The translations under genes were made by a program, and so were the position numbers. The notes beneath the pieces are model-generated. The model was not told the DNA's origin. It saw only the letters and a program-made list of their open reading frames with translations, and ran no database searches. From Mariniflexile fucanivorans (GTDB lineage: Bacteria > Bacteroidota > Bacteroidia > Flavobacteriales > Flavobacteriaceae): 64,000 nucleotides of DNA. The stretch spans positions 62,001-126,000 of the forward strand of contig NZ_SLUP01000008.1 in the NCBI RefSeq assembly GCF_004341235.1. The letters run 5' to 3'. Below are positions 1-64,000 of this stretch, piece after piece (the first letter of the stretch is position 1; each line of letters begins with the position of its first letter).

Positions 1-217
1 CATTGAAGTATTTGTAAATACGCCTTTAGAAGTATGTGAGCAACGTGATGTAAAAGGACTGTATAAAAAAGCACGTACTGGAGAAATAAAAAACTTTACA
101 GGGATTAGTTCGCCTTTTGAAATGCCTATGTATCCAACTATAGAGATAGAAACCGTTAAGGAGAGCCCAGAAGCGGCAGTAGCTAAAATTTTAGCAGTTT
201 TAAAGGGGCGGTTGTAA
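1..217 (+). CDS. cysC: APS kinase, C-terminal part (partial gene)
   Basis: Only the last 71 codons are present, read from base 2 and ending in TAA at 215-217. The peptide starts [16 protein letters not shown] and continues [20 protein letters not shown], the very conserved C-terminal part of adenylylsulfate kinase (substrate-binding and lid region). The enzyme phosphorylates adenosine 5'-phosphosulfate to PAPS in the cytoplasm. The P-loop part lies outside the window. The link to two predicted PAPS-dependent sulfotransferases at 5434 and 8753 is inference: this gene may feed sulfation of the surface polysaccharide rather than, or as well as, sulfate assimilation. Confidence 0.93.
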
Positions 218-540
218 ACTGTAATTTATTTTGTCCTGCTGAATTTATTTCAGCATCAAAGTTCATTTAGAACTTTGGTTTCATAAGGTGTAGATTCCGA
301 AACAAGTTCGGAATGACAAATGAGAGAATGTTTGGAATGATAAAAGTAAATTGCTTTGTTTTGCTGAATTTATTTCAGCATCTAATTTGCTGTTATGAGA
401 GATTCCGAAATATTGAAGCAGGACTCTGATAAGACCCTGAAATGAATTCAGGATGACAAGTCTAAATGTGATTGATTTATCATGGTAAGTTTGTTTTAGC
501 ATCTAATATAAAGTTACATAAGATTCCGAAATGTTGAAAG
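218..540. repeat. Cluster of short palindromic repeats
   Basis: No convincing gene lies in this stretch. It holds several short palindromes: TGCTGAATTTATTTCAGCA at 237-255 and again at 362-380, TTCCGAAACAAGTTCGGAA at 295-313, and CCTGAAATGAATTCAGG at 436-452. Several are followed by GGATGAC/GAATGAC-type tails and a shared AAG or AAA. They are variants of one theme (palindromic arm pair, then TGACAA), and a related copy contains the stop codon of the GIY-YIG gene at 699-1013. A minus-strand reading frame here is only a translation of the repeats. Confidence 0.75.
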
Positions 541-543
541 AAG

Positions 544-674
544 GAGGCTGTCTTAAAAGTGTATGGTATTTACTTTGTCAGGTTGAGCTTGTCGAAACTG
601 ATATTGATTATCAGTAAGTTAAAATATTTCGACAGGCTCAATATGACACAGAATTACACTTTTAAGACAGCCTC
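544..674. repeat. Nested inverted repeat, ~131 bp, upstream of GIY-YIG gene
   Basis: A perfect 20-bp outer inverted repeat (544-563 and 655-674, arm GAGGCTGTCTTAAAAGTGTA) encloses an inner imperfect inverted repeat (577-597 and 627-647) with core arms TTGAGCTTGTCGAAA and TTTCGACAGGCTCAA. The inner arms are the same family as the ends of the GIY-YIG-bearing element at 24191-24563. As RNA or single-stranded DNA the whole segment could fold into one long hairpin. It stops 24 bp before the TTG start of the next gene. Confidence 0.85.
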
Positions 675-698
675 GACAAATTATAAGAAATCAACTCA

Positions 699-1013
699 TT
701 GAAGCGTGCATATCATAATTATTGGGTCTATATTTTAACCAACAAGGCTAGAGGCACGCTCTATATAGGTGTTTCAGGAGGTATAGACGATAGGATGGAA
801 CGCCATGTATCTGGTAACGGCTCAAAGTTTACAAAGAAGTACCAGCTCAAACACCTAGTGTATTTTGAGGAATTTCAATATATAGATGATGCTATAAAAC
901 GAGAAAAGCAATTAAAGAACTGGCATCGGGAATGGAAAATTAATCTGATTGAAAGTCAAAACCCAGAATGGAAAAACTTGTGGACGCCTGTAGTGACTGA
1001 ACTAAGACCCTGA
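699..1013 (+). CDS. GIY-YIG single-domain nuclease, repeat-associated
   Basis: A 104-residue protein consisting of one GIY-YIG endonuclease domain, like YhbQ/UvrC-N-like stand-alone nucleases. The two signature strands are visible as WVYIL (9-13) and LYIGV (21-25); likely catalytic residues are Arg32 or Arg35 on the following helix and Glu69 in the AIKREKQLKNW motif. The start is TTG, because the frame has a stop just upstream and no ATG fits the family N-terminus. The coding end runs into a palindrome (1008-1026) that supplies the stop codon and the last residues. The gene stands alone, directly after a nested inverted repeat (544-674). Target and biological role are unknown; a role in moving or cutting the adjacent repeats is an inference from this placement and from the second case at 24236. 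Confidence 0.88.
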   Translation: MKRAYHNYWVYILTNKARGTLYIGVSGGIDDRMERHVSGNGSKFTKKYQLKHLVYFEEFQYIDDAIKREKQLKNWHREWKINLIESQNPEWKNLWTPVVTELRP

Positions 1014-1026
1014 AACGAGTTCAGGG
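1008..1026. repeat. Palindrome containing the GIY-YIG stop codon
   Basis: CCCTGAAACGAGTTCAGGG is a 19-bp near-perfect palindrome of the same type as the one at 436-452. The TGA stop of the preceding nuclease gene (1011-1013) lies in its left arm, so the gene and the repeat are physically fused. Confidence 0.8.
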
Positions 1027-1073
1027 TAACAAGTAGGAGTTTAGGGTTACAAGTTTTTTGGGGGACGGTGCGA

Positions 1074-1111
1074 TAAAAAAGCACCACCTTTTGAAATGTA
1101 TAGATGGTGCT
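1074..1111 (-). terminator. Rho-independent terminator of the minus-strand gene 1125-1874
   Basis: Read on the minus strand there is a stem AGCACCA ... TGGTGCT with a ~17-nt loop followed by TTTTTTA. It lies just past the stop of the minus-strand gene that ends at 1125. Confidence 0.7.
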
Positions 1112-1124
1112 AAATTTCTTTTTT

Positions 1125-1874
1125 TTACAGAATTTCCACTAATTTTAAGGCATTAAAGGTGCCATTGTTCAGGGCATATTGTAAACCATTTACTTCTTGA
1201 TAAAATGCCACTTTAAGAAAATACATTTTATTTCCTGTTCCAGAAGGTACTCCAGCTGGCGTTAATGTTACCGGCGTGTTTGTGTTGTCGATAGGCAGAT
1301 TAACCGATGGACTCACCTGTAGGTCTTTTACATCTGTATTAAAATCGATATCTAAAAACCCGGCTATTAAACTTACATGTGTGCTGCCTTGAGGCGCATT
1401 TAGGTTTTGAGAGGGAATAAATTCTGCCATACTTATGGCACCAGTGGTGGTGTTTAACGTAAAGTCTGAGAGTAGCACGCTGCTTAAAATGGCATTGATA
1501 TTAAAGTTGAAGCCGTTTAATGCCAATTTACCAAGTGGTGTTGCGAGACCTATGGCTACTTGGCGTTGGCCTCTGGGGGATGTGGTGTCTGCATCTTTAA
1601 CTTTTGTCATGGTTTGGGTTAAACGCGATGTGACTAAATCGTCTTTAGCATCGGTTAACAGGTCTAAAATACCACGACGCAGTTGTTTTCCGCTGGTGGC
1701 TGCATGTCCAAATTCGACACCGTTTTCCCTGGTTCGTGCATAAGCAGGATCGTTTTTAATGCGTTTGGCGCTCACGCTACTTTTTGTTTTTACTAAATAC
1801 CCTTCTTTGCCCTTGTAAAAGGTAAGATTGTCTAGGGTGCCTTCAATCTTAATAAAGCTGTTTAATTTTGCCAT
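1125..1874 (-). CDS. Conserved Bacteroidota protein of unknown function
   Basis: The 249-residue product begins MAKLNSFIKIEGTLDNLTFY and includes KRIKNDPAYARTRENGVEFG, a pattern I recognise from a widespread Bacteroidota hypothetical family whose members start near this Met. The reading frame also extends 28 codons further upstream to 1958 with a Lys/Pro-rich segment; I chose the internal ATG because the family motif starts there. No signal peptide, membrane segment or catalytic motif is visible. The C-terminal half is rich in hydroxy residues and short beta-like stretches. It stands alone, transcribed against its neighbours, with its own terminator. Function is not known. Confidence 0.7.
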   Translation of the reverse strand: MAKLNSFIKIEGTLDNLTFYKGKEGYLVKTKSSVSAKRIKNDPAYARTRENGVEFGHAATSGKQLRRGILDLLTDAKDDLVTSRLTQTMTKVKDADTTSPRGQRQVAIGLATPLGKLALNGFNFNINAILSSVLLSDFTLNTTTGAISMAEFIPSQNLNAPQGSTHVSLIAGFLDIDFNTDVKDLQVSPSVNLPIDNTNTPVTLTPAGVPSGTGNKMYFLKVAFYQEVNGLQYALNNGTFNALKLVEIL

Positions 1875-1958
1875 GATTTGGGGGTTTATGTTCCGTAATT
1901 TTTTAGGAACTGGTTTAGGCTTTACTACCGCTTTGGTAGTTTTTGTAAGGGTAAACAT

Positions 1959-2436
1959 AGTGTGTTTTTTGTTTCCATGTTTTTGGATAAGGCTTTAAAC
2001 GGTGTTTTTTTCGTGAATAGGTGTTTTTTGTTTATTTGTATGGGTTTTAGTGGTTTTTTCTGCTTTTTTTAGCTATTTGTGGCTTTGTGCATTAGTTCTG
2101 TCGGCATGCCTTATCTATGCTTTAGCTATACATGAGCTATGTGGATGTTGTTTATTTGGTTTATGAGGTTATTGGTTTATAAGTTTATGAGGTTATTGGT
2201 TTATAAGTTTATAAGGTTATTGGTTTATAAGGTTATTGGTTTTGAGTAGATTACTGCTTTTGTAGGGATTGATTTGTTATTTTTGCCTACATTAATTATT
2301 TTTTTGTATTAAAAATTATATTATTATTGTAAAGTAATATATTTATGTGTGTTTGTAGGTTATTTAAATTATGTGTACCCCTTCTAATTTATTATAGCTC
2401 TTGTAATTAGTGTTTCGTTTAACCATTATTTATTTT
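1959..2436. repeat. AT-rich spacer with a 24/16-bp tandem repeat
   Basis: No gene is visible in this spacer. Positions 2160-2239 hold a short tandem array: two copies of a 24-bp unit beginning TTTATGAGGTTATTGG, followed by two copies of a shortened 16-bp unit TTTATAAGGTTATTGG. The rest is T-rich low-complexity sequence. Promoters for the diverging genes at 1874 and 2437 must lie here, but no TAnnTTTG box stood out. Confidence 0.6.
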
Positions 2437-2640
2437 ATGCATCGAATTTGTATTTATTCCCAAGATATTATTTGGATAACGGGACGAAGTGAACGTTATG
2501 CTCAAGAAGTGATGCGGGATATTCGATTATTGTATCATAAAGATAGGCATCAACATGTTACCATTGCCGAAGCTTGTTCTTATTTGGGCTTGCCTTATGA
2601 AGACGTTTTTAATATGATTAATAATATTAAGGTTGGATAG
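2437..2640 (+). CDS. Small helix-turn-helix-like protein
   Basis: A 67-residue product starting MHRICIYSQDIIWITGRSER. It resembles a small Flavobacteria family with the pattern IYTKDIQxITGKS...RDIK...K.KHQ.ITI.EFC.Y, in which one short helix-turn-helix is followed by a second helical segment (here HVTIAEACSYLGLPYEDVFN). A role as DNA-binding protein or excisionase-like factor is inferred from that pattern only. A GTG at 2410 would add nine residues that do not match the family, so the ATG at 2437 is preferred. It lies between the orphan minus-strand gene and the exporter operon and does not overlap either. Confidence 0.6.
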   Translation: MHRICIYSQDIIWITGRSERYAQEVMRDIRLLYHKDRHQHVTIAEACSYLGLPYEDVFNMINNIKVG

Positions 2641-2818
2641 GTTTGTTATTTGTTGAGATGTTTGTTGTTTAGCTGTTTAGTTGTTTGCTTCTAATGTATT
2701 TCATCTATTACAACTGTATCATAATACCTTATTTTATATTATTTCTAAGTGTATGCCTTATCTTATCAAAGATAAATCCTCTATAATTATTATATTAGCC
2801 AAGTAATTACATCTTAGC

Positions 2819-3664
2819 ATGGCCCTAGAAACTCGTATCTATCAAAAAGAGAATAACATCCATTTTTTAAAACTTTTAAAAGCAAGTGCTAAAGATTTAT
2901 TTGGGTCTCATTTTTTAGCAAAACAATTAGCAACTCGAGATATAAAATCGCAATACAGACAATCCTATTTGGGTATTATTTGGGCTTTTATTATGCCCGT
3001 TACTTCAGCTTTAGTTTGGATATTTTTAAATTTAACTGGTACTATTAAGCTTTCTGATACTGGCGTACCATATCCTGTGTATGCGTTTTCGGGTACATTA
3101 ATTTGGTCTATCATTACCGAAGCTATTAATTCGCCAACCAGTAGTACTAATGCGGCAAGGGGTATTATGTCTAAAATAAATTTCCCCAAAGAAGCACTTG
3201 TATTATCTGGTATTTACAAACTTCTTTTTAATAGCCTCATAAAAATAATGCTATTAGTGGTTTTTATTTTTGTTTTTGGAATAGGCTTTCATTGGTCATT
3301 GTTATTGTTCCCTTTTGCGATATTAGCGGCTATATTGTTTGGTACAACGCTAGGTTTGTTTATGACGCCCATAGGTATGATTTACAATGACATTGCGAAA
3401 ATAATAAGTATGAGTTTAAGTTTTTTAATGTACGTTACACCGGTAGTATATGCGATTCCAAAAAAAGGCATCATGAAAACTATTATGGAGATTAATCCTT
3501 TTTCGGCTTTAATTTTAACATCACGAGACCTTGCTTTAGGTACTTCGCCTGACTATTTGGGATATTTCTGTTGGATTTTTGCTGCCAGTGTCGCTTTATT
3601 TTTTATAGCCTTATTATTTTATAGGATATCGATTCCAATTATTGTTGAACGTTTAAGTGCTTAA
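2819..3664 (+). CDS. wzm: ABC-2 polysaccharide exporter permease (Wzm-type)
   Basis: A 281-residue inner-membrane protein with about six hydrophobic segments and the N-terminal amphipathic stretch LATRDIKSQYRQSYLGIIWAF, typical of ABC-2 permeases that export O-antigen or capsule (ABC2_membrane). It should pair with the ATPase encoded at 4215 and move undecaprenyl-linked glycan to the periplasm. It is the first gene of the polysaccharide locus, preceded by a 178-bp spacer that presumably carries the promoter, although no clear TAnnTTTG box was found. Unusually, a repeat-flanked four-helix-bundle gene separates it from its ATPase. Confidence 0.9.
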   Translation: MALETRIYQKENNIHFLKLLKASAKDLFGSHFLAKQLATRDIKSQYRQSYLGIIWAFIMPVTSALVWIFLNLTGTIKLSDTGVPYPVYAFSGTLIWSIITEAINSPTSSTNAARGIMSKINFPKEALVLSGIYKLLFNSLIKIMLLVVFIFVFGIGFHWSLLLFPFAILAAILFGTTLGLFMTPIGMIYNDIAKIISMSLSFLMYVTPVVYAIPKKGIMKTIMEINPFSALILTSRDLALGTSPDYLGYFCWIFAASVALFFIALLFYRISIPIIVERLSA

Positions 3665-3758
3665 ATACGTGAAAGGTGAAATGGGAGTTGTGAAACTTGA
3701 GGCGCGAAAGGTGAAAGGTGAAACGTGAATTTCGTCTTACGTTTCACGTGAAAAAAAT
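3665..3758. repeat. GTGAAACGTGAA-type repeats, left flank of the four-helix gene
   Basis: Tandem variants of GTGAAAGGTGAAA fill this gap and end in a perfect 9-bp hairpin, GTGAAACGT (3718-3726) and ACGTTTCAC (3739-3747). The sequence TCACGTGAAAAAAATATGG that follows closely resembles TCACGAAAAAATATATG in front of the wzt start at 4215, which suggests insertion next to, or duplication of, the wzt upstream sequence. Confidence 0.75.
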
Positions 3759-4109
3759 ATGGAACATATAGATTTAGATGTTTGGAAATATAGCATGAAT
3801 TTGGTAGAGGACATTTATAAGTTATCCTCTAAATTTCCTGATGATGAGCGGTATGGATTAACAAGTCAAATTAGAAGAGCTGCCATTTCAATACCTTCAA
3901 ACATAGCAGAAGGCTCAGGTAGAAAAAGTGATAAAGAATTAATTCAATTTATTTCAATAGCTTTAGGGTCATTAACCGAATTAGAAACACAGTATCTTAT
4001 TGCCATCAAATTGAAATATGTAGATAAGAATGATGGATTAATGACGTTAATATTAAAAGTAAAACAATTGTTATTGGGATTTAGGAATTATTTGAAACGG
4101 AAAGGGTAA
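3759..4109 (+). CDS. Four-helix-bundle protein (23S-IVP/S23 family)
   Basis: A 116-residue, all-helical protein. The motifs LDVWKYSMNLVEDIYKLS, RYGLTSQIRRAAISIPSNIA and EGSGRKSDKELIQFISIALG are typical of the four-helix-bundle family first seen in 23S rRNA intervening sequences and related to the Avd accessory protein of diversity-generating retroelements. No 23S rRNA gene and no reverse transcriptase is present here. The molecular role of stand-alone copies is not established; basic surfaces suggest nucleic-acid binding. The gene sits alone between the exporter permease and its ATPase, bracketed by GTGAAACGTGAA-type palindromes on both sides, which looks like an inserted repeat-plus-ORF unit rather than a polysaccharide gene. 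Confidence 0.88.
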   Translation: MEHIDLDVWKYSMNLVEDIYKLSSKFPDDERYGLTSQIRRAAISIPSNIAEGSGRKSDKELIQFISIALGSLTELETQYLIAIKLKYVDKNDGLMTLILKVKQLLLGFRNYLKRKG

Positions 4110-4214
4110 AAGGTGAATCGTGAGACGTGAAATGTGAAGCGTAAAAGGAGAATTATTTCACTTTTCATAAAACCCCGTTTCACATCTCACGAGCATCGTG
4201 TCACGAAAAAATAT
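4110..4214. repeat. GTGAGACGTGAAA inverted repeat, right flank of the four-helix gene
   Basis: Inverted arms CGTGAGACGTGAAA (4119-4132) and GTTTCACATCTCACG (4177-4191) match at 12 of the 13 pairs within CGTGAGACGTGAA and enclose a smaller GTGAA/TTCAC pair, forming a hairpin-capable element. The repeat is open in the frame of the next gene, so a start at 4134 would add 27 repeat-encoded residues to Wzt. Confidence 0.75.
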
Positions 4215-5450
4215 ATGATTGAAGAAAAAAACATAGAAACCAATAAAGAAGTTCTTGTAAAAGTTGAAGGCTTAAGCAAGAAATTCTGTAAAGATTTAAA
4301 AACCAGCTTATGGTATGGTGTAAAAGATTTAGTGTCCAATATAAAGGGTAACAAAAATGAAAGATTACTTCGAGATAAAGAATTTTGGGCAGTAAAAGAT
4401 ATTAATTTTGAGTTACGCCGTGGCGAATGTTTAGGCTTGATAGGGCATAATGGCGCAGGGAAATCTACTTTATTAAAAATATTAAATGGTTTAATAAATC
4501 CTGATGCAGGAAAAATCACTATCAAGGGTAGGGTTGGTGCATTAATTGAATTAGGAGCTGGTTTTAATCCCATTTTAAGTGGGCGTGAAAATATATATAA
4601 TAACGGCGCGGTATTAGGGTTCACCAAAAAAGAAATAAATGCTAAAGTTGAAGATATTATAGACTTTTCTGAAATACGCGAGTTTATAGATATGCCAGTA
4701 CAAAATTATAGCTCTGGTATGAAAGTACGTTTGGGGTTTGCCGTAGCAGCACAAATGGAACCTGATGTATTGATTATTGATGAGGTTTTGGCGGTTGGGG
4801 ATTTGGGTTTTGTACTAAAATGTCTAAAGACGATTGATATTATTTTGCCAAATACAGCTATCATATTTGTTTCTCATAGCATGCCAATGGTATCTCGTAT
4901 TTGTAGTCAAATAATTTTAATGGATAAAGGGATGGCTAAATTCCAAGGAGTAGATGTTTCAACAGCTATTGATTTATATTATACTAGATTCTCTAACAAT
5001 GAAAGTAATGTGGTGTTTACGGATTATAGCTTAGTATTAGAACATGTTGAAGTTATTACTAATAAAAAAAACGAAAAAAATATATCCCAATTAAATTGGG
5101 GTGATGATTTAAAAGTATTAATAAAATTAAGTTTTACTAAAAATGTTAAGGTACCAAAATTTTTCATATCTGTTTTTGATAAAGAACAAAGAGCGGTGGC
5201 ATTGTTTAAAAACAATGATGTATATTCAAATATTAAAATAATAAATAATAAAATTGAGTTTATTATTACTCATTCCAATTTACAATTTTCAAAGGGAATA
5301 TATTCTTTGAATATATCTATAGGGAAAATGGAAAATGAAGAACCTTTATTTAGAGCCAACAATATAGTTTCATTTCAAATTATAGATAAAAAAGAAGTAT
5401 GGCCACCGTTTTTGTTAAACTCATCTTATAATAATGTTTACAATAAATAA
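4215..5450 (+). CDS. wzt: ABC polysaccharide exporter ATPase with C-terminal glycan-binding-type domain (Wzt-type)
   Basis: The 411-residue product carries Walker A GHNGAGKST (77-85), the signature NYSSGMKVRLG near 164-174 and Walker B VLIIDE (185-190), followed by a ~190-residue C-terminal beta-rich domain typical of long Wzt proteins that recognise the non-reducing end of the exported glycan. It powers the Wzm permease. I chose ATG 4215 over the upstream 4134 because residues between them are translated palindromic repeat and the Wzt family starts near KVEGLSKKF. The gene overlaps the following sulfotransferase by 17 bp, so they are probably co-translated. A long Wzt usually goes with chain-end modification; which residue it would read here is unknown. 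Confidence 0.92.
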   Translation: MIEEKNIETNKEVLVKVEGLSKKFCKDLKTSLWYGVKDLVSNIKGNKNERLLRDKEFWAVKDINFELRRGECLGLIGHNGAGKSTLLKILNGLINPDAGKITIKGRVGALIELGAGFNPILSGRENIYNNGAVLGFTKKEINAKVEDIIDFSEIREFIDMPVQNYSSGMKVRLGFAVAAQMEPDVLIIDEVLAVGDLGFVLKCLKTIDIILPNTAIIFVSHSMPMVSRICSQIILMDKGMAKFQGVDVSTAIDLYYTRFSNNESNVVFTDYSLVLEHVEVITNKKNEKNISQLNWGDDLKVLIKLSFTKNVKVPKFFISVFDKEQRAVALFKNNDVYSNIKIINNKIEFIITHSNLQFSKGIYSLNISIGKMENEEPLFRANNIVSFQIIDKKEVWPPFLLNSSYNNVYNK

Positions 5451-6063
5451 AAATAAAATATTTTGTATTGGTTATAATAAAACAGGTACAACTTCTCTTG
5501 AGAAGGTTTTAATGGATTTTGATTTTAAAATGGGGAAACAGGAAGAAGCAGAACTTCTGATAAAGAATTATTTGGAAAAAGATTATAAACCTATTGTGAA
5601 ATATTGTAAAAAAGCCGAAGCTTTTCAAGATGTCCCTTTTTCTTTGCCATATTTGTGGATAATTCTTAAAGAGCATTATCCAAATGCTAAGTTTATATTG
5701 ACTATAAGAGATCCTAATAAATGGTATAATTCTATAACAAAATTTCATTCAAATAAATTTGCGGATGGGGCTCGGGTTCCAGAAAAAAATGATTTAATTA
5801 ATGCGACCTATAGGTATAAAGGTTTTTTGTGGGATTATAATCGTGCTGTGTTCAATACTCCTGAAGATGATATATACAACAAAGAGTTATTATTGGAAAG
5901 CTATAACAAACACAACAAAGAGGTGATGTTGTATTTTAAAAATGATCCTAATTTTATTTGTATTGATGTATCTAAAAATAGTGATTATAAACAATTATGT
6001 AAATTTTTGAAAAAAGAATCAAATAATGAATGCTTTCCACATTTAAATATAACAGATTTATGA
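5434..6063 (+). CDS. PAPS-dependent sulfotransferase
   Basis: A 209-residue cytosolic protein with the 5'-phosphosulfate loop GYNKTGTTSL (13-22) and a 3'-phosphate-binding segment FILTIRDPNKWYNSI (87-101), as in the small bacterial/eukaryotic sulfotransferase family that uses PAPS. The acceptor is presumably a sugar in the polysaccharide built by this locus (inference from context). Its start overlaps the wzt end by 17 bp and its stop overlaps the next start as ATGA. Placement directly after wzt raises the possibility that it sulfates the chain terminus recognised by the exporter. Confidence 0.85.
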   Translation: MFTINKNKIFCIGYNKTGTTSLEKVLMDFDFKMGKQEEAELLIKNYLEKDYKPIVKYCKKAEAFQDVPFSLPYLWIILKEHYPNAKFILTIRDPNKWYNSITKFHSNKFADGARVPEKNDLINATYRYKGFLWDYNRAVFNTPEDDIYNKELLLESYNKHNKEVMLYFKNDPNFICIDVSKNSDYKQLCKFLKKESNNECFPHLNITDL

Positions 6064-7139
6064 TTAATGTTACTAAAACATTTTTTCCTCCACTAGAAGA
6101 ATATCATGCTATTCTAAAAACAGCTTGGGATGTTGGTTGGTTAACTAATAGAGGTGTGCTTGTTTTGGAATTAGAACATAAATTAAAACAATATTTAAAA
6201 GTTAAAAACATTATTATTACAAACAATGGAACAATTCCATTACAAATAGCCTTAAAATTATTTGGAAATAATGGAGAAATTATAACAACGCCCTTTAGTT
6301 ATGTAGCTACTACAAGTAGTATTGTTTGGGAAGGATGTACACCTGTATTTGTTGATATAAACCCCGATTATTTAACTATAGATGAAACAAAAATAGAACA
6401 AGCAATAACAAAGAAAACTACAGCAATATTGGCTACTCATGTATTCGGTAATCCATGTCATGTGGATGCGATAGATGCTATTGCCAAGAAGCATGGTTTA
6501 AAAGTTATTTATGATGCTGCTCATTGTTTTGGCGTAAACTACAAAGAACAGTCCCTTTTTAATTATGGAGATGTAAGTACCTGTAGTTTTCACGCGACAA
6601 AATTATTTCAAACAGGAGAAGGAGGTGCTATGTTTTGTAAAGATAGGGATGTATATAACAAACTTTATTATAGTCATAATTTTGGGCACGATGGACATTT
6701 AGAATTTCATGGATTAGGCATTAATGGAAAGATTTCTGAATTGCAAGCAGCTATGGGGCTTGCTGTTTTTCCTTATTTAAAAACTATACTTAAAGAAAGA
6801 AAAATTGTTGTTGAGTATTATTTGAATCATTTAAAGGAATTAGATTTAAAATGTCTTAAAATTAGAGAACACACTGAGTGGAATTATAGTTATTTTCCAG
6901 TTGTTTTTAGTTCTGAAAAAGACTTGCTTAAAGTAGAAAGAGCATTAAATGAAAATAATATTAATGCTAGGCGATATTTTTATCCCTCATTAAATAAATT
7001 ACCTTATATAAAAGAACAAACCATGGAAATATCAGAATCTATTTCTTCTCGGGTTTTGTGTTTGCCTCTTTATGTAGGATTAGATGAAAATAATTTAAAA
7101 ATTATTGTAAATATTATAAAACAACAATTACAATGTTAA
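6060..7139 (+). CDS. DegT/DnrJ/EryC1-type sugar aminotransferase
   Basis: A PLP enzyme of 359 residues. Visible landmarks are the cofactor-binding D152-x-x-A-H155 (YDAAHCFGV) and the Schiff-base Lys181 in SFHATKLFQTGEGGA. Family members transfer an amino group to a keto-sugar nucleotide. I chose ATG 6060, which overlaps the TGA of the sulfotransferase gene, over an upstream start at 6030, because the family begins near INVTKTFFPP. The next gene is a PglD/NeuD-like acetyltransferase, so together they should make an N-acetylated amino sugar. No 4,6-dehydratase for the preceding step is in the window. Confidence 0.92.
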   Translation: MINVTKTFFPPLEEYHAILKTAWDVGWLTNRGVLVLELEHKLKQYLKVKNIIITNNGTIPLQIALKLFGNNGEIITTPFSYVATTSSIVWEGCTPVFVDINPDYLTIDETKIEQAITKKTTAILATHVFGNPCHVDAIDAIAKKHGLKVIYDAAHCFGVNYKEQSLFNYGDVSTCSFHATKLFQTGEGGAMFCKDRDVYNKLYYSHNFGHDGHLEFHGLGINGKISELQAAMGLAVFPYLKTILKERKIVVEYYLNHLKELDLKCLKIREHTEWNYSYFPVVFSSEKDLLKVERALNENNINARRYFYPSLNKLPYIKEQTMEISESISSRVLCLPLYVGLDENNLKIIVNIIKQQLQC

Positions 7140-7774
7140 TTGTAGGAGCTAAAGGACTTGCAAAAGAATTGCTACAAGTTTTATCGATAGATATGAATTT
7201 ATCTGATGAAAGCATTCTATTTTTTGATAATGTAAGTCATGATTTACCAGAAAAAATATATAATAGATTTAAAATTTTAAATTCTTTTGATGCAGTTGAA
7301 AATTATTTTAAAGCATATATAGATAAATCTTTTGTTCTTGGATTAGGTCATCCTCTACGTCGAGAAAAATTATATAAACAGTTTGTTGAATTAGGTGCCA
7401 ATCCAATAATATTAATCTCGAAAAGTGCTGAAGTTGGTGATTTTGAAGTAGAAATTAAAGAAGGAACTTCTATTTTGGCAGGAGCAAGAATATCTAATTC
7501 TGTACAAATAGGAAAAGGCTGTTTAATATATTATAATTCAGTTGTTGCACATGACTCTAATATCGGTGATTTTGTAGAAATATCTCCAAATGTAACAATA
7601 CTAGGTAGGTGTATTATTGGAAATAATTCAACTTTAGGTGCTGGTTGTGTGATTTTGCCAGACGTTATTATAGGGGAGAATGTTAAAGTAGGTGCCGGAG
7701 CTGTTATTTTAAAAGATGTACCGGATAATTCTACAATTGTAGGAGTGCCTGGTAGAGTTATAAAATCATTTTAA
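7133..7774 (+). CDS. Sugar O/N-acetyltransferase, NeuD/PglD-like
   Basis: The 213-residue product starts MLIVGAKGLAKELLQVL, the Rossmann-like N-terminus of the NeuD/PglD group, and continues into a left-handed beta-helix of hexapeptide repeats (about residues 95-205; for example IGKGCLIYYNSVVAHDSNIG and IIGNNSTLGAGCVILPDVII) ending in VGVPGRVIKSF. These enzymes acetylate UDP-4-amino sugars (PglD) or sialic acids (NeuD) with acetyl-CoA. It overlaps the upstream aminotransferase by 7 bp, which favours the amino-sugar N-acetylation role; a NeuD role for the nonulosonate made by the neuA/neuB products is the alternative. Confidence 0.85.
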   Translation: MLIVGAKGLAKELLQVLSIDMNLSDESILFFDNVSHDLPEKIYNRFKILNSFDAVENYFKAYIDKSFVLGLGHPLRREKLYKQFVELGANPIILISKSAEVGDFEVEIKEGTSILAGARISNSVQIGKGCLIYYNSVVAHDSNIGDFVEISPNVTILGRCIIGNNSTLGAGCVILPDVIIGENVKVGAGAVILKDVPDNSTIVGVPGRVIKSF

Positions 7775-7775
7775 T

Positions 7776-8756
7776 ATGGTAATAGTTTCAGTCTGTATGA
7801 TTACTTATAATCATCAAGATTATATTGTTGAGGCAATTGAAAGCGTGTTAAAACAAAAAACTTCCTTTTCATTAGAAATTATATTATCTAATGATGCTTC
7901 TGTAGATAATACAAATAGTGTAATTGATAATTTTATACTTAATAATCTCAACTCTAATATTATTAGGTATTATAACCATAAAACCAATATAGGTATGATA
8001 CCAAATCTTATTTTTGCTTTAAAAAAATGTAAAGGAAAATATATTGCACTTTTGGAAGGAGATGATTATTGGACAGATTGTTTGAAATTACAAAAACAGT
8101 TTGATTTATTGGAGAGTAACCCAAACTTAATAGCTTCCCACCATTGGCAGAAAATTTCTGAAAAAGAAAATAATAAATTTATTGAAAAAGAAAGTCCTAA
8201 ACAAGGATACTTTCCTCAGCCTATTTCTAGTGTAGCTCCAATTTTTTGTAATAAAATGCGGGTAAAATTAAGAACTTTAATGTTTAGAAATGTTATTAAT
8301 GAGGGTTTTTTTCCAAATTGGTATTACGATGTCGCTTTTGGTGATGTGCCTTTATCTTTTTTATTAGGTAAATATGGTGATTTCGGCTTTATAGATGAAA
8401 AGATGGCTGTATATAGATATATCGACTCGGGTGTTTCTAAATCAGGATTAAAAGAATTAGGTATTAAGAAATTAAGTATTCTCCATAGTGAAAATTGGAT
8501 AAAAATATGGGATTACGCAGATAAGCATTTCAACTATATATACCATCAAGAAGCATCTAGATCAGTAAAAGGTTTTTACCAAACGATTGTTTTAAATTTA
8601 CCAAAAACTATGTCGAGTTTTTATAAATTATTAAAATATACAATAGTTATAAGGAAATTGTCGGTTTCGAAAACCATATCACATACTATTTGGTTATTCT
8701 TTTATTACTTTAAATTTTTTGGATACAAACTTAAGAAAAAATTACAGAGACTATGA
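7776..8756 (+). CDS. Glycosyltransferase family 2
   Basis: A GT-A fold enzyme of 326 residues. The N-terminus VSVCMITYNHQDYIVEAIES and the nucleotide-binding LLEGDDYWTD (about residues 91-100; E-G-D-D in place of a DxD) are classic GT2 features. Related proteins are common in capsule and O-antigen loci of Bacteroidota. The C-terminal third is basic and aromatic, probably membrane-associated. It follows the acetyltransferase after 1 bp and overlaps the next sulfotransferase as ATGA. Donor and acceptor cannot be read from sequence. Confidence 0.88.
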   Translation: MVIVSVCMITYNHQDYIVEAIESVLKQKTSFSLEIILSNDASVDNTNSVIDNFILNNLNSNIIRYYNHKTNIGMIPNLIFALKKCKGKYIALLEGDDYWTDCLKLQKQFDLLESNPNLIASHHWQKISEKENNKFIEKESPKQGYFPQPISSVAPIFCNKMRVKLRTLMFRNVINEGFFPNWYYDVAFGDVPLSFLLGKYGDFGFIDEKMAVYRYIDSGVSKSGLKELGIKKLSILHSENWIKIWDYADKHFNYIYHQEASRSVKGFYQTIVLNLPKTMSSFYKLLKYTIVIRKLSVSKTISHTIWLFFYYFKFFGYKLKKKLQRL

Positions 8757-9706
8757 AAGAAGAAAGTCTTATTTTTATTATATCCCAACCTCGAGCAGGT
8801 TCCACATATCTACAAAATTTGTTATCAAATAATAGTGAAGCTAACACATGTAGTGAGCCTTGGCTTTTGTTAAATTTTGTAAACCAAATTAAGCCAGAAT
8901 TAATTAAAGCTCCGTTCGATAATAGTTTGGCACACAATGCTTTTAAAGATTATATTGATAAATATAAAATAGATTTTAATTTAAAACAAAAGCAATTCTT
9001 ATTAAGTTTATATAAACCAGTATCTGAAGGTTTTACGTTTGTTATAGATAAAACCCCTAGATATTGGGAAATTTTAAATGAAATAATTTTACTTTTTCCA
9101 AAAAGTAAAATTATTATTTTAAAGCGAAATCCTATAGATGTGGTGAAGTCTATAATTAAAACATGGGAAGTGGAAACCTTAGAAAGGTTAAATTACTATA
9201 AACGAGATTTGTTTTTGGCACCCAAGAAAATACATTCATTTTGTGAAATGAATAAAAATAATGATAATATATTTGTTATTAGATATGAAGATTTAGTACA
9301 GGACACCTCTAATAAGGTAGAAGTTTTATACAATTGGTTAGGTATAGGTTTTCATGATGCTGTTTTAGATGTTTCAAAAAATCATAAATTTAAAGGTAAA
9401 TACGGTGACCCATATCAGAATGCCGAAGTCGATGAGATGATTAATAGAAAAATTGGTAATGAAAAATATTTAGAAAATGAAATTTTTATTGATTTTTTAA
9501 AAGGATATGCTCATTATTTAGGTAATGATTTTTTGTTTGACTATGGTAATTATCAATTAAAAAGTAAAACAAAAACATCTAGAAAATTTAAAGCATTTAT
9601 GTACTTGGGAGATTATGAAAATATTGATAGTATAAAGAATTCTAGAGAGTTTAAAATTGGGAAATTAATTTTAAAACCTATTAGATTTGTTAAAAACATC
9701 CTTTAA
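8753..9706 (+). CDS. Sulfotransferase family protein
   Basis: The 317-residue product shows the PAPS 5'-loop SQPRAGSTYLQ (11-21) and the 3'-phosphate site IIILKRNPIDVVKSIIKTW (120-138), both features of the Sulfotransfer family. It differs strongly from the smaller sulfotransferase at 5434 and so probably modifies another position. Translationally coupled to the GT2 gene upstream through ATGA. Two sulfotransferases together with an APS kinase at the edge of the window point to a sulfated glycan (inference). Confidence 0.85.
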   Translation: MKEESLIFIISQPRAGSTYLQNLLSNNSEANTCSEPWLLLNFVNQIKPELIKAPFDNSLAHNAFKDYIDKYKIDFNLKQKQFLLSLYKPVSEGFTFVIDKTPRYWEILNEIILLFPKSKIIILKRNPIDVVKSIIKTWEVETLERLNYYKRDLFLAPKKIHSFCEMNKNNDNIFVIRYEDLVQDTSNKVEVLYNWLGIGFHDAVLDVSKNHKFKGKYGDPYQNAEVDEMINRKIGNEKYLENEIFIDFLKGYAHYLGNDFLFDYGNYQLKSKTKTSRKFKAFMYLGDYENIDSIKNSREFKIGKLILKPIRFVKNIL

Positions 9707-9717
9707 AGTATTAAATA

Positions 9718-10497
9718 ATGAAAATAAGCGTCCTTACACCTAGTTTTAATTCTGGAAATTATATAGCTAAAGCTATAGAGAGTGTAATGAGACAAACTTA
9801 CACTAATTGGGAACATATAATAGTAGATGGAAAATCTATAGATAATACAATTTCCACTTTAAAAGATTATCCTCATGTAAAATGGGTTTCAGAAAAGGAT
9901 TCTGGTCAATCTGATGCTATGAATAAAGCTTTTTCACTGAGCACAGGAGATTTAATTATCTATTTAAATGCAGATGATTATTTTTATCCTGATGCTTTTC
10001 AAATTTTTGTTGGAGCATTTAATAAAACCCCAAAAGCGGATATTATTGTTGGGAATCTACATATGAAAATAAATGATAAATTTATTGAAAGCTCGAATGT
10101 CACAATATCATGGAAGGATTTATCTATCCTTAAAGGGCGTTTTCCAACAAACCCATTAAGCTATATGTATAAGCGTAAAGTTCAAGAGAAAATTGGTAAG
10201 TTTCCAATAAAAGAACATTATACTATGGACTATTGGTTTTTGCTACGAGCATTTTATTTTTTTAAACCTTTAAAAGTTGAAGATTTTCTAGGCTGTTTTG
10301 TGTTTGTAAAAAATAATAAATCTAGTACAATACAAGGAGAGTTTCAAATACAAATGCCACATGCCCTTAAGTTTTGCTTAAAATATACACCGAAACGATT
10401 TTTATATGTAAGCAAACAACTATTGACACATGCAAAAAACCCAAACAAACAGGTAAAAAGAATATTAAAAAATTATCGTACAATTAAGAATAGATAA
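9718..10497 (+). CDS. Glycosyltransferase family 2 (short)
   Basis: A compact 259-residue GT2: MKISVLTPSFNSGNYIAKAI at the start, HIIVDGKSIDNT, then EKDSGQSDAMNKAF and the metal-binding LNADDYFYPDA. The SDAMNKA motif is typical of WcaA-like and related GT2 enzymes of colanic-acid and O-antigen pathways. It has a short basic tail. Eleven bases separate it from the sulfotransferase gene and four from the next GT, so it is in the same operon. Confidence 0.9.
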   Translation: MKISVLTPSFNSGNYIAKAIESVMRQTYTNWEHIIVDGKSIDNTISTLKDYPHVKWVSEKDSGQSDAMNKAFSLSTGDLIIYLNADDYFYPDAFQIFVGAFNKTPKADIIVGNLHMKINDKFIESSNVTISWKDLSILKGRFPTNPLSYMYKRKVQEKIGKFPIKEHYTMDYWFLLRAFYFFKPLKVEDFLGCFVFVKNNKSSTIQGEFQIQMPHALKFCLKYTPKRFLYVSKQLLTHAKNPNKQVKRILKNYRTIKNR

Positions 10498-10501
10498 AAA
10501 T

Positions 10502-11641
10502 TTGAAAAAAAGATTCCTCTTCATTACACACGAAACATCAAGAACAGGAGCTCCTATGGTCATGCTCCTTTTTATAAAATGGTTACAGGATAATAAACCA
10601 GAGGTGCTTGTGGATGTTTTAGCCTTAAAGGGAGGAAGTCTAGAAGCTGATTTCCAAGCCAATTGTAACACATATTATAATTATGCTTTGTCAATTAAAA
10701 AAGAAGGCATGCCATTTGCTAAACGTATTTTAAAGAAACTAGGAGTTTATACTCCTTTAAACAAAAAGGAAGTCTTTATATCTAATGTTTCAAGTATAGG
10801 GTATGATATTATATATGCTAATACTATTATATCAATTCCTATGTCAATAGATATAAAATATGGCAGTCCTAAAAGTAAAATTATAGGTCATATACATGAG
10901 TTAGAGGTAATGATTAAAAATATGTTACCAAACTTAAATTGTTTTTTGCCAGATATAGAAATGGTTATTGTACCAGCAAAATTGGTAAAAGCAAATTTGT
11001 TGAAAAATTGGAAAATTGACGAATCGCAAATCAAAGTTGTGTATGAGTGTGCTTTTAAAGATTGTTCTGTTTCTAAAATTGAGAAGAAAAAAGAGACACA
11101 TAGTTTTATTGTTGGTGCATCGGGTACAGTTGATTGGCGTAAAGGTTATGATTTGTTTGTGTTGGTTGCTCGTTATATAAAAGCACAACAGCCATCAGCA
11201 GTTATTGTTTTTAAATGGGTGGGACGTTTATCAAAGCAGGTTGCTAATATTATTGATGAAGATCTTAACAAAATGGGGCTTTCAGATCGTGTTACTTTTG
11301 TTGGAGAAGTTGAAAATACGGAAGACTATTTTAATGATTTTGATGTGTTTTTAATGCCTTCAAGAGAGGATCCATTTCCTTTGGTGTGTATTGAGGTTGG
11401 TTTATTAGGGAAGCCAATAATTAGTTTTGATCAAGCTGTAGGAACTAATGAGATTTTAAAAGATGGTGGTGGGTTTATTGTTCCGTATTTAGATGTTGTA
11501 GCTATGGCTGAAAGTGTACTTACTTATTATAACAATAGAGAAATATTAGAAAGACATGGAACATATAATAAAGTTGCTTTCACTAAATTTACACCAGAAG
11601 AAATTTGTCCACAATTATATGACATAATTAAAAGTATTTAA
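10502..11641 (+). CDS. Glycosyltransferase family 4
   Basis: A 379-residue GT-B enzyme. The N-terminal HETSRTGAPMVMLLFIKWL contains the acceptor-side glycine loop, and the C-terminal domain has GASGTVDWRKGYDLF, then VFLMPSREDPFPLVCIEVGL with the E-x7-E type retaining signature. The start is TTG at 10502 because no ATG fits the domain edge. Product linkage is unknown. A 74-bp gap follows, one of the larger gaps in this run. Confidence 0.88.
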   Translation: MKKRFLFITHETSRTGAPMVMLLFIKWLQDNKPEVLVDVLALKGGSLEADFQANCNTYYNYALSIKKEGMPFAKRILKKLGVYTPLNKKEVFISNVSSIGYDIIYANTIISIPMSIDIKYGSPKSKIIGHIHELEVMIKNMLPNLNCFLPDIEMVIVPAKLVKANLLKNWKIDESQIKVVYECAFKDCSVSKIEKKKETHSFIVGASGTVDWRKGYDLFVLVARYIKAQQPSAVIVFKWVGRLSKQVANIIDEDLNKMGLSDRVTFVGEVENTEDYFNDFDVFLMPSREDPFPLVCIEVGLLGKPIISFDQAVGTNEILKDGGGFIVPYLDVVAMAESVLTYYNNREILERHGTYNKVAFTKFTPEEICPQLYDIIKSI

Positions 11642-11715
11642 CATCATAATTTTAGCCATAGGTTTATTTAAAGTAATACTTAGAATTTTCGAAGAATAAT
11701 AAAAAAATAAAACAT

Positions 11716-12708
11716 ATGATTGGTGCATTCACCATTTGTGCAAATAACTATTTGGCACATGCCAAAACTTTAGCGGTGTCTTTTAAAAAGCATCATCACA
11801 ACAAAAGGTTTACAATAGCCATACTAGACGCACCTTATAGCACTATAGATTATAACGATTTAGGTGCAGATGAGGTTTTATGGATTCCTACTTTATTTAA
11901 AGATTTAATTGATAGTTTGCAATATAAATATGGTATAGCAGAATTATGTACTGTAGTTAAGCCCGAGTTGTTTAAGTATTTTTTTAATCAAGGTTATGAA
12001 AAGTTACTTTATATAGATCCAGATATCAAAGTATTTTCTCCTTTTAAAGAAGTATTTTCAGCTTTAGAAACTCATCAAATGGTGCTTACACCGCATATAT
12101 GTAGTCCTACGGGAGAGGTTGGCCATCCACAGGATAAAGACCTAATGCGTACAGGTATTTATAATTTAGGCTTTTTAGCTGTAAATAATACACCTGAAAT
12201 TTTAAGTTTTATAATGTGGTGGGGTAAAAGAGTTAAGACCTACGGGTATCATGATTTGAGTAAAGGCTATTTTTACGATCAGATATGGTTGGGTTATGGA
12301 CCTGCCTTTTTAGATAAGGTATATGTTTTAAGACATTTAGGTTATAATGTTGCTAATTGGAATTTGCATGAGCGTCAAATTTTAAAACTAGCAGATACCT
12401 ATTATGTTAATACAGAAAATACAGCACTACGCTTTTTTCATTATAGTCATTATAAGATTGAAAACGAACCACTATTAGCTTCGTATAACAAGAATTTTAA
12501 TTTAGAAAATCGATTAGATATTGTTCCTATATTTAATTTGTATAAAGCATGCTTAAAAGCTAATAATTATGTAAGATTAAAACAGGTGAATTTTGTTTAT
12601 GGAAAACAACCAGCATTAAAAATAACGAATGCACACTCAAATGCTAATCGATTTAAAAATGCTTATAAAGCTTTTAAACAGGTGATTAAAATATTACTAG
12701 GGAGGTGA
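11716..12708 (+). CDS. GT8-like glycosyltransferase (GT-A fold)
   Basis: The 330-residue product begins MIGAFTICANNYLAHAKTLAVSF in sequence and carries KLLYIDPDIKVF, a D-x-D metal-binding motif, then a typical GT8-like layout of FKYFFNQGYEKLLYIDPD and a late HFHYS-like segment (RFFHYSHYKIE). Assignment to GT8-like enzymes is by pattern only; closely related Bacteroidota proteins are simply annotated glycosyltransferase. It is in the same direction as its neighbours, with short gaps on both sides. Confidence 0.8.
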   Translation: MIGAFTICANNYLAHAKTLAVSFKKHHHNKRFTIAILDAPYSTIDYNDLGADEVLWIPTLFKDLIDSLQYKYGIAELCTVVKPELFKYFFNQGYEKLLYIDPDIKVFSPFKEVFSALETHQMVLTPHICSPTGEVGHPQDKDLMRTGIYNLGFLAVNNTPEILSFIMWWGKRVKTYGYHDLSKGYFYDQIWLGYGPAFLDKVYVLRHLGYNVANWNLHERQILKLADTYYVNTENTALRFFHYSHYKIENEPLLASYNKNFNLENRLDIVPIFNLYKACLKANNYVRLKQVNFVYGKQPALKITNAHSNANRFKNAYKAFKQVIKILLGR

Positions 12709-12720
12709 AAATATTTAATT

Positions 12721-13710
12721 ATGCTTAAAAAAGGAGTTTCTATAGTATTATGTACTTATAATGGTAAAGAACGTTTAGCACCAACACTAAGCCATTTAGC
12801 AAAGCAAAAATTAAATATTCCTTGTGAAATTATTTTTGTAGACAATGCTTCTACAGATGGTACCAAGAATTTTGCTGATGATTTCTGGAAAGAAAATGGA
12901 AATTTACACATAGCATATCAATCATATGTACAATCAATTCCTGGTAAATCTTACGCACAAGAATTGGGTTACGAAAAAGCAAATTATGAATACTTATTAA
13001 TTTGTGATGATGATAATTGGTTGTGTGATACTTATGTTCAAAATGCTTATGATGTTATGGAATCTGATGATTCTATTGGTGCGTTGGGAGGATGGTGCGA
13101 TGCTGTATTTGAAAAAGAAAAACCGGAGTGGTTTGATAATCTGTCCAAATATTTTGCTATATCTAAACAAGGAAATGTAAGTGGCGACATTACAAATAAA
13201 AAAGGGTGTTTGTATGGAGCAGGAATGGTTGTTAGAAAAAGCCATTGGCAAACACTTCAAACATTAGGTTTTAAGCAGCAATTAACCTGTAGAAAAGGAA
13301 CTTCGTTAAGTAGTGGCGGCGATACAGAACATAGTTATGCTTTACGCTTATTAGGATATAAAATTTGGTTTGATGAACGCCTATATTTTAAACATTTTAT
13401 GTCGAACAGTCGGCTCAATTTAAGTTATATATCTAGATTGAGAAAGGGAATGACGGATGCCAATTTTATTTTAAAACCTTATTTAGATTTGATTTCAAAT
13501 AAAGAACAAACTAAAAATACCTTAAGAAAAGAAGCTAACACGCTTTTACTTAAACATTGGAAAAAAAACCTATTTTATTTGATGTTTGGAAATTTTTCTA
13601 AAAAGGAAGATTCAAAACATTTTTTTAGAACACTAAAGAAAATGTATTTTAATTTTGAAGTCTATCAGCAGTCAAAAGAAAGTATTTTAAAATGGAAATC
13701 TAATAGATGA
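12721..13710 (+). CDS. Glycosyltransferase family 2
   Basis: A 329-residue GT2 with GVSIVLCTYNGKERLAPTLS near the N-terminus, EIIFVDNASTDGT, and LICDDDNWLCDTYV as the D-rich metal site; LSSGGDTEHSYALRLLGYKI near residue 200 is the usual acceptor-side ED/TEH region. The C-terminal ~80 residues are helical and basic. It overlaps the next GT4 gene as ATGA, which ties the two together. Confidence 0.88.
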   Translation: MLKKGVSIVLCTYNGKERLAPTLSHLAKQKLNIPCEIIFVDNASTDGTKNFADDFWKENGNLHIAYQSYVQSIPGKSYAQELGYEKANYEYLLICDDDNWLCDTYVQNAYDVMESDDSIGALGGWCDAVFEKEKPEWFDNLSKYFAISKQGNVSGDITNKKGCLYGAGMVVRKSHWQTLQTLGFKQQLTCRKGTSLSSGGDTEHSYALRLLGYKIWFDERLYFKHFMSNSRLNLSYISRLRKGMTDANFILKPYLDLISNKEQTKNTLRKEANTLLLKHWKKNLFYLMFGNFSKKEDSKHFFRTLKKMYFNFEVYQQSKESILKWKSNR

Positions 13711-14924
13711 AGTCTATAGTTATAAAAATCCAATCATTTCCTAATGTCTCAGAAACCTTTGTTACACAGGCTACTGTTGAGGCTATAAAGTTTGGTTATG
13801 AAGTACAAATTATAACCGATAAATTAAAAAGTTTAAATAATTCATCGCAGCAAGAACTCATATTAAAATACAATCTCTTAGATAAAGTAATAGTTTTTAA
13901 AAATCCTAAAAACAGGTTTAAACGGCGTTTAGATTTTGCGTGTATATGCTTCAACCCAATAAAACTTTATTATTTTATTAAGTATTGCAAAACAAGAAAA
14001 AAAATAAGTTTAGATTATTTATATTACCTAAAGTTTTATGAACAGTTTAAAAATACACCTGTTTTTCATATACATTTTGCAACAGCTTTACAGCCCATAC
14101 TATATTTAAAAAAAATTGGGTTTTTGAAATCGAAAATTATTGTAACATTTCATGGTTATGATGCCCATTATTTACTAGAAAGAACGATGCTAAAAGAGAT
14201 GGTTAATGATTATAAAACCTATGTAAATGAAATAACTACGAACTCTCAATTTTTAAAGAACAAATTAATTGACAAAGGTTTCCATAGTGACCAAATAACT
14301 GTAGTCCCTATAGGTATTGATACTCGTTTTTTTAACCCTGGTAGTGAAAGTAAAATTAGAAATACAAACGAGCTCTTTAAATTAGTGTCCGTTGCTAGGT
14401 TAACTCCTTTAAAAGGACAAGAATTTGCCATTCAAGCTTTGAAAATTTTAATAACAAAAAAATATAAAGTTCATTTAACATTGGTAGGAGCTGGACAGGA
14501 TGAAAATAGATTGAAAAAAATAGTTAAAGACTTAGAATTAAATGAATATGTGAGTTTTTTAGGAAAAAAATCACAAAGTGAAATAAAAATTATTCTATCT
14601 AATCATGATTTATTTTTAATGACTTCAACAAAAGATAAAGATGGCAGAAGCGAAGCATTTGGTGTTGTGTCATTAGAAGCACAAGCCATGGGTTTGCCAA
14701 TTGTAGGGTTCAATTCAGGAGGTGTGTCAGAAACATTAATACAAGATCAAACAGGCTACTTGGTAGAGGATAAAAATGTAGAAGCCTTTGTAAATGCCAT
14801 TCAAACATTGTATGATGATATGGCGTTATATAAAAAAATGAGTGCCAATGCAATATATGCAGTACAGAAAAAGTTTAATATAAAAATAATGGCTAAACAA
14901 TACCAAATGCTTTACGAAAAGTAA
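13707..14924 (+). CDS. Glycosyltransferase family 4 (WcaL/AmsK-like)
   Basis: The 405-residue GT-B protein has the N-terminal FPNVSETFVTQATVEAIKFG pattern seen in the WcaL/AmsK/EpsD-like group, VTFHGYDAHYLL in the middle, and the GT4 donor domain with VARLTPLKGQEFAIQAL and SEAFGVVSLEAQAMGLPIVG. Family members add hexoses to lipid-linked exopolysaccharide repeats. ATGA overlap with the upstream GT2. A 73-bp gap follows. Confidence 0.9.
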   Translation: MKSIVIKIQSFPNVSETFVTQATVEAIKFGYEVQIITDKLKSLNNSSQQELILKYNLLDKVIVFKNPKNRFKRRLDFACICFNPIKLYYFIKYCKTRKKISLDYLYYLKFYEQFKNTPVFHIHFATALQPILYLKKIGFLKSKIIVTFHGYDAHYLLERTMLKEMVNDYKTYVNEITTNSQFLKNKLIDKGFHSDQITVVPIGIDTRFFNPGSESKIRNTNELFKLVSVARLTPLKGQEFAIQALKILITKKYKVHLTLVGAGQDENRLKKIVKDLELNEYVSFLGKKSQSEIKIILSNHDLFLMTSTKDKDGRSEAFGVVSLEAQAMGLPIVGFNSGGVSETLIQDQTGYLVEDKNVEAFVNAIQTLYDDMALYKKMSANAIYAVQKKFNIKIMAKQYQMLYEK

Positions 14925-14997
14925 CTCGTAGATTTCAAAGTCACTTAATTTACCATTTAATTTTTTTGCTTGTATATTAGCTGTTTAAATTCATTTA

Positions 14998-15942
14998 ATG
15001 CAACAACCTTTAGTCTCCATAATAATTCCAACCTACAATCGAGCACGCTTTATAGGTGAAACACTTGATAGTGTGTTGGCACAAACCCACCTAAATTGGG
15101 AATGTATTGTGGTTGACGATGGTTCTACAGATAATACAGCAGAAATTTTAGAAAAGTACATAGAGAAAGATAGTCGATTTCAATATCATTTAAGACCTAC
15201 TAATTATGCTAAAGGAGGAAATGGTGCTAGAAATTATGGTTTGGATATAAGTAATGGTGAATTTGTAAATTGGATTGATGATGATGATATCATGGACATT
15301 AACAAGCTTTCAATTCAAATAGCATCTTTACTGAAATCTGATTTTAAGTTTTCTATTTGTCAAACATTAAATTTCAAATATGAACTTGTTGATTTTTATG
15401 GTCTTAGACCTGAAAATGAATGTTTAAAAGATCCTTTTGAAGCTTATTTGAAAGAAGAGTTTGTTGTTTTTACACCATCCACACTATGGAATAAAAGCTT
15501 TCTTGTTGAAAGAAACTATAAATTTAATGAAAGTTTGAAGGCTTCTCAAGAGTGGGAATTTTATTGTAATGTTTTCTATAATGATAAAATCTTTTGTTTT
15601 GTTGAAAAACCTTTAGTTTACATTAGATATCATGACCAAAGAATAACAACAAAAAAACCAAGTCAAAAGTTCTGGCATTATTATTTAGCAAGATTTATTA
15701 TCTACAAAAAATACTATAAAAAATTACCATTGGAGATTCAGAAGTACCTTGTAAATTATTTTATTTCAATTTATAAAACACTATTAAAACGTAAAGAATA
15801 CATAAAATCCTTGAAGATATTTTTTGTGGTTTTTTTTGCAAAAACATTGAATTTAAAGATGAAATTTTTTTTAATTATGAGCCTGTTTTCATTTATTTTT
15901 TTTAAAAGAGGAGAATTTTTTATTAATAGAATAAAGCTATGA
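14998..15942 (+). CDS. Glycosyltransferase family 2
   Basis: A 314-residue GT2. Key points are PLVSIIIPTYNRARFIGETL, CIVVDDGSTDNTAEIL and VNWIDDDDIMDINKL, the last being the metal-binding region. QEWEFYCNVFYND holds the likely catalytic acid. The C-terminus contains a hydrophobic stretch that may anchor it to the membrane. It is closely related in layout to the next gene, with which it overlaps as ATGA; the pair may have arisen by tandem duplication followed by divergence. Confidence 0.9.
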   Translation: MQQPLVSIIIPTYNRARFIGETLDSVLAQTHLNWECIVVDDGSTDNTAEILEKYIEKDSRFQYHLRPTNYAKGGNGARNYGLDISNGEFVNWIDDDDIMDINKLSIQIASLLKSDFKFSICQTLNFKYELVDFYGLRPENECLKDPFEAYLKEEFVVFTPSTLWNKSFLVERNYKFNESLKASQEWEFYCNVFYNDKIFCFVEKPLVYIRYHDQRITTKKPSQKFWHYYLARFIIYKKYYKKLPLEIQKYLVNYFISIYKTLLKRKEYIKSLKIFFVVFFAKTLNLKMKFFLIMSLFSFIFFKRGEFFINRIKL

Positions 15943-16886
15943 TTTCAATTGTTATTCCATGTTATAATAGAGAAAATTTAATTGTTCAAACATTGTTGTC
16001 AATTAAAAAACAAACCTATGAAGATTGGGAGTGTATTATAGTTGATGATGGTTCTCAAGATGGAACTTATTTTGAAATTGAAAAATTTATTGAAACAGAC
16101 AGTAGGTTTAAATTATATAAGAGGCCTGAAACCAAACCTAAAGGCCCAAGTGCTTGTCGAAATTATGCAATTACAAAATCAAAAGGAGATTATCTTCAGT
16201 TTTTTGATAGTGATGATGTTATGCATCCAGATCATCTTAAAATTAAATTTGAGGCAATTAATACTCACGATTTTCAATTTGTTTCTTGTGATTTAAAACG
16301 GGTGGTTTTTGAAAATGAATTGGATTTTGACTTATATAAAAAAAAAGATCTAGATAATAATTTGGATATTTTTAAAGATTTTGTAAAAGGTGGCTTTCCA
16401 TTAATGATGATGGCACCATTATGGAAATTTGATTTTATAAAATTGTATTTACCAATGCGTGAAGATATGGATATGCTTGAAGATCATGAGCTATACGCAA
16501 GAGCGTTGAAAGATGTTACAAGCTATTTTCATATAAATAAAGTATTAATACTGCTAAGAGATGGACATGAAAGTTTAACCAATAAATTTTTAAAAGATGT
16601 AAGTTCAGGAGTTGTTTCCTATTTAAAAGCAACAAAAACGGTTTTTGATTTAATTGATGGAGATAATGAAATAGAATTAGCGTTATTAAAAAAGGTATTA
16701 TGGGTTTTTAGATTAGCTATTGCACAAAAAGAATATGATAGTGCAGATTTATGTTTAACTTTCATAAAAAAAAATACTAAGGGAATTATTTTAAATATGA
16801 AAATTCTAAGAATTGAAGTGTTTTATAATTTATTTAGGTCTATTGGTCGAGGCGATACATTGTTTAAAAGATTATTGAAAATATAA
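15939..16886 (+). CDS. Glycosyltransferase family 2
   Basis: The 315-residue product mirrors its upstream neighbour: MISIVIPCYNRENLIVQTLL, CIIVDDGSQDGTYFEIEKF, then FFDSDDVMHPDHLK as metal site and DMLEDHELYARAL as the putative catalytic region. The shared order ARNYG / ACRNYA, DDD / DSDD and similar length suggest a paralogous pair. Transcribed in the same operon; 26 bp to the pyruvyltransferase. Confidence 0.9.
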   Translation: MISIVIPCYNRENLIVQTLLSIKKQTYEDWECIIVDDGSQDGTYFEIEKFIETDSRFKLYKRPETKPKGPSACRNYAITKSKGDYLQFFDSDDVMHPDHLKIKFEAINTHDFQFVSCDLKRVVFENELDFDLYKKKDLDNNLDIFKDFVKGGFPLMMMAPLWKFDFIKLYLPMREDMDMLEDHELYARALKDVTSYFHINKVLILLRDGHESLTNKFLKDVSSGVVSYLKATKTVFDLIDGDNEIELALLKKVLWVFRLAIAQKEYDSADLCLTFIKKNTKGIILNMKILRIEVFYNLFRSIGRGDTLFKRLLKI

Positions 16887-16912
16887 AAGGTTTAAAATTA
16901 AGTATAATTAAT

Positions 16913-17731
16913 ATGATGGGGATAAGGTTATATTGGTGGCGTGAAAAGAGAAAAAATGGATTAGAAAACTATGGCGATTTATTGTCGAAGTATTTAGTTG
17001 AAAAAATATCAAATAAAAAAGTAATATCTATTAAGCATCCATTAAAAGGGTTCCATAAATATTTTTTCAAGCACTATATTTGTATAGGTAGTATTATTTC
17101 TTCTGCATCAAAGAAATCCATTGTTTGGGGAAGTGGTATTATTAAGAAGAATGATAATATTCGAAATGCAAAATTTTTAGCCGTAAGAGGTCCAGAAACA
17201 AGAGCAAAAATATTGGAAAAAGGTTTTGAATGCGCTGAAGTTTATGGAGATCCAGCAATACTATTACCAGATTATTATTCTCCTAAAATAAAAAAAATAT
17301 ATGAGTTAGGTATTGTGCCTCATTATGTTGATTATGATAGGGTTGTTGAAGTTTTTTCTAATGAAAAAAATATTAAAATTATTAATCTATTAACGACTGA
17401 TATTGAGAAAACTACTGATGAAATATTAGAATGTGAAAAAATCATATCATCCTCACTTCATGGCTTGATATTACCACATGCATATGGAATTCCTGCTATT
17501 TGGATTAAATTCTCAGATAAATTATCAGGTGATAATATTAAGTTTTACGATTATTACAAATCCATGGATATCGATTTTAATGCAGAATCTTTGATAGATT
17601 TAACAAACACTTCCTTTCAAAACTTAAATAGGCTTTTTGAGGTAAATAAATTGTTCTTGTTACCAAAAGAATCTATTTTAAACTCTAGAAAAAAGGCATT
17701 AATAAATAGTTGTCCATTTAATGATGCGTAA
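16913..17731 (+). CDS. Polysaccharide pyruvyltransferase family protein
   Basis: A 272-residue protein with YWWREKRKNGLENYGDLLSK, VWGSGIIKK, AVRGPETRAKILEKG, VYGDPAILLPDYY and IISSSLHGLILPHAYGIPAI. This order is the signature of the PS_pyruv_trans (CsaB/WcaK/ExoV) family, which either attaches a pyruvate ketal to a sugar from PEP or acts as a GT-B-like glycosyltransferase. Here it would add another negative charge to the glycan. Its end overlaps the following gene by 11 bp. Confidence 0.87.
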   Translation: MMGIRLYWWREKRKNGLENYGDLLSKYLVEKISNKKVISIKHPLKGFHKYFFKHYICIGSIISSASKKSIVWGSGIIKKNDNIRNAKFLAVRGPETRAKILEKGFECAEVYGDPAILLPDYYSPKIKKIYELGIVPHYVDYDRVVEVFSNEKNIKIINLLTTDIEKTTDEILECEKIISSSLHGLILPHAYGIPAIWIKFSDKLSGDNIKFYDYYKSMDIDFNAESLIDLTNTSFQNLNRLFEVNKLFLLPKESILNSRKKALINSCPFNDA

Positions 17732-18752
17732 GGGAGAAAACATATCTAAAGAGAATCTATTAAATCTAACCCAGTGTTCTCATAGGGTCATTATCCCTTT
17801 ACATATTCCTCATCAAAATGATTATTACAAAGACGCTTTTCAAATATTTGAAATGTGTTTGAAATCAGTTTTAAAAACAGCGCAATCCCCTTTAAAAATT
17901 TCTATAATTAGTGATGCTTGTTGTGATAAGGTTAATAAACAGCTGCTTAACCTAAAGGAACAAAACTATATAGATGAGCTTATTTTTGAGACTGAAAACA
18001 TAGGAAAAATAAATAGTATATTAAAAGCATTACGTAATACACAAGAACGTTTAGTAACTATAACCGATGCCGATGTGATTTTTATAAACAATTGGGAACA
18101 AGAGGTTTTAAAAGTTTTTGAAAGTTTCCCCAATGCAGGAGTCGTGTGTCCTGTACCTGTGTTTAGAACTCATTTTCGATTAACGAGTAATATCTGGCTT
18201 CGTTATTTATTTTCAAAAAAACTTTACTTTTTGCCTGTTAAAAATGAAGTTGCGTTAACTAAGTTTGCCAATAGTATTGGTTGGCCGTGGCTAGATACTA
18301 AATGGAAAGATACTATAGGCGCCATTAAGGCTAAAAATGGAACTATAGCAGTTTTAGGAAGTTCGCATTTTGTAGCTACTTACAAAATCGAAGTATTTAA
18401 AAAGTTGCCCAAAGATGATTCTGTATATAAGTTGGGTGGTGATAGTGAACACCTATATACTGATCTACCTGTTTTAAAAGTAGATGGATTTAGACTAGCA
18501 ACGTATGATAATTTTGCATATCATTTAGGGAACACTTTGGAAAATTGGGCAATAGATGCTTTTGAAAATTTAGAGGAAGAACCCAAGGTTTTCAATAATT
18601 TTCAGTCTTTAAAAAAACTCAAAAGTCAACCTTTTAACTATTGGTTATCTGAAAAAATTTTTAAAAAGATATTTTATTTTATACCTTTTAAAAAGTTCAT
18701 TTTAAAAACTAAAGGACTTAATAATGAACAAATAAAACATTTCGTTGAATAA
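17721..18752 (+). CDS. GT2-like (GT-A) glycosyltransferase
   Basis: The 343-residue product lacks the usual N-terminal VSVIIPxYN start but has RVIIPLHIPHQNDYYKDAFQ, KISIISDACCDKVN, and TITDADVIFINNWE with a D-A-D metal site. It continues with VLGSSHFVATYKIE and an H-rich end (YHLGNTLENW). I read it as a divergent GT-A enzyme; no specific function is recognised. It overlaps the pyruvyltransferase gene upstream (11 bp) and the next GT2 (8 bp). Confidence 0.75.
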   Translation: MMRKGENISKENLLNLTQCSHRVIIPLHIPHQNDYYKDAFQIFEMCLKSVLKTAQSPLKISIISDACCDKVNKQLLNLKEQNYIDELIFETENIGKINSILKALRNTQERLVTITDADVIFINNWEQEVLKVFESFPNAGVVCPVPVFRTHFRLTSNIWLRYLFSKKLYFLPVKNEVALTKFANSIGWPWLDTKWKDTIGAIKAKNGTIAVLGSSHFVATYKIEVFKKLPKDDSVYKLGGDSEHLYTDLPVLKVDGFRLATYDNFAYHLGNTLENWAIDAFENLEEEPKVFNNFQSLKKLKSQPFNYWLSEKIFKKIFYFIPFKKFILKTKGLNNEQIKHFVE

Positions 18753-19809
18753 TTTGATAACTATTGTACTTACATATCGAGATAGAGAGAGAAGCATTGT
18801 AACTAAGTGTTTAGAATCTTTAAAAAACCAAACGAATAAAGAATTTGAAGTCGTTTTGGTTGACTATGGTAGTAAGGCAGCGATTGATGAATTGGTACTA
18901 GCTTATACATTTGTTAAGCTAATTAAATGTAAAACGGAACAACAACTTTGGTGTAAATCGAGAGCTATAAATATTGTTTTAAAAAATTGTAAAACACCCT
19001 ATTTTTTTGTGGGTGATATGGATATGATTTACCATCCAAATTTTATTGAAACATTGCAGCAATTAAAGCAAAAACAAGAAGCTATTTATTTTCAAGTCGG
19101 ATTTTTAAATGGAACGGAATCAAAAAAGGATGTTTCTTTTCATGATTATTCAATAAATTTTAAATCGTATGAAGATGCTACTGGCATGACATTCTTCAAA
19201 ACGGAGGCTTTAAAATCAATTCATGGTTATGATGAATTTTACAATGGTTGGGGTGGCGAAGATACCGATGTGCATGTCAGATTAAAAAACGCTGGTTATA
19301 AAGTCAATTTTTATACCGAAAAAGTGTTAATGCTTCATCAATGGCATCCTAAACACTATAGGATAGCAAGCGATATCATGCCTTTTCACCCTAAATTAGA
19401 ACAAATAAATCATCAATATTTAGAATTTACAAGGCAGACAAATAAAACCAAGGCTAATTTAAATTTTGATTGGGGAATTTATAATGAATCAGACTATGTT
19501 ACCCTTGAGAATGCAGATTTCAATTTTAGTTTAACTAACAAAGAAGCTGAAGTAAAATCGTTTATTAGTAATGTGTTATTAGCAGAAAAAGACAAGGTGA
19601 TTAAAGTTTCTATTACACTTGATGCTGATTATAAGTCTATAAAGCAAACCACCAAAAAGCTTCTCCAAAAAAAGACCATATCGTTTTTAGAGATGTTTGC
19701 TATAAATAAATTGCTATTGGAGTGCATCATCAATAATTTAAGAGATTGCGCTTATCAATATCAATACAATTCTAATAAACAAACCATTCATTTAATCATA
19801 AAATTATGA
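18745..19809 (+). CDS. Glycosyltransferase family 2 with galactosyltransferase-type C-terminal motif
   Basis: The 354-residue protein starts ITIVLTYRDRERSIVTKCLE and has YFFVGDMDMIYHPNF (D-x-D) and GWGGEDTDVHVRLKNAGYK, the G-W-G-x-E-D motif of the Glyco_tranf_2 C-terminal (chondroitin-polymerase/beta4-galactosyltransferase-like) group. Such enzymes often transfer Gal or GalNAc, but the donor here is not known. The start is TTG at 18745, overlapping the upstream stop; a second TTG at 18754 is the alternative. ATGA overlap with the next gene. Confidence 0.85.
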   Translation: MNNLITIVLTYRDRERSIVTKCLESLKNQTNKEFEVVLVDYGSKAAIDELVLAYTFVKLIKCKTEQQLWCKSRAINIVLKNCKTPYFFVGDMDMIYHPNFIETLQQLKQKQEAIYFQVGFLNGTESKKDVSFHDYSINFKSYEDATGMTFFKTEALKSIHGYDEFYNGWGGEDTDVHVRLKNAGYKVNFYTEKVLMLHQWHPKHYRIASDIMPFHPKLEQINHQYLEFTRQTNKTKANLNFDWGIYNESDYVTLENADFNFSLTNKEAEVKSFISNVLLAEKDKVIKVSITLDADYKSIKQTTKKLLQKKTISFLEMFAINKLLLECIINNLRDCAYQYQYNSNKQTIHLIIKL

Positions 19810-20957
19810 GAATATTAATGGTTTCCATGAATTCTATCCATTTTGTACGATGGACACAGCAACTAGAAAAATCTGGTCACGACGTGTTTTGGTTCGATAT
19901 TTTGGATGGTGGTAAATCAAAACATCTACCGTGGGTAAAGCAAATTACTGGCTGGAAACAAAAGTACCCCAATTTCAAAGGTCGCTATTTTTTTAAAAAA
20001 AGATTGCCCTTTTTATACAAAAAACTAAGTTTTTTGTTTGAATACAATACGGAGAAAGTTTTTGAAAACGTATTGCTTGAAGTAAAACCAGATGTGGTAC
20101 ATAGTTTTGTTTTGCAAATCTCATGTTTACCTATTTTAGAAATCATGAAAAAGCACAGAGGCATCAAGTGGATTTATTCGTCATGGGGAAGCGATTTGTT
20201 TAATAAGAAAAATAAGCCCAATTATAAAAATGATTTAAAATCGGTTCTTTCTCGAATAGATTATTTGTTTACTGATTGTAGAAGAGATTATAATATTTCG
20301 GTTGAATATGGGTTTAAAGGAACTTTTTTAGGGGTTTTTCCTGGTGGTGGAGGTTTTAAATACAGAGAACTTGAAGTTGATTATATAAAACCATTGAATG
20401 GAAGAAAAATTATTTTGGTAAAAGGATATCAAGGAAAATTAGGAAGAGCAATAGCTATTTTAAAAGCATTATCTTTATTGACTGATCAGTTAAGTAATAT
20501 TAATGTTGTTGTTTTTGGAGCAGATGAAGAAGTTCGGAAATATATAAAAAGAAATGAAATATTTTCTAAATTAGAAATTGAAGTAAAACCAAAGAAAGAA
20601 TTTTTACCTCATGAAGAAATTCTTAAACTAATGGGAAAGTCTTTAATTTACGTTGGTAATAGTGTGTCAGACGGTATGCCGAACACCTTGTTGGAAGCGT
20701 TAGTTATGGGGGCTTTTCCTATTCAATCCAATCCAGGAGGTGCTACCGAAGACTTTATTGAATCGCGCAAAAACGGGTTACTTATTAATGATTGTGACAA
20801 TCATGTTCACATAGCAGAACTTATTGAAGGTGTTTTAAAAAATCCAGAATTACTTGAAAGTGCATTTAAAATAAATCAATATAAAATAAAACCTAAACTT
20901 GAATATTCATATATTCAAAAACAAGTACTTAATGCTTATGATGGAATAGAAATATGA
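19806..20957 (+). CDS. Glycosyltransferase family 4
   Basis: A 383-residue GT-B enzyme: MRILMVSMNSIHFVRWTQQL, DVVHSFVLQISCLPILE, IYSSWGSDLF, and a donor domain with GYQGKLGRAIAILKAL and DGMPNTLLEALVMGAFPIQS. The N-terminal HFVRW is common in Bacteroidota capsule GTs. The E-x7 spacing of the retaining GT4 signature is conserved around NTLLEALVMG. Overlaps on both sides (ATGA) place it firmly in the operon. Confidence 0.87.
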   Translation: MRILMVSMNSIHFVRWTQQLEKSGHDVFWFDILDGGKSKHLPWVKQITGWKQKYPNFKGRYFFKKRLPFLYKKLSFLFEYNTEKVFENVLLEVKPDVVHSFVLQISCLPILEIMKKHRGIKWIYSSWGSDLFNKKNKPNYKNDLKSVLSRIDYLFTDCRRDYNISVEYGFKGTFLGVFPGGGGFKYRELEVDYIKPLNGRKIILVKGYQGKLGRAIAILKALSLLTDQLSNINVVVFGADEEVRKYIKRNEIFSKLEIEVKPKKEFLPHEEILKLMGKSLIYVGNSVSDGMPNTLLEALVMGAFPIQSNPGGATEDFIESRKNGLLINDCDNHVHIAELIEGVLKNPELLESAFKINQYKIKPKLEYSYIQKQVLNAYDGIEI

Positions 20958-22111
20958 TTATATACCCACCCAAAATAATTGTTAATGTAAATAAATGCGT
21001 CCTTGAAACTGTTTTTGAAACACAAGGAAGACAGGATGTTTTGTGGTATAAATTCCCATTGGAGTATAAAGAGTTGTTAGTGTTAGAACAATCTGATGCT
21101 GCTTTAGTAGGACTTTTAGTTTTGGCTATGAAAAACAATGAAGATATTCACATTAAGGGTGCCATATCTTCAAAACTATATTATACAATAAGTTCTTATT
21201 TAATAAGAGCGATACATATTTCAAATCCAACCTATCATCTTATTACTATCTATCCAGAATCGTTAAGTGAAAAAGTGTTTAACATTCGAAAGATTGCAGC
21301 TACTGGTATTTCTTGTGGAATAGATTCTTTTGCTACTATAGCGACACATGAAGAATTCGAAGATGCATATCAAATAAAATATTTCACTTATTTCAATGCA
21401 GGATCTCATGGAGTTTTTGGAGGAGCTATTGCCAATAAAATATATGAAAAAGGTATTGCAAAAGCAAAAGCTTATGCAGCTTTAAATAATATTCCATTGA
21501 TTTCTATAGAATCGAATGTTGTAGATGTTGTGGGTATAAATTTTCAAAAATTGCATAGTTTATATCATTTGTCATGTGTATTAACATTGCAGAAAATAAT
21601 TAGTGTTTATTATTATTCATCTGCTTTTCGCCTAGATTATTACAAATTAAGCGATAATGATACCAGTGATTGGGACATTGTTTTAATTAGACTGTTAGAA
21701 ACAGAGTCAGTTAATTTCTATTCTTCGGTTTCACAATTTACAAGGTTTGAAAGAACAGCATTGGTTAGTAACTATAAACCATCATATGAATTTTTAGATG
21801 TTTGTACTGCCGCTCAGAATTCAAAAAAAATAAATTGCTCTAAATGTGAGAAATGTTTAAGAACTCAAGTTTCCTTGGAATTGTTGGGTAAATTAAATGA
21901 GTATGGTGCTGTTTTTGATTTTGAAGTGTACAAAATCCATAAAGACCAATTTATAAGTAAACTGATTTTTGAAAAAAATAAAAATCAAATAAATTTAGAA
22001 TTATATTTAAAACTGAAAGCAGCAAATCAAATTAAATTAAAGCAATATTTGTTAAATGTCCTTCCGTTTTTTTGTAAAAGAATTTATAATTTGAAGAAAT
22101 GGTTTAGATAA
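20954..22111 (+). CDS. QueC-like PP-loop ATPase-type protein of unknown function
   Basis: The 385-residue protein does not look like a glycosyltransferase. It has TGISCGIDSFATI (118-130), a variant of the PP-loop SGGxDS motif used by N-type ATP pyrophosphatases to adenylate a substrate. It also has Cys284 followed by C295-x2-C298-x2-C301 (NCSKCEKCLRT), the same spacing style as the zinc site of 7-cyano-7-deazaguanine synthase QueC. The ~110-residue N-terminal part is unrelated to QueC as far as I can tell. A role in activating a carboxylate to an amide or nitrile on a sugar acid is inference; PP-loop enzymes such as WbpG/PseA do amidate sugars in O-antigen loci. It is the last gene of the first half of the locus and overlaps the previous GT as ATGA. 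Confidence 0.65.
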   Translation: MIIYPPKIIVNVNKCVLETVFETQGRQDVLWYKFPLEYKELLVLEQSDAALVGLLVLAMKNNEDIHIKGAISSKLYYTISSYLIRAIHISNPTYHLITIYPESLSEKVFNIRKIAATGISCGIDSFATIATHEEFEDAYQIKYFTYFNAGSHGVFGGAIANKIYEKGIAKAKAYAALNNIPLISIESNVVDVVGINFQKLHSLYHLSCVLTLQKIISVYYYSSAFRLDYYKLSDNDTSDWDIVLIRLLETESVNFYSSVSQFTRFERTALVSNYKPSYEFLDVCTAAQNSKKINCSKCEKCLRTQVSLELLGKLNEYGAVFDFEVYKIHKDQFISKLIFEKNKNQINLELYLKLKAANQIKLKQYLLNVLPFFCKRIYNLKKWFR

Positions 22112-22156
22112 GAATAAATCTGAGTGACTGTATTAATGAAAGAGAAATCTAAGTTT

Positions 22157-22189
22157 TTTGTAAATTCTTTTTCAAAAACTGTATTTTAG
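22157..22189 (+). promoter_or_regulatory. Candidate promoter of the neuA fusion gene
   Basis: TTTG at 22157-22160 and TATTTTAG at 22182-22189, spaced by 21 bp, match the Bacteroidota -33/-7 pattern (TTTG / TAnnTTTG) with one mismatch. They lie in the 113-bp gap before the CMP-nonulosonate synthetase gene, one of the few breaks in the operon. Confidence 0.45.
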
Positions 22190-22224
22190 CGATTAATTAT
22201 TGATATCAGTCTTAAACCATTTCC

Positions 22225-23379
22225 ATGAAAAAAATCGGCTTTATACCTCTTAGAAAAAAATCCAAAGGAATTGCAAATAAAAACAAACGTAAAATGGTTG
22301 GCAGACCCCTATTTACATGGGTTTTAGGTGAAGCTATTTTTTCTGAATTAGACATGGTTTATGTTTATACTGATGATACTGATATTATCGATTTTATAAA
22401 TAAAGAATACCATTGGACTACTAAAGTAGAAGCTATTTTGCGAAGTGATGAAAGTGCGACCGACACCGCTTCTACCGAGTTTGCCATGTTAGAATTCGCT
22501 GAAAAAATAAATTATAATTTTGACGTATTTTGTTTACTTCAAGCCACATCGCCATTCACTAAAAGAAACGATATTAATACCTGTTTAGATAAACTTAAAA
22601 ATGGGTTTGACTCTGCTTTAACCGTTGTAAATACCCATCGTTTTTTATGGAATGAAAATGGAACAGCGATTAATTACAATCCACATAAAAGACCACGTAG
22701 ACAAGATTTTGAAGGCTTGTTGGTTGAAAATGGATCTGTTTATACCACAACAAAAGAAGCCTTACAGAAGCATAAAAATAGAATAGGCGATAAAGTAGCC
22801 GTGGTTAAAATGCCAGAAGATACCTTATTGGAAATAGATTCTGAAACAGATTGGCTAGCCGTTGAAACCTTACTCATCGAACGCCAAAAACGAGCAAAAG
22901 AATCACAAAAGATCACGCACATTGTTTTAGATGTGGATGGTGTTTTTACCGATGGCACTATTACTTATACCAAAGATGGCGAACATACCAAAGGTTTTGA
23001 TATGCGCGATGGCATGGGCCTTGAAATTTTACGTCAATTTAATATTGAGGTTATGATTATGACATCGGAACAGTCTGAATTGGTTGCCAAACGAATGCAA
23101 AAGCTAAAAATTAATCATGTGTTTTTAGGCGTTAAAGATAAATACAGCTTATTGCAACATGTTTTAAAAGAACAAAACGTATCACTAAACAACGTCGCTT
23201 ATTTAGGTGATGATGTAAACGATTTAACCAATATTTGCAGTGTGGGTTGGTCTTTAACCCCCAATAATGCTACGGATGTTGTGAAACAGCATGCAGACAT
23301 AGTGCTTTCTAAAAATTCTGGTGCAGGTGCTATTCGAGAAGCATGTCAGTTCATTTTTAATTATAATAAACGTTTTTAA
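22225..23379 (+). CDS. neuA: CMP-nonulosonate cytidylyltransferase fused to KdsC-type HAD phosphatase
   Basis: A 384-residue two-domain protein. Residues 1-220 are a CTP-transferase: FIPLRKKSKGIANKNKRKM (the variant R-x3-KGI-x-NKN loop), LLQATSPF and ENGSVYTT. Residues 230-384 are a KdsC-type HAD phosphatase with DVDGVFTDG (236-244), the T/S-loop IMTSEQSE and YLGDDVNDL. The first domain activates a sialic-acid-type sugar as CMP-sugar; the second should remove a 9-phosphate, as in CMAS-type and Bacteroides KDN/sialate systems. This suggests synthesis through a nonulosonate-9-phosphate (inference). The partner synthase neuB lies 1.84 kb downstream, separated by a repeat array. Confidence 0.9.
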   Translation: MKKIGFIPLRKKSKGIANKNKRKMVGRPLFTWVLGEAIFSELDMVYVYTDDTDIIDFINKEYHWTTKVEAILRSDESATDTASTEFAMLEFAEKINYNFDVFCLLQATSPFTKRNDINTCLDKLKNGFDSALTVVNTHRFLWNENGTAINYNPHKRPRRQDFEGLLVENGSVYTTTKEALQKHKNRIGDKVAVVKMPEDTLLEIDSETDWLAVETLLIERQKRAKESQKITHIVLDVDGVFTDGTITYTKDGEHTKGFDMRDGMGLEILRQFNIEVMIMTSEQSELVAKRMQKLKINHVFLGVKDKYSLLQHVLKEQNVSLNNVAYLGDDVNDLTNICSVGWSLTPNNATDVVKQHADIVLSKNSGAGAIREACQFIFNYNKRF

Positions 23380-23391
23380 TATAATACGCTT

Positions 23392-24190
23392 GTCACGCTG
23401 AGCTTGTCGAAGCGCATGTGTGTAGTGAACATGAGGACTTCGACAGGCTCAGTCTGACAATGCAGTTGGTAGTGATGTACGTTTGATACGCTTTGCTTGT
23501 TGAAGTGTAAATGAGTATTGGATATAAGGACTTCGACAGGACTTCGACAGGCTCAGTCTGACACTAAGGTTAGTATTGATGTACATTTGTCACGCTGAGC
23601 TTGTCGAAGCGCATGTGTGTAGTGAACATGAGGACTTCGACAAGCTCAGTCTGACAATGTAGTTGGTAGTGATATACGTTTGTTACGCTTTGCTTGTTGA
23701 AGTGTAAAAGAGTATAGGATATATGGACTTCGACAGGACTTCGACAGGCTCAGTCTGATAATGTAGTTGGTAGTGATGTACGTTTGTTACGCTTTGCTTA
23801 TTGAAGTGTAAATTAGTATAGGATATAAGGATTTCGATAGGACTTCGACAGGCTCAGTCTGACAATGTAGTTGGTAGTGATGTACGTTTGATACGCTTTG
23901 CTTGTTGAAGTGTAAATTAGTATAGGATATACGGACTTCGATAGGACTTCGACAGGCTCAGTCTGATAATGTAGTTGGTAGTGATGTACGTTTGATACGC
24001 TTTGCTTATTGAAGTGTAAATTGATATAGGATATACGGACTTCGATAGGACTTCGACAGGCTCAGTCTGACACTAAGGTTAGTATTGATGTACGTTTGAT
24101 ACGCTTTGCTTATTGAAGTGTAAATTAGTATAGGATATATGGACTTCGACAGGCTCAGTCTGACAATATAGTTGATATTGATATACGCTT
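23392..24190. repeat. Tandem palindromic repeat array, left block (8 right-end copies)
   Basis: The right-end motif CTTCGACAGGCTCAGTCTGA, or a close variant, recurs at 23438, 23542, 23635, 23739, 23843, 23947, 24051 and 24144. The spacing is 104 bp in six intervals, or 93 bp in two. The 11-bp difference equals an internal duplication of GACTTCGACAG. Each 93-bp unit is a 67-bp inverted-repeat element plus a ~26-bp spacer (GGTTAGTATTGATATACGTT and variants). The left arm is intact (CACGCTGAGCTTGTCGAAG) only at 23392-23412 and 23589-23609; elsewhere it has decayed to forms like TACGCTTTGCTTGTTGAAG. No gene lies in the block. Because the spacer is repeated too, the array probably grew by tandem amplification rather than repeated insertion. 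Confidence 0.92.
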
Positions 24191-24563
24191 GTCACGCTGA
24201 GCTTGTCGAAGCGCTAATAAATCAGGATAATTATTATGAAAACCTATTTTGTTTATATCGTAAAATGTAAAGATGATTCATTTTACACAGGAATTACGAA
24301 CAATGTATCAAGACGCTTAATAGAACATAATCAAGGTTTAGATATTGATGCTTACACGTATAAACGAAGGCCAGTGACGTTGGTTTGGTTTGAAATGTTT
24401 ACCGATCCAAACCAAGCTATTGCATGTGAAAAGAAAATAAAAGGGTGGAGTAGAAGAAAAAAGCAAGCTTTAATTGATCAGGATTGGGATAAATTGGTAA
24501 CATACTCAAAAAATTATACTCAATTTGGAAAGGGTGATGGGACTTCGACAGGCTCAGTCTGAC
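24191..24563 (+). mobile_element. 373-bp inverted-repeat element carrying a GIY-YIG gene
   Basis: Left end at 24191-24211 (core CACGCTGAGCTTGTCGAAG) and right end at 24543-24563 (core CTTCGACAGGCTCAGTCTG) are 21-bp inverted repeats matching at 18 positions. The same two ends bound the 67-bp gene-less elements at 23392-23458 and 23589-23655. Here the interior is a complete GIY-YIG nuclease gene. That is the layout of an autonomous element with gene-less derivatives. Mobility is inference: no target duplication could be identified within the array. Confidence 0.6.
24236..24562 (+). CDS. GIY-YIG single-domain nuclease inside the repeat array
   Basis: A 108-residue protein with the GIY-YIG fold: YFVYIVKCKDDSFYTGIT holds both signature strands (VYI, YTGI), Arg26/Arg27 and His31 are on the next helix, and Glu65 in AIACEKKIKGW is the likely metal ligand. 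The last nine residues (GDGTSTGSV) and the stop codon are encoded by the element's right-end repeat, so the gene and the repeat evolved together. ATG 24236 follows the left-end repeat by 24 bp. It differs clearly from the GIY-YIG protein at 699 but shares the domain and genomic setting. It interrupts the neuA-neuB gene pair without damaging either. Activity on the repeats is untested inference. Confidence 0.88.
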   Translation: MKTYFVYIVKCKDDSFYTGITNNVSRRLIEHNQGLDIDAYTYKRRPVTLVWFEMFTDPNQAIACEKKIKGWSRRKKQALIDQDWDKLVTYSKNYTQFGKGDGTSTGSV

Positions 24564-25131
24564 ACTAAGGTTAGTATTGATATACGTTTGTTACGCTTTG
24601 CTTGTTGAAGTGTAAATGAGTATAGGATATAAGGATTTCGATAGGATTTCGACAGGCTCAGTCTGACACTAAGGTTAGTATTGATATACGTTTTTTACGC
24701 TTTGCTTGTTGAAGTGTAAATGAGTATAGGATATAAGGATTTCGATAGGACTTCGACAGGCTCAGTCTGACAATACGGTTAGTATTGATATACATTTGTT
24801 ACGCTTTGCTTGTTGAAGTGTAAATGAGTATAGGATATATGGACTTCGACAGGACTTCGACAGGCTCAGTCTGACAATACGGTTAGTATTGATATACGTT
24901 TGTTACGCTTTGCTTGTTGAAGTGTAAATGAGTATAGGATATAAGGATTTCGATAGGACTTCGACAGGCTCAGTCTGACAATACGGTTAGTATTGATATA
25001 CGTTTGTTACGCTTTGCTTGTTGAAGTGTAAAAGAGTATAGGATATAAGGACTTCGACAGGACTTCGACAGGCTCAGTCTGACAATATGGTTAATATTGT
25101 ATATTTTTGTTGCGTTCTGCTAGGTAAAGCG
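24543..25131. repeat. Tandem palindromic repeat array, right block (6 right-end copies)
   Basis: Right-end motifs start at 24543, 24647, 24751, 24855, 24959 and 25063, an exact 104-bp period. The first copy is shared with the GIY-YIG element. All left arms here are of the decayed type (TACGCTTTGCTTGTTGAAG). A further, strongly degenerate left arm at 25109-25131 ends the array. The units are more alike than in the left block, so this block was probably amplified more recently. It leaves about 90 bp for expression signals of neuB. The array might also weaken read-through from neuA because each unit can form a hairpin (inference). Confidence 0.92.
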
Positions 25132-25219
25132 TTAATTTGTTTTGTAGAAAAAATAATAAAACTATCAACTAAAATTTAGATTATTCAGTGTAATTGTTTT
25201 TTCTTTATTTTGTTAAATA

Positions 25220-26104
25220 ATGAAGAAAATGAATTTATATAAAAAACCCTACATCATAGCCGAAATTGGTTGTAACCATAAAGGCGACATGGAAATAGCC
25301 AAAGAACTCATTAAAGTGGCAAAAATATTTTGCAATGCCGATGCGGTAAAGTTTCAAAAACGAAATAATAAAGAATTACTAACTGAGGAACAATACAACC
25401 AACCACACCCCAATCCTGCCAATTCCTATGGGGAAACTTATGGGGAACATCGGGAATATTTAGAGTTTGATGTGAAGCAACATCAAGAATTGAAGTTGTA
25501 TTGTGAGGAAATAGGCATTACGTATTCAACATCTGTTTGGGATCTTACATCGGCTAAAGAAATAACTTCTTTGAACCCAGATTTTATTAAAATACCATCA
25601 GCATGTAACAATAACATGAACATGTTGGATTGGTTGTGTAAACATTATCAAGGGGAACTTCATATTTCAACAGGTATGACCACTAAAAATGAAATTGAAG
25701 ACTTGGTTCAGTTTTTCAAAAAACACAATAGAAATAAAGACTTGGTGCTTTACAATTGTACATCAGGGTATCCCGTTCCGTTTGAAGATGTGTGTCTTTT
25801 AGATATTAATTTACTTATTGAAAAATATAAAAACGACGTAAAACATATTGGTTTTTCTGGGCATCATTTAGGCATTGCTGTAGATGTAGCTGCATATACA
25901 TTGGGTGCAAACATAATTGAAAGACATTACACTATCGATAGAACATGGAAAGGCACCGACCACGCTGCTTCATTAGAGCCTATGGGGCTGCGTAAATTGT
26001 CAAGAGATTTGAATGCCGTTTATAAAGCGCTTAGCTACAAATCTCAAGATATTTTGCCCATAGAACAAGTTCAACGTAATAAATTGAAAAACCAAAAAGG
26101 TTAG
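25220..26104 (+). CDS. neuB: Nonulosonate (sialic-acid-type) synthase without SAF domain
   Basis: The 294-residue product matches the NeuB barrel: YIIAEIGCNHKGDMEIAKEL (11-30), AVKFQKRNNKELLTEEQY, TSVWDLTSAKE, FIKIPSACNNN, ISTGMT, LYNCTSGYPVPFEDVCL, and RHYTIDRTWKGTDHAASLEP. It condenses PEP with ManNAc, ManNAc-6-phosphate or a related sugar. The usual C-terminal antifreeze-like SAF domain (about 60 residues) is missing; the protein simply ends after the barrel. Such short versions occur in Bacteroidota. Together with the neuA-HAD fusion it should produce a CMP-nonulosonate; no NeuC epimerase is present in the window. Twelve bases separate it from the next gene. Confidence 0.92.
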   Translation: MKKMNLYKKPYIIAEIGCNHKGDMEIAKELIKVAKIFCNADAVKFQKRNNKELLTEEQYNQPHPNPANSYGETYGEHREYLEFDVKQHQELKLYCEEIGITYSTSVWDLTSAKEITSLNPDFIKIPSACNNNMNMLDWLCKHYQGELHISTGMTTKNEIEDLVQFFKKHNRNKDLVLYNCTSGYPVPFEDVCLLDINLLIEKYKNDVKHIGFSGHHLGIAVDVAAYTLGANIIERHYTIDRTWKGTDHAASLEPMGLRKLSRDLNAVYKALSYKSQDILPIEQVQRNKLKNQKG

Positions 26105-26116
26105 TTAATAATTAAA

Positions 26117-27511
26117 ATGAAGAAAAAAATATTCGTTTTTTTTCCCGATGGCGTAGGTTTAAGAAACTTTGTATTTACCGATTTTAAGGATATAGGCGAA
26201 AACAAGGGCTTTGATATTCATTATTGGAACAACACCGTTTTTTCGCTAAAAGATAATTTAGGCTTTAATGAAGTTAAGATTGAGAATCATCAAACGCATC
26301 CATTAACGCCATTATATTTAAGAGCTAGAAAACACATTGAATTGAATGTCTCAAAAAGAAAATTTGATGATCAGGTGTATCCAACCTATAAATTTCCATT
26401 CAACTACAGAGGGTTTAAAAATACACTAAAAACGCTTTATATTAAATCACTGATTGGTTTAAATAATTCTGAAAGAGGCATTGAACGCATTCGAAAAAAA
26501 ATAAATACGTTAGAACGTTCTACTTCAAAATATGCTTACTGTAAGGCACAACTAGAAGTTCATAAACCAGATTTGGTGTTTTGTACCACACAACGTGCAT
26601 CTCAATCCATAAGTGCTTTATTGGCAGCTAAAGATTTGGGTATTCCAACGGCAACGTTTGTATATTCTTGGGATAACGTGCCTAAAGCGATGCAAGTGGT
26701 AGAAACCGATTATTATTTTGTTTGGAGCGACCTTATGAAAGCTGAGGTATTACAATACTATCCTTTTGTTAAAGAAGAACAAATATTTGTAACAGGAACA
26801 CCTCAATTTGAAACACATTTTGATACCAGTTTATTGGAATCAAGAGTTAATTTTTTTAAACAGTATAGCTTGGATGTAAACAAAAAATACATTTGTTATT
26901 CAGGTGATGATGAAACCACATCGCCATTAGATCAGTATTATTTAGAAGATTTAGCAAATGCCGTTAGAAGTTTAAATAATAAAGGCTATAACTTAGGTAT
27001 TATTTATAGGAAGTGTCCGGTCGATTTCACCAAAAGGTACGACGCTGTTATTGAGGCTAATAAAGATGTTATTGAAGTGATAGATCCCATTTGGAAACAA
27101 GTTGGTACTATGTGGAATGAAGTCTTGCCTGCCAAAGAAGATTTAAAATTGCTATACAATGTGTGTGAACATAGTGAATTTGTTACTAACGTTTGTTCAT
27201 CTACGGTATTCGATTTTGTAGCTCATAATAAACCTTGTATTTATTACAATTATGAACAACCTCAATTAAAAAAAGGCATTCGTGATATTGGTCAGAATTA
27301 CAAATACGTTCATTTTAGAAGCATGCCAAGTGATCAAGCGGCTGTATTTTGCACAAATAAAAACGATTTAGAAGGATTGGTACAACAAATTTTAGATGGA
27401 AAATTATCTAATGTTTCTGAAGGTAAAAAATGGTTTGAAATTGTGGCAGGAAAAACACCAACAAAGGCCTCTGAGAATATTTGGAAGGCTGTGAAAACTA
27501 TACTGGAATGA
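26117..27511 (+). CDS. GT-B-type glycosyltransferase, CDP-glycerol-transferase-like
   Basis: A 464-residue protein without signal peptide. The segment TATFVYSWDNVPKAMQVVET followed by YYFVWSDLMKAEVLQYYPFV and IFVTGTPQFE is the SWDN...VW...VTG pattern of a GT-B superfamily group found in surface-polysaccharide loci. FVTNVCSSTVFDFVAHNKPC is the donor-side loop. It has no match to the known bacterial sialyltransferase motifs that I can recognise, but its place directly after neuB makes it a candidate transferase for the CMP-nonulosonate (inference). Its stop overlaps the next start as ATGA. Confidence 0.7.
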   Translation: MKKKIFVFFPDGVGLRNFVFTDFKDIGENKGFDIHYWNNTVFSLKDNLGFNEVKIENHQTHPLTPLYLRARKHIELNVSKRKFDDQVYPTYKFPFNYRGFKNTLKTLYIKSLIGLNNSERGIERIRKKINTLERSTSKYAYCKAQLEVHKPDLVFCTTQRASQSISALLAAKDLGIPTATFVYSWDNVPKAMQVVETDYYFVWSDLMKAEVLQYYPFVKEEQIFVTGTPQFETHFDTSLLESRVNFFKQYSLDVNKKYICYSGDDETTSPLDQYYLEDLANAVRSLNNKGYNLGIIYRKCPVDFTKRYDAVIEANKDVIEVIDPIWKQVGTMWNEVLPAKEDLKLLYNVCEHSEFVTNVCSSTVFDFVAHNKPCIYYNYEQPQLKKGIRDIGQNYKYVHFRSMPSDQAAVFCTNKNDLEGLVQQILDGKLSNVSEGKKWFEIVAGKTPTKASENIWKAVKTILE

Positions 27512-28653
27512 AGGTAGGTTTTATCACATCCGAATATCCTCATCCCCAAATAACTCATGCTGCAGGAATTGGTACGAGTATTAAAAACCTAGCAGTTGCA
27601 TTAGTAAACAAAGGCGTTGGTGTTACGGTATTTGTATATCAGCAAAATGAGAATACTATTATTTCAGATGAAGGTGTTGAAATTCATCTTATAAAAAAAG
27701 AATCTTTTAAATATTTCACGTGGTATTTTTATAGAAAACTGATTCAACTATATGTAAACAAAGTCGTTGAAGATAAGAAGATAGATGTTTTAGAAGCACC
27801 CGATTGGACAGGCATTACAGCTTTTACAACGTTTAAAGTGCCTTTGGTAATTCGGTTTCATGGAAGTGATGCCTATTTTTGTAAATTGGAAAAACGAAAA
27901 CAGAAGTTTAAAAATTTTGTTTTTGAAAAAAAGGCTTTAATTAAAGCAGCTGCTTACATCGCACCAACAACCTTTGCAGGTAAAGAAACGCAAAAGATTT
28001 TCAGCTTAAATAAAAAGAAAATAAAAACCATTCATTACGGGTTACAATTAAAGGATTTTGAAAATGAAACGCCTTTAATTTATAACCGAAACACGATACT
28101 TTATATAGGAACCATCATAAGAAAAAAAGGTGTTTTTGAATTGGCCGAAATATTTAATAAAGTAATAGAATCAAATCAAGAAGCGCAGTTAATTTTAATA
28201 GGAAACGATGCTCCAGATATTAAAACGGGGGCTTCTTCAACTTATAAATTGGTAGAAAATTTGTTTTCAAATGAAGCAAAAAAGAAGGTTAACTATTTAG
28301 GAAAAGTACCTTATTCCGAAGTGAAGAATCACATTAAAAATGCTCATGTTTGCGTTTTTCCTAGTTTTGCTGAAACGTTAGGGATGGTAGCCATAGAATC
28401 TATGGCGTTACAAAAACCAGTAGTAAATACAAATATTGGGTGGGCACAAGAATTAATAGATGATGGCGAAAATGGCTTTTTAGTGCATCCTTCAAATATT
28501 GATTTATATGCAAAACATATTTTAACTTTAATGAATGATGAAAACCTATGTGCTAAAATTGGTAAAACAGCAAGAAAAAAGGTTGAAACTACGTTTAATA
28601 TTGAAATTTTAGCAGACCAAAATATAGCTTATTACAAGTCCATATTAAAATGA
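27508..28653 (+). CDS. Glycosyltransferase family 4
   Basis: The 381-residue GT-B enzyme begins MKVGFITSEYPHPQITHAAG, the standard GT4 N-terminus, and has APDWTGITAFTTFKVPLVIR, FHGSDAYF, LYIGTIIRKKGVFELAEIF and FPSFAETLGMVAIESMALQK with the E-x7-E signature. The frame is open 27 bp further upstream, but ATG 27508, overlapping the previous TGA, fits the family start. It shares operon structure with both neighbours. Confidence 0.9.
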   Translation: MKVGFITSEYPHPQITHAAGIGTSIKNLAVALVNKGVGVTVFVYQQNENTIISDEGVEIHLIKKESFKYFTWYFYRKLIQLYVNKVVEDKKIDVLEAPDWTGITAFTTFKVPLVIRFHGSDAYFCKLEKRKQKFKNFVFEKKALIKAAAYIAPTTFAGKETQKIFSLNKKKIKTIHYGLQLKDFENETPLIYNRNTILYIGTIIRKKGVFELAEIFNKVIESNQEAQLILIGNDAPDIKTGASSTYKLVENLFSNEAKKKVNYLGKVPYSEVKNHIKNAHVCVFPSFAETLGMVAIESMALQKPVVNTNIGWAQELIDDGENGFLVHPSNIDLYAKHILTLMNDENLCAKIGKTARKKVETTFNIEILADQNIAYYKSILK

Positions 28654-30194
28654 TTATACTAGTTCATAAAAATAATAAGCCAGTGGCGATCAATTACGCA
28701 ACAAGTGGTGATGCTATTGATTTTGATATTCAAAAATCAGTAAGCAGCATATTATTTGAATTGGCAAAAAATAATCCTGACGACTTATTAATTTGGGTAC
28801 ACCAAGATTATAAAAACCATATAAACATAGATGAACTAAATAATATTTTTCACCATAAGCTAATCATGGCTTCTTATTCGGTTTCAAATCACTATGTTAT
28901 TCCACCGCAAATAGGGTATATAGAGCAGAAACCTTATACGAACGTGTCTCATTCTGTTACTTATCCAACATGGTTGATGAGTAGTGACATAGGTGGCATT
29001 TATGCTGAAACGCTTCAAAACATAAAAAGTAAACATCCTAAAGAGAAGAGTTTCGATGCTCTTTTATGTTCATTAGCGAAACAAGCGATGCCTAAAGGAC
29101 TTTTTTGTTATTCCAATCCGAATTTGTTTATAAATAAAAATGAGTTAAAGGTTCGTGAAATAAAAGTTTCAACGTTTCAATTGTTCAAATTTGTAAAGCA
29201 ACATTATAAAATTGTTTGGGTATTCAACTTATTGTTCTGTTTTTTGTTTTTTGAGCATAAACTTCAATTGTTACCATTCTTTAAAAGTTTGTTTTTTAAA
29301 AGGTTACATGCTCAAATTGATTTTAGCAATATCCGAGTAAAATCAACCATTGACGAAAACATAAACGAAGATGTTGATGTTATTATACCAACTTTAGGAA
29401 GAAAAGCTTGTTTGTATGATGTATTAAAGGACTTATCAAACCAAACAATCCTTCCTAAAAACGTAATTATAGTGGAGCAAAACCCTATAGAAAACTCAGT
29501 TTCAGAATTAGATTATTTAACCAATCAATCGTGGCCGTTTACCATTAAGCATCATTTTATTCATCAAACAGGCGCTTGTAATGCGCGTAACTTGGCTTTG
29601 AGTTTAGTTGAAACCGATTGGGTTTTCTTTGCTGATGACGACATTCGGTTTGAGAGAAACTTAATAGAGAAGACTTTTACTTTTATACAAAAATACAGAG
29701 TTAAGTCTTTTAATTATTTATGTTTGCAACGACAGGAGAAGCAAGCCTATTTTATAATTTCGCAGACGGAAATTTTTGGTTCTGGCACTAGTTTTCTAAA
29801 CTCATCCTTGTTAGAAAAAGTAAAATTTGATACTGCTTTTGAATATGGTTATGGAGAAGATTCCGATTTTGGTATGCAGTTAAGAAAAACTGGAAACGAT
29901 GTTATTTTTTTTCCAGATATTAAAATAACACACTTAAAAGCATCCATAGGTGGTTTTAGAACCAAAGTAAAACAACTTTGGGAAGAAGATGATGTTCAAC
30001 CAAAACCATCGCCTACTATCATGTTGTTTGCAAAAAAGCATTATAATGATTTTCAGCTAAGAGGTTATAAGTATAATTTGTTTGTTAAATTTTATGGAAA
30101 ACAAAGTATTAAAAATCCTTTTAAATATTTAAAAACCATGCAGACTCAATGGGAACGAAGTGTGTTTTGGTGTAATCAGTTAAAGATTAGATGA
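28650..30194 (+). CDS. Two-domain protein: unknown N-terminal domain plus GT2
   Basis: The 514-residue product has two parts. Residues ~1-235 start MIILVHKNNKPVAINYATSG and contain LLIWVHQDYKNHINIDELNN, then a hydrophobic segment around 195-215; this part recalls GT-A-like enzymes without the metal motif. Residues ~240-514 are a clear GT2: DVDVIIPTLGRKACLYDVLK, TGACNARNLALS, FFADDDIRFERNL and EYGYGEDSDFGMQLRKTG. It may be a bifunctional or regulatory fusion. ATGA overlaps on both sides. Confidence 0.82.
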   Translation: MIILVHKNNKPVAINYATSGDAIDFDIQKSVSSILFELAKNNPDDLLIWVHQDYKNHINIDELNNIFHHKLIMASYSVSNHYVIPPQIGYIEQKPYTNVSHSVTYPTWLMSSDIGGIYAETLQNIKSKHPKEKSFDALLCSLAKQAMPKGLFCYSNPNLFINKNELKVREIKVSTFQLFKFVKQHYKIVWVFNLLFCFLFFEHKLQLLPFFKSLFFKRLHAQIDFSNIRVKSTIDENINEDVDVIIPTLGRKACLYDVLKDLSNQTILPKNVIIVEQNPIENSVSELDYLTNQSWPFTIKHHFIHQTGACNARNLALSLVETDWVFFADDDIRFERNLIEKTFTFIQKYRVKSFNYLCLQRQEKQAYFIISQTEIFGSGTSFLNSSLLEKVKFDTAFEYGYGEDSDFGMQLRKTGNDVIFFPDIKITHLKASIGGFRTKVKQLWEEDDVQPKPSPTIMLFAKKHYNDFQLRGYKYNLFVKFYGKQSIKNPFKYLKTMQTQWERSVFWCNQLKIR

Positions 30195-31054
30195 AAATAA
30201 ATAGGGTTTATAATAAGTTGATTTTAAGATTTGGGATGTTAAAAAAACATCCTTTAACAAAAACATCACCTTTAAAAGGAATGTTGAGATACTTAATGTT
30301 TAATGTATATCAAACAATATTTCCTAAACCAAGAGTTTATAAATGGATTAACGGATTAAAATTTTATGCAGAAAAAGGAGACGCAGGATTGGTTGGGAAT
30401 ATTTATTATGGATTAATGGACTACGACGATTCCATGTTTTTAATTGACCATTTGAAAAGCGAAAATTTATTTGTAGATGTTGGTGCAAATTTAGGGCATT
30501 ACACATTATTAGCAAATGGAATATGTAAAGCAAAAGTAATAGCTTTTGAGCCTATAGAAAGTACAATTGTAAAATTAAGAAAGAATATTGTTTTAAACGG
30601 TTTAGAAAAAAACGTGACTATACTTAAATATGGGGTTGGAGATAAAAACGAGATGCTTAATTTTACAACCAATAGAACGGTAATGAATAGTGTTTCGATT
30701 AAAGAAAATACAAACACTATTAAATTAGAAGTAAAAACGCTTAATGAATTGTTGAAAAATGAATCGCCTACATTTATAAAGATTGATGTAGAAGGGTATG
30801 AATATAAGGTGCTTATAGGTGCTTCAGATATTTTAGAGAAACCATCATTAAAATACTTAATGGTAGAGTTTAATAACTCAGGTGAGCGCTACAATATAAA
30901 AGATGACGATGTGTATCGTTTAATTTTAACACATAATTTTGTGCCGATAAGCTATAATGTTGAAACAAAAGAAATTGCTATTTTAGAAAGTTATAACAAA
31001 GAAAAGTTTAACACACTATTTATTAGAAAAGACTCCTTGCCAAATAATGCTTAA
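30191..31054 (+). CDS. FkbM-family methyltransferase
   Basis: The 287-residue product has FVDVGANLGHYTLLA (SAM-binding motif I), VIAFEPIESTIVKLRKNI, and IKIDVEGYEYKVLIGASDIL, all typical of FkbM methyltransferases, which O-methylate sugars in exopolysaccharides. The ~60-residue N-terminus is basic with a short hydrophobic part. It would methylate a sugar of the repeat or cap the chain; the latter would fit a Wzt that reads a terminal modification (inference). It overlaps both neighbours by 4 to 8 bp. Confidence 0.9.
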   Translation: MKINRVYNKLILRFGMLKKHPLTKTSPLKGMLRYLMFNVYQTIFPKPRVYKWINGLKFYAEKGDAGLVGNIYYGLMDYDDSMFLIDHLKSENLFVDVGANLGHYTLLANGICKAKVIAFEPIESTIVKLRKNIVLNGLEKNVTILKYGVGDKNEMLNFTTNRTVMNSVSIKENTNTIKLEVKTLNELLKNESPTFIKIDVEGYEYKVLIGASDILEKPSLKYLMVEFNNSGERYNIKDDDVYRLILTHNFVPISYNVETKEIAILESYNKEKFNTLFIRKDSLPNNA

Positions 31055-32078
31055 ATTATACACCGATATACAATTTTTAACAGAAGCCCATCGTAAATCG
31101 GTATTCCCATTATTGTTTGATTTGCACTATTTGAAAAATGAGAAACTATCTGATTATTATGTTTTAAGCAACGATGTTTCAAACTGCGACGTCATTGTAT
31201 TTCCTACAAATTATTCACAGTTTATAAAATTTTCAAAAGCCTTTAAAAATTTACTTCAATTAGCAAAAAAGCATGATAAACCTATTTGGATTTATTCTGG
31301 TGGCGATTATGGTTTTACAACATACATAAAGAATAGCATTACATTTAGATTGGGGGGTTTTGATAGTAAATTAAGTGACACCAATTTTATATTGCCCTCT
31401 TTTATAAACGATCCATATTTAAGTTGTTTACCCCAAGGTTTTTCTACTTTGAAAAAAGAAAATGAGCCAACAATTGGTTTTGTTGGGCATGCTAAATCGG
31501 GTATTTTTAAATATGCAAAAGAATTATTAATCCATTTTAAATTCAAAATTAAAAGAAATATGGGCTTTGTTTTGGCGGATAAACAATCATTTTATCCTTC
31601 TAGTATAAAACGAGCGGGGTATTTACATAAGTTGCGATTATCAAAAGGTTTAAAAACCCATTTCATTTTAAGAAATCATTATAGAGCAGGTGTACAAACT
31701 CAAACTGATAAACAAACATCAACCCAAGAGTTTTACAATAATATTTTCAATAATGCCTATACCTTTTGTAGTCGTGGAGTTGGTAATTTTTCAGTTCGGT
31801 TTTACGAAACTCTAGCGGTTGGACGTATTCCCATTTTATTAAATACCGATTGTAGATTACCTTTAAATGATATTATAGATTGGTCAAAACATTGTGTTAT
31901 TTTAGATGAAACAAGGAAGATGTCATTTGAAAATCAAATCATGGAATTCCATAATTCTAAAACAGAAATAGTATTTGAAGCACTTCAAAAAAGCAATAGA
32001 GCGCTTTGGGAAACTCATTTAATGCGACCATCATATTTTATTAAAGTTCACGATGCATTTTTAAATAAAGTGAGTTAA
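31047..32078 (+). CDS. Exostosin-like glycosyltransferase (GT47-type)
   Basis: A 343-residue protein with TIGFVGHAKSGIFKYAKELL in the middle and NAYTFCSRGVGNFSVRFYET, LAVGRIPILLNTDCRLPLND and IIDWSKHCVILDE near the end. This last block is the exostosin (GT47) donor-domain signature, where the R-F-Y-E-x-L-A-x-G-x-I-P pattern binds the nucleotide sugar. GT47 enzymes are known for glycosaminoglycan and plant wall synthesis, and bacterial members occur in capsule loci. It overlaps the FkbM gene by 8 bp. Confidence 0.85.
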   Translation: MLKLYTDIQFLTEAHRKSVFPLLFDLHYLKNEKLSDYYVLSNDVSNCDVIVFPTNYSQFIKFSKAFKNLLQLAKKHDKPIWIYSGGDYGFTTYIKNSITFRLGGFDSKLSDTNFILPSFINDPYLSCLPQGFSTLKKENEPTIGFVGHAKSGIFKYAKELLIHFKFKIKRNMGFVLADKQSFYPSSIKRAGYLHKLRLSKGLKTHFILRNHYRAGVQTQTDKQTSTQEFYNNIFNNAYTFCSRGVGNFSVRFYETLAVGRIPILLNTDCRLPLNDIIDWSKHCVILDETRKMSFENQIMEFHNSKTEIVFEALQKSNRALWETHLMRPSYFIKVHDAFLNKVS

Positions 32079-32079
32079 A

Positions 32080-33081
32080 ATGAATAAAATATTTACACTT
32101 ATCATTTGTACTTACATGAGGCCAAAACCACTCGTTAAATTGTTGGAATCAGTTGAAAAACAATCTCTTTATCCCAACGAAATTTTAATTATTGATGGCT
32201 CAACCAATAACGAAACAAAAGTCATTTTAGATGAAAAACCATTTCGTAATTTAAAGTATTATAAAGTTGATGACGCCAATAGAGGTTTAACAAAACAACG
32301 TAATTATGGTGTTAATTTGGTTCAAGAAACATCTGAAATCATTTGTTTTTTGGATGACGATACAGTACTAAATGCGGATTATTTCATGGAATTATTAAAT
32401 ACATATACAATGTATCCAAAAGCTTTAGCTGTAGGAGGTTATATTTCGAATGAAATTGAATGGCAAATTACCGATGGGAAAAAAAATAAAAAAAAATTTT
32501 ATTATGATGGTTGGGTGCGCAATGAGCCCTCTCGGTTTAAAATACGTCGGTTTTTTGGACTTTTACCAGATATGCCTCCAGGGTTTTTACCAACTTTTTC
32601 ACATGGCAGATCCATTGGTTTTTTTCCTCCTTCCGGTAAAATTTATGAGGTGGAACAAATTATGGGAGGTGTTGCCAGTTATAAAAAAGAAGTTTTTGAA
32701 CACTTGTCATTTTCTAAGTATTTCCAAGGATACGGATTATACGAAGATGCCGATTTTTCATTAAGATTAGCAAAAAAAGGGTCACTTTATATAAATACTA
32801 AAGCGCAATTAGCTCATTATCATGAAGACTCTGGTCGTCCAAATCAATATAAATATGGAAAAATGGTGGTAAGAAATGGCTGGTATGTTTGGCGGGTTAA
32901 GTATCCAAATCCTAATTTTAAAGCAATATTTAAATGGCACGCTACGTCATTTTTATTAACACTAATAAGATTTACAAATACAATTAACACGAATAAAAAA
33001 CAAGAAGCCTTTACCGAAAGTTTGGGAAGAGTGGTAGGATGGTTATCTTTATTTTTTAATAAACCTAGTATTGAAAGATAA
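32080..33081 (+). CDS. Glycosyltransferase family 2
   Basis: A 333-residue GT2: FTLIICTYMRPKPLVKLLES, EILIIDGSTNNET, TKQRNYGVNLV, IICFLDDDTVLNADYF and YGLYEDADFSLRLAKKGSL. The DDD metal motif and the later EDADFS acid are intact. The middle (KKFYYDGWVRNEPSRFKIRR) is longer than in the other GT2 enzymes of this locus. It abuts the CysE-like gene with no spacer. Confidence 0.9.
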   Translation: MNKIFTLIICTYMRPKPLVKLLESVEKQSLYPNEILIIDGSTNNETKVILDEKPFRNLKYYKVDDANRGLTKQRNYGVNLVQETSEIICFLDDDTVLNADYFMELLNTYTMYPKALAVGGYISNEIEWQITDGKKNKKKFYYDGWVRNEPSRFKIRRFFGLLPDMPPGFLPTFSHGRSIGFFPPSGKIYEVEQIMGGVASYKKEVFEHLSFSKYFQGYGLYEDADFSLRLAKKGSLYINTKAQLAHYHEDSGRPNQYKYGKMVVRNGWYVWRVKYPNPNFKAIFKWHATSFLLTLIRFTNTINTNKKQEAFTESLGRVVGWLSLFFNKPSIER

Positions 33082-33633
33082 ATGGGAACGTTTTATTCTG
33101 ATATAAAAAAGTATAAAAAATATAGTAACAATAAACCCACTATATTATTGGTGTTATTGCATCAAGGCCTTTGGGCGCTATGTGTTTATCGTATATCCAA
33201 TTCTATTTATAGAAGTAAACTTCCAAATATTTTGAAACAGATACTTTTGGTTTTTGCAGTACTCTGGCAAAAAATGATAGAGATTCTTACAGGTATTTCA
33301 ATTTCGTATTCAGCTCAAATTGGTTCAGATTTTTATATTGGTCATTTCGGGGGTATTATTATTAATGCGTCAGCAGTAATAGGTAATAATTGCAATATAT
33401 CTCAAGGTGTTACCATAGGTGTAAGTGGACGAGGCGAAAAACGTGGTGTTCCAATAATTGGTAATAATGTTTATATGGGGGCTAATGCAGTTATTGTTGG
33501 TAGAATTGAAATTGGTGATAATAGTGTTATTGCAGCAAATTCATTGGTTGTAAACAATGTGGAACCAAATACAACTGTTATGGGTGTTCCAGCCATTGTA
33601 ATAAATAATAATACATCTAAAGACTATATTTAA
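33082..33633 (+). CDS. Serine-acetyltransferase-like hexapeptide acetyltransferase
   Basis: A 183-residue left-handed beta-helix protein. The segment ISYSAQIGSDFYIGHFGGII, followed by IGNNCNISQGVTIGVSGRGE and VPIIGNNVYMGANAVIVGRI, matches the CysE/WcaB-type acetyltransferase fold, and a short hydrophobic helix lies upstream (residues ~20-60). In polysaccharide loci such proteins O-acetylate sugars rather than serine. Its stop overlaps the next ATG by one base. Confidence 0.88.
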   Translation: MGTFYSDIKKYKKYSNNKPTILLVLLHQGLWALCVYRISNSIYRSKLPNILKQILLVFAVLWQKMIEILTGISISYSAQIGSDFYIGHFGGIIINASAVIGNNCNISQGVTIGVSGRGEKRGVPIIGNNVYMGANAVIVGRIEIGDNSVIAANSLVVNNVEPNTTVMGVPAIVINNNTSKDYI

Positions 33634-34748
33634 TGAAGTTTTTAGTAATAACCAATGCGCCAACCTTACAGCAAGACCAAATGTATGCTGCTTATGCACC
33701 TTATGTTAAGGAAATGGATATTTGGTTTAAGTATGTTGATGATGTTGCTATAATATCGCCTACCAAATACAATCAACCATTATTAAAACAGACTTTTAAA
33801 AAGCAACCCACGGTTATATCTATCCCTTTACTTGTATTTACATCATTTAAAAATACATTTTCATCTGTAATTAGAATTCCAATAATTCTTTGGACTATTT
33901 TTAAAGCGTGCAAAAAGGCAGATCACATTCACTTACGCTGCCCAGGAAATATAGGATTGTTGGGATGTTTCGTTCAAATATTATTTCCAAAAAAACCAAA
34001 AACAGCGAAATATGCTGGCAATTGGGATCCCGAAGCAAAACAACCTGTTAGTTATAAACTTCAAAAATGGATTTTAAGCAATACCTTTTTAACGAGAAAC
34101 ATGCAAGTATTGGTTTATGGCGATTGGAACAATCAAACCAAGAATATCAAGCCTTTTTTTACAGCCAGTTATTCAAATTCTGAAAAAGAAATGCCTCAAA
34201 CAAGAGATTATTTAAACAAACTAAATTTTGTTTTTGTAGGCAGTTTAGTAGAAGGTAAAAGACCATTATTAGCCATCAAAATAGTGGAAGCTTTGCAAAA
34301 ACAAGGAAATGAAGTGCAATTGGATTTGTATGGTGATGGTATTTTAAAAGATGAATCACAAAAATATATTTCTAATAATCATTTAGAAAATTTCATAAAA
34401 CTACATGGCAATCAAGAAAAAAAAGTTGTAAAAGAGGCATTAAAAAACGCCCACTTTTTAATGTTACTTTCAAAATCTGAAGGTTGGCCAAAGGCAGTTG
34501 CTGAAGCTATGTTTTTTGGAGCTATACCTATTACCACGTCCGTTTCATGTATTCCTTTTATGTTGAATGGTGGTGAAAGAGGCATTATCGTTGATCCAGA
34601 ATTATTGACGGCTTTAAAAGCTATTAATAAAGCAGTAGATAATACCGAATCCTTAAAAAGGATGAGTAAATTAGCATCCAATTGGTCTCAAAATTATACA
34701 TTGGAGGTTTTTGAATCCGAAATTTCTAAGTTACTGAATAACGTATGA
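33633..34748 (+). CDS. Glycosyltransferase family 4
   Basis: The 371-residue product is a GT-B enzyme: MKFLVITNAPTLQQDQMYAA, HLRCPGNIGLLGCFVQILFP, KYAGNWDPEAKQPVSYKLQK, FVFVGSLVEGKRPLLAIKIV and LLSKSEGWPKAVAEAMFFGA. The last is the family donor-site E-G-W-P variant common in Bacteroidota. It overlaps the next GT4 gene as ATGA. Confidence 0.88.
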   Translation: MKFLVITNAPTLQQDQMYAAYAPYVKEMDIWFKYVDDVAIISPTKYNQPLLKQTFKKQPTVISIPLLVFTSFKNTFSSVIRIPIILWTIFKACKKADHIHLRCPGNIGLLGCFVQILFPKKPKTAKYAGNWDPEAKQPVSYKLQKWILSNTFLTRNMQVLVYGDWNNQTKNIKPFFTASYSNSEKEMPQTRDYLNKLNFVFVGSLVEGKRPLLAIKIVEALQKQGNEVQLDLYGDGILKDESQKYISNNHLENFIKLHGNQEKKVVKEALKNAHFLMLLSKSEGWPKAVAEAMFFGAIPITTSVSCIPFMLNGGERGIIVDPELLTALKAINKAVDNTESLKRMSKLASNWSQNYTLEVFESEISKLLNNV

Positions 34749-35821
34749 AGGTTTTACAATTAATAGATTCTTTGGAAGTTGGTGGGGCAGAGCGTGTGGC
34801 GGTAAATATAGCCAATGCACTAGCCGCCAAAATTGAAGGTTCTTATTTGTGTGTAACAAGAGTTGAAGGATTATTAAAGGGAAGCATTAATGAATCTGTT
34901 AATTTCTTATTCTTAAATAAAAAATCGACATTCGATTTAAAATCTATTTTGAAGTTTAATGCCTATGTAAAAAAAGAAGAAATAGATATTATTCATGCAC
35001 ATTCTTCTTCGTTTTTTCTAGCAACTATTATTAGAATTTTAAATAGCAACGTAAAAATCGTTTGGCACGACCACTATGGTAATAGTGCATTTTTAGAAAA
35101 TAGAAAGTTTAGGGTTTTGAAAGTTTGTTCTTCATATTTCAATCATATATTTAGTGTAAATAAGCAACTAGAACAATGGGCGAAAGTGCATTTAAAATCA
35201 AAAAATGTAAATTACTTACCAAATTTTTCGGTAATTAATAATGAACTTTCTGAAACTAATTTGCATGGTGACGAAGGAAAACGCATTATCTGTTTAGCGA
35301 ATTTAAGAGAACAAAAAGACCATCTTACTTTACTAAAAGCATTTCAATTGGTTGTTGAAAATCATAACGATTGGAGTTTGCATTTAGTTGGTAAAGATTT
35401 TAACGATTCATATTCAGAAGCCATAAAATCCTTCATTATAAATAACAAATTAGAAAAACATGTTTTTATTTACGGAAGCAAGCCCGATACGTATCATATA
35501 TTAACACAAAGTAATATCGGTGTATTATCATCAAAATCGGAAGGTTTGCCATTAGCGTTGTTGGAATATGGATTAGCTAAATTGCCGGTTATAGCTACCC
35601 GTGTGGGTGAATGTTCAGAAGTTATTAGGGATACTGATAATGGTTTACTGGTCTCTCCTGAAAATTTTAAAGAACTTTCAAAAGCAATTATTCAGTATAT
35701 TGAAAATAAAGATTTAAGAGATAAATATGCTCTATCTTACACTTTTCATATACAAAATAATTATTCTGAAACAGCTCAAGTAAGAGCCATTTTAAAAGTT
35801 TATAACAATATCTATAATTGA
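34745..35821 (+). CDS. Glycosyltransferase family 4
   Basis: A 358-residue GT4 starting MKVLQLIDSLEVGGAERVAV, with the glycine-rich acceptor loop GGAERV, IIHAHSSSFFLATIIRI, IICLANLREQKDHLTLLKAF and SSKSEGLPLALLEYGLAKLP. All the usual retaining-GT4 landmarks are present. Members of this type make alpha linkages with UDP or GDP sugars. It precedes the polymerase/ligase gene by one base. Confidence 0.92.
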   Translation: MKVLQLIDSLEVGGAERVAVNIANALAAKIEGSYLCVTRVEGLLKGSINESVNFLFLNKKSTFDLKSILKFNAYVKKEEIDIIHAHSSSFFLATIIRILNSNVKIVWHDHYGNSAFLENRKFRVLKVCSSYFNHIFSVNKQLEQWAKVHLKSKNVNYLPNFSVINNELSETNLHGDEGKRIICLANLREQKDHLTLLKAFQLVVENHNDWSLHLVGKDFNDSYSEAIKSFIINNKLEKHVFIYGSKPDTYHILTQSNIGVLSSKSEGLPLALLEYGLAKLPVIATRVGECSEVIRDTDNGLLVSPENFKELSKAIIQYIENKDLRDKYALSYTFHIQNNYSETAQVRAILKVYNNIYN

Positions 35822-35822
35822 T

Positions 35823-37196
35823 TTGAAGTATAGTAATTACATAAAAGCTATCGGGTTACATGTTTTAATAGGTATTGCTATTTATGCATTACCTTTTTTA
35901 TCTAAAGTGTATTTTTTTGGTATAGTAGTGTACTATACAAATCAAATATTTAAAACAAAACCTTCCATTCGTGCAGTAAAAATATTAATGGCTTGTGCTT
36001 ATGTAGTAGGAGCAGAGGTGTTTATTAGAATGACTGGAGGAAGTTTTTTGTATGAAGCATCAAAATACCTAGTAATATTGTTTTGTTTAATTGGACTGTT
36101 TACTGTGAAGAAACAAAGCCAACCTATAGCCTATATAATTTATATGTTGCTGCTTATTCCGGGTATTTTTGTTGCAGCTTTTAATATGAGTGAAAGCACC
36201 ACATTACGAACTGCCATAGCTTTTAATTTAAGTGGCCCCATTTGCTTGGGTATCGTTTCTGTATTTTGTTATAAACTTAAAGTGAGTTATAACAATATTC
36301 ATAAAATATTTTTCACCATGGCACTGCCGTTAATAGCCACTACCACTTATTTGTTTTTATTTAATCCTAGCGTTAGAGATACTATTACAGGTACGGGATC
36401 TAATTTTGAGGCTTCGGGAGGGTTTGGCCCTAACCAAGTGGCAACGGTTTTAGGCTTAGGTATGTTTGTTTTTAGTATTCGTTTTTTTTCTCAATCACCT
36501 TCAAAACTGTATAAGGTTATTAATGTTATACTATTTTTTCTAATTAGTTATAGGGCCATAATTACCTTTAGTCGTGGTGGTGTAATTACGGCGTTATTTA
36601 TGATTGCTGCTTTTGTATTTTTCTACTTTAAAAAGGTAAATGTTTTTCATAAATTAAGAATTAGCAGAATGGTGGTGGTGTTTATTGGAATTGGTTTTTC
36701 TATTTGGCTGTATTCTTCATTGCAAACAGGAGGCTTTATCGATAAACGTTACGCAAATAAAGATGCTTTAGGAAGAGAAAAGGAAGATGTAACTACAGGG
36801 CGGGGCGATTTGATTTCTTTTGAATTCAATGAATTTTTAAACAACCCACTTGTAGGTGTTGGCGTAGGGAAAATTAAAGAACTGAGAGAGCAAAAGGAAG
36901 GTGTTTTAGCCGCTTCGCATAACGAAATGAGCCGTATTGTATCAGAACATGGGCTACTTGGCGTTATAGCCTTTTCCATTTTGTTGTTCACACCTTTAAT
37001 GTACCGGTTAGAAAATAGATCAAACCTGTTTTTTTATTCCTGTTATTTATTTTGGTTACTTACCATCAATCACTCGTCCATGCGTATTGCAGCACCTGCT
37101 TTTATTTACGGCTTATGTTTATTAACTATTACTTATGAAACCAACAAAACAAAAAGCACCAAGAATAAAGCTATTTCAAAACACGTAGAGGCATGA
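35823..37196 (+). CDS. O-antigen polymerase/ligase family membrane protein (Wzy/WaaL-type)
   Basis: A 457-residue protein with about ten to twelve membrane segments. The large periplasmic-type loop contains DALGREKEDVTTGRGDLISF, NNPLVGVGVGKIKELREQKE and ASHNEMSRIVSEHGLLGVIA, the Wzy_C/O-antigen-ligase signature with the conserved His in SHNE. TTG at 35823 is the start. Because the locus has an ABC exporter and no Wzx flippase is seen, a ligase (WaaL-like) role is at least as likely as Wzy polymerase. It overlaps the next GT4 gene as ATGA. Confidence 0.85.
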   Translation: MKYSNYIKAIGLHVLIGIAIYALPFLSKVYFFGIVVYYTNQIFKTKPSIRAVKILMACAYVVGAEVFIRMTGGSFLYEASKYLVILFCLIGLFTVKKQSQPIAYIIYMLLLIPGIFVAAFNMSESTTLRTAIAFNLSGPICLGIVSVFCYKLKVSYNNIHKIFFTMALPLIATTTYLFLFNPSVRDTITGTGSNFEASGGFGPNQVATVLGLGMFVFSIRFFSQSPSKLYKVINVILFFLISYRAIITFSRGGVITALFMIAAFVFFYFKKVNVFHKLRISRMVVVFIGIGFSIWLYSSLQTGGFIDKRYANKDALGREKEDVTTGRGDLISFEFNEFLNNPLVGVGVGKIKELREQKEGVLAASHNEMSRIVSEHGLLGVIAFSILLFTPLMYRLENRSNLFFYSCYLFWLLTINHSSMRIAAPAFIYGLCLLTITYETNKTKSTKNKAISKHVEA

Positions 37197-38203
37197 AAAC
37201 CCTTTTGTACATAGGAAACAAGCTTTCTAAAAGTGGAAAAACGGAAACCACTATTGAAACTTTGGGTAAAAAATTAAGTTCAGAGGGCTATTCAGTTGTA
37301 ACTTCTTCTAATAAGAAAAACAAGGTCTTACGACTTTTTGATATGCTTATGGCCATTCTAAAATATGCTAAAAAAGTAGATTATGTTTTAATTGATACGT
37401 ATAGCACCTCAAATTTTTATTATGCCTATCTGTGCAGTCAATTATGCCGGTTTTTAAAATTAAAATACATTCCTATTTTGCATGGTGGCAATTTACCCAA
37501 TCGGTTAAAATTAAGTCCTAAATTATGCCATTCTATATTTACAAATGCTTACCTAAACGTGGCGCCTTCAGTTTATATACAATCTGAATTTAAAAAGTAT
37601 GGATATTCCAATTTAATTCACATTCCTAACACTATCAATCTTCAAAATTATTCCTTTAAAGAAAGAAATTTTGAAACCATTAAGTTGCTTTGGGTGCGGT
37701 CTTTTTCAGAAATATATAATCCGTTTTTGGCTGTTGAAATTTTAAAATCACTTTTAGATGAAGGCATTCAAGCGTCACTTTGTATGGTGGGACCAGATAA
37801 TGATGGTTCACTCCAAAAAACAAAAGCATACGCCAAAACTTTACAGGTTGAAGTAATTTTCACAGGTAAATTATCAAAACCAGAATGGATAGCACTTTCT
37901 AAAGATTTCAACATATTTATAAATACAACTCATTTTGATAATATGCCAGTTAGTGTCATAGAGGCGATGGCTTTAGGGTTACCCGTTATTTCTACCAATG
38001 TAGGAGGTATGCCTTTTTTAATTGATAATGATAATGATGGTATTTTGGTAAAGCCGAATACTGCAACTGAATTTGTTTCAGCTATAAAAACGATAAGATC
38101 CAATCCAAAGAAAATGAATCAAATGACTTTTAACGCCAGAAAAAAAGCAGAAAGTTATAATTGGGATGTTGTTAAAAACTTATGGATTAGTGTATTGAAA
38201 TAA
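37193..38203 (+). CDS. Glycosyltransferase family 4
   Basis: A 336-residue GT-B enzyme with MKTLLYIGNKLSKSGKTETT, KLKYIPILHGGNLPNRLKLS, NLIHIPNTINLQNYSF, and INTTHFDNMPVSVIEAMALG plus LPVISTNVGGMPFLI. It lacks the WR/RxxK spacing of some GT4 enzymes but the E-A-M-A-L-G end is typical. ATGA overlap with the polymerase/ligase gene upstream; a 55-bp gap follows. Confidence 0.88.
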   Translation: MKTLLYIGNKLSKSGKTETTIETLGKKLSSEGYSVVTSSNKKNKVLRLFDMLMAILKYAKKVDYVLIDTYSTSNFYYAYLCSQLCRFLKLKYIPILHGGNLPNRLKLSPKLCHSIFTNAYLNVAPSVYIQSEFKKYGYSNLIHIPNTINLQNYSFKERNFETIKLLWVRSFSEIYNPFLAVEILKSLLDEGIQASLCMVGPDNDGSLQKTKAYAKTLQVEVIFTGKLSKPEWIALSKDFNIFINTTHFDNMPVSVIEAMALGLPVISTNVGGMPFLIDNDNDGILVKPNTATEFVSAIKTIRSNPKKMNQMTFNARKKAESYNWDVVKNLWISVLK

Positions 38204-38258
38204 GCCAAGGTTTAGCTAATTCTTGCTATCTTTATCCCTTCCCAAACAATAAAAAACA

Positions 38259-39650
38259 ATGAACAAAAAAGGGATTCATTTTGAAATTTCCGAGCGTAAA
38301 ATATTATTACGAATTTTTGATGTCGTTTCAATTTTTATTGTTTTATACTTTGTTAGTAATACGTTCGATTTTGATTATTTCAGCATTACAAAAGAAAATT
38401 GGAGTTGGGCATTGGTGCTTATTCTTTATGTTTCCGTATTCGGAACTATTTTTGAACTCTACGACTTACAAAAATCAAGTAAAATTGAAAAAATATCAAC
38501 CAGTATTGTTTTTACCGTTTCCATTACCGTTTTATTCTATTTTTTAACTCCCTTTTTCACCCCCATATTGCCCGATAACCGGCTACAGATTATCTATTTT
38601 TATTCCTCCATACTTTTAGCTTTGTTTATATGGCGCATTGCGTATTTAACCTTTATAGTGTCGCCTCGTTTTTATAAAAGGGTGCTTATTGTAGGCGAAA
38701 CTTCAAACATTAAGGCTGTTATTGAAACATTTAAAGCGTCTGATCCTAATTATAAAATCGTAGGTTTTATCAATTGTGAAAAGAAAAAACCAAATAATAT
38801 AAAGTTTAAGGGTGTTGTTGAGTATAGTCCGAAACAAATTTATCAAGTTATTAAAGACGAAAAAATATCTGAAATTGTTATCGCAAGTTTCAATTCAGAA
38901 TCTATAACCACGGAAATTTATAAAGACCTTATCACCCTTTTAGAAGGTGGTTTTCCTATAAAGGAATATACTCAGGTTTATGAAGATATAACGCAACGTG
39001 TTCCTGTTCAGTTTGTTGGAAAGGATTTTTACAGATATTTTCCGTTTAGCAGAAGCAATCATAACAAATTGTATTTATTTTTTCAGCGTTTGTTCGATAT
39101 ATTCATTTCTGTTTTAGGAATTTTGATTGGTGTAGTATTATTACCCTTTATTTTATTAGGAAATTTGATAGGTAATCGTGGATTCCTTTTTTATTCTCAA
39201 GAACGTATTGGGAAGAATGGCAATCTTTTCAGAATTATAAAGTTTAGAACCATGATAAAAAATGCCGAAGCATCTGGAGCTGTTTGGGCAAAAAAGAATG
39301 ATATTAGAATAACGCCGTTTGGAAAATTTTTAAGAAACACCCGTTTAGATGAATTTCCTCAGTTTTTGAATATCCTAAAAGGCGATATGAGTTTAATAGG
39401 CCCCAGACCAGAACGCCCACATTTTGTTAGGCAATTATCTCAAATAATTCCTTTTTACGAAACACGGCACATCGTAAAACCGGGACTAACAGGTTGGGCA
39501 CAAGTAAAAACAAGATATGGGGGATCGGTGGATGATAGTTTGCTAAAATTACAATACGATTTGTATTATATTAAACACCGAAGTTTTATGCTAGATGTCA
39601 ATATTCTTGTTAAAACGTTGAGTACTATTATCTTTTTTAGAGGGCAGTAA
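38259..39650 (+). CDS. Polyprenyl-phosphate sugar-1-phosphate transferase (WbaP/WcaJ-type)
   Basis: The 463-residue protein has an N-terminal set of four hydrophobic segments (~15-130), a CoA-binding-3-like nucleotide-fold middle with RVLIVGETSNIKAVIETFKA, one more membrane helix near 275-300 and the catalytic domain: YSQERIGKNGNLFRIIKFRT, RNTRLDEFPQFLNILKGDMS and LIGPRPERPHFV. This is the PHPT family that starts glycan assembly on undecaprenyl phosphate. It is the only initiating enzyme in the locus. A near -7 box (TATCTTTA, 38227-38234) 24 bp upstream of the ATG suggests it may also be transcribed on its own. Confidence 0.93.
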   Translation: MNKKGIHFEISERKILLRIFDVVSIFIVLYFVSNTFDFDYFSITKENWSWALVLILYVSVFGTIFELYDLQKSSKIEKISTSIVFTVSITVLFYFLTPFFTPILPDNRLQIIYFYSSILLALFIWRIAYLTFIVSPRFYKRVLIVGETSNIKAVIETFKASDPNYKIVGFINCEKKKPNNIKFKGVVEYSPKQIYQVIKDEKISEIVIASFNSESITTEIYKDLITLLEGGFPIKEYTQVYEDITQRVPVQFVGKDFYRYFPFSRSNHNKLYLFFQRLFDIFISVLGILIGVVLLPFILLGNLIGNRGFLFYSQERIGKNGNLFRIIKFRTMIKNAEASGAVWAKKNDIRITPFGKFLRNTRLDEFPQFLNILKGDMSLIGPRPERPHFVRQLSQIIPFYETRHIVKPGLTGWAQVKTRYGGSVDDSLLKLQYDLYYIKHRSFMLDVNILVKTLSTIIFFRGQ

Positions 39651-39660
39651 GAGTAGTTTT

Positions 39661-39691
39661 CAGTCACAGTCACAGTCACAGTCGCAGTCAC
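39661..39691. repeat. CAGTCA hexanucleotide tandem repeat
   Basis: Five hexamer units (CAGTCA with one CAGTCG) directly after the sugar-phosphate transferase gene, at the end of the polysaccharide locus. Nothing else is recognised in the 150-bp gap to the convergent gene ending at 39801. Confidence 0.8.
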
Positions 39692-39800
39692 AAAAGTTTT
39701 TAGTGAAAACCTTAAACGATTAGGTTCTTGAAATTAGTTTTAAAGAAATACGTCTTCAGTTTTCTGTCATCCGTCTTAAAAAAAATTGGGACTTAGCGCC

Positions 39801-40976
39801 TCAGTGAGACAAGCTAAAATACTTTATTAAATAAATATACCTAATAAACAGAGCGATTAAAAAAGGAATGAGTCCGATAGCAAATACTTGAACACCCATA
39901 ACCCAATGAAGTGTAAGTAAGCAAAGAAGAATTACTAAAAGCTTTAAATATTTAATAAACCAACTGCTTGTTTTTTGCTTCCATAATTGCCCAATTACTA
40001 AAATGTTTAATGCAAATGCCCACAGTAAATTATAATTTTGGTGTGTGCCTGTATGGTCTGTGGCAAACCAAAGTAACAGAACCAGAATACCTACAAGCCC
40101 AGTAATTGTGAATAAGCTTACATCCAACCAAACCGTTTGTTTTTGTTTCTTAAAATCGTTGAATGTTATGAATAGAATGAAGCAACCTAAAACCCCAAAT
40201 ACAAATAACGGACTTGTTAAAAAATTGCTTGGTGTTGGAGATTCTATCTTTTCATAAAGCACTTTACTTTCTTTAACCAAAGGTTTGTTACTGTTTTTTA
40301 TAGTGGCAACTTCAAAAAATTTATAAATGTTTTCGGGTAAAAACATGTGGTCTTCGGTTCGGGCTTTTTTATCAATAACAGAACCCAATGCGATGTCAAT
40401 TCCAAAACTTCCCCAAGAGTTCTTGTTTACATTATCATAAATTAGGCTTCTAAAAGTTTGGTCTTTAAAGCCTTTTGGTTTATTAAAAACTATGTTGTTG
40501 TTTAAAGAAATGTTGCAAACATCTTTTATTTTAGTGGCACAGTTATCATAAAAGAATTCATATAAATAAGCTCGGTTTTCTGGTTTTATATTATTCAACA
40601 AATAATCGAATAACGTCTGTTTTTCTGAAGTAGATAGATTTAAAACCTGTTCCTTAATACTTCTGTTTTGTGATATGTAAGCTTCAAAAAAATCTTCATA
40701 ATAATTTACCCCAATTAAATAATTGAGTTTTCCTTGAGCAAATTTTAAATAGAAATTAGGGGTGTTAAAATCGTAAACTCCATAATTAAATACCAAATCG
40801 GTACCTCTTATAGGGTCTTTTACTCGAAAACCACTATGCCCAAATGCATCATTTAACGAGGCCCCAGCGCCTATGGTTAAAACGCTAATTTCGGCTTGTT
40901 CAGAAAGGATGTTTTGTTGAGCGGTTGTTATTTCAGCAACTAAAAGAAGAAATAAAAAGAGTAATTTTTTTTGCAT
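39801..40976 (-). CDS. DUF4105 membrane protein
   Basis: A 391-residue protein with signal peptide MQKKLLFLFLLLVAEITTAQ, a ~220-residue exported domain containing LTIGAGASLNDAFGHSGFRV, FNYGVYDFNTPNFYLKFAQG and YEFFYDNCATKIKDV, then four C-terminal hydrophobic segments. The H-S-x-F-R and DNCAT motifs place it in the DUF4105 family, which shows papain/NlpC-like Cys-His features; function is not proven. Convergent with the polysaccharide locus and 11 bp downstream of the PorV-like gene, so probably co-transcribed with it. Confidence 0.88.
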   Translation of the reverse strand: MQKKLLFLFLLLVAEITTAQQNILSEQAEISVLTIGAGASLNDAFGHSGFRVKDPIRGTDLVFNYGVYDFNTPNFYLKFAQGKLNYLIGVNYYEDFFEAYISQNRSIKEQVLNLSTSEKQTLFDYLLNNIKPENRAYLYEFFYDNCATKIKDVCNISLNNNIVFNKPKGFKDQTFRSLIYDNVNKNSWGSFGIDIALGSVIDKKARTEDHMFLPENIYKFFEVATIKNSNKPLVKESKVLYEKIESPTPSNFLTSPLFVFGVLGCFILFITFNDFKKQKQTVWLDVSLFTITGLVGILVLLLWFATDHTGTHQNYNLLWAFALNILVIGQLWKQKTSSWFIKYLKLLVILLCLLTLHWVMGVQVFAIGLIPFLIALFIRYIYLIKYFSLSH

Positions 40977-40987
40977 AAAAATTCAGA

Positions 40988-42088
40988 TTATCTAAAAAAG
41001 CTGAAATCAACTTTTAATGAAAACACGTTTGAATATAAAGCCACACTTTGGTCGCCAATATCGGTAAAAGCATAATCAATTTGAATACCATTATATTTAA
41101 AACCCACACCAAAACTAGGTTGAAAGGTTAATTTTTCGGTAATATCATCAATTTGCAATTCATTTTGAAAATTGCCAACTCCTGCGCGTAAATATACCAT
41201 GTCAATATAACCAAATTCAAATCCTAAAGCAGGATTGACACTGGCAAAGGAGGATGAAATAATATCGTTATTTTCTTCAAACCTTACATTTAGGTTGGCA
41301 GCAGCTAAAAGTGTGTAATCGTAATTAAAATCGAATAATTTTGAAACACCAATTTGTAATTTTGGAATGGTTATTTCTGTAGTTTCGGGCAGTTCTTGAT
41401 TTTGTCCTTCAACAGCATCTTGTACTTTTTTAAATTCATCTTCATTAATGGTCCATGCATTAAAAGTGGTTGTAATATCGCGTGCCATCACACCAAATTT
41501 CCAATCGTTATCGGTTTCAAACTGGACACCGGCATCAAAACCAAAACCCCAAGACGAGGCAAAATCGCCAATAATACGACGAATTATTTTGGCATTCACA
41601 CCGTAATTAAGCCCTCTAACGGGAAGCGAACGTGCATACGAAAAGGTTAATCCATAATCGGCAGTTGAGAATAAGCTTATTCTGTCGTAATTTATATTCC
41701 CTTGTTCGTCAATAAGTTGGGTGGTGTTTAAAATATCATCCACCGCAAATCGAATTAACGACACCCCTATAACACTATTTTTATCCAAAGGTTTTGCGAA
41801 TGCGATATAATCATAATTGGCAATATTGGCAAAATAACTGGAATGCATTAAGGCGAGTTGGTTATCTTCCAATTTCAATAAACCGGCAGGATTCCAATAT
41901 CCAGAATTCACATCGGAAGTATGTGAGGTCATCGCACTACTCATACCCAAAGCTGCAGCATCCACACCAATATTCATAAACTCGTTGGAGTATTTTCGAA
42001 CGGTTTGACTAAATACAGATGCAGTTAAAACGCAAAACAATGCCGTAATGTAAGATCTCAATCGCAATTTTTTTACAAAGATGCACAT
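40988..42088 (-). CDS. PorV/PorQ-like outer-membrane beta-barrel protein
   Basis: The 366-residue product has a signal peptide ending near TASVFSQ and the conserved start of the PorV/PorQ group: NIGVDAAALGMSSAMTSHTS followed by DVNSGYWNPAGLLKLEDNQL. The rest alternates as in an outer-membrane beta-barrel and ends in FSLKVDFSFFR, an aromatic C-terminus. Relatives include the type IX secretion components PorV and PorQ; this one looks like the PorV-type paralogue common in Flavobacteria, with undefined cargo. Divergent from pssA. Confidence 0.85.
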   Translation of the reverse strand: MCIFVKKLRLRSYITALFCVLTASVFSQTVRKYSNEFMNIGVDAAALGMSSAMTSHTSDVNSGYWNPAGLLKLEDNQLALMHSSYFANIANYDYIAFAKPLDKNSVIGVSLIRFAVDDILNTTQLIDEQGNINYDRISLFSTADYGLTFSYARSLPVRGLNYGVNAKIIRRIIGDFASSWGFGFDAGVQFETDNDWKFGVMARDITTTFNAWTINEDEFKKVQDAVEGQNQELPETTEITIPKLQIGVSKLFDFNYDYTLLAAANLNVRFEENNDIISSSFASVNPALGFEFGYIDMVYLRAGVGNFQNELQIDDITEKLTFQPSFGVGFKYNGIQIDYAFTDIGDQSVALYSNVFSLKVDFSFFR

Positions 42089-42176
42089 AATTTATAAACC
42101 TATAAACTTGAAATTATAATAGATATTGCTTTAGACGAAAATTGTTTACTATTTTTACAACTTTAAAAAAGTAACT

Positions 42177-42920
42177 ATGAAGCAGTATATACCAAATGCC
42201 TTAACACTTTTAAATCTTTTCTGCGGAACGATTGCCGTTATTTTTGCGGTAAATGAGAACTTTATAGAAGCTGCATTATTTGTGTTTTTGGGTATATTTT
42301 TTGATTTTTTTGATGGTTTTGCCGCTAGAAAATTAAATGTTCAAAGTGAATTAGGTGTACAATTAGATTCGCTAGCCGATATGGTGACGAGTGGTGTGGT
42401 ACCAGGAATTATTATGTATAAATTGCTTGCTATGACGGTTGAAATTCCTGAAGCATCAACTAGTTGGGAGACGTCCAGTTTTGGGTTTGATTTACCGTTA
42501 TTACCACTAATAGGCTTATGTATAACTTTAGCTTCAGCTTATAGATTGGCGAAATTTAATCTAGACGAAGACCAACAAACCTATTTTAAAGGGTTGCCAA
42601 CACCTGCGAACACCTTATTAATTATCTCGTTACCTTTAATTTTAGAATTTCAAAATAGCGATTTTATAAATTCAATAATTATAAACAAATGGTTTTTAAT
42701 TGCGCTTACAGCTTTAAGTTGTTATCTGTTAAATTCAAGCATTAAACTATTCGCTTTAAAATTTAAAGATTGGGGCTTTAAAGCCAACGCCACACGATAC
42801 ATTTTTATTATACTTTGTATATTGTTGCTAATTGTGTTGCAATTTGCTGCCATTCCTCTTATTATATTACTTTATATTAGCATGTCTGTTTTAGATAATG
42901 TTACTTCCAAATTAAAATAA
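42177..42920 (+). CDS. pssA: CDP-diacylglycerol-serine O-phosphatidyltransferase
   Basis: A 247-residue integral membrane enzyme. The CDP-alcohol phosphotransferase motif is complete: D46-G47-x2-A50-R51-x8-G60-x3-D64-x3-D68 (DGFAARKLN...). The N-terminal MKQYIPNALTLLNLFCGTIA is typical of the PssA class found in Bacteroidota. It makes phosphatidylserine, the precursor of phosphatidylethanolamine. Twelve bases separate it from the following DUF808 gene. The promoter must lie in the 88 bp shared with the divergent PorV-like gene. Confidence 0.95.
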   Translation: MKQYIPNALTLLNLFCGTIAVIFAVNENFIEAALFVFLGIFFDFFDGFAARKLNVQSELGVQLDSLADMVTSGVVPGIIMYKLLAMTVEIPEASTSWETSSFGFDLPLLPLIGLCITLASAYRLAKFNLDEDQQTYFKGLPTPANTLLIISLPLILEFQNSDFINSIIINKWFLIALTALSCYLLNSSIKLFALKFKDWGFKANATRYIFIILCILLLIVLQFAAIPLIILLYISMSVLDNVTSKLK

Positions 42921-42932
42921 CTTACACTTACA

Positions 42933-43808
42933 ATGGCTTCAGGATTTTTTGCCCTATTAGATGATATTGCTGCTCTTATGGATGATGTAGTGGTAATGAG
43001 TAAAATTACGACTAAAAAAACAGCAGGTATTTTAGGAGATGATTTAGCGGTTAACGCCGAAAAAGCGACCGGTTTTGTTTCTTCAAGAGAGATACCTGTT
43101 TTATGGGCAATTACCAAAGGCTCGTTTTTAAATAAGCTTATTATTTTACCCATTGCTTTTTTACTGAGCTACTTTTTGCCTTGGGCTGTAACCGTTATTT
43201 TAGTATTGGGAGGCGTTTATTTGGCTTATGAAGGTGTTGAAAAAATAGTAGAATATTTTGTGCCTCATAATCATGAAGTTACTAAAATTGAAGAAGTAAA
43301 CCCTTCGGAAGAAGATGTTTTATTGATTGAAAAAAAGAAGATAAAATCGGCTGTATTAACCGATTTTATTTTGTCTGTTGAAATTGTAATCATAGCACTC
43401 GGTTCTGTTATTAATCAAACCTTAACGACCCAAATATTAGTCGTTTCTATAGTTGCGATTATTGCAACTATTGGTGTTTACGGTATTGTGGCATTAATTG
43501 TAAGAATGGACGATTTAGGTTTCCGTCTTATTAAAAAGAGCAAAAATGGAGAAGGGTTTTTAGCCAATATTGGAAACCTTCTGGTTAAAGCATTGCCTTT
43601 GGTTATTAAAGGTTTATCAATAGTAGGAACTATAGCGCTTATTTTAGTGGCAGGTGGTATTTTTACCCATAATATCGAATTCCTTCATCATTTTATGGAA
43701 GTTATTCCAGGTTTTATAAAAGATTTTATTGTTGGGTTATTGGTAGGTTTTGCGGCAGTTTTGGTTGTTTTAGCTGTTAAAAAGGTTATTAAGGTTATTA
43801 AAAAATAG
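42933..43808 (+). CDS. DUF808 family inner-membrane protein (YedI-like)
   Basis: The 291-residue product starts MASGFFALLDDIAALMDDVV, then KITTKKTAGILGDDLAVNAE, which is the hallmark of the DUF808/YedI family. Five to six hydrophobic segments follow, including LAYEGVEKIVEYFVPHNH. The function of the family is unknown. Codon use is ordinary, and it probably shares the pssA transcript. Convergent with lptB, whose stop lies 30 bp away. Confidence 0.9.
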   Translation: MASGFFALLDDIAALMDDVVVMSKITTKKTAGILGDDLAVNAEKATGFVSSREIPVLWAITKGSFLNKLIILPIAFLLSYFLPWAVTVILVLGGVYLAYEGVEKIVEYFVPHNHEVTKIEEVNPSEEDVLLIEKKKIKSAVLTDFILSVEIVIIALGSVINQTLTTQILVVSIVAIIATIGVYGIVALIVRMDDLGFRLIKKSKNGEGFLANIGNLLVKALPLVIKGLSIVGTIALILVAGGIFTHNIEFLHHFMEVIPGFIKDFIVGLLVGFAAVLVVLAVKKVIKVIKK

Positions 43809-43837
43809 TTGAATTTTTTATATAAAATGAAAAAAAA

Positions 43838-44578
43838 CTACTCCCTAATTTTCTTCTTACGCAACTCAAAATTTTGTCCTAAATATACTTTACGTACCAT
43901 TTCATCTGAGGCTAATTCTTCGGGTACTCCGGCTTTAAGGATGCTACCTTCAAACATTAAATAAGTTCTATCTGTAATGGCCAGTGTTTCTTGTACGTTG
44001 TGGTCGGTAATTAAAATACCAATATTCTTTTTGGTAAGTTGGGCTACAATACGTTGAATGTCTTCAACCGCCACAGGATCAACACCTGCAAAAGGTTCAT
44101 CTAATAAAATAAAACGGGGATCGGTAGCCAAAGCACGTGCAATTTCGGTACGTCTACGTTCGCCACCCGATAATAAATCACCTCTGCTTTTACGAATATG
44201 GCCTAAACCAAATTCTTCGATAAGCGATTCCATTTTATGTTCTTGCTCTTTTTTACTAAGCTTGGTAAGTTGTAGTACGCTTAAAATATTATCTTCAATA
44301 CTCAATTTTCTAAAAACTGAAGCTTCTTGGGCCAAATAACCAATACCGTTTTGTGCACGTTTGTACATAGGGTATTGTGTGATTTCGGTATCATCTAAAA
44401 AAATTTTACCACTATTTGGTTTAATTAACCCAACGGTCATGTAGAAAGAAGTCGTTTTACCAGCACCATTAGGTCCTAAAAGTCCAACAATTTCGCCTTG
44501 TTCTACTTGTAAAGACACATCTTTCACCACTTTTCGTCCGCTATAGGACTTCATTAAATTTTGAGCTCTTAAAATCAT
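43838..44578 (-). CDS. lptB: LPS export ABC transporter ATPase
   Basis: A 246-residue ABC ATPase with Walker [10 protein letters not shown] (35-43), [16 protein letters not shown] signature and [12 protein letters not shown] Walker B. The last is the LptB-specific FAGVDP sequence. It powers extraction of LPS from the inner membrane with LptFG. A -7-like box (TATTTTTG on the minus strand, 44604-44597) lies 18 bp upstream of the ATG. Confidence 0.94.
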
Positions 44579-44641
44579 ATCTTATATAATGAACGTCAAA
44601 AATAGTGAAATCATATTCACTTTAGTGACAGATGTTTTAAT

Positions 44642-45001
44642 TTATATTTTGTTTAACGCCTGCGCTTCTAAAGCATCCCAAAACTCGTAAGCACGACGTA
44701 AATGCGGGATTACAATAGTACCACCAACCAAAGTGGCAATACTTAAAGCTTCAACAACTTCTTCTTTAGTTAGCCCAATTTTGTGGCTTGTTTCTAAATG
44801 ATATTTCACACAATCATCACAACGCAATACTGCCGAAGCGACCAAACCTAAAAGTTCTTTGGTTTTTACATCAAGCGCACCTTCCGCGTAAGCGTTCGTA
44901 TCTAAATTAAAAATACGTTTGATAACTTTGTTATTATCAGCTAAAATTTTGTCATTCATTTTAGCACGGTAGTCATTAAATTCTTTAACTATTTCGGACA
45001 T
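44642..45001 (-). CDS. Carboxymuconolactone-decarboxylase/AhpD-like protein
   Basis: The 119-residue product carries the AhpD-type active-site motif C61-D-D-C64-V-K-Y-H68 followed by GLTKEEVVEALSIATLVGGT. Such small helical proteins have disulfide/peroxidase-related activity. Its start overlaps the end of tatC by 17 bp, so it is the last gene of a kdsD-tatC operon. The true substrate is not known. Confidence 0.88.
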   Translation of the reverse strand: MSEIVKEFNDYRAKMNDKILADNNKVIKRIFNLDTNAYAEGALDVKTKELLGLVASAVLRCDDCVKYHLETSHKIGLTKEEVVEALSIATLVGGTIVIPHLRRAYEFWDALEAQALNKI

Positions 45002-45824
45002 GTTTTTTTAGTTTTCTATTTTGGTTTCTTACTACAATTTTGGAAATAAGAATACTTACTTCATATAAAATTAAAATAGGAATCGCTACAATTACCTGAC
45101 TTGCGATATCTGGTGGTGTTATAATTGCTGATAAAACTAGAACAAGTATTAAAGCATATTTTCTGTATTTCCTTAAGAATTCAGGCGTCACCAAACCAAT
45201 TTTAGTTAAAAAATAGATGATAATTGGTAATTCGAAAATAATACCCGAAGCTAATACCGAGGAACGTACCAAACCTATAAAAGAACTAATATCTATTTGG
45301 TTATCTACCCGTGATGAAATGCTATAATTTGCTAAAAAATTAATAGATAACGGGGTGATGATGTAATACCCAAATAAAGCACCCGTGAAGAATAATAATG
45401 ACGAGATAATAATGAAACCACGTGAATGCTTGCGTTCATTGTCATGTAATCCAGGACTGATGAATTTCCATAATTGGTAGATAATATATGGAAATGAAAT
45501 AATGAAACCAGCTAAAATAGCAGTCCAAATATCTGCTGAAAACTGTCCCGCCATGGTTCTATTTTGTAAAATAAGCGGTATTTTATCATTACAGAAACTC
45601 GTATCCAAACTCATATATGTAGCCATGTCGCACAACCATTTGTAGGTTGGAAAACTCATGTCTAGTGGTGCGAAAATAATGTCGTCAAAAATAAATCGAC
45701 TGAAAATAAATGCCAACGTACCAACAATAACAATGGCTAAGGTAATTTTTATAAGATGCCAACGTAAATCTTCAAGATGGTCTAAAAAAGACATCTCATT
45801 TATATTTTTCTTCTTTCTTGCCAT
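44985..45824 (-). CDS. tatC: Sec-independent protein translocase TatC
   Basis: A 279-residue, six-helix membrane protein. MSFLDHLEDLRWHLIKITLA is the N-terminal TatC signature and LSAIITPPDIASQVIVAIPI the C-terminal one. It forms the twin-arginine receptor core with TatA/B-type proteins, which are not in this window. The first ~80-residue periplasmic loop is enlarged (DMSFPTYKWLCDMATYMSLD) as is usual for Bacteroidota. It overlaps kdsD by one base. Confidence 0.95.
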   Translation of the reverse strand: MARKKKNINEMSFLDHLEDLRWHLIKITLAIVIVGTLAFIFSRFIFDDIIFAPLDMSFPTYKWLCDMATYMSLDTSFCNDKIPLILQNRTMAGQFSADIWTAILAGFIISFPYIIYQLWKFISPGLHDNERKHSRGFIIISSLLFFTGALFGYYIITPLSINFLANYSISSRVDNQIDISSFIGLVRSSVLASGIIFELPIIIYFLTKIGLVTPEFLRKYRKYALILVLVLSAIITPPDIASQVIVAIPILILYEVSILISKIVVRNQNRKLKKHVRNS

Positions 45825-46789
45825 TATATAATGCCTTCTTTAATTAAATCGTGAATGTGAACTACTCCTGCATAATTACCGTTTTCTTCAACTAAAAGTT
45901 GAGAAATACCATGCGCTTCCATAAGTTCTAGCGCATCAATAGCCATAGCTTCTGCTTGTATGCGTTTTGGGTTGGCGCCCATAATATCTTTTGCGGTAAG
46001 TTTCGAGAAATCGTCAACCTTCGTTAACATTCTACGTAAATCGCCATCGGTTATAATGCCTATAATTTTATTGTTTTCAACAACAGCAGTAACACCAAGC
46101 ATTTTTGCTGTAATTTCTATAATAACATCTCTAATACTAGTTGAACTGTTTACTTTTGGTTTTTCATTCACTGAAGAAATATCTTCAACCCTTAAATATA
46201 ATTTTTTACCTAAAGCACCTCCGGGGTGGTATTTAGCGAAGTCGCTGCTCGAAAAACCACGTAATTCAAGTAAACAAACGGCAAGCGCATCACCAATAAC
46301 CAATTGTGCTGTTGTGCTTGTAGTAGGAGCAAGATTGTTAGGGCATGCTTCTTTTTCAACAAATGCATTTAAAATAAAATCAGCATGTTGCCCTAAAAAT
46401 GAATCATTTTTGCCAGTAATAGCAATTATTTTGTTTTTTGCTCTTTTAATAAGAGGGATAAGCACTTTTATTTCAGGAGTATTCCCACTTTTTGATAAAC
46501 AAATAACAATATCATCTTCTAGAATTAAACCTAAGTCCCCATGAATAGCATCCGCAGCATGCATAAAAATAGATGGTGTTCCAGTGGAATTCAACGTCGC
46601 TACAATTTTACTTGCTATTATAGCGCTTTTACCAATTCCTGTTATAATAACGCGTCCTTTAGAGTTGTAAATTAAGGTTACAGCATCGGCAAAATCATCA
46701 TTTACAAGACTAGATAGGTTTAAAATGGCTTTACTTTCGGTTTCAATAGTTTGTTTTGCTATATTGATAATTGAGCTTTTACTATTCAA
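45824..46789 (-). CDS. kdsD: D-arabinose 5-phosphate isomerase
   Basis: A 321-residue protein with an N-terminal SIS domain (VIITGIGKSAIIASKIVATL, SIFMHAADAIHGDLG, CLSKSGNTPEIK) and two CBS domains at the C-terminus (DIMGANPKRI region). It converts ribulose 5-phosphate to arabinose 5-phosphate, the first step of Kdo synthesis for LPS. It heads the minus-strand operon with tatC and the AhpD-like gene. The family is also called KpsF/GutQ. Confidence 0.94.
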   Translation of the reverse strand: MNSKSSIINIAKQTIETESKAILNLSSLVNDDFADAVTLIYNSKGRVIITGIGKSAIIASKIVATLNSTGTPSIFMHAADAIHGDLGLILEDDIVICLSKSGNTPEIKVLIPLIKRAKNKIIAITGKNDSFLGQHADFILNAFVEKEACPNNLAPTTSTTAQLVIGDALAVCLLELRGFSSSDFAKYHPGGALGKKLYLRVEDISSVNEKPKVNSSTSIRDVIIEITAKMLGVTAVVENNKIIGIITDGDLRRMLTKVDDFSKLTAKDIMGANPKRIQAEAMAIDALELMEAHGISQLLVEENGNYAGVVHIHDLIKEGII

Positions 46790-46826
46790 AATTTATTAAT
46801 TTTTTAGTTGATGCTTTTAAAGAAAT

Positions 46827-46860
46827 TGTTATCTTTAAATGTAAATCGAAATTAATTTTG
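46827..46860 (+). promoter_or_regulatory. Candidate recQ promoter
   Basis: TTG (46827-46829) and TAATTTTG (46853-46860) are spaced by 23 bp and match the Bacteroidota -33/-7 consensus. The start point would lie near 46866, giving a ~125-nt leader to the recQ ATG at 46993. In this leader no further structure is obvious. Confidence 0.5.
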
Positions 46861-46992
46861 TTGTAATTTCGATTTCCGTTACAAAACTAACGAAAAAATC
46901 AAGAGGGTTCTCTCAATACACTTTAAAAATAATCAATTGATTTTTTGAATGTTTTTATAATTTTAATGATTAAATAAATATTAGTATCATTC

Positions 46993-49197
46993 ATGTTAAT
47001 AGATAAAAACGACTTACAGTCTGCATTAAAAAAATATTTTGGATTTGGTAAGTTTAAGGGTCTTCAAGAAGGTGTTATAGAAAGCTTAATGTCTGGTAAT
47101 AATACATTTGTAATTATGCCAACTGGTGGAGGAAAATCGCTTTGTTATCAATTACCAGCTCTCATGCAAGAAGGAACAGCTATTGTGGTGTCGCCATTAA
47201 TAGCCCTAATGAAAAATCAAGTGGATGCCATTCGAGGTGTTTCAAATGAAGAAGGTATAGCACATGTTTTAAATTCTTCATTAAACAAAACAGAAGTAAA
47301 ACGTGTTAAGGAAGATATTGTAAATGGGGTTACCAAATTACTTTATGTGGCTCCAGAATCGCTTACTAAAGAAGAGAACGTTGAGTTCCTGCGTTCGGTA
47401 AAAGTGTCGTTTATGGCTATTGATGAAGCCCATTGTATTAGTGAATGGGGACATGATTTTAGACCAGAATACCGTAATTTAAAACATATTATTGGCCGTA
47501 TTGGCGATAATATTCCTATTATAGGTTTAACGGCTACAGCTACGCCTAAAGTACAGGAAGACATTATTAAAAACTTGGGTATAAGTGGTGCAACAACCTT
47601 TAAAGCATCCTTTAATAGACCCAACTTATATTATGAAGTACGCCCAAAAACCAAAAATGTAGATGCCGATATTATTCGATTTATAAAACAAAACAGTGGT
47701 AAATCGGGTATTGTTTACTGCTTAAGTAGAAAACGTGTTGAAGAATTGGCACAGGTTTTACAGGTAAATGGCATTAAAGCAGTACCATACCACGCAGGTT
47801 TAGATGCCAAATCGAGATCGAATTATCAAGATCAATTTCTTATGGAAGATGTTGATGTGGTGGTGGCAACCATTGCTTTTGGTATGGGAATAGATAAGCC
47901 CGATGTGCGATTTGTAATCCATCACGATATTCCTAAAAGTATAGAAAGTTATTACCAAGAAACCGGTAGGGCAGGGCGCGATGGTGGCGAAGGGCATTGT
48001 TTGGCGTATTATGCTTACAAAGACATAGAAAAATTAGAAAAATTCATGTCGGGCAAACCTGTTGCAGAACAAGAAATTGGTCAAGCTTTATTGCAAGAAG
48101 TGGTTGCGTTTGCCGAAACTTCAATTTCACGTAGAAAATTTATTCTTCATTATTTTGGTGAAGAATTTGATAATAAAACGGGCGAAGGTGGCGATATGGA
48201 TGATAATGTTAGGCACCCAAAAAAGAAACGCGAAGCCCAAGACGATGTTAAATTACTTTTAGAAACCATAGATAATACGAATGAAAAGTACAAGTCTAAA
48301 GATTTAGTAAATGTCATTACGGGTAAAGAAAATGCGTTAATAAATTCTCATAAAACCAACGAGCAAGCTTTCTTTGGAAAAGGAAGTAGTAAAGATAAAA
48401 AATATTGGATGGCCTTATTAAGGCAAGTTTTGGTGTCTGGTTTACTTAAAAAAGATATTGAAACCTATGGTGTTATTAAGTTAGTAGATGCTGGCAGAGA
48501 TTTTATTAAAAATCCAACATCTTTCATGATGACCGAAGATCATATTTTTGATGGTGAACAAGAAGATGGTACAATTGTAACGGCTGCTAAAAGCGAAGGC
48601 GCCGTGGCAGATGAGCTATTAATGAATTTACTGAAAGACCTACGTAAAAAGAATGCCAAAAAATTAGGTGTGCCACCTTTTGTTATTTTTCAAGATCCAT
48701 CGCTTGAAGATATGGCGTTAAAATATCCAATTACAATAGCAGAACTTGCCAACGTACATGGTGTTGCAGACGGAAAAGCTAAAAAATACGGTAAAGATTT
48801 TATAGAACTTATCGCCGAATATGTTGAAGAACATGATATCATCAGGCCAGACGATTTGGTTGTTAAATCCACAGGAACTAATTCCGCCAATAAGCTTTAC
48901 ATCATTCAAAATATAGATAGAAAACTACCTTTGGATGATATTGCTTCTTCCAAGGGCATGTCTATGGAAGATTTTATAAAAGAAATGGAAGCTATTGTAT
49001 ATTCTGGCACAAAACTGAATATAAACTATTGGATTGATGAGATTTTAGATGAAGACCAGCAAGAAGAAATTCACGACTACTTTATGGAATCTAAAACGGA
49101 TAGTATTGATGCTGCAATTAAAGAATTTGATGGCGATTATGATGATGAAGAGCTTCGTTTGTATCGTATTAAGTTTATAAGTGAAGTAGCTAATTAA
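46993..49197 (+). CDS. recQ: ATP-dependent DNA helicase RecQ
   Basis: The 734-residue product has Walker A MPTGGGKSLCYQLPA (42-56), DEAHCISEWGHDFRPEYRNL (motif II and the aromatic-rich loop), GLTATATPKVQEDI, IAFGMGIDKPDVRFVIHHDI and QETGRAGRDG (motif VI). A C-terminal RQC/winged-helix part and an HRDC domain (near 530-620) follow. The Cys4 zinc motif of E. coli RecQ is not evident; residues after YYAYKDIEKLEKFM have no C-x-x-C pattern, and FILHYFGEEF lies where YFGE-x-C would be. It unwinds 3'-5' in recombination and repair. Monocistronic, followed by palindromes. Confidence 0.93.
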   Translation: MLIDKNDLQSALKKYFGFGKFKGLQEGVIESLMSGNNTFVIMPTGGGKSLCYQLPALMQEGTAIVVSPLIALMKNQVDAIRGVSNEEGIAHVLNSSLNKTEVKRVKEDIVNGVTKLLYVAPESLTKEENVEFLRSVKVSFMAIDEAHCISEWGHDFRPEYRNLKHIIGRIGDNIPIIGLTATATPKVQEDIIKNLGISGATTFKASFNRPNLYYEVRPKTKNVDADIIRFIKQNSGKSGIVYCLSRKRVEELAQVLQVNGIKAVPYHAGLDAKSRSNYQDQFLMEDVDVVVATIAFGMGIDKPDVRFVIHHDIPKSIESYYQETGRAGRDGGEGHCLAYYAYKDIEKLEKFMSGKPVAEQEIGQALLQEVVAFAETSISRRKFILHYFGEEFDNKTGEGGDMDDNVRHPKKKREAQDDVKLLLETIDNTNEKYKSKDLVNVITGKENALINSHKTNEQAFFGKGSSKDKKYWMALLRQVLVSGLLKKDIETYGVIKLVDAGRDFIKNPTSFMMTEDHIFDGEQEDGTIVTAAKSEGAVADELLMNLLKDLRKKNAKKLGVPPFVIFQDPSLEDMALKYPITIAELANVHGVADGKAKKYGKDFIELIAEYVEEHDIIRPDDLVVKSTGTNSANKLYIIQNIDRKLPLDDIASSKGMSMEDFIKEMEAIVYSGTKLNINYWIDEILDEDQQEEIHDYFMESKTDSIDAAIKEFDGDYDDEELRLYRIKFISEVAN

Positions 49198-49199
49198 AG

Positions 49200-49321
49200 T
49201 TTCAAAGTAGCAAAGTAGCAAAGATTCAAAGTAACTCAGATTCAAAGAAATAAAAATCCAAAAATAAAAGCATTTAAAGTTCCAAAGTTAAAAATGTGTT
49301 TACATTAAACTTTGGAACTTT
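49200..49321. repeat. CAAAGTA-type repeats and 14-bp palindrome after recQ
   Basis: A short array of TTCAAAGTAGCAAAGTAGCA variants is followed by a perfect 14-bp inverted repeat, AAAGTTCCAAAGTT (49276-49289) and AACTTTGGAACTTT (49308-49321), with an 18-bp loop. It may end recQ transcription, but it belongs to a palindrome family distinct from those elsewhere in the window. Confidence 0.75.
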
Positions 49322-49373
49322 GCTATTTATAAACTTTGCCCATCTAAAGAATAAACAATCGTTAATCATTTCA

Positions 49374-49381
49374 TATATTTG
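49374..49381 (+). promoter_or_regulatory. -7 box of the prolyl isomerase gene
   Basis: TATATTTG is a perfect match to TAnnTTTG, 23 bp upstream of the ATG at 49405. A -33 TTG at the right distance is not seen. Confidence 0.4.
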
Positions 49382-49404
49382 CGTTTTCAAATAAAATTAG
49401 AACA

Positions 49405-50337
49405 ATGCAAGACGGATTATACGCAAAATTCAATACAACTAAAGGAGAAATACTAGTTGCTTTAGAATTCAAAAAAACACCAGGAACAGTTGGTAACTTC
49501 GTAGCTTTGGCCGAAGGAAATTTAGAAAACAAAGTAAAACCTCAAGGAACGCCTTATTATAACGGTTTAAAATTCCATAGAGTTATCCCAGATTTTATGA
49601 TACAAGGTGGCTGCCCATTAGGTACAGGAACTGGTGATGCAGGTTATAAATTTGATGATGAGTTTCATCCAAATTTAAAACACGATGCGCCAGGTATTTT
49701 GTCTATGGCAAATGCAGGTCCGGGCACAAACGGAAGTCAGTTTTTTATAACGCACGTTGCAACGCCTTGGTTAGATAACAACCATACCGTTTTTGGAAAA
49801 GTAGTTGAAGGGCAAGATGTGGTTGATGCTATTGCACAAGGTGATAAAATAGACACTTTAGAAATATTAAGAGTTGGTGCTGAAGCAGAGGCTTTCAATG
49901 CCGTTGAATCTTTTAGAACATTTGAAGGCTCCAGAGAAAAAAGAATAACCGAAGCAAAAAAAGCAGGCGAAGCAGAATTAGATAAATTAGCAGCAGGTTT
50001 TAAAAAGACTGAAAGTGGTTTGCGTTACCAAATTATTCAAGAAGGGAATGGTGCAAAAGCAGAAAAAGGAAAAAATGTATCAGTACATTATAAAGGCCAG
50101 CTAGCCGATGGAACTGTTTTCGATTCTTCATACAAACGCAATCAACCTATCGATTTTCCAGTAGGAGTCGGTCAAGTTATATCTGGTTGGGATGAAGGTA
50201 TACAACTTTTAAAAGTAGGCGACAAAGCTCGTTTTGTAATTCCTAGCCATTTAGGATACGGAAGCAGAGGTGCTGGAGGTGTTATTCCGCCAGATGCCAC
50301 ATTAATTTTTGATGTAGAATTAATGAATGTTAAATAA
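49405..50337 (+). CDS. Cyclophilin-FKBP fusion peptidyl-prolyl isomerase
   Basis: The 310-residue product joins two unrelated isomerase folds. Residues ~5-160 are a cyclophilin ([65 protein letters not shown]). After a Lys/Glu-rich helical linker (~165-200), residues ~205-310 are an FKBP ([60 protein letters not shown]). No signal peptide, so it should act in the cytoplasm on protein folding. The fusion is known in Flavobacteria. A strong terminator follows at 50360. Confidence 0.94.
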
Positions 50338-50357
50338 CATTTAATAATATAAAAGTT

Positions 50358-50388
50358 TAAAAAGCACCTGATTTACAGGTGCTTTTTT
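50358..50388 (+). terminator. Rho-independent terminator of the prolyl isomerase gene
   Basis: Stem AAAAAGCACCTG and CAGGTGCTTTTTT with a short ATTTA loop, 20 bp after the stop codon, ending in six T. Confidence 0.9.
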
Positions 50389-50420
50389 GTTTTAAACAGG
50401 TAGTTTATCGCTTAAATTTG
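50386..50420 (+). promoter_or_regulatory. Candidate promoter for the 50504 gene
   Basis: TTTG (50386-50389) and TAAATTTG (50413-50420) are 23 bp apart and match the Bacteroidota consensus. The -33 element overlaps the T-tract of the upstream terminator. Predicted leader ~77 nt. Confidence 0.45.
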
Positions 50421-50503
50421 CTATATTTTATTTTATAACTAATTAAAATCTGGGTTTATCGAGTATTTTTTATTAACTGATAGTATAAAATTAATTTTAC
50501 ATC

Positions 50504-50926
50504 ATGATAAGTGTAAAAGAAACTAATTTATATACCAAAGCTCTTAAAGAATTAAATTATTCTTTTGGAAACGTATTTATTTTTGATGGGTACATAATTT
50601 CTGAAATAAACCAGGGTGTTATTTTCAATTGGGAAGAACATGCCAAAATTATTGTTGATGATGTTACTTGTTTTCTAGGAACCGATGGCCATGATTTAAT
50701 TTATATTTCACATCGCATTAATTCGTATTCTGTGGTTCCACATGGCTGGATTAATTTTTTTAAAAGTAGATATAAGTTAAAAGGCTATTTTATTGTTTCA
50801 GATGATAAAGTACGAATTCTGGGTTTATTGATTGAAAATCTGTTTTTTAATAATAAAATCAAACGGTTCAATAATCTTGAAACTGCCATAAACTCCATAA
50901 AAATTGGGCTGCTTGAAGTTGCATAG
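50504..50926 (+). CDS. Conserved flavobacterial protein of unknown function
   Basis: A 140-residue protein with alternating strand/helix pattern (VFIFDGYIISEINQGVIFNW, then KIIVDDVTCFLGTDGHDLIY and GYFIVSDDKVRILGLLIENL), resembling the SpoIIAA/STAS-like proteins of Bacteroidota in size and layout. That likeness is weak and I assign no function. No signal peptide or membrane helix. It has its own candidate promoter and ends 21 bp before the next gene. Confidence 0.7.
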   Translation: MISVKETNLYTKALKELNYSFGNVFIFDGYIISEINQGVIFNWEEHAKIIVDDVTCFLGTDGHDLIYISHRINSYSVVPHGWINFFKSRYKLKGYFIVSDDKVRILGLLIENLFFNNKIKRFNNLETAINSIKIGLLEVA

Positions 50927-50942
50927 TATTTTTCTATCTTTG
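50913..50942 (+). promoter_or_regulatory. Promoter for a probably leaderless mRNA
   Basis: TTG (50913-50915) and TATCTTTG (50935-50942) are 19 bp apart, a strong Bacteroidota promoter. The ATG of the next gene is only 5 bp after the -7 box, so transcription should start at or beside the start codon. The promoter lies within the end of the preceding gene. Confidence 0.6.
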
Positions 50943-50947
50943 TTTTT

Positions 50948-51493
50948 ATGACAGAGACAGAATTAGAAAAACTTAAATATCCTATTGGGCAGTTCGATTG
51001 CCCTAATAATATTTCTCCTCAGCATATAGAAAGTTGGATTTCTATTTTAGAGCATTTCCCAAATCGTTTAGAAAATCTTGTTAAAAATTTATCTGACACA
51101 CAATTAGATACTGTTTACAGACCAAATGGTTGGACCGTTAGGCAGGTTGTTCATCATCTGTCCGATAGTCATCACCATAGTTACACACGCTTTAAGTGGT
51201 CGTTAACAGAAGATAAACCAATAATAAAAGCTTATTTTGAGGAACGCTGGGCAGCATTGTTTGATAGTAAATTGGCACCCATCGATATGTCCTTACTCCA
51301 TTTAAAAGCAATTCATGCTAAACTTGTTTATTTGTTGAAAGGCTTATTTGATGATGATTTAAACAAATGTTTTATTCATCCAGAAACACAAAGTGAAGTA
51401 GTTTTAAAGAGAAATGTTGGAATTTATGCATGGCATAGCAACCATCACTACGCTCACATAGAAAATTTAATGAAACAAAACAACTGGATTTAG
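50948..51493 (+). CDS. DinB/YfiT-like metal-dependent hydrolase family protein
   Basis: The 181-residue product has WTVRQVVHHLSDSHHHSYTR and YAWHSNHHYAHIENLMKQ, giving the three-His metal site of the DinB/YfiT superfamily (HH near residue 69, H...H near 164-168). YfiT-type proteins in Firmicutes are bacillithiol transferases; Bacteroidota relatives are annotated putative metal-dependent hydrolases. The N-terminal LKYPIGQFDCPNNIS is family-typical. Probably leaderless. Six bases separate it from the acetyltransferase gene. Confidence 0.88.
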   Translation: MTETELEKLKYPIGQFDCPNNISPQHIESWISILEHFPNRLENLVKNLSDTQLDTVYRPNGWTVRQVVHHLSDSHHHSYTRFKWSLTEDKPIIKAYFEERWAALFDSKLAPIDMSLLHLKAIHAKLVYLLKGLFDDDLNKCFIHPETQSEVVLKRNVGIYAWHSNHHYAHIENLMKQNNWI

Positions 51494-51499
51494 AAGTTT

Positions 51500-51982
51500 A
51501 TGATTAGACCAGTAACTATTGAAGATGTCCAACAACTTGTTGATATTTATAACTATTACGTTTTAAATACCGTTGTTACTTTTGATGATGTGCCGTTTAC
51601 AGTTGAAGCTTTTAAAGAAAAAATTGAAACGATATATAAAACATACCCATTCTTTGTTTTTGAAGAAAACAATAAAATTTTAGGTTATGCTTATGCCAAT
51701 AAATGGCGAGAAAAACCTGCTTATAAACATACCGTTGAAAGTACTGTTTATTTACACGAAAAAGCTTTAGGTAAACAAATTGGTTCTAAATTATATACCG
51801 AACTCTTAAAACAGTTAAAAGCACAAAATTATCATGTGATAGTTGGCGGTTTAACATTGCCAAATGAAGCCAGTGTAAAACTTCATGAAAAATTCGGATT
51901 CAAACAAGTGGCTCATTATAAAGAAGTAGGTTTAAAGTTTGATAAATGGTTGGATGTTGGTTTTTGGCAGTTAACTCTTTAA
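51500..51982 (+). CDS. GNAT acetyltransferase, phosphinothricin-acetyltransferase-like
   Basis: A 160-residue GNAT protein: IRPVTIEDVQQLVDIYNYYV, FVFEENNKILGYAYANKWRE, HTVESTVYLHEKALGKQIGS and VGGLTLPNEASVKLHEKFGF match the Pat/Bar subfamily. These acetylate amino-acid analogues or methionine sulfoximine; natural substrate here unknown. Convergent with the redoxin gene 19 bp downstream, and likely in an operon with the YfiT-like gene. Confidence 0.9.
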   Translation: MIRPVTIEDVQQLVDIYNYYVLNTVVTFDDVPFTVEAFKEKIETIYKTYPFFVFEENNKILGYAYANKWREKPAYKHTVESTVYLHEKALGKQIGSKLYTELLKQLKAQNYHVIVGGLTLPNEASVKLHEKFGFKQVAHYKEVGLKFDKWLDVGFWQLTL

Positions 51983-52001
51983 ATCCTAACAATCTAAATT
52001 A

Positions 52002-52559
52002 TTAGTTTTTCCACTTAATACTACAGCCAATACTTGGTTTTTGTTCTAAAGTGTTTTCTTTGTTTTCAATTAAACATTCTAACGCATTTCGTAAATCTTT
52101 ACCTGTAACAGATTTGTTATTTCCAGGTCTGGAATCATCTAATTGTCCACGGTAAACTAGTTTTAAATCTTTATCAAACACATAAAAATCTGGCGTGCAA
52201 GCAGCATCATAAGCTTTGGCTATAGTTTGACTTTCATCATACAAATAAGGAAACGGATAATTTTCCTTTTTCGCATGAAGTTTCATTTTATCGGGACCAT
52301 CTTGCGGATATTTTACAGCATCATTACTGGAAATAGCAATAAAACCGATCCCTTTTTTTGAATAGGTATTTGCAATGGCAACTAGTTCTTCATTCACATG
52401 AATTACAAAAGGGCAGTGGTTGCAAATAAACATAATAACAGTTCCTTTTTTACCTTTTAAGGTTTCTAAACTAACAACGGATTCGCTGCTGGTGTCTGGT
52501 AATTGGAAATTAGGTGCGGTTGTGCCCAAAGGCAACATATTTGAAGGTGTATCGGCCAT
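52002..52559 (-). CDS. Thioredoxin-like/AhpC-TSA redoxin
   Basis: The 185-residue product begins MADTPSNMLPLGTTAPNFQL and contains VIMFICNHCPFVIHVNEELV with a C-N-H-C active-site pair, and IAISSNDAVKYPQDGPDKMK. The family is the cytosolic thioredoxin-like redoxin that often carries CNHCP in place of CxxC of thioredoxin. Role: peroxide or disulfide reduction (family knowledge). The ATG at 52559 is used instead of an upstream TTG. Divergent from the csaA-like gene with 47 bp in between. Confidence 0.88.
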   Translation of the reverse strand: MADTPSNMLPLGTTAPNFQLPDTSSESVVSLETLKGKKGTVIMFICNHCPFVIHVNEELVAIANTYSKKGIGFIAISSNDAVKYPQDGPDKMKLHAKKENYPFPYLYDESQTIAKAYDAACTPDFYVFDKDLKLVYRGQLDDSRPGNNKSVTGKDLRNALECLIENKENTLEQKPSIGCSIKWKN

Positions 52560-52606
52560 AATCAATTGTTTTTTTCAAAGTTCGCCAAAATTTGTATTTT
52601 TAAATA

Positions 52607-52942
52607 ATGAAAAGCACAATAACTTTTGAAGATTTTTCTAAAATAGACTTACGAGTTGGAACTATTGTTGAAGTAAACGATTTTCCTGAAGCCAGAAAAC
52701 CAGCATACCAATTAACTATTGATTTTGGTGAATTAGGTTTGAAAAAGTCGTCTGCACAAATAACATCGCTTTATAAAAAGGAAGATTTACTCAATAAACA
52801 GATAATTGCCAACATAAACTTTCCGAAAAAGCAAATAGCTAATTTTATGAGTGAATGTTTGGTTATGGGAGCAGTAAATGGCAAAGATGTGATATTATTA
52901 AACCCCGAAACTAAAGTGAAAAATGGTAGTGTTGTAAGCTAA
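52607..52942 (+). CDS. csaA: tRNA-binding protein, CsaA-like
   Basis: A 111-residue OB-fold protein: ITFEDFSKIDLRVGTIVEVN, ARKPAYQLTIDFGELGLKKS, SAQITSLYKKEDLLNKQIIA and FMSECLVMGAVNGKDVILLN, the complete CsaA/tRNA_bind pattern, as in the export-related chaperone CsaA. Monocistronic, with a weak terminator and palindromes downstream. Confidence 0.93.
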   Translation: MKSTITFEDFSKIDLRVGTIVEVNDFPEARKPAYQLTIDFGELGLKKSSAQITSLYKKEDLLNKQIIANINFPKKQIANFMSECLVMGAVNGKDVILLNPETKVKNGSVVS

Positions 52943-52944
52943 AA

Positions 52945-52977
52945 AAAACCGCTACTAAAAAAGCAACGGTTCGTTTT
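52945..52977 (+). terminator. Weak terminator after the csaA-like gene
   Basis: AACCG (52947-52951) and CGGTT (52967-52971) form a short stem followed by CGTTTTATTT, 4 bp after the stop codon. Confidence 0.45.
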
Positions 52978-53003
52978 ATTTGATTTTTCAGGATTTAATA
53001 CCA

Positions 53004-53077
53004 GAGGCTTGCCTCGTCTTTATTTATGGAATTTCCCTTTTTTTTGAATTTAATACCTCATGGGCTTGCCCTGAGGT
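53004..53077. repeat. TTTAATACC...GGCTTGCC palindrome pair
   Basis: Two related hairpins: GAGGCTTGCCTC (53004-53015), and ACCTCATGGGC / GCCCTGAGGT (53055-53077, arms separated by TT). Both are preceded by TTTAATACC. They belong to a palindrome family separate from the four others described here. No gene is present. Confidence 0.7.
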
Positions 53078-53102
53078 CGTTTATTTATTTTTTAAATGAC
53101 TA

Positions 53103-53492
53103 TTAAATATCGTCAAATTCAATATCGGTGAAACTTTCGGTTGGTTTATGTAATTCACCATTTGTACTTGAAATATCTTCATTGTCATATTCTTTTTTGA
53201 AATCTTTTTGATGACGCTCGCTAATTACTTCATCACCTTTTTCATCAATAATATAATCGGTCATTTCAGCAAGAATGTCTCTAAATTCATTAAAGTCTTC
53301 TTTGTAAATATAAATTTTATGTTTTTTGTAATGAAACGAACCATCATCGTTGGTAAACTTTTTACTTTCGGTAATTGTTAGGTAATAATCGTCTGCTTTT
53401 GTAGATCTAACATCAAAAAAGTATGTACGTCTTCCTGCTCTTAATACTTTAGAAAAAATCTCCTCTTTCTCCATCATGTCATTGTTGTTCAT
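53103..53492 (-). CDS. DUF3276/PUR-family nucleic-acid-binding protein
   Basis: The 129-residue product has KEEIFSKVLRAGRRTYFFDV, RSTKADDYYLTITESKKFTN and KHKIYIYKEDFNEFRDILAE, the bacterial PUR-alpha-like DUF3276 repeat found throughout Bacteroidota. The ~35-residue tail is acidic. Family members bind single-stranded nucleic acid. No operon partner. Confidence 0.92.
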   Translation of the reverse strand: MNNNDMMEKEEIFSKVLRAGRRTYFFDVRSTKADDYYLTITESKKFTNDDGSFHYKKHKIYIYKEDFNEFRDILAEMTDYIIDEKGDEVISERHQKDFKKEYDNEDISSTNGELHKPTESFTDIEFDDI

Positions 53493-53635
53493 AATTATAT
53501 AGAAATTTATTAAATTATCAATTTATATCAAAAATCTAAAAAAAACCGATATTAACCAACATTTTATGATGTTTCTTTTCAAAGTATTATTTTTTGTTGC
53601 ATTTAATACAAGCTATCGGTTTATAAATAAAGGGT

Positions 53636-55399
53636 TTAATCCGTATTGGAAGTGGTTTCGCTTAACTGCTTTAAGTATAGGTGTTGGTAATAACCATCTA
53701 CATTTATAAGTGTTTCGTGAGTGCCTTCTTGAACTATTTTGCCATTGTCCAACACGATGATTTTATGGGCATTTTTAGCAGAAGACACGCGGTGCCCTAC
53801 AATAATTGATGTTTTTCCTTTGGTTATTTTTGTTAAATTCTTAAGTATTTTTTCTTCAGTTTCGGTGTCGACGGCCGATAAACAATCATCAAACAACAAA
53901 ATTTCTGGAGATTTTATAATGGCTCTGGCAATAGATACACGCTGTTTTTGTCCGCCAGAAAGGGTTATACCACGTTCACCTAAAACAGTATCATAACCGT
54001 TGTTAAACTTTATAATGTTTTTATGTACTTGGGCATTTTTGGCAGCTTCAAATACATCTTCATCGGTTGCTTCTTGATTTCCGAATTTAATATTGTTTTT
54101 AATGGTGTCTGAAAACAAAAAGGCATCTTGTGGCACATAACCAATACTATTTCTTAAATCGGTTAAATTATGCTCTTTAATAGGAATGCCATTTATTAAA
54201 ATAGAACCTCCATCAATATCATAAAGTCTTCCAATTAAATCTAAAATAGTTGATTTTCCAGAACCTGTTTTTCCTAAAATGGCCAATGTTTCCCCTTCTT
54301 TTATGTGGAAACTTACGCCGTTTAATGCTTGAATGTTGGTGTCGTCGTATTTAAATGTTACGTTATTAAAAGCGATATCGCCAGTAATTTTAGTATGTGT
54401 CTCTACCAGGTTTGTTATTTCTGGTTCTAATTTTAAAAACTCGTTAATACGTTTTTGAGACGCTTCAGCTTGTTGCACAATGGAGGTGACCCAGCCCACC
54501 GTTGCCACGGGCCATGTAAGCATATTTACGTAAATAATAAATTCTGCAATAGTTCCTAAACTTTCAATTTCACCATTAATGTATTGCATGCCACCAACAT
54601 AAATAACCAGTAAATTACTTGTTCCTATTAATAAGATCATCATAGGGAAAAACCACGCTTGTACTTTCGCTAAATTAATTTGTTTTTCTTTGCTTTCTCC
54701 AGCTAGCGATATGAAACTAGCAGACGTTTGCGGTTCAATTCCATAGGCTTTAATAACCGAAATACCACTAAATGATTCTTGGGTAAACGTTGATAACTTT
54801 GATAAAAATTGCTGTACAATAGTACTTCGGTTGTGTATTTCTTTACTTAATTTATAAATAACAATTGATAATATGGGTAACGGTAAAACGGTGTATAATG
54901 CCAGTTTTGGAGCTTCATTAAACATGTAAATAAGGGCAATTACAAAAAGCGTAATTGTATTGATGCTGTACATAATGGCTGGACCTGCGTACATACGAAC
55001 ATTACCTACATCTTCACTTATACGGTTCATTAAATCGCCCGTTCTGTTCTTTTTATAAAAATTTAAAGAAAGTTTTTGGTATTGATCGTAGATTTCATTT
55101 TTCAAATCGAATTCTACATAGCGCGATACATTTATAATGTATTGACGCATAAAAAACGTGAAAATGGCAGCAATTAATGCAGCTCCTATAATATAAACGA
55201 TAACTAGGGTTAATTCTTCTTTTACAATTTGTTCAGAAACGCCTCCTTTTAAGTATTTTTCAATAACCACAAATATTTCTCGAACATATCGTGGTGTAAA
55301 AAGTAAAAATATTCGGGCTATTATAGTGATTACAGTACCTATTATAAGCTGTTTTTTGTATTTTAAAAAGTATTTATTTAAGTGCTGTAATTCTTTCAT
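53636..55399 (-). CDS. ABC exporter, MsbA-like half transporter
   Basis: A 587-residue protein with six membrane helices (~20-310) and an ATPase domain carrying LAILGKTGSGKSTILDLIGR, IGYVPQDAFLFSDTIKNNIK, ITLSGGQKQRVSIARAIIKS and ILLFDDCLSAVDTETEEKIL. It belongs to the lipid A/multidrug exporter group. The exact substrate is uncertain; this neighbour of nusB is usually called ABC transporter ATP-binding protein/permease in Flavobacteria. Divergent from nusB. Confidence 0.92.
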   Translation of the reverse strand: MKELQHLNKYFLKYKKQLIIGTVITIIARIFLLFTPRYVREIFVVIEKYLKGGVSEQIVKEELTLVIVYIIGAALIAAIFTFFMRQYIINVSRYVEFDLKNEIYDQYQKLSLNFYKKNRTGDLMNRISEDVGNVRMYAGPAIMYSINTITLFVIALIYMFNEAPKLALYTVLPLPILSIVIYKLSKEIHNRSTIVQQFLSKLSTFTQESFSGISVIKAYGIEPQTSASFISLAGESKEKQINLAKVQAWFFPMMILLIGTSNLLVIYVGGMQYINGEIESLGTIAEFIIYVNMLTWPVATVGWVTSIVQQAEASQKRINEFLKLEPEITNLVETHTKITGDIAFNNVTFKYDDTNIQALNGVSFHIKEGETLAILGKTGSGKSTILDLIGRLYDIDGGSILINGIPIKEHNLTDLRNSIGYVPQDAFLFSDTIKNNIKFGNQEATDEDVFEAAKNAQVHKNIIKFNNGYDTVLGERGITLSGGQKQRVSIARAIIKSPEILLFDDCLSAVDTETEEKILKNLTKITKGKTSIIVGHRVSSAKNAHKIIVLDNGKIVQEGTHETLINVDGYYQHLYLKQLSETTSNTD

Positions 55400-55443
55400 T
55401 TAAAGGTTCTAATCTGTATAGAAAATAGTAGTAAATAAGAAAG

Positions 55444-55451
55444 CAAATATA
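55444..55451 (-). promoter_or_regulatory. -7 box of the ABC exporter gene
   Basis: On the minus strand TATATTTG (55451-55444) matches TAnnTTTG exactly, 44 bp upstream of the start. A -33 TTG was not found. Confidence 0.4.
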
Positions 55452-55612
55452 AAGTTTTAAAAGCATAAATAGGGATAATTACTGTGTAGTAATTGTTAAA
55501 AATATTGTAAAGTCACAGTTGCAATTTTTGTTCTTTGTCCCTTTACAACATGGCAAGAAAAAATACTCTACCTAAAAATTAAAAAATATAGAGCCGTTTT
55601 TTAAAATAGTAT

Positions 55613-55620
55613 TACTTTTG
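55613..55620 (+). promoter_or_regulatory. -7 box of the nusB operon
   Basis: TACTTTTG matches TAnnTTTG exactly, 53 bp upstream of the nusB start. The -33 region has no clean TTG. Confidence 0.4.
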
Positions 55621-55673
55621 CAGCTCGAAATAAATAAAATTTTCGTCATTATAAATTTAAGTTCATTGTAATT

Positions 55674-56618
55674 ATGCTAAACAGAAGACATATTCGTGTA
55701 AAAGTAATGCAAACCATGTATGCCTTTAAAGGGGGAGAAAGTGACGATTTTAGTAAAGATCAAAAATTTTTACTGTTTAGTATAGATAATATGTACAACT
55801 TGTACTTATTAATGCTTTCATTATTAATAGAAGTTCAAAAAAGAGCAGAAAGCGATTTACAAAAGAAACAAAAAAAGCATTTAGCCACTAAGGAAGATAA
55901 AGACCCAAACAGAAAGTTTGTTAATAATCAACTGCTTACATTAATATCAGATAACTATCAATTAAAGAATCAATTAGAAGTTAATAATATTACTAATTGG
56001 AATCTTGACAGCGAATATGTTGATGTGATTTTTAAAGCGATAACTTCAAGCGATTTGTATAAAGATTACATGACCACTAAAGTGTCTGATTTTAAAGAAG
56101 ATAAAGACTTTGTTGTTGATGTTTTTAAAGATATTATAGCACCAAACGAGAAGCTTTATGATTATTTGGAAGATAAAAATCTAACCTGGTTAGATGATTT
56201 ACCAACTGTAAATACAACCATTTTAAAACTTTTAAGAAAAGCAAAAAGCACATCGGCAGAAGGTTATTTTACTCCAAAACTTTATAAAGATTTAGATGAT
56301 AAGCAGTACGCTATCGATTTATTTAGAAAAACCCTTTTAAATAGAAGCGCACTTAATAATGAAATTGAGAAAAAAACACAAAATTGGGATTCAGACCGTA
56401 TAGCGAATGTAGATTATGTGTTACTTCAATTGGCTATTAGTGAGTTGAAAAACTTTCCATCCATTCCTGTAAAAGTAACTATTAATGAATATTTAGAAAT
56501 AGCAAAAGAATATTCAACCCCCAAAAGCAGTGTTTTCATCAATGGTATTTTAGACAAATTGGTAAAAGAATACGAAGAGGCAGGAACCTTAAAAAAAGTA
56601 GGTCGCGGATTGATGTAA
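55674..56618 (+). CDS. nusB: Transcription antitermination factor NusB (long Bacteroidota form)
   Basis: At 314 residues it is about twice the length of E. coli NusB. The start LNRRHIRVKVMQTMYAFKGG carries the RRHIRVK pattern. The C-terminal ~150 residues hold the NusB domain (FRKTLLNRSALNNEIEKKTQ, RIANVDYVLLQLAISELKNF, TINEYLEIAKEYSTPKSSVF, INGILDKLV). The inserted middle is helical and charged, typical for the phylum. NusB joins NusE at boxA to allow rRNA read-through. Next gene 82 bp downstream. Confidence 0.94.
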   Translation: MLNRRHIRVKVMQTMYAFKGGESDDFSKDQKFLLFSIDNMYNLYLLMLSLLIEVQKRAESDLQKKQKKHLATKEDKDPNRKFVNNQLLTLISDNYQLKNQLEVNNITNWNLDSEYVDVIFKAITSSDLYKDYMTTKVSDFKEDKDFVVDVFKDIIAPNEKLYDYLEDKNLTWLDDLPTVNTTILKLLRKAKSTSAEGYFTPKLYKDLDDKQYAIDLFRKTLLNRSALNNEIEKKTQNWDSDRIANVDYVLLQLAISELKNFPSIPVKVTINEYLEIAKEYSTPKSSVFINGILDKLVKEYEEAGTLKKVGRGLM

Positions 56619-56700
56619 AATAGTGTTAAGAAGCTTATAAAAATTTTTAATAGCTTAAATAATTACTATTTTTACTGCTTGAACAAAAAATAGCTTAGTA

Positions 56701-57156
56701 ATGAAAAAAATAATTTTAGGAATAGTAACACTTGGTTTAGTAGCTTTTACATCCTGTAAAGATGATGCCTCAAAAAAAATCAATGAAGCAAATGTAGCTG
56801 CTGCTGCTGAAAGAGATTCAAATGCATCCAAATTACCAATACTTACTTTTGATAAAACTGAACATGATTTTGGTGATATAACAAAAGGAGTGCCAGTTAA
56901 AACTGAATTTACATACAAAAATACAGGAACCGCACCTTTAGTATTAACAGATATTAAAACGTCTTGCGGTTGTACAGTGCCACAAGATTGGAGTAGAGAA
57001 CCCTTAGCTCCTGGAAAAACAGCTAAGTTTACTGTTGATTACAATGCAAGCGGTCCTAATAAAATTACAAAAACAATTACAGTATCAGCAAATACGGAAA
57101 AAGGATCGGAAGTTGTAAAAATTACAGCTAATGTAATAGATCCTAATGCAAAATAA
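56701..57156 (+). CDS. DUF1573 lipoprotein
   Basis: A 151-residue protein with a lipoprotein signal ending VAFTSC (Cys19), an Ala/Glu-rich linker, and a DUF1573 domain: ILTFDKTEHDFGDITKGVPV, KTEFTYKNTGTAPLVLTDIK, TSCGCTVPQDWSREPLAPGK. The fold is an immunoglobulin-like/ASH type; the TSCGCT motif is family-wide. It should sit on the periplasmic or outer face of the envelope. Function unknown. Conserved partner of nusB and yajC in Flavobacteria. Confidence 0.92.
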   Translation: MKKIILGIVTLGLVAFTSCKDDASKKINEANVAAAAERDSNASKLPILTFDKTEHDFGDITKGVPVKTEFTYKNTGTAPLVLTDIKTSCGCTVPQDWSREPLAPGKTAKFTVDYNASGPNKITKTITVSANTEKGSEVVKITANVIDPNAK

Positions 57157-57202
57157 TAGTTGCAAGAGCAACACCAAATAACTAACAAATAACAAAAAAA
57201 CA

Positions 57203-57484
57203 ATGGAAGGAATCGGTCAATTTTTACCGTTTATACTCATGTTTGTGGTTGTGTATTTCTTTATGATTGCACCACAAATGAAACGTGCAAAAAAAGAGAA
57301 AAAGTATAATGCAGAATTAAAAAAAGGCGATAAAGTAATTACCAAAAGCGGTTTGCACGGTAAAATTTTAGAGCTTAATGATAAAGACCAAACATGTATT
57401 ATAGAAACCATGTCTGGAAAAGTTAAGTTTGAACGTTCGGCTCTTTCAATGGAGTTAAGCGTAAAAGCAAACACACAAGCTTAA
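57203..57484 (+). CDS. yajC: Preprotein translocase subunit YajC
   Basis: The 93-residue product has a single N-terminal membrane helix (FLPFILMFVVVYFFMIAPQM) followed by KRAKKEKKYNAELKKGDKVI and TKSGLHGKILELNDKDQTCI, the complete YajC pattern. It associates with SecDF. Third gene of the nusB operon; a strong terminator follows. Confidence 0.95.
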   Translation: MEGIGQFLPFILMFVVVYFFMIAPQMKRAKKEKKYNAELKKGDKVITKSGLHGKILELNDKDQTCIIETMSGKVKFERSALSMELSVKANTQA

Positions 57485-57507
57485 AATTAATTAGTTTTAA
57501 TGCATAT

Positions 57508-57536
57508 AAAAAGCTTCCTGATTTGGGAAGCTTTTT
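57508..57536 (+). terminator. Rho-independent terminator after yajC
   Basis: AAAAAGCTTCC / GGAAGCTTTTT stem with a short TGATTTG loop, 23 bp after the stop codon. Confidence 0.88.
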
Positions 57537-57588
57537 ATGTTAATAATAACCGTTTCATACATACTTGTCATTATCTTAACAAGGGTTA

Positions 57589-57620
57589 TTTGCTATTGGT
57601 AGTGCATTTTCGTACCTTTG
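57589..57620 (+). promoter_or_regulatory. Strong promoter of the GNAT-proC-proB operon
   Basis: TTTG (57589-57592), 20-bp spacer, TACCTTTG (57613-57620): an essentially perfect Bacteroidota promoter. The start site is expected about 5 to 7 bp later, i.e. near an ATG at 57625. The first annotated-size gene begins only at 57866, leaving a ~240-nt leader. Confidence 0.7.
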
Positions 57621-57624
57621 CGGC

Positions 57625-57732
57625 ATGAGTAAAAAACTTCATGAAAGGCAAAACTGTAGAATATTCAATTTTAATTTTTTGGTTTTCCGTACCCAATCCG
57701 ACAAATTTATTCCTCCAAGCACCTCAAATTAA
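57625..57732 (+). CDS. Possible 35-residue leader peptide
   Basis: An ATG four bases after the -7 box opens a 35-codon frame (MSKKLHERQNCRIFNFNFLV, then FRTQSDKFIPPSTSN) that ends in TAA at 57730-57732. The stop lies in the loop of a hairpin ACCTC/GAGGT (57721-57737). The peptide contains three Arg and a Pro-Pro pair close to the stop, suggestive for a proline-related operon, but there is no long codon run. If translated it would be leaderless. It may also be chance. Confidence 0.3.
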   Translation: MSKKLHERQNCRIFNFNFLVFRTQSDKFIPPSTSN

Positions 57733-57865
57733 GAGGTTCTATTTTATATAGACCCCGATTATTATCCCCCCTTCTTTATTTAAGTGCTTCATTATAAAAG
57801 TACTTGTATACCTAATTAGTTGCATTTATTATAGGTTTAAATGCGATTGAAACCATACATAATTA
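57625..57865 (+). promoter_or_regulatory. Long 5' leader, possible attenuator, of the proline operon
   Basis: The ~240-nt untranslated or leader-coding segment has a hairpin ACCTC...GAGGT (57721-57737) and an overlapping longer-range pairing AAGCAC (57717-57722) with GTGCTT (57784-57789). It also has a C-rich stretch (57741-57775). The two helices are nested rather than exclusive. No known riboswitch could be recognised by eye. Confidence 0.35.
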
Positions 57866-58306
57866 ATGACTATAAAAACCTTTGATGCCTTTACGAGGTT
57901 ATCAATTAATGATATAAACCGCATTACCAATTTTTTATTTGAATATTCAGATGAAGCTAGAGACACTAAAAGTGCCATTAGAAAATCCTTATTGTATGCC
58001 GCAAAAGAAATACCAGGATTAGGAGGCTATGTATTTGTTATGGAGTATAAAAATGAAATTATTGGAGCAACAGTTGTGAACAAAACAGGAATGAATGAGT
58101 ATATACCAGAAAACATATTGGTATATATAGCTGTAGAAACATCCTTTAGAGAAAAGGGCATTGCTAAAGCATTAATAGCACACACGATAGCATATTGCGA
58201 TGGCGATATTTCAAAACATATAAATAAAGATAATCCTGCTATTAAATTATTTGAAAAACAGGGTTTTAAAACAAGAAACATAGAAATGAGGTTGGTTAGG
58301 AATTAG
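57866..58306 (+). CDS. GNAT N-acetyltransferase, amino-acid-operon type
   Basis: A 146-residue GNAT domain protein: GYVFVMEYKNEIIGATVVNK, ILVYIAVETSFREKGIAKAL and KDNPAIKLFEKQGFKTRNIE contain the acetyl-CoA loop (FREKGIAKAL) and the C-terminal fold. In other Flavobacteria a similar protein opens the arginine/proline gene cluster next to argG and argC; here those genes are not present and proC follows. A role in amino-acid or N-acetyl-glutamate metabolism is therefore inferred only from context. Confidence 0.82.
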   Translation: MTIKTFDAFTRLSINDINRITNFLFEYSDEARDTKSAIRKSLLYAAKEIPGLGGYVFVMEYKNEIIGATVVNKTGMNEYIPENILVYIAVETSFREKGIAKALIAHTIAYCDGDISKHINKDNPAIKLFEKQGFKTRNIEMRLVRN

Positions 58307-58338
58307 CCGACTGCTTAATAGAAATAATAAAAAAACAC

Positions 58339-58530
58339 ATGAAAATTTTATATATAAAAAGAAAAACAAAATACGAAAAGCGTCACAGTTTAAAAATGGG
58401 CGAGTTAACCACAAAAGTTACTTACATAAAAAGGTATCTGTTAGGTTTGCCTGTTAAAACACTTCACAAATACAGAGAAACCTATTATGGAGAGGTTAAA
58501 GACTGTAATGATTGTATGCTTTTTATTTAA
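58339..58530 (+). CDS. Small conserved-looking protein of unknown function
   Basis: A 63-residue basic protein (MKILYIKRKTKYEKRHSLKM followed by GELTTKVTYIKRYLLGLPVK) ending in CNDCMLFI with a C-x-x-C pair. It sits between the GNAT gene (32 bp) and proC (29 bp) in the same direction, which supports its reality. No known domain. It could bind metal or nucleic acid, but this is guesswork. Confidence 0.55.
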   Translation: MKILYIKRKTKYEKRHSLKMGELTTKVTYIKRYLLGLPVKTLHKYRETYYGEVKDCNDCMLFI

Positions 58531-58559
58531 ACAAAAACATAAAAACTAAAAAATAATAA

Positions 58560-59366
58560 ATGAAAGTACTAGTAATTGGTGCAGGTAACATGGGGTTAAC
58601 CTATGCAGAGGGCATGTCGAAATCAAAACTATTGAAGAAACGAAATATCATGGTTTTGGATAAATCTGAAGAAAAACTTGCAGAGCTAAACGAGATATCA
58701 CATTTTGATGCTTTTAGCGAGTTACAAGATTGTGTTCCGCAGGCAGATATCATATTTATAGCCGTAAAACCCTATCATGCAGAAAGTGTATTTAAAGCCA
58801 TAAAAACGCTTGTGCAACCACAACAAATTTTAGTGTCTATTATGGCGGGTGTTTCTATACCATCTATAAAAGAACTTACTGGGTTGAAAAAAATAGTTAG
58901 GGCGATGCCGAATTTACCAGCTCAAATAGGAAAGGGCTTAACATCCTATGTTACATCAGCAGAAGTGTCTAGAGTTGAAATGCTAACCGTAGAAAGTTTG
59001 TTGGACACCACAGGGAAATCGATGCGTGTATCCAGTGAAAACTTTATTGATGCTTCTACAGGTATTTCTGGTAGTGGTCCCGCTTATGTGTTTTATTTTA
59101 TGCAAAGTATGATGGAAGCTGCTCTACAAATGGGGTTTTCAAAAAACGATTCTACGGTGTTGGTGAGTCAAACCTTTACGGGTGCTGTCGAGCTTTTTAA
59201 CCAATCTAATTTATCACCTAATTCCTGGATGGAAAAAGTGGCCTCAAAAGGTGGTACCACCCGTGCAGCATTAGATTCTATGCAAGACAACAACGTAGGT
59301 GAATTAATTAAAGAAGCAGCATTTGCAGCATTTAATCGTGCTGTTGAATTAGGAAAAGAATATTAA
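58560..59366 (+). CDS. proC: Pyrroline-5-carboxylate reductase
   Basis: A 268-residue enzyme with the NAD(P)-binding MKVLVIGAGNMGLTYAEGM, IIFIAVKPYHAESVFKAIK, VRAMPNLPAQIGKGLT and the C-terminal GISGSGPAYVFYFMQSMMEA and SKGGTTRAALDSMQ. It performs the last step of proline synthesis. It precedes proB by 3 bp, so the two proline genes are co-transcribed. proA, the middle step, is not in the window. Confidence 0.95.
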   Translation: MKVLVIGAGNMGLTYAEGMSKSKLLKKRNIMVLDKSEEKLAELNEISHFDAFSELQDCVPQADIIFIAVKPYHAESVFKAIKTLVQPQQILVSIMAGVSIPSIKELTGLKKIVRAMPNLPAQIGKGLTSYVTSAEVSRVEMLTVESLLDTTGKSMRVSSENFIDASTGISGSGPAYVFYFMQSMMEAALQMGFSKNDSTVLVSQTFTGAVELFNQSNLSPNSWMEKVASKGGTTRAALDSMQDNNVGELIKEAAFAAFNRAVELGKEY

Positions 59367-59369
59367 ATA

Positions 59370-60140
59370 ATGTATAAAGAAAGAATAGTTATTAAAGTTG
59401 GTACCAATGTTATGACCAACAAAGACAATAGAATTGTTAGACCTGTTTTGAGTAATTTAGTAAAACAAATTGCAGAACTTTATGAGCGTGATATTATTTG
59501 TGTGCTTGTATCATCAGGTTCCGTTATTGCGGGAAGAGAAGTTTTAGGAAAGTCTAAAATAAAAGACAAAACGCAACGTCGCCAAGTATATTCTGCAATA
59601 GGGCAACCACGTATGATGCGTTTGTATTACAATATTTTTCATGATTTTGGTATGAAATGTGCGCAGGTGCTTCCAACCAAACGCGATTTTAGCCCCGGAG
59701 TACACAGGCAAAACATGATTAATTGTTGTGAAGGTTTGTTGGCAGAAGGCGTTATTCCTATTGCAAATGAAGATGATGCCGTATCGGTTACCATGTCTAT
59801 GTTCTCTGATAATGATGAGTTAGCAAGTTTAATAGCACAACTTATCAATGCAGATAAACTTATTATTTTAACAGATATTGACGGACTTTATACGGGTCAT
59901 CCTGATGCAGAAAGCAGTGATTTAATAAAAAATGTAAATCCAAATGAAGATTTAAATAAGTATATTAAAGACAGCAATAAAGGTGAAGCAGAAGGTAGAG
60001 GAGGTATGGGTTCTAAATTGGACTATGCTCAACAAGCAGCGGCAAATAATGTGCCTACTTATATTGTAAACGGAAAAACCGAAAACGTTATTATAGATGT
60101 TATAGATGGTAAAGACGTTGGGACCAAAGTATCATTATAG
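59370..60140 (+). CDS. proB: Glutamate 5-kinase, short form
   Basis: The 256-residue product is an amino-acid kinase: RIVIKVGTNVMTNKDNRIVR, CVLVSSGSVIAGREVLGKSK, PIANEDDAVSVTMSMFSDND, ILTDIDGLYTGHPDAESSDL and GRGGMGSKLDYAQQAAANNV. It phosphorylates glutamate for proline synthesis. It lacks the C-terminal PUA domain of the E. coli enzyme (367 residues), a form found in many Bacteroidota. A strong terminator follows. Confidence 0.94.
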   Translation: MYKERIVIKVGTNVMTNKDNRIVRPVLSNLVKQIAELYERDIICVLVSSGSVIAGREVLGKSKIKDKTQRRQVYSAIGQPRMMRLYYNIFHDFGMKCAQVLPTKRDFSPGVHRQNMINCCEGLLAEGVIPIANEDDAVSVTMSMFSDNDELASLIAQLINADKLIILTDIDGLYTGHPDAESSDLIKNVNPNEDLNKYIKDSNKGEAEGRGGMGSKLDYAQQAAANNVPTYIVNGKTENVIIDVIDGKDVGTKVSL

Positions 60141-60160
60141 TTTGTAAAAACTATATAATA

Positions 60161-60190
60161 AAAAAAGCTTCCATAGGGAAGCTTTTTTTT
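60161..60190. terminator. Rho-independent terminator after proB, possibly bidirectional
   Basis: AAAAAAGCTTCC / GGAAGCTTTTTTT with an ATAG loop. A-tract on one side and T-tract on the other allow use by proB and by the convergent nhaD gene that ends at 60205. Confidence 0.9.
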
Positions 60191-60204
60191 CGGTTACTCA
60201 CTAC

Positions 60205-61503
60205 TTATAAGTTCAAAATATAATAAGTTAAAACACCGGCTAAATATCCAAGAATTGCCAACCAGCTAATTTTTTTTAAATACCAAATAAAGTCAATTTT
60301 CAAAATACCCATAATAGCAACACCAGCAGCAGATCCGATAATTAACGAACTTCCACCAGTTCCTGCACAATATGCTAAAAGCTCCCAAAACGCATGGTCT
60401 TGGGGATAAAGTGATAACGGGTACATACCCATGGCACCAGCAACGAGCGGCACATTATCTACAATGGAAGATATTAAACCAATGATGATGTTAATAATGT
60501 AAATGTTGCCAAAGGTCTCATTTAGCCAAGTTGCAACTTGCGCCAAATGACCGCCAGTTTGCAAACTTGCTACCGCTAAAAGTATTCCTAAAAAGAAAAG
60601 TACACTTGGAGTGTCCACTTTTCTAATAACACTTGCTACCGATAAATTATGACGGTGTTCTGCGGGTTTGTTTTTATGAATAAGTTCGGTAACAACCCAT
60701 AAAACACCTAAGCTTAAAAGAATACCCATAAAAGGAGGTAAGTGCGTGAGTGTTTTAAAAACAGGAACAAACAGCAAACCACCAACACCAAGCCAAAGGA
60801 TTAATGATGCTTCAGATGAAGAAGCTAAATGCGCATGTTCATCGCTATTATTTACACTAGCGGTTCTTGTTATTTCTCCTTTTTTTATAAAAGATAAAAC
60901 TAAAAGCGGAACTGTTAAACACACGATACTAGGCAGCAATACTTCCTTAATTATATTTGCAGCGGTTACTTGTCCGCCAATCCATAGCATAATGGTGGTT
61001 ACGTCTCCAATGGGCGACCAAGCACCACCAGCGTTGGCAGCAATAACTACAATACCTCCAAAAAACCAAATATCTTCTCGGTCTTTCATAAGTTTTTTTA
61101 GTAAAGCAGCCATAACAATAGTGGTAGTAAGGTTATCTAAAACAGACGATAATATGAATGTTACAATGCCAATAATCCAAAGTAATTTAATACGATTTGT
61201 GGTTTTTATTTTTGAAGTAATGATATGAAAACCACCGTGGATATCAATCAATTCCACAATAGTCATAGCACCCAAAAGAAAAAATAAAATTTGGGATATT
61301 TCGCCTACGTGGTGTAAAATAGACTCATCAATAAAATGTGCTTCATGCGGCGTTTGAAAGATACTGTCTTGACCGAGAACCAAAATAACCCAACAAATAA
61401 CACCGGTTAAGATGGCAGAAGCGGCTTTGTCAATTTTTAAAGGATGTTCAAAGGCTATAAAAATGTAGCCAATTATAAATGCAATAGCTAGTAGAAGATA
61501 CAT
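60205..61503 (-). CDS. nhaD: Sodium:proton antiporter NhaD
   Basis: The 432-residue protein has about 11 to 13 membrane segments and NhaD landmarks: FLLGAMTIVELIDIHGGFHI, SSVLDNLTTTIVMAALLKKL, ANAGGAWSPIGDVTTIMLWI and SIVDNVPLVAGAMGMYPLSL. It exports Na+ or Li+ in exchange for protons, which fits a marine life style. Monocistronic, sharing a terminator with proB. Confidence 0.93.
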   Translation of the reverse strand: MYLLLAIAFIIGYIFIAFEHPLKIDKAASAILTGVICWVILVLGQDSIFQTPHEAHFIDESILHHVGEISQILFFLLGAMTIVELIDIHGGFHIITSKIKTTNRIKLLWIIGIVTFILSSVLDNLTTTIVMAALLKKLMKDREDIWFFGGIVVIAANAGGAWSPIGDVTTIMLWIGGQVTAANIIKEVLLPSIVCLTVPLLVLSFIKKGEITRTASVNNSDEHAHLASSSEASLILWLGVGGLLFVPVFKTLTHLPPFMGILLSLGVLWVVTELIHKNKPAEHRHNLSVASVIRKVDTPSVLFFLGILLAVASLQTGGHLAQVATWLNETFGNIYIINIIIGLISSIVDNVPLVAGAMGMYPLSLYPQDHAFWELLAYCAGTGGSSLIIGSAAGVAIMGILKIDFIWYLKKISWLAILGYLAGVLTYYILNL

Positions 61504-61650
61504 ATTAATGGGTTTAGCTTATCACGGTTACAAGCACTTGTACGGTTTGAAGATGTACTGGGGTGTTTGTAAAAATGTTAAGCTAATGTAGTATATATTT
61601 CGTTTGCTAGAAATTAAAAATAAAAAAAAATTAAATCAATTTTTTAGTGA

Positions 61651-62895
61651 TTATTTGTTTTGATTTTTGGATGTAATTTCAGCAATTTTACAAATTACCT
61701 CTGTTGCTTTAATCATACTTTCAACAGGAACATATTCATAACGTCCATGAAAATTATGTCCACCAGCAAATATATTAGGGCATGGTAAACCTTTATAACT
61801 TAATTGCGAACCATCAGTCCCACCACGAATGGGTTTTATAATAGGTTCAATATGTAGTTGTTTCATGGCTTCTTCAGCAATATCAACAATATGCATAACA
61901 GGTTCAATTTTTTCACGCATATTAAAATATTGGTCTTTTATTTCAATGCTTATTACGTCCCAGCCATATTGTTCATTAAGTTCTATGGTTAAGTTTTCCA
62001 TAACCGCTTTACGAGCTTCAAAATGCCCAAAATCGTGGTCACGAATAATATATTGTAAAACTGTTTCTTCAACCTCACCTTTTATAGAAGATAGATGGAA
62101 AAACCCTTGGTAATCTTCAGTATGCTCGGGAGTTTCAATGCGAGGTAACGAGTTTATAAACTCTTGAGCAATGTACATAGAGTTTATCATTTTACCTTTA
62201 GCGTAACCAGGGTGTACGATTTTGCCCTTAATTTTTACAACAGCACCGGCAGCATTAAAATTTTCGTATTCTAGTTCACCTATTTGGCTGCCATCCATGG
62301 TATATGCCCAATCGGCTCCAAATTTTTCAACATCAAATTTATGGGCACCTCTACCTATTTCTTCATCTGGGGTAAAGCCAACTTTAATGGTGCCGTGTTT
62401 AATTTCTGGATGGTTAATTAAATATTCCATGGCAGAAACAATTTCTGTAATGCCCGCTTTATCATCGGCGCCTAATAACGTAGTGCCGTCGGTAGTAATT
62501 AGAGTCTGACCTTTATATTGGTGTAAATCTTCAAAATAATCGGGAGATAGTATAATATTTTCAGCTTCATTTAAAACAATATCTTTTCCATTATACTGTT
62601 CAATAATTTGAGGATTTATGTTAGCTCCAGTAAAATCGGGAGACGTATCAAAATGTGCAATAAAGCCAATAGTAGGCGTTTTGTGGCTTACGTTACTTGG
62701 TAAGGTTGCCATAATATAAGCGTTTTCATCAATGCTCACATCACTCATGCCAATAGCTTTTAACTCTTCGGCAAGTTTGTTTGCTAAATCCCATTGTTTA
62801 GCAGTACTAGGAGTGGTGTTTGAAGTTGGGTCCGATTCCGTATCAATAGTAACGTAACCTATAAAGCGTTTAATAATGTTTTCTTTTGAAATCAT
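61651..62895 (-). CDS. pepT: Peptidase T (tripeptide aminopeptidase)
   Basis: A 414-residue M20B metallopeptidase. Metal and catalytic motifs: [75 protein letters not shown] and [20 protein letters not shown]. The closing [20 protein letters not shown] holds the last ligand. It removes the N-terminal residue of tripeptides in the cytoplasm. Divergent from pyrD with a 166-bp gap. Confidence 0.95.
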
Positions 62896-63039
62896 TTTGA
62901 GATGAATTTTGAATAATTAAAGTCAGAAAATTTTAGAGTTTGAGTGTGATAATCTAAAGCTTTCTAAAGGTGTAAAAGTACGATTATTAATTTTTTTGGC
63001 TTTTGAAATGGATGATTTTTTATTTAGAATATTTAGAAG

Positions 63040-63047
63040 TACTTTTG
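63040..63047 (+). promoter_or_regulatory. -7 box of pyrD
   Basis: TACTTTTG matches TAnnTTTG exactly, 14 bp upstream of the pyrD ATG. No convincing -33 TTG is present. Confidence 0.4.
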
Positions 63048-63061
63048 CATAAATAATACAG

Positions 63062-64000
63062 ATGTACAAACTATTACTTCGCCCGTTATTTTTCTTGTTC
63101 GACCCAGAAAAGATTCATCATTTTACATTTTCACTTATAAAAAACACCTCTAAAATCCCAGGTTTTGCAGCCATTTTTAGAAGTTTATACGTGGTAAAAG
63201 ACAAACATTTGGAACGCAACCTATTTGGAATTACGTTTAAAAATCCTATAGGTTTGGCGGCAGGATTTGATAAAAATGCGGTGTTATATAATGAATTGGC
63301 AAATTTCGGATTTGGTTTTATCGAAATTGGGACCGTTACTCCAAAAGCACAAGCTGGAAACCCAAAAAAGCGTTTGTTCCGTTTAAAGGCAGACCAAGGG
63401 ATTATTAACCGTATGGGTTTTAATAATGAAGGTTTAGAAGCTGCAATTACCCAATTAAAAAAGAATAAAGGGAAACTTATTATAGGTGGAAATATTGGTA
63501 AAAATACCACTACCAAACCAGAAGATTATACGAAAGATTACTTGGAGTGTTTCAATGCTTTGCATCCGTATGTTGATTATTTTGTTTTAAATGTAAGTTG
63601 CCCAAATGTTGGAAGCCATGCCAAACTAAACGACAAAGACTATTTAGAAGAGTTAATTGGTGCCGTACAAAAAGCAAACACTGCCTTCGAAAAACAAAAA
63701 CCAATTCTTTTAAAAATTGCGCCCGATTTAAATAACAATCAATTAGATGAAATTATAGAATTGGTCGCTACCACCAAATTAGATGGTGTCATCGCGAGTA
63801 ATACTTCTACCGATAGAGCGGGTTTAAAAGTTTCTAACGAGCAATTGGAAGTTATTGGAAACGGTGGTTTAAGTGGGCAACCCATTAAAGAAAAAAGCAC
63901 TCATGTTATTAAATATCTAGCAGATAAAAGTAACAAAGCATTCCCAATAATTGGAGTTGGTGGTATTCATTCTGCTGAAGATGCTTTGGAAAAAATTAAT
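63062..64000 (+). CDS. pyrD: Dihydroorotate dehydrogenase (quinone), 5' part
   Basis: 313 codons are present before the window ends; the C-terminal ~30 residues are missing. The start [20 protein letters not shown] is the membrane-associating helix of class 2 enzymes. [80 protein letters not shown] (catalytic Ser type) and [20 protein letters not shown] follow. It oxidises dihydroorotate with FMN and quinone in pyrimidine synthesis. Confidence 0.95.

Follow-up and report, generated by a model that had tools for sequence, protein, structure and literature searches.

The locus described here raises the question of whether a small nuclease gene found inside an array of palindromic repeats belongs with those repeats or has come to lie among them by chance. 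The window analyzed, a stretch of 64,000 nucleotides (G000:C8:62001-126000) from the 4.7-Mb genome of Mariniflexile fucanivorans (G000), encodes a single-domain GIY-YIG endonuclease of 108 amino acids (24236-24562, forward strand), identified as an open reading frame with a match to the Pfam GIY-YIG profile (67.3 bits; cut-off 22.6). Residues Y7, Y17, G19, R27, H31, and E65 are invariant in an alignment of nine proteins. In our reading, which we consider probable, the product of the gene is a small endonuclease specific for one site, namely the hairpin repeat found on both sides of the gene, the whole forming a selfish element similar to REP/RAYT systems.

The Window Gene and Its Repeat Array

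The array (23391-25084, forward strand, ~1.7 kb) contains 14 copies of the right repeat, together with left repeats of which 3 are intact and 11 decayed, which bears out the initial annotation in its description of 14 right-end copies around a GIY-YIG gene between neuA and neuB. The right repeats are 24 bp long and all lie on the forward strand (starts at 23436, 23540, 23633, 23737, 23841, 23945, 24049, 24142, 24541, 24645, 24749, 24853, 24957, and 25061); the pattern GACTTCGACARGCTCAGTCTGAYA fits 13 of the 14, the remaining copy having one mismatch. Decayed left repeats start at 23484, 23681, 23785, 23889, 23993, 24097, 24589, 24693, 24797, 24901, and 25005. The period of the array is 104 bp, except for two intervals of 93 bp, and among the ten 104-bp units that lack an intact left end, identity is 85-98%. 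The repeat pattern with at most three mismatches occurs at 118 sites in the 4.7-Mb genome, compared with 0 for the reversed pattern, so the repeats are not a chance feature of the sequence. Upstream of the array are CTP_transf_3 and KdsC-like phosphatase matches (22225-23379) and downstream a NeuB family match (25220-26104); neuA and neuB are therefore fair labels for the neighbors, the exact sugar aside.

An intact left repeat, TGTCACGCTGAGCTTGTCGAAGCGC (24190-24214, forward strand), lies 21 nt upstream of the ATG of the GIY-YIG gene, and a right repeat (24541-24564, forward strand) lies at the gene end, where the tag of that repeat, TGACA, contributes the TGA stop codon (24560-24562). The gene-bearing unit (24190-24564) has the same ends as two gene-less left/right pairs of 69 bp (23391-23459 and 23588-23656, both forward strand), each of the form TGTCA...TGACA. 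The shared inverted ends and the repeat-encoded stop codon are thus as first annotated; the bounds given at that time (24191-24563 for the element, 67 bp for the gene-less copies) need correction, and the repeat contains six whole codons of the gene, not nine. In several types and phyla, the final part of the GIY-YIG coding sequence likewise extends into a repeat (L001, L007, L072, L004, L041, L042, and L068; L213, L230, L233, L242, and L260); in L001, L007, and L072 the tag TGACA provides the stop codon.

Association of Short GIY-YIG Genes with Inverted Repeats

A sample of 63 short GIY-YIG (PF01541) genes was taken from 25 genomes, covering the species itself, its genus, family, and order; two fragments (G021:C16:53510 and G019:C3:155921) and PF01541 matches in frames longer than 150 amino acids (for example, of UvrC length) lie outside it. 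Flanks were scored by comparing the 120 nt upstream of the start codon with the region from -60 to +120 around the stop codon for an inverted match without gaps, with a threshold score of at least 12; control open reading frames, 61 small and 121 large, came from ten 20-kb stretches (200 kb) of nine of the 25 genomes. The threshold was reached by 29 of the 63 GIY-YIG genes and by 2 of the 182 controls (1/61 small, 1/121 large; Fisher p 6.5e-18). A tag of the TGTCA/CGTC type is plain in or beside the matched arms of 18 of these 29 genes (14 by script; L048, L067, L078, and L088 by eye). Among the remainder, some have palindromes of the same types without the tag, several have no tag in the arms, and at least three of the 29 (L049, L077, and L090) carry an inverted repeat of a different kind, next to a tRNA.

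Motif typing assigned the same repeat type to both sides of 28 of the 63 genes (L090 among them spuriously), a type on one side to 16, and none to 19, compared with 0 on both sides and 24 on one side among the 182 controls; this typing is partly circular, since the motif list was built from the GIY-YIG flanks themselves. The eight main repeat types occur at 2.46 per kb within 300 nt of the 63 genes; the 200 kb of control sequence has 0.015 per kb. The M. fucanivorans genome has ten PF01541 matches, and short GIY-YIG genes in it lie beside other palindromes as well: L007 (type A), L008 (type B, broken), L002 (type F), and L006 (type I), with repeats on one side at L003 (type G, one side by script) and L004 (type F).

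Across 120 genomes of the family, type-A sites (counted with at most one mismatch) are present in 28. Their mean number is 15.9 in the seven genomes with the best type-A-like enzyme (at least 143 bits) and 1.2 in the others; at least three sites are found in 5 of these 7 genomes and in 14 of the 113 others (p 0.001). When the enzyme score is set at 105 bits or more, so that types B, C, and J are included, the corresponding figures are 14/36 and 5/84 (p 2e-5). The enzyme score blurs types: one of the best seven genomes (G124) and several loci at 130-142 bits have type-J flanks. Exceptions exist in both directions, G012 and G045 having a good type-A-like enzyme and zero canonical type-A sites, and G010, G090, G087, and G128 having 9-21 such sites without a clear type-A enzyme. 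The initial annotation had taken equal abundance of the repeats in genomes lacking the gene as a mark of chance; type-A sites are commoner, with these exceptions, where a type-A-like enzyme is present, an outcome that favors the annotation.

Repeat Type and Enzyme Clade

A maximum-likelihood tree was built from 53 proteins and 102 columns, with many weak forks; 10 of the 63 rows (fragments, genes at contig edges, broken or odd frames) were left off. Two sets of repeat labels were mapped onto it, an automatic set of 27 genes (minus the tRNA-linked L090) and a set of 39 genes that adds ten one-flank labels and two assigned by eye. The 27 genes, with 10 repeat types, require 10 changes on the tree, where the minimum possible is 9; shuffling labels within genomes gives a mean of 18.3 and a minimum of 13, and 0 of 1000 shuffles reach 10. 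Some gene pairs are orthologous loci, and a reduced set of 23 genes, from which L089, L067, L044, and L008 were dropped, also requires 10 changes (within-genome shuffles: mean 15.0, minimum 11, 0/2000 reaching 10). With the hand-completed labels (39 genes, 12 types) there are 12 changes, against a within-genome mean of 27.0. Repeat type tracks enzyme clade, not genome; by the hand-completed labels, eight enzymes belonging to seven types coexist in a single genome (G001). The match is close and not one to one, as type F occurs in two clades.

Recurrence in Many Phyla

A wider scan used three type-D or near-type-D proteins, and the best 80 named loci of 518 relatives were taken from it; their titles include Ignavibacteria, Cloacimonadota, Alpha-, Gamma-, and Betaproteobacteria, Chloroflexi, Nitrospirae, a cyanobacterium, and candidate phyla. 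Inverted ends are present at 45 of these best 80 of 518 loci (42 of the 74 with full flanks), compared with 6 of 433 positions shifted by 400 to 1000 nt. By pattern count, the ends are variants of (C/T)GTCATTCCCGCG...GCGGGAATCCA at 34 of the 45 loci; for the full-flank set, GTCA/TGAC lies in or beside the arms at 34 of the 42. Cross-paired flanks (upstream of one of the 80 loci, downstream of another) score at least 12 in 30% of cases; we regard these as no clean null, because the type-D repeat itself adjoins the enzyme in other phyla, and shifted positions were used instead. The short gene and the inverted tagged repeats are linked in many phyla.

A plasmid collection yielded 33 records with a match, of which eight loci were examined. 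Loci over the threshold are those of Azospirillum lipoferum (score 33), Novosphingobium (31), Shinella (41), Sinorhizobium meliloti (16), and N. gonorrhoeae (13); the other 3 of the 8, from R. tumorigenes, Rhizobium B21, and Sphingobium, have no inverted flanks over the threshold. The N. gonorrhoeae locus has whole repeats downstream of the gene and a partial repeat upstream. Its short GIY-YIG gene (L278) encodes a protein 54% identical to that of the type-D-like L045, and dRS3-like repeats come after the gene.

A chance pairing of gene and repeats is rejected by the flank test, the tree shuffles, and the shifted positions in many phyla. The proposal that the two belong together is strongly supported by the flank tests, the match of type to clade, and the recurrence of the pairing across phyla.

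Repeat Structure and Folding

Among 61 distinct type-A copies from the collected loci, the three base pairs beyond the core TTCGACARGCTCA conform to Watson-Crick rules in 95, 92, and 89% of copies, compared with 55, 40, and 32% expected from column make-up; in 26 type-B copies, the outer three pairs are Watson-Crick in 96, 100, and 88%, compared with 57, 30, and 38% expected on the same basis. The covarying outer columns of both types show up to four pair types, and TGACA is nearly constant among the type-A and type-B copies; the next two columns beyond the outer three pairs show no covariation in either type. Since the copies are related, they do not represent independent events. Single repeats of types A and B are constrained as hairpins with a constant TGTCA tag, for which selection would be the natural reading.

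With standard energies, no stable fold is predicted for a lone repeat of type A, B, or G. Predicted single-strand folds reach a z of -4.6 for one type-D repeat and -3.6 for one type-F repeat, both with an 8-bp stem and with loops of 4 and 5, respectively; type A of the window does not adopt such a fold. The gene-less pair at 23391-23459, taken with 4 flanking bases on each side, has a predicted fold as single-stranded DNA with a z of -5.1.

Carriers of Repeat Pairs

In the M. fucanivorans genome, 27 inverted pairs of type-A-like repeats, chosen by spacing, were examined, and 19 of them lie inside a MITE-like palindrome of ~160 bp with the ends GAGGCTGTCTGAAAAGTG or close to it. Copies of this carrier with a central type-A-like inverted pair include L038, L138-L154, L157, and one in the window at 543-674, with the ends GGAGGCTGTC...GACAGCCTC. 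Several of the other pairs lie inside a second carrier of ~200 bp with ends near CCCGTTGGG (L022, L026, L027, L155, and G000:C8:34985-35192), the last of which has an empty site in G005. These pairs lie in longer carriers with ends of their own, and the spread of the carriers should not be attributed to the GIY-YIG enzyme. The initial annotation named that enzyme as the candidate mobilizer, a role that we infer; many of the dispersed copies in this genome sit inside such MITE-like carriers.

The carriers give a place to a different origin for the array, namely slippage or unequal exchange of a MITE palindrome that was moved by a conventional transposase, with the GIY-YIG gene caught inside. 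The similarity among the 104-bp units and the presence of type-A-like pairs within MITE-like carriers would fit such a history, but gene and repeat are found paired again and again, across ten repeat types and many phyla, and the carriers hold repeat subtypes other than those at the array ends; we consider this origin very unlikely.

Turnover between Species

The intergenic stretch around the array, 1840 bp in M. fucanivorans (23380-25219), is 15-16 bp long and without a repeat in three congeners (G003, G004, and G005), where the array neighbors are syntenic at ~85-87% identity. The array is thus a gain or a loss between species of one genus, of either polarity. A comparison of filled and empty sites had been suggested from the outset, and absence of the array from the syntenic site is clear in these species; the empty sites are not base-exact, and neither a target-site duplication nor a clean boundary of the GIY-YIG unit was found at those of the window. 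Among 39 near-clean indels (8 with palindromes) in blocks of six species, no exact target site for the GIY-YIG unit was found.

Other sites have also changed. A second short GIY-YIG gene of the window, of type F (L004; 717-1013, forward strand, 717 being the start of the domain match, with no ATG found), is probably decayed; its TGA stop (1011-1013) lies within a type-F repeat (CTGAAACGAGTTCAG from 1010), and three type-F palindromes lie upstream (239-378; starts at 239, 297, and 364). At this intergenic site near the window start, where M. fucanivorans has type-F palindromes and a type-F enzyme, G003 has a tandem array of type-F pairs in which a short GIY-YIG gene was not seen, G001 has a second type-A gene, which sits in a type-A array of its own that differs from that of the window, and G004 and G005 have next to nothing. 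The type-B enzyme of G003 and G001 is represented in M. fucanivorans by a copy truncated by a type-G pair; at the same site there is a type-G pair in G004 and G005 and nothing in G002. At L007, the enzyme lies between two direct copies of a repeat plus tail in M. fucanivorans, and G003 and G005 have a single copy; the difference would fit equally an insertion into a repeat and a deletion of what lay between two of them.

These changes bear on the view that the enzyme is a resident nuclease for which the repeats serve as signposts (in tuning DNA uptake or in processing branched DNA), the repeats having spread by other means and selfish mobility being secondary or absent; a role of this kind is reported for the Ssn nucleases (discussed below) in natural transformation of Neisseria. 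Recognition of a single strand would suit the uptake of transforming DNA, the small GIY-YIG gene of N. gonorrhoeae is followed by dRS3-like repeats, and the two kinds of carrier hold repeat pairs without a gene. However, the presence of up to eight enzymes of seven types per genome, the broken L008, and turnover at the same sites look like the behavior of elements and not of a core function. We regard a resident role as rather doubtful and favor the selfish element described above.

Comparison with Known Systems

The element resembles REP/RAYT systems (REPtrons) in having a gene bracketed by inverted hairpins of a kind dispersed in the genome, with a tag beside the hairpin. It differs from them in its enzyme and tag: a Y1 transposase and a GTAG tag in REPtrons, and a GIY-YIG domain with a TGTCA/CGTC tag here (TGTCA/TGACA in the window). 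It is conceivable that a Y1 (RAYT/IS200) transposase mobilizes the repeats in trans. Matches to Y1_Tnp are present in 11 of the 25 genomes, all five congeners included, and are strong in G003 (where the gene is broken) and G005; M. fucanivorans could have lost a Y1 gene recently. It has none now (no PF01797), so the most familiar route of REP movement is currently unavailable in this genome, nor was a match found in G007, G010, or G014, whose GIY-YIG genes have typed repeats on both sides. Four loci examined among the 48 Y1_Tnp matches listed hold between them a single repeat of the eight types. Mobilization by such a transposase is highly unlikely, and given the matches in all five congeners we put it no more strongly than that.

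A second comparison is with the CGTC-tagged REPs. According to a 2013 survey, the tag of these repeats may also be TGTC or CCTC, the stem is 8-9 bp and begins with A-T pairs, the loop is 4-5 nt, and a CCA tail is found in most but not all; the Neisseria dRS3 and Rickettsia palindromes are among them, and they are described as having no dedicated transposase (Di Nocera et al. 2013, PMC3733652). The string "GIY" does not occur in the main text of that survey. The repeats described here share the CGTC/TGTC tag (TGTC in the window), the hairpin, and the inverted dimers. Type D fits the description in the repeat that was folded (8-bp stem, 4-nt loop) and in the CCA tail carried by many of its copies in many phyla. 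In contrast, the outer stems of types A and B are shorter, and type A has no CCA tail. We infer that the tagged repeats and the CGTC REPs form one superfamily, and the analysis suggests that short GIY-YIG nucleases are the missing enzyme of this known class of "orphan" repeats. A broader proposal, which we offer tentatively as a real possibility, is that short GIY-YIG endonucleases are the dedicated enzymes of the entire bacterial CGTC/TGTC REP superfamily, each clade with its own hairpin, and that a gene with two hairpins would be a new minimal class of mobile element, its copying driven by nicks that it makes in folded single strands.

GIY-YIG nucleases that cut single-stranded DNA, termed Ssn, were reportedly described in a Nature Communications paper of 2025, with a cognate repeat said to be present in hundreds of copies in Neisseria; the paper is said to report widespread homologs with different specificities and to focus on Neisseria and natural transformation. 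Ssn is reportedly, like the 108-residue window protein, a single-domain GIY-YIG enzyme of about 100 amino acids, and in the M. fucanivorans genome, too, a candidate cognate sequence is repeated many times, both near the gene and at scattered sites elsewhere. The covariation within single repeats would agree with cleavage specific to single strands, a reported feature of Ssn. The window enzyme most likely belongs to this family or adjoins it, and the statement in the initial annotation that no system of this kind had been described was probably too strong. The arrays, the repeat types found in Flavobacteriales-like genomes, the agreement of repeat type with the tree, and the connection with CGTC REPs are possible additions to the Ssn work, although that paper may hold some of them.

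Our literature search on GIY-YIG proteins with repeats or REPs found no paper on such a pairing. One paper only lists GIY-YIG and REP-type genes together in a table (PMC9465073), and the main text of the RepRanger paper (PMC12306157) does not contain "GIY".

The closest solved structures by sequence are UPF0213 or other small GIY-YIG proteins, 1zg2 (E 2.2e-12) and 1ywl (E 2.1e-11); we know of no repeat association for either. Intron-encoded GIY-YIG homing endonucleases have the same catalytic domain and spread selfishly through cleavage of their sites. Unlike these, a type-D and a type-G protein score 23.1 and 21.3 bits with the group I intron endonuclease model, which requires 56.05 bits, and the window protein has no match to that model. 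Insertion sequences and MITEs have defined ends and a target-site duplication; here, empty sites exist, but no clean boundary of the GIY-YIG unit was found. A defense system was also considered and rejected, the two proteins scanned having no PADLOC family match.

A Possible Mechanism

For the selfish element, the enzyme would bind the tag and hairpin of a single strand, exposed during replication, transformation, or cruciform extrusion, and nick it. Repair or recombination after the nick might then copy, expand, or move the repeat pair, with or without the gene. A repeat, the gene, and a second repeat would act as a minimal selfish element, the gene-less pairs would be its passengers, and the tandem array could be the outcome of recurrent breakage and repair at repeat sites. 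The initial annotation likewise proposed an autonomous element with non-autonomous derivatives; the gene-less pairs are likely such derivatives, while no base-exact insertion of the GIY-YIG unit was found.

Each repeat type now has a candidate enzyme with a predicted target, so a simple biochemical test is possible. If the element also moves, it would represent another kind of enzyme for REP-type mobile DNA, and the types would provide naturally occurring combinations of a nuclease with its matching hairpin from which single-strand tools could be built.

GIY-YIG Genes beside tRNA Genes

A number of short GIY-YIG genes lie beside tRNA genes: L049, L077 (G017), L052 (G002, two in tandem), L086 (G001:C1:3649293), L090 (G015:C9, two in tandem), L092 (G016), and L094 (G019). 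They form a separate, starred clade on the protein tree. The tRNA genes were found at 6 of the 7 loci, and in most of the loci, L094 excepted, a partial second copy of the tRNA lies on the far side of the GIY-YIG gene; this configuration looks like a GIY-YIG element sitting in tRNA genes.
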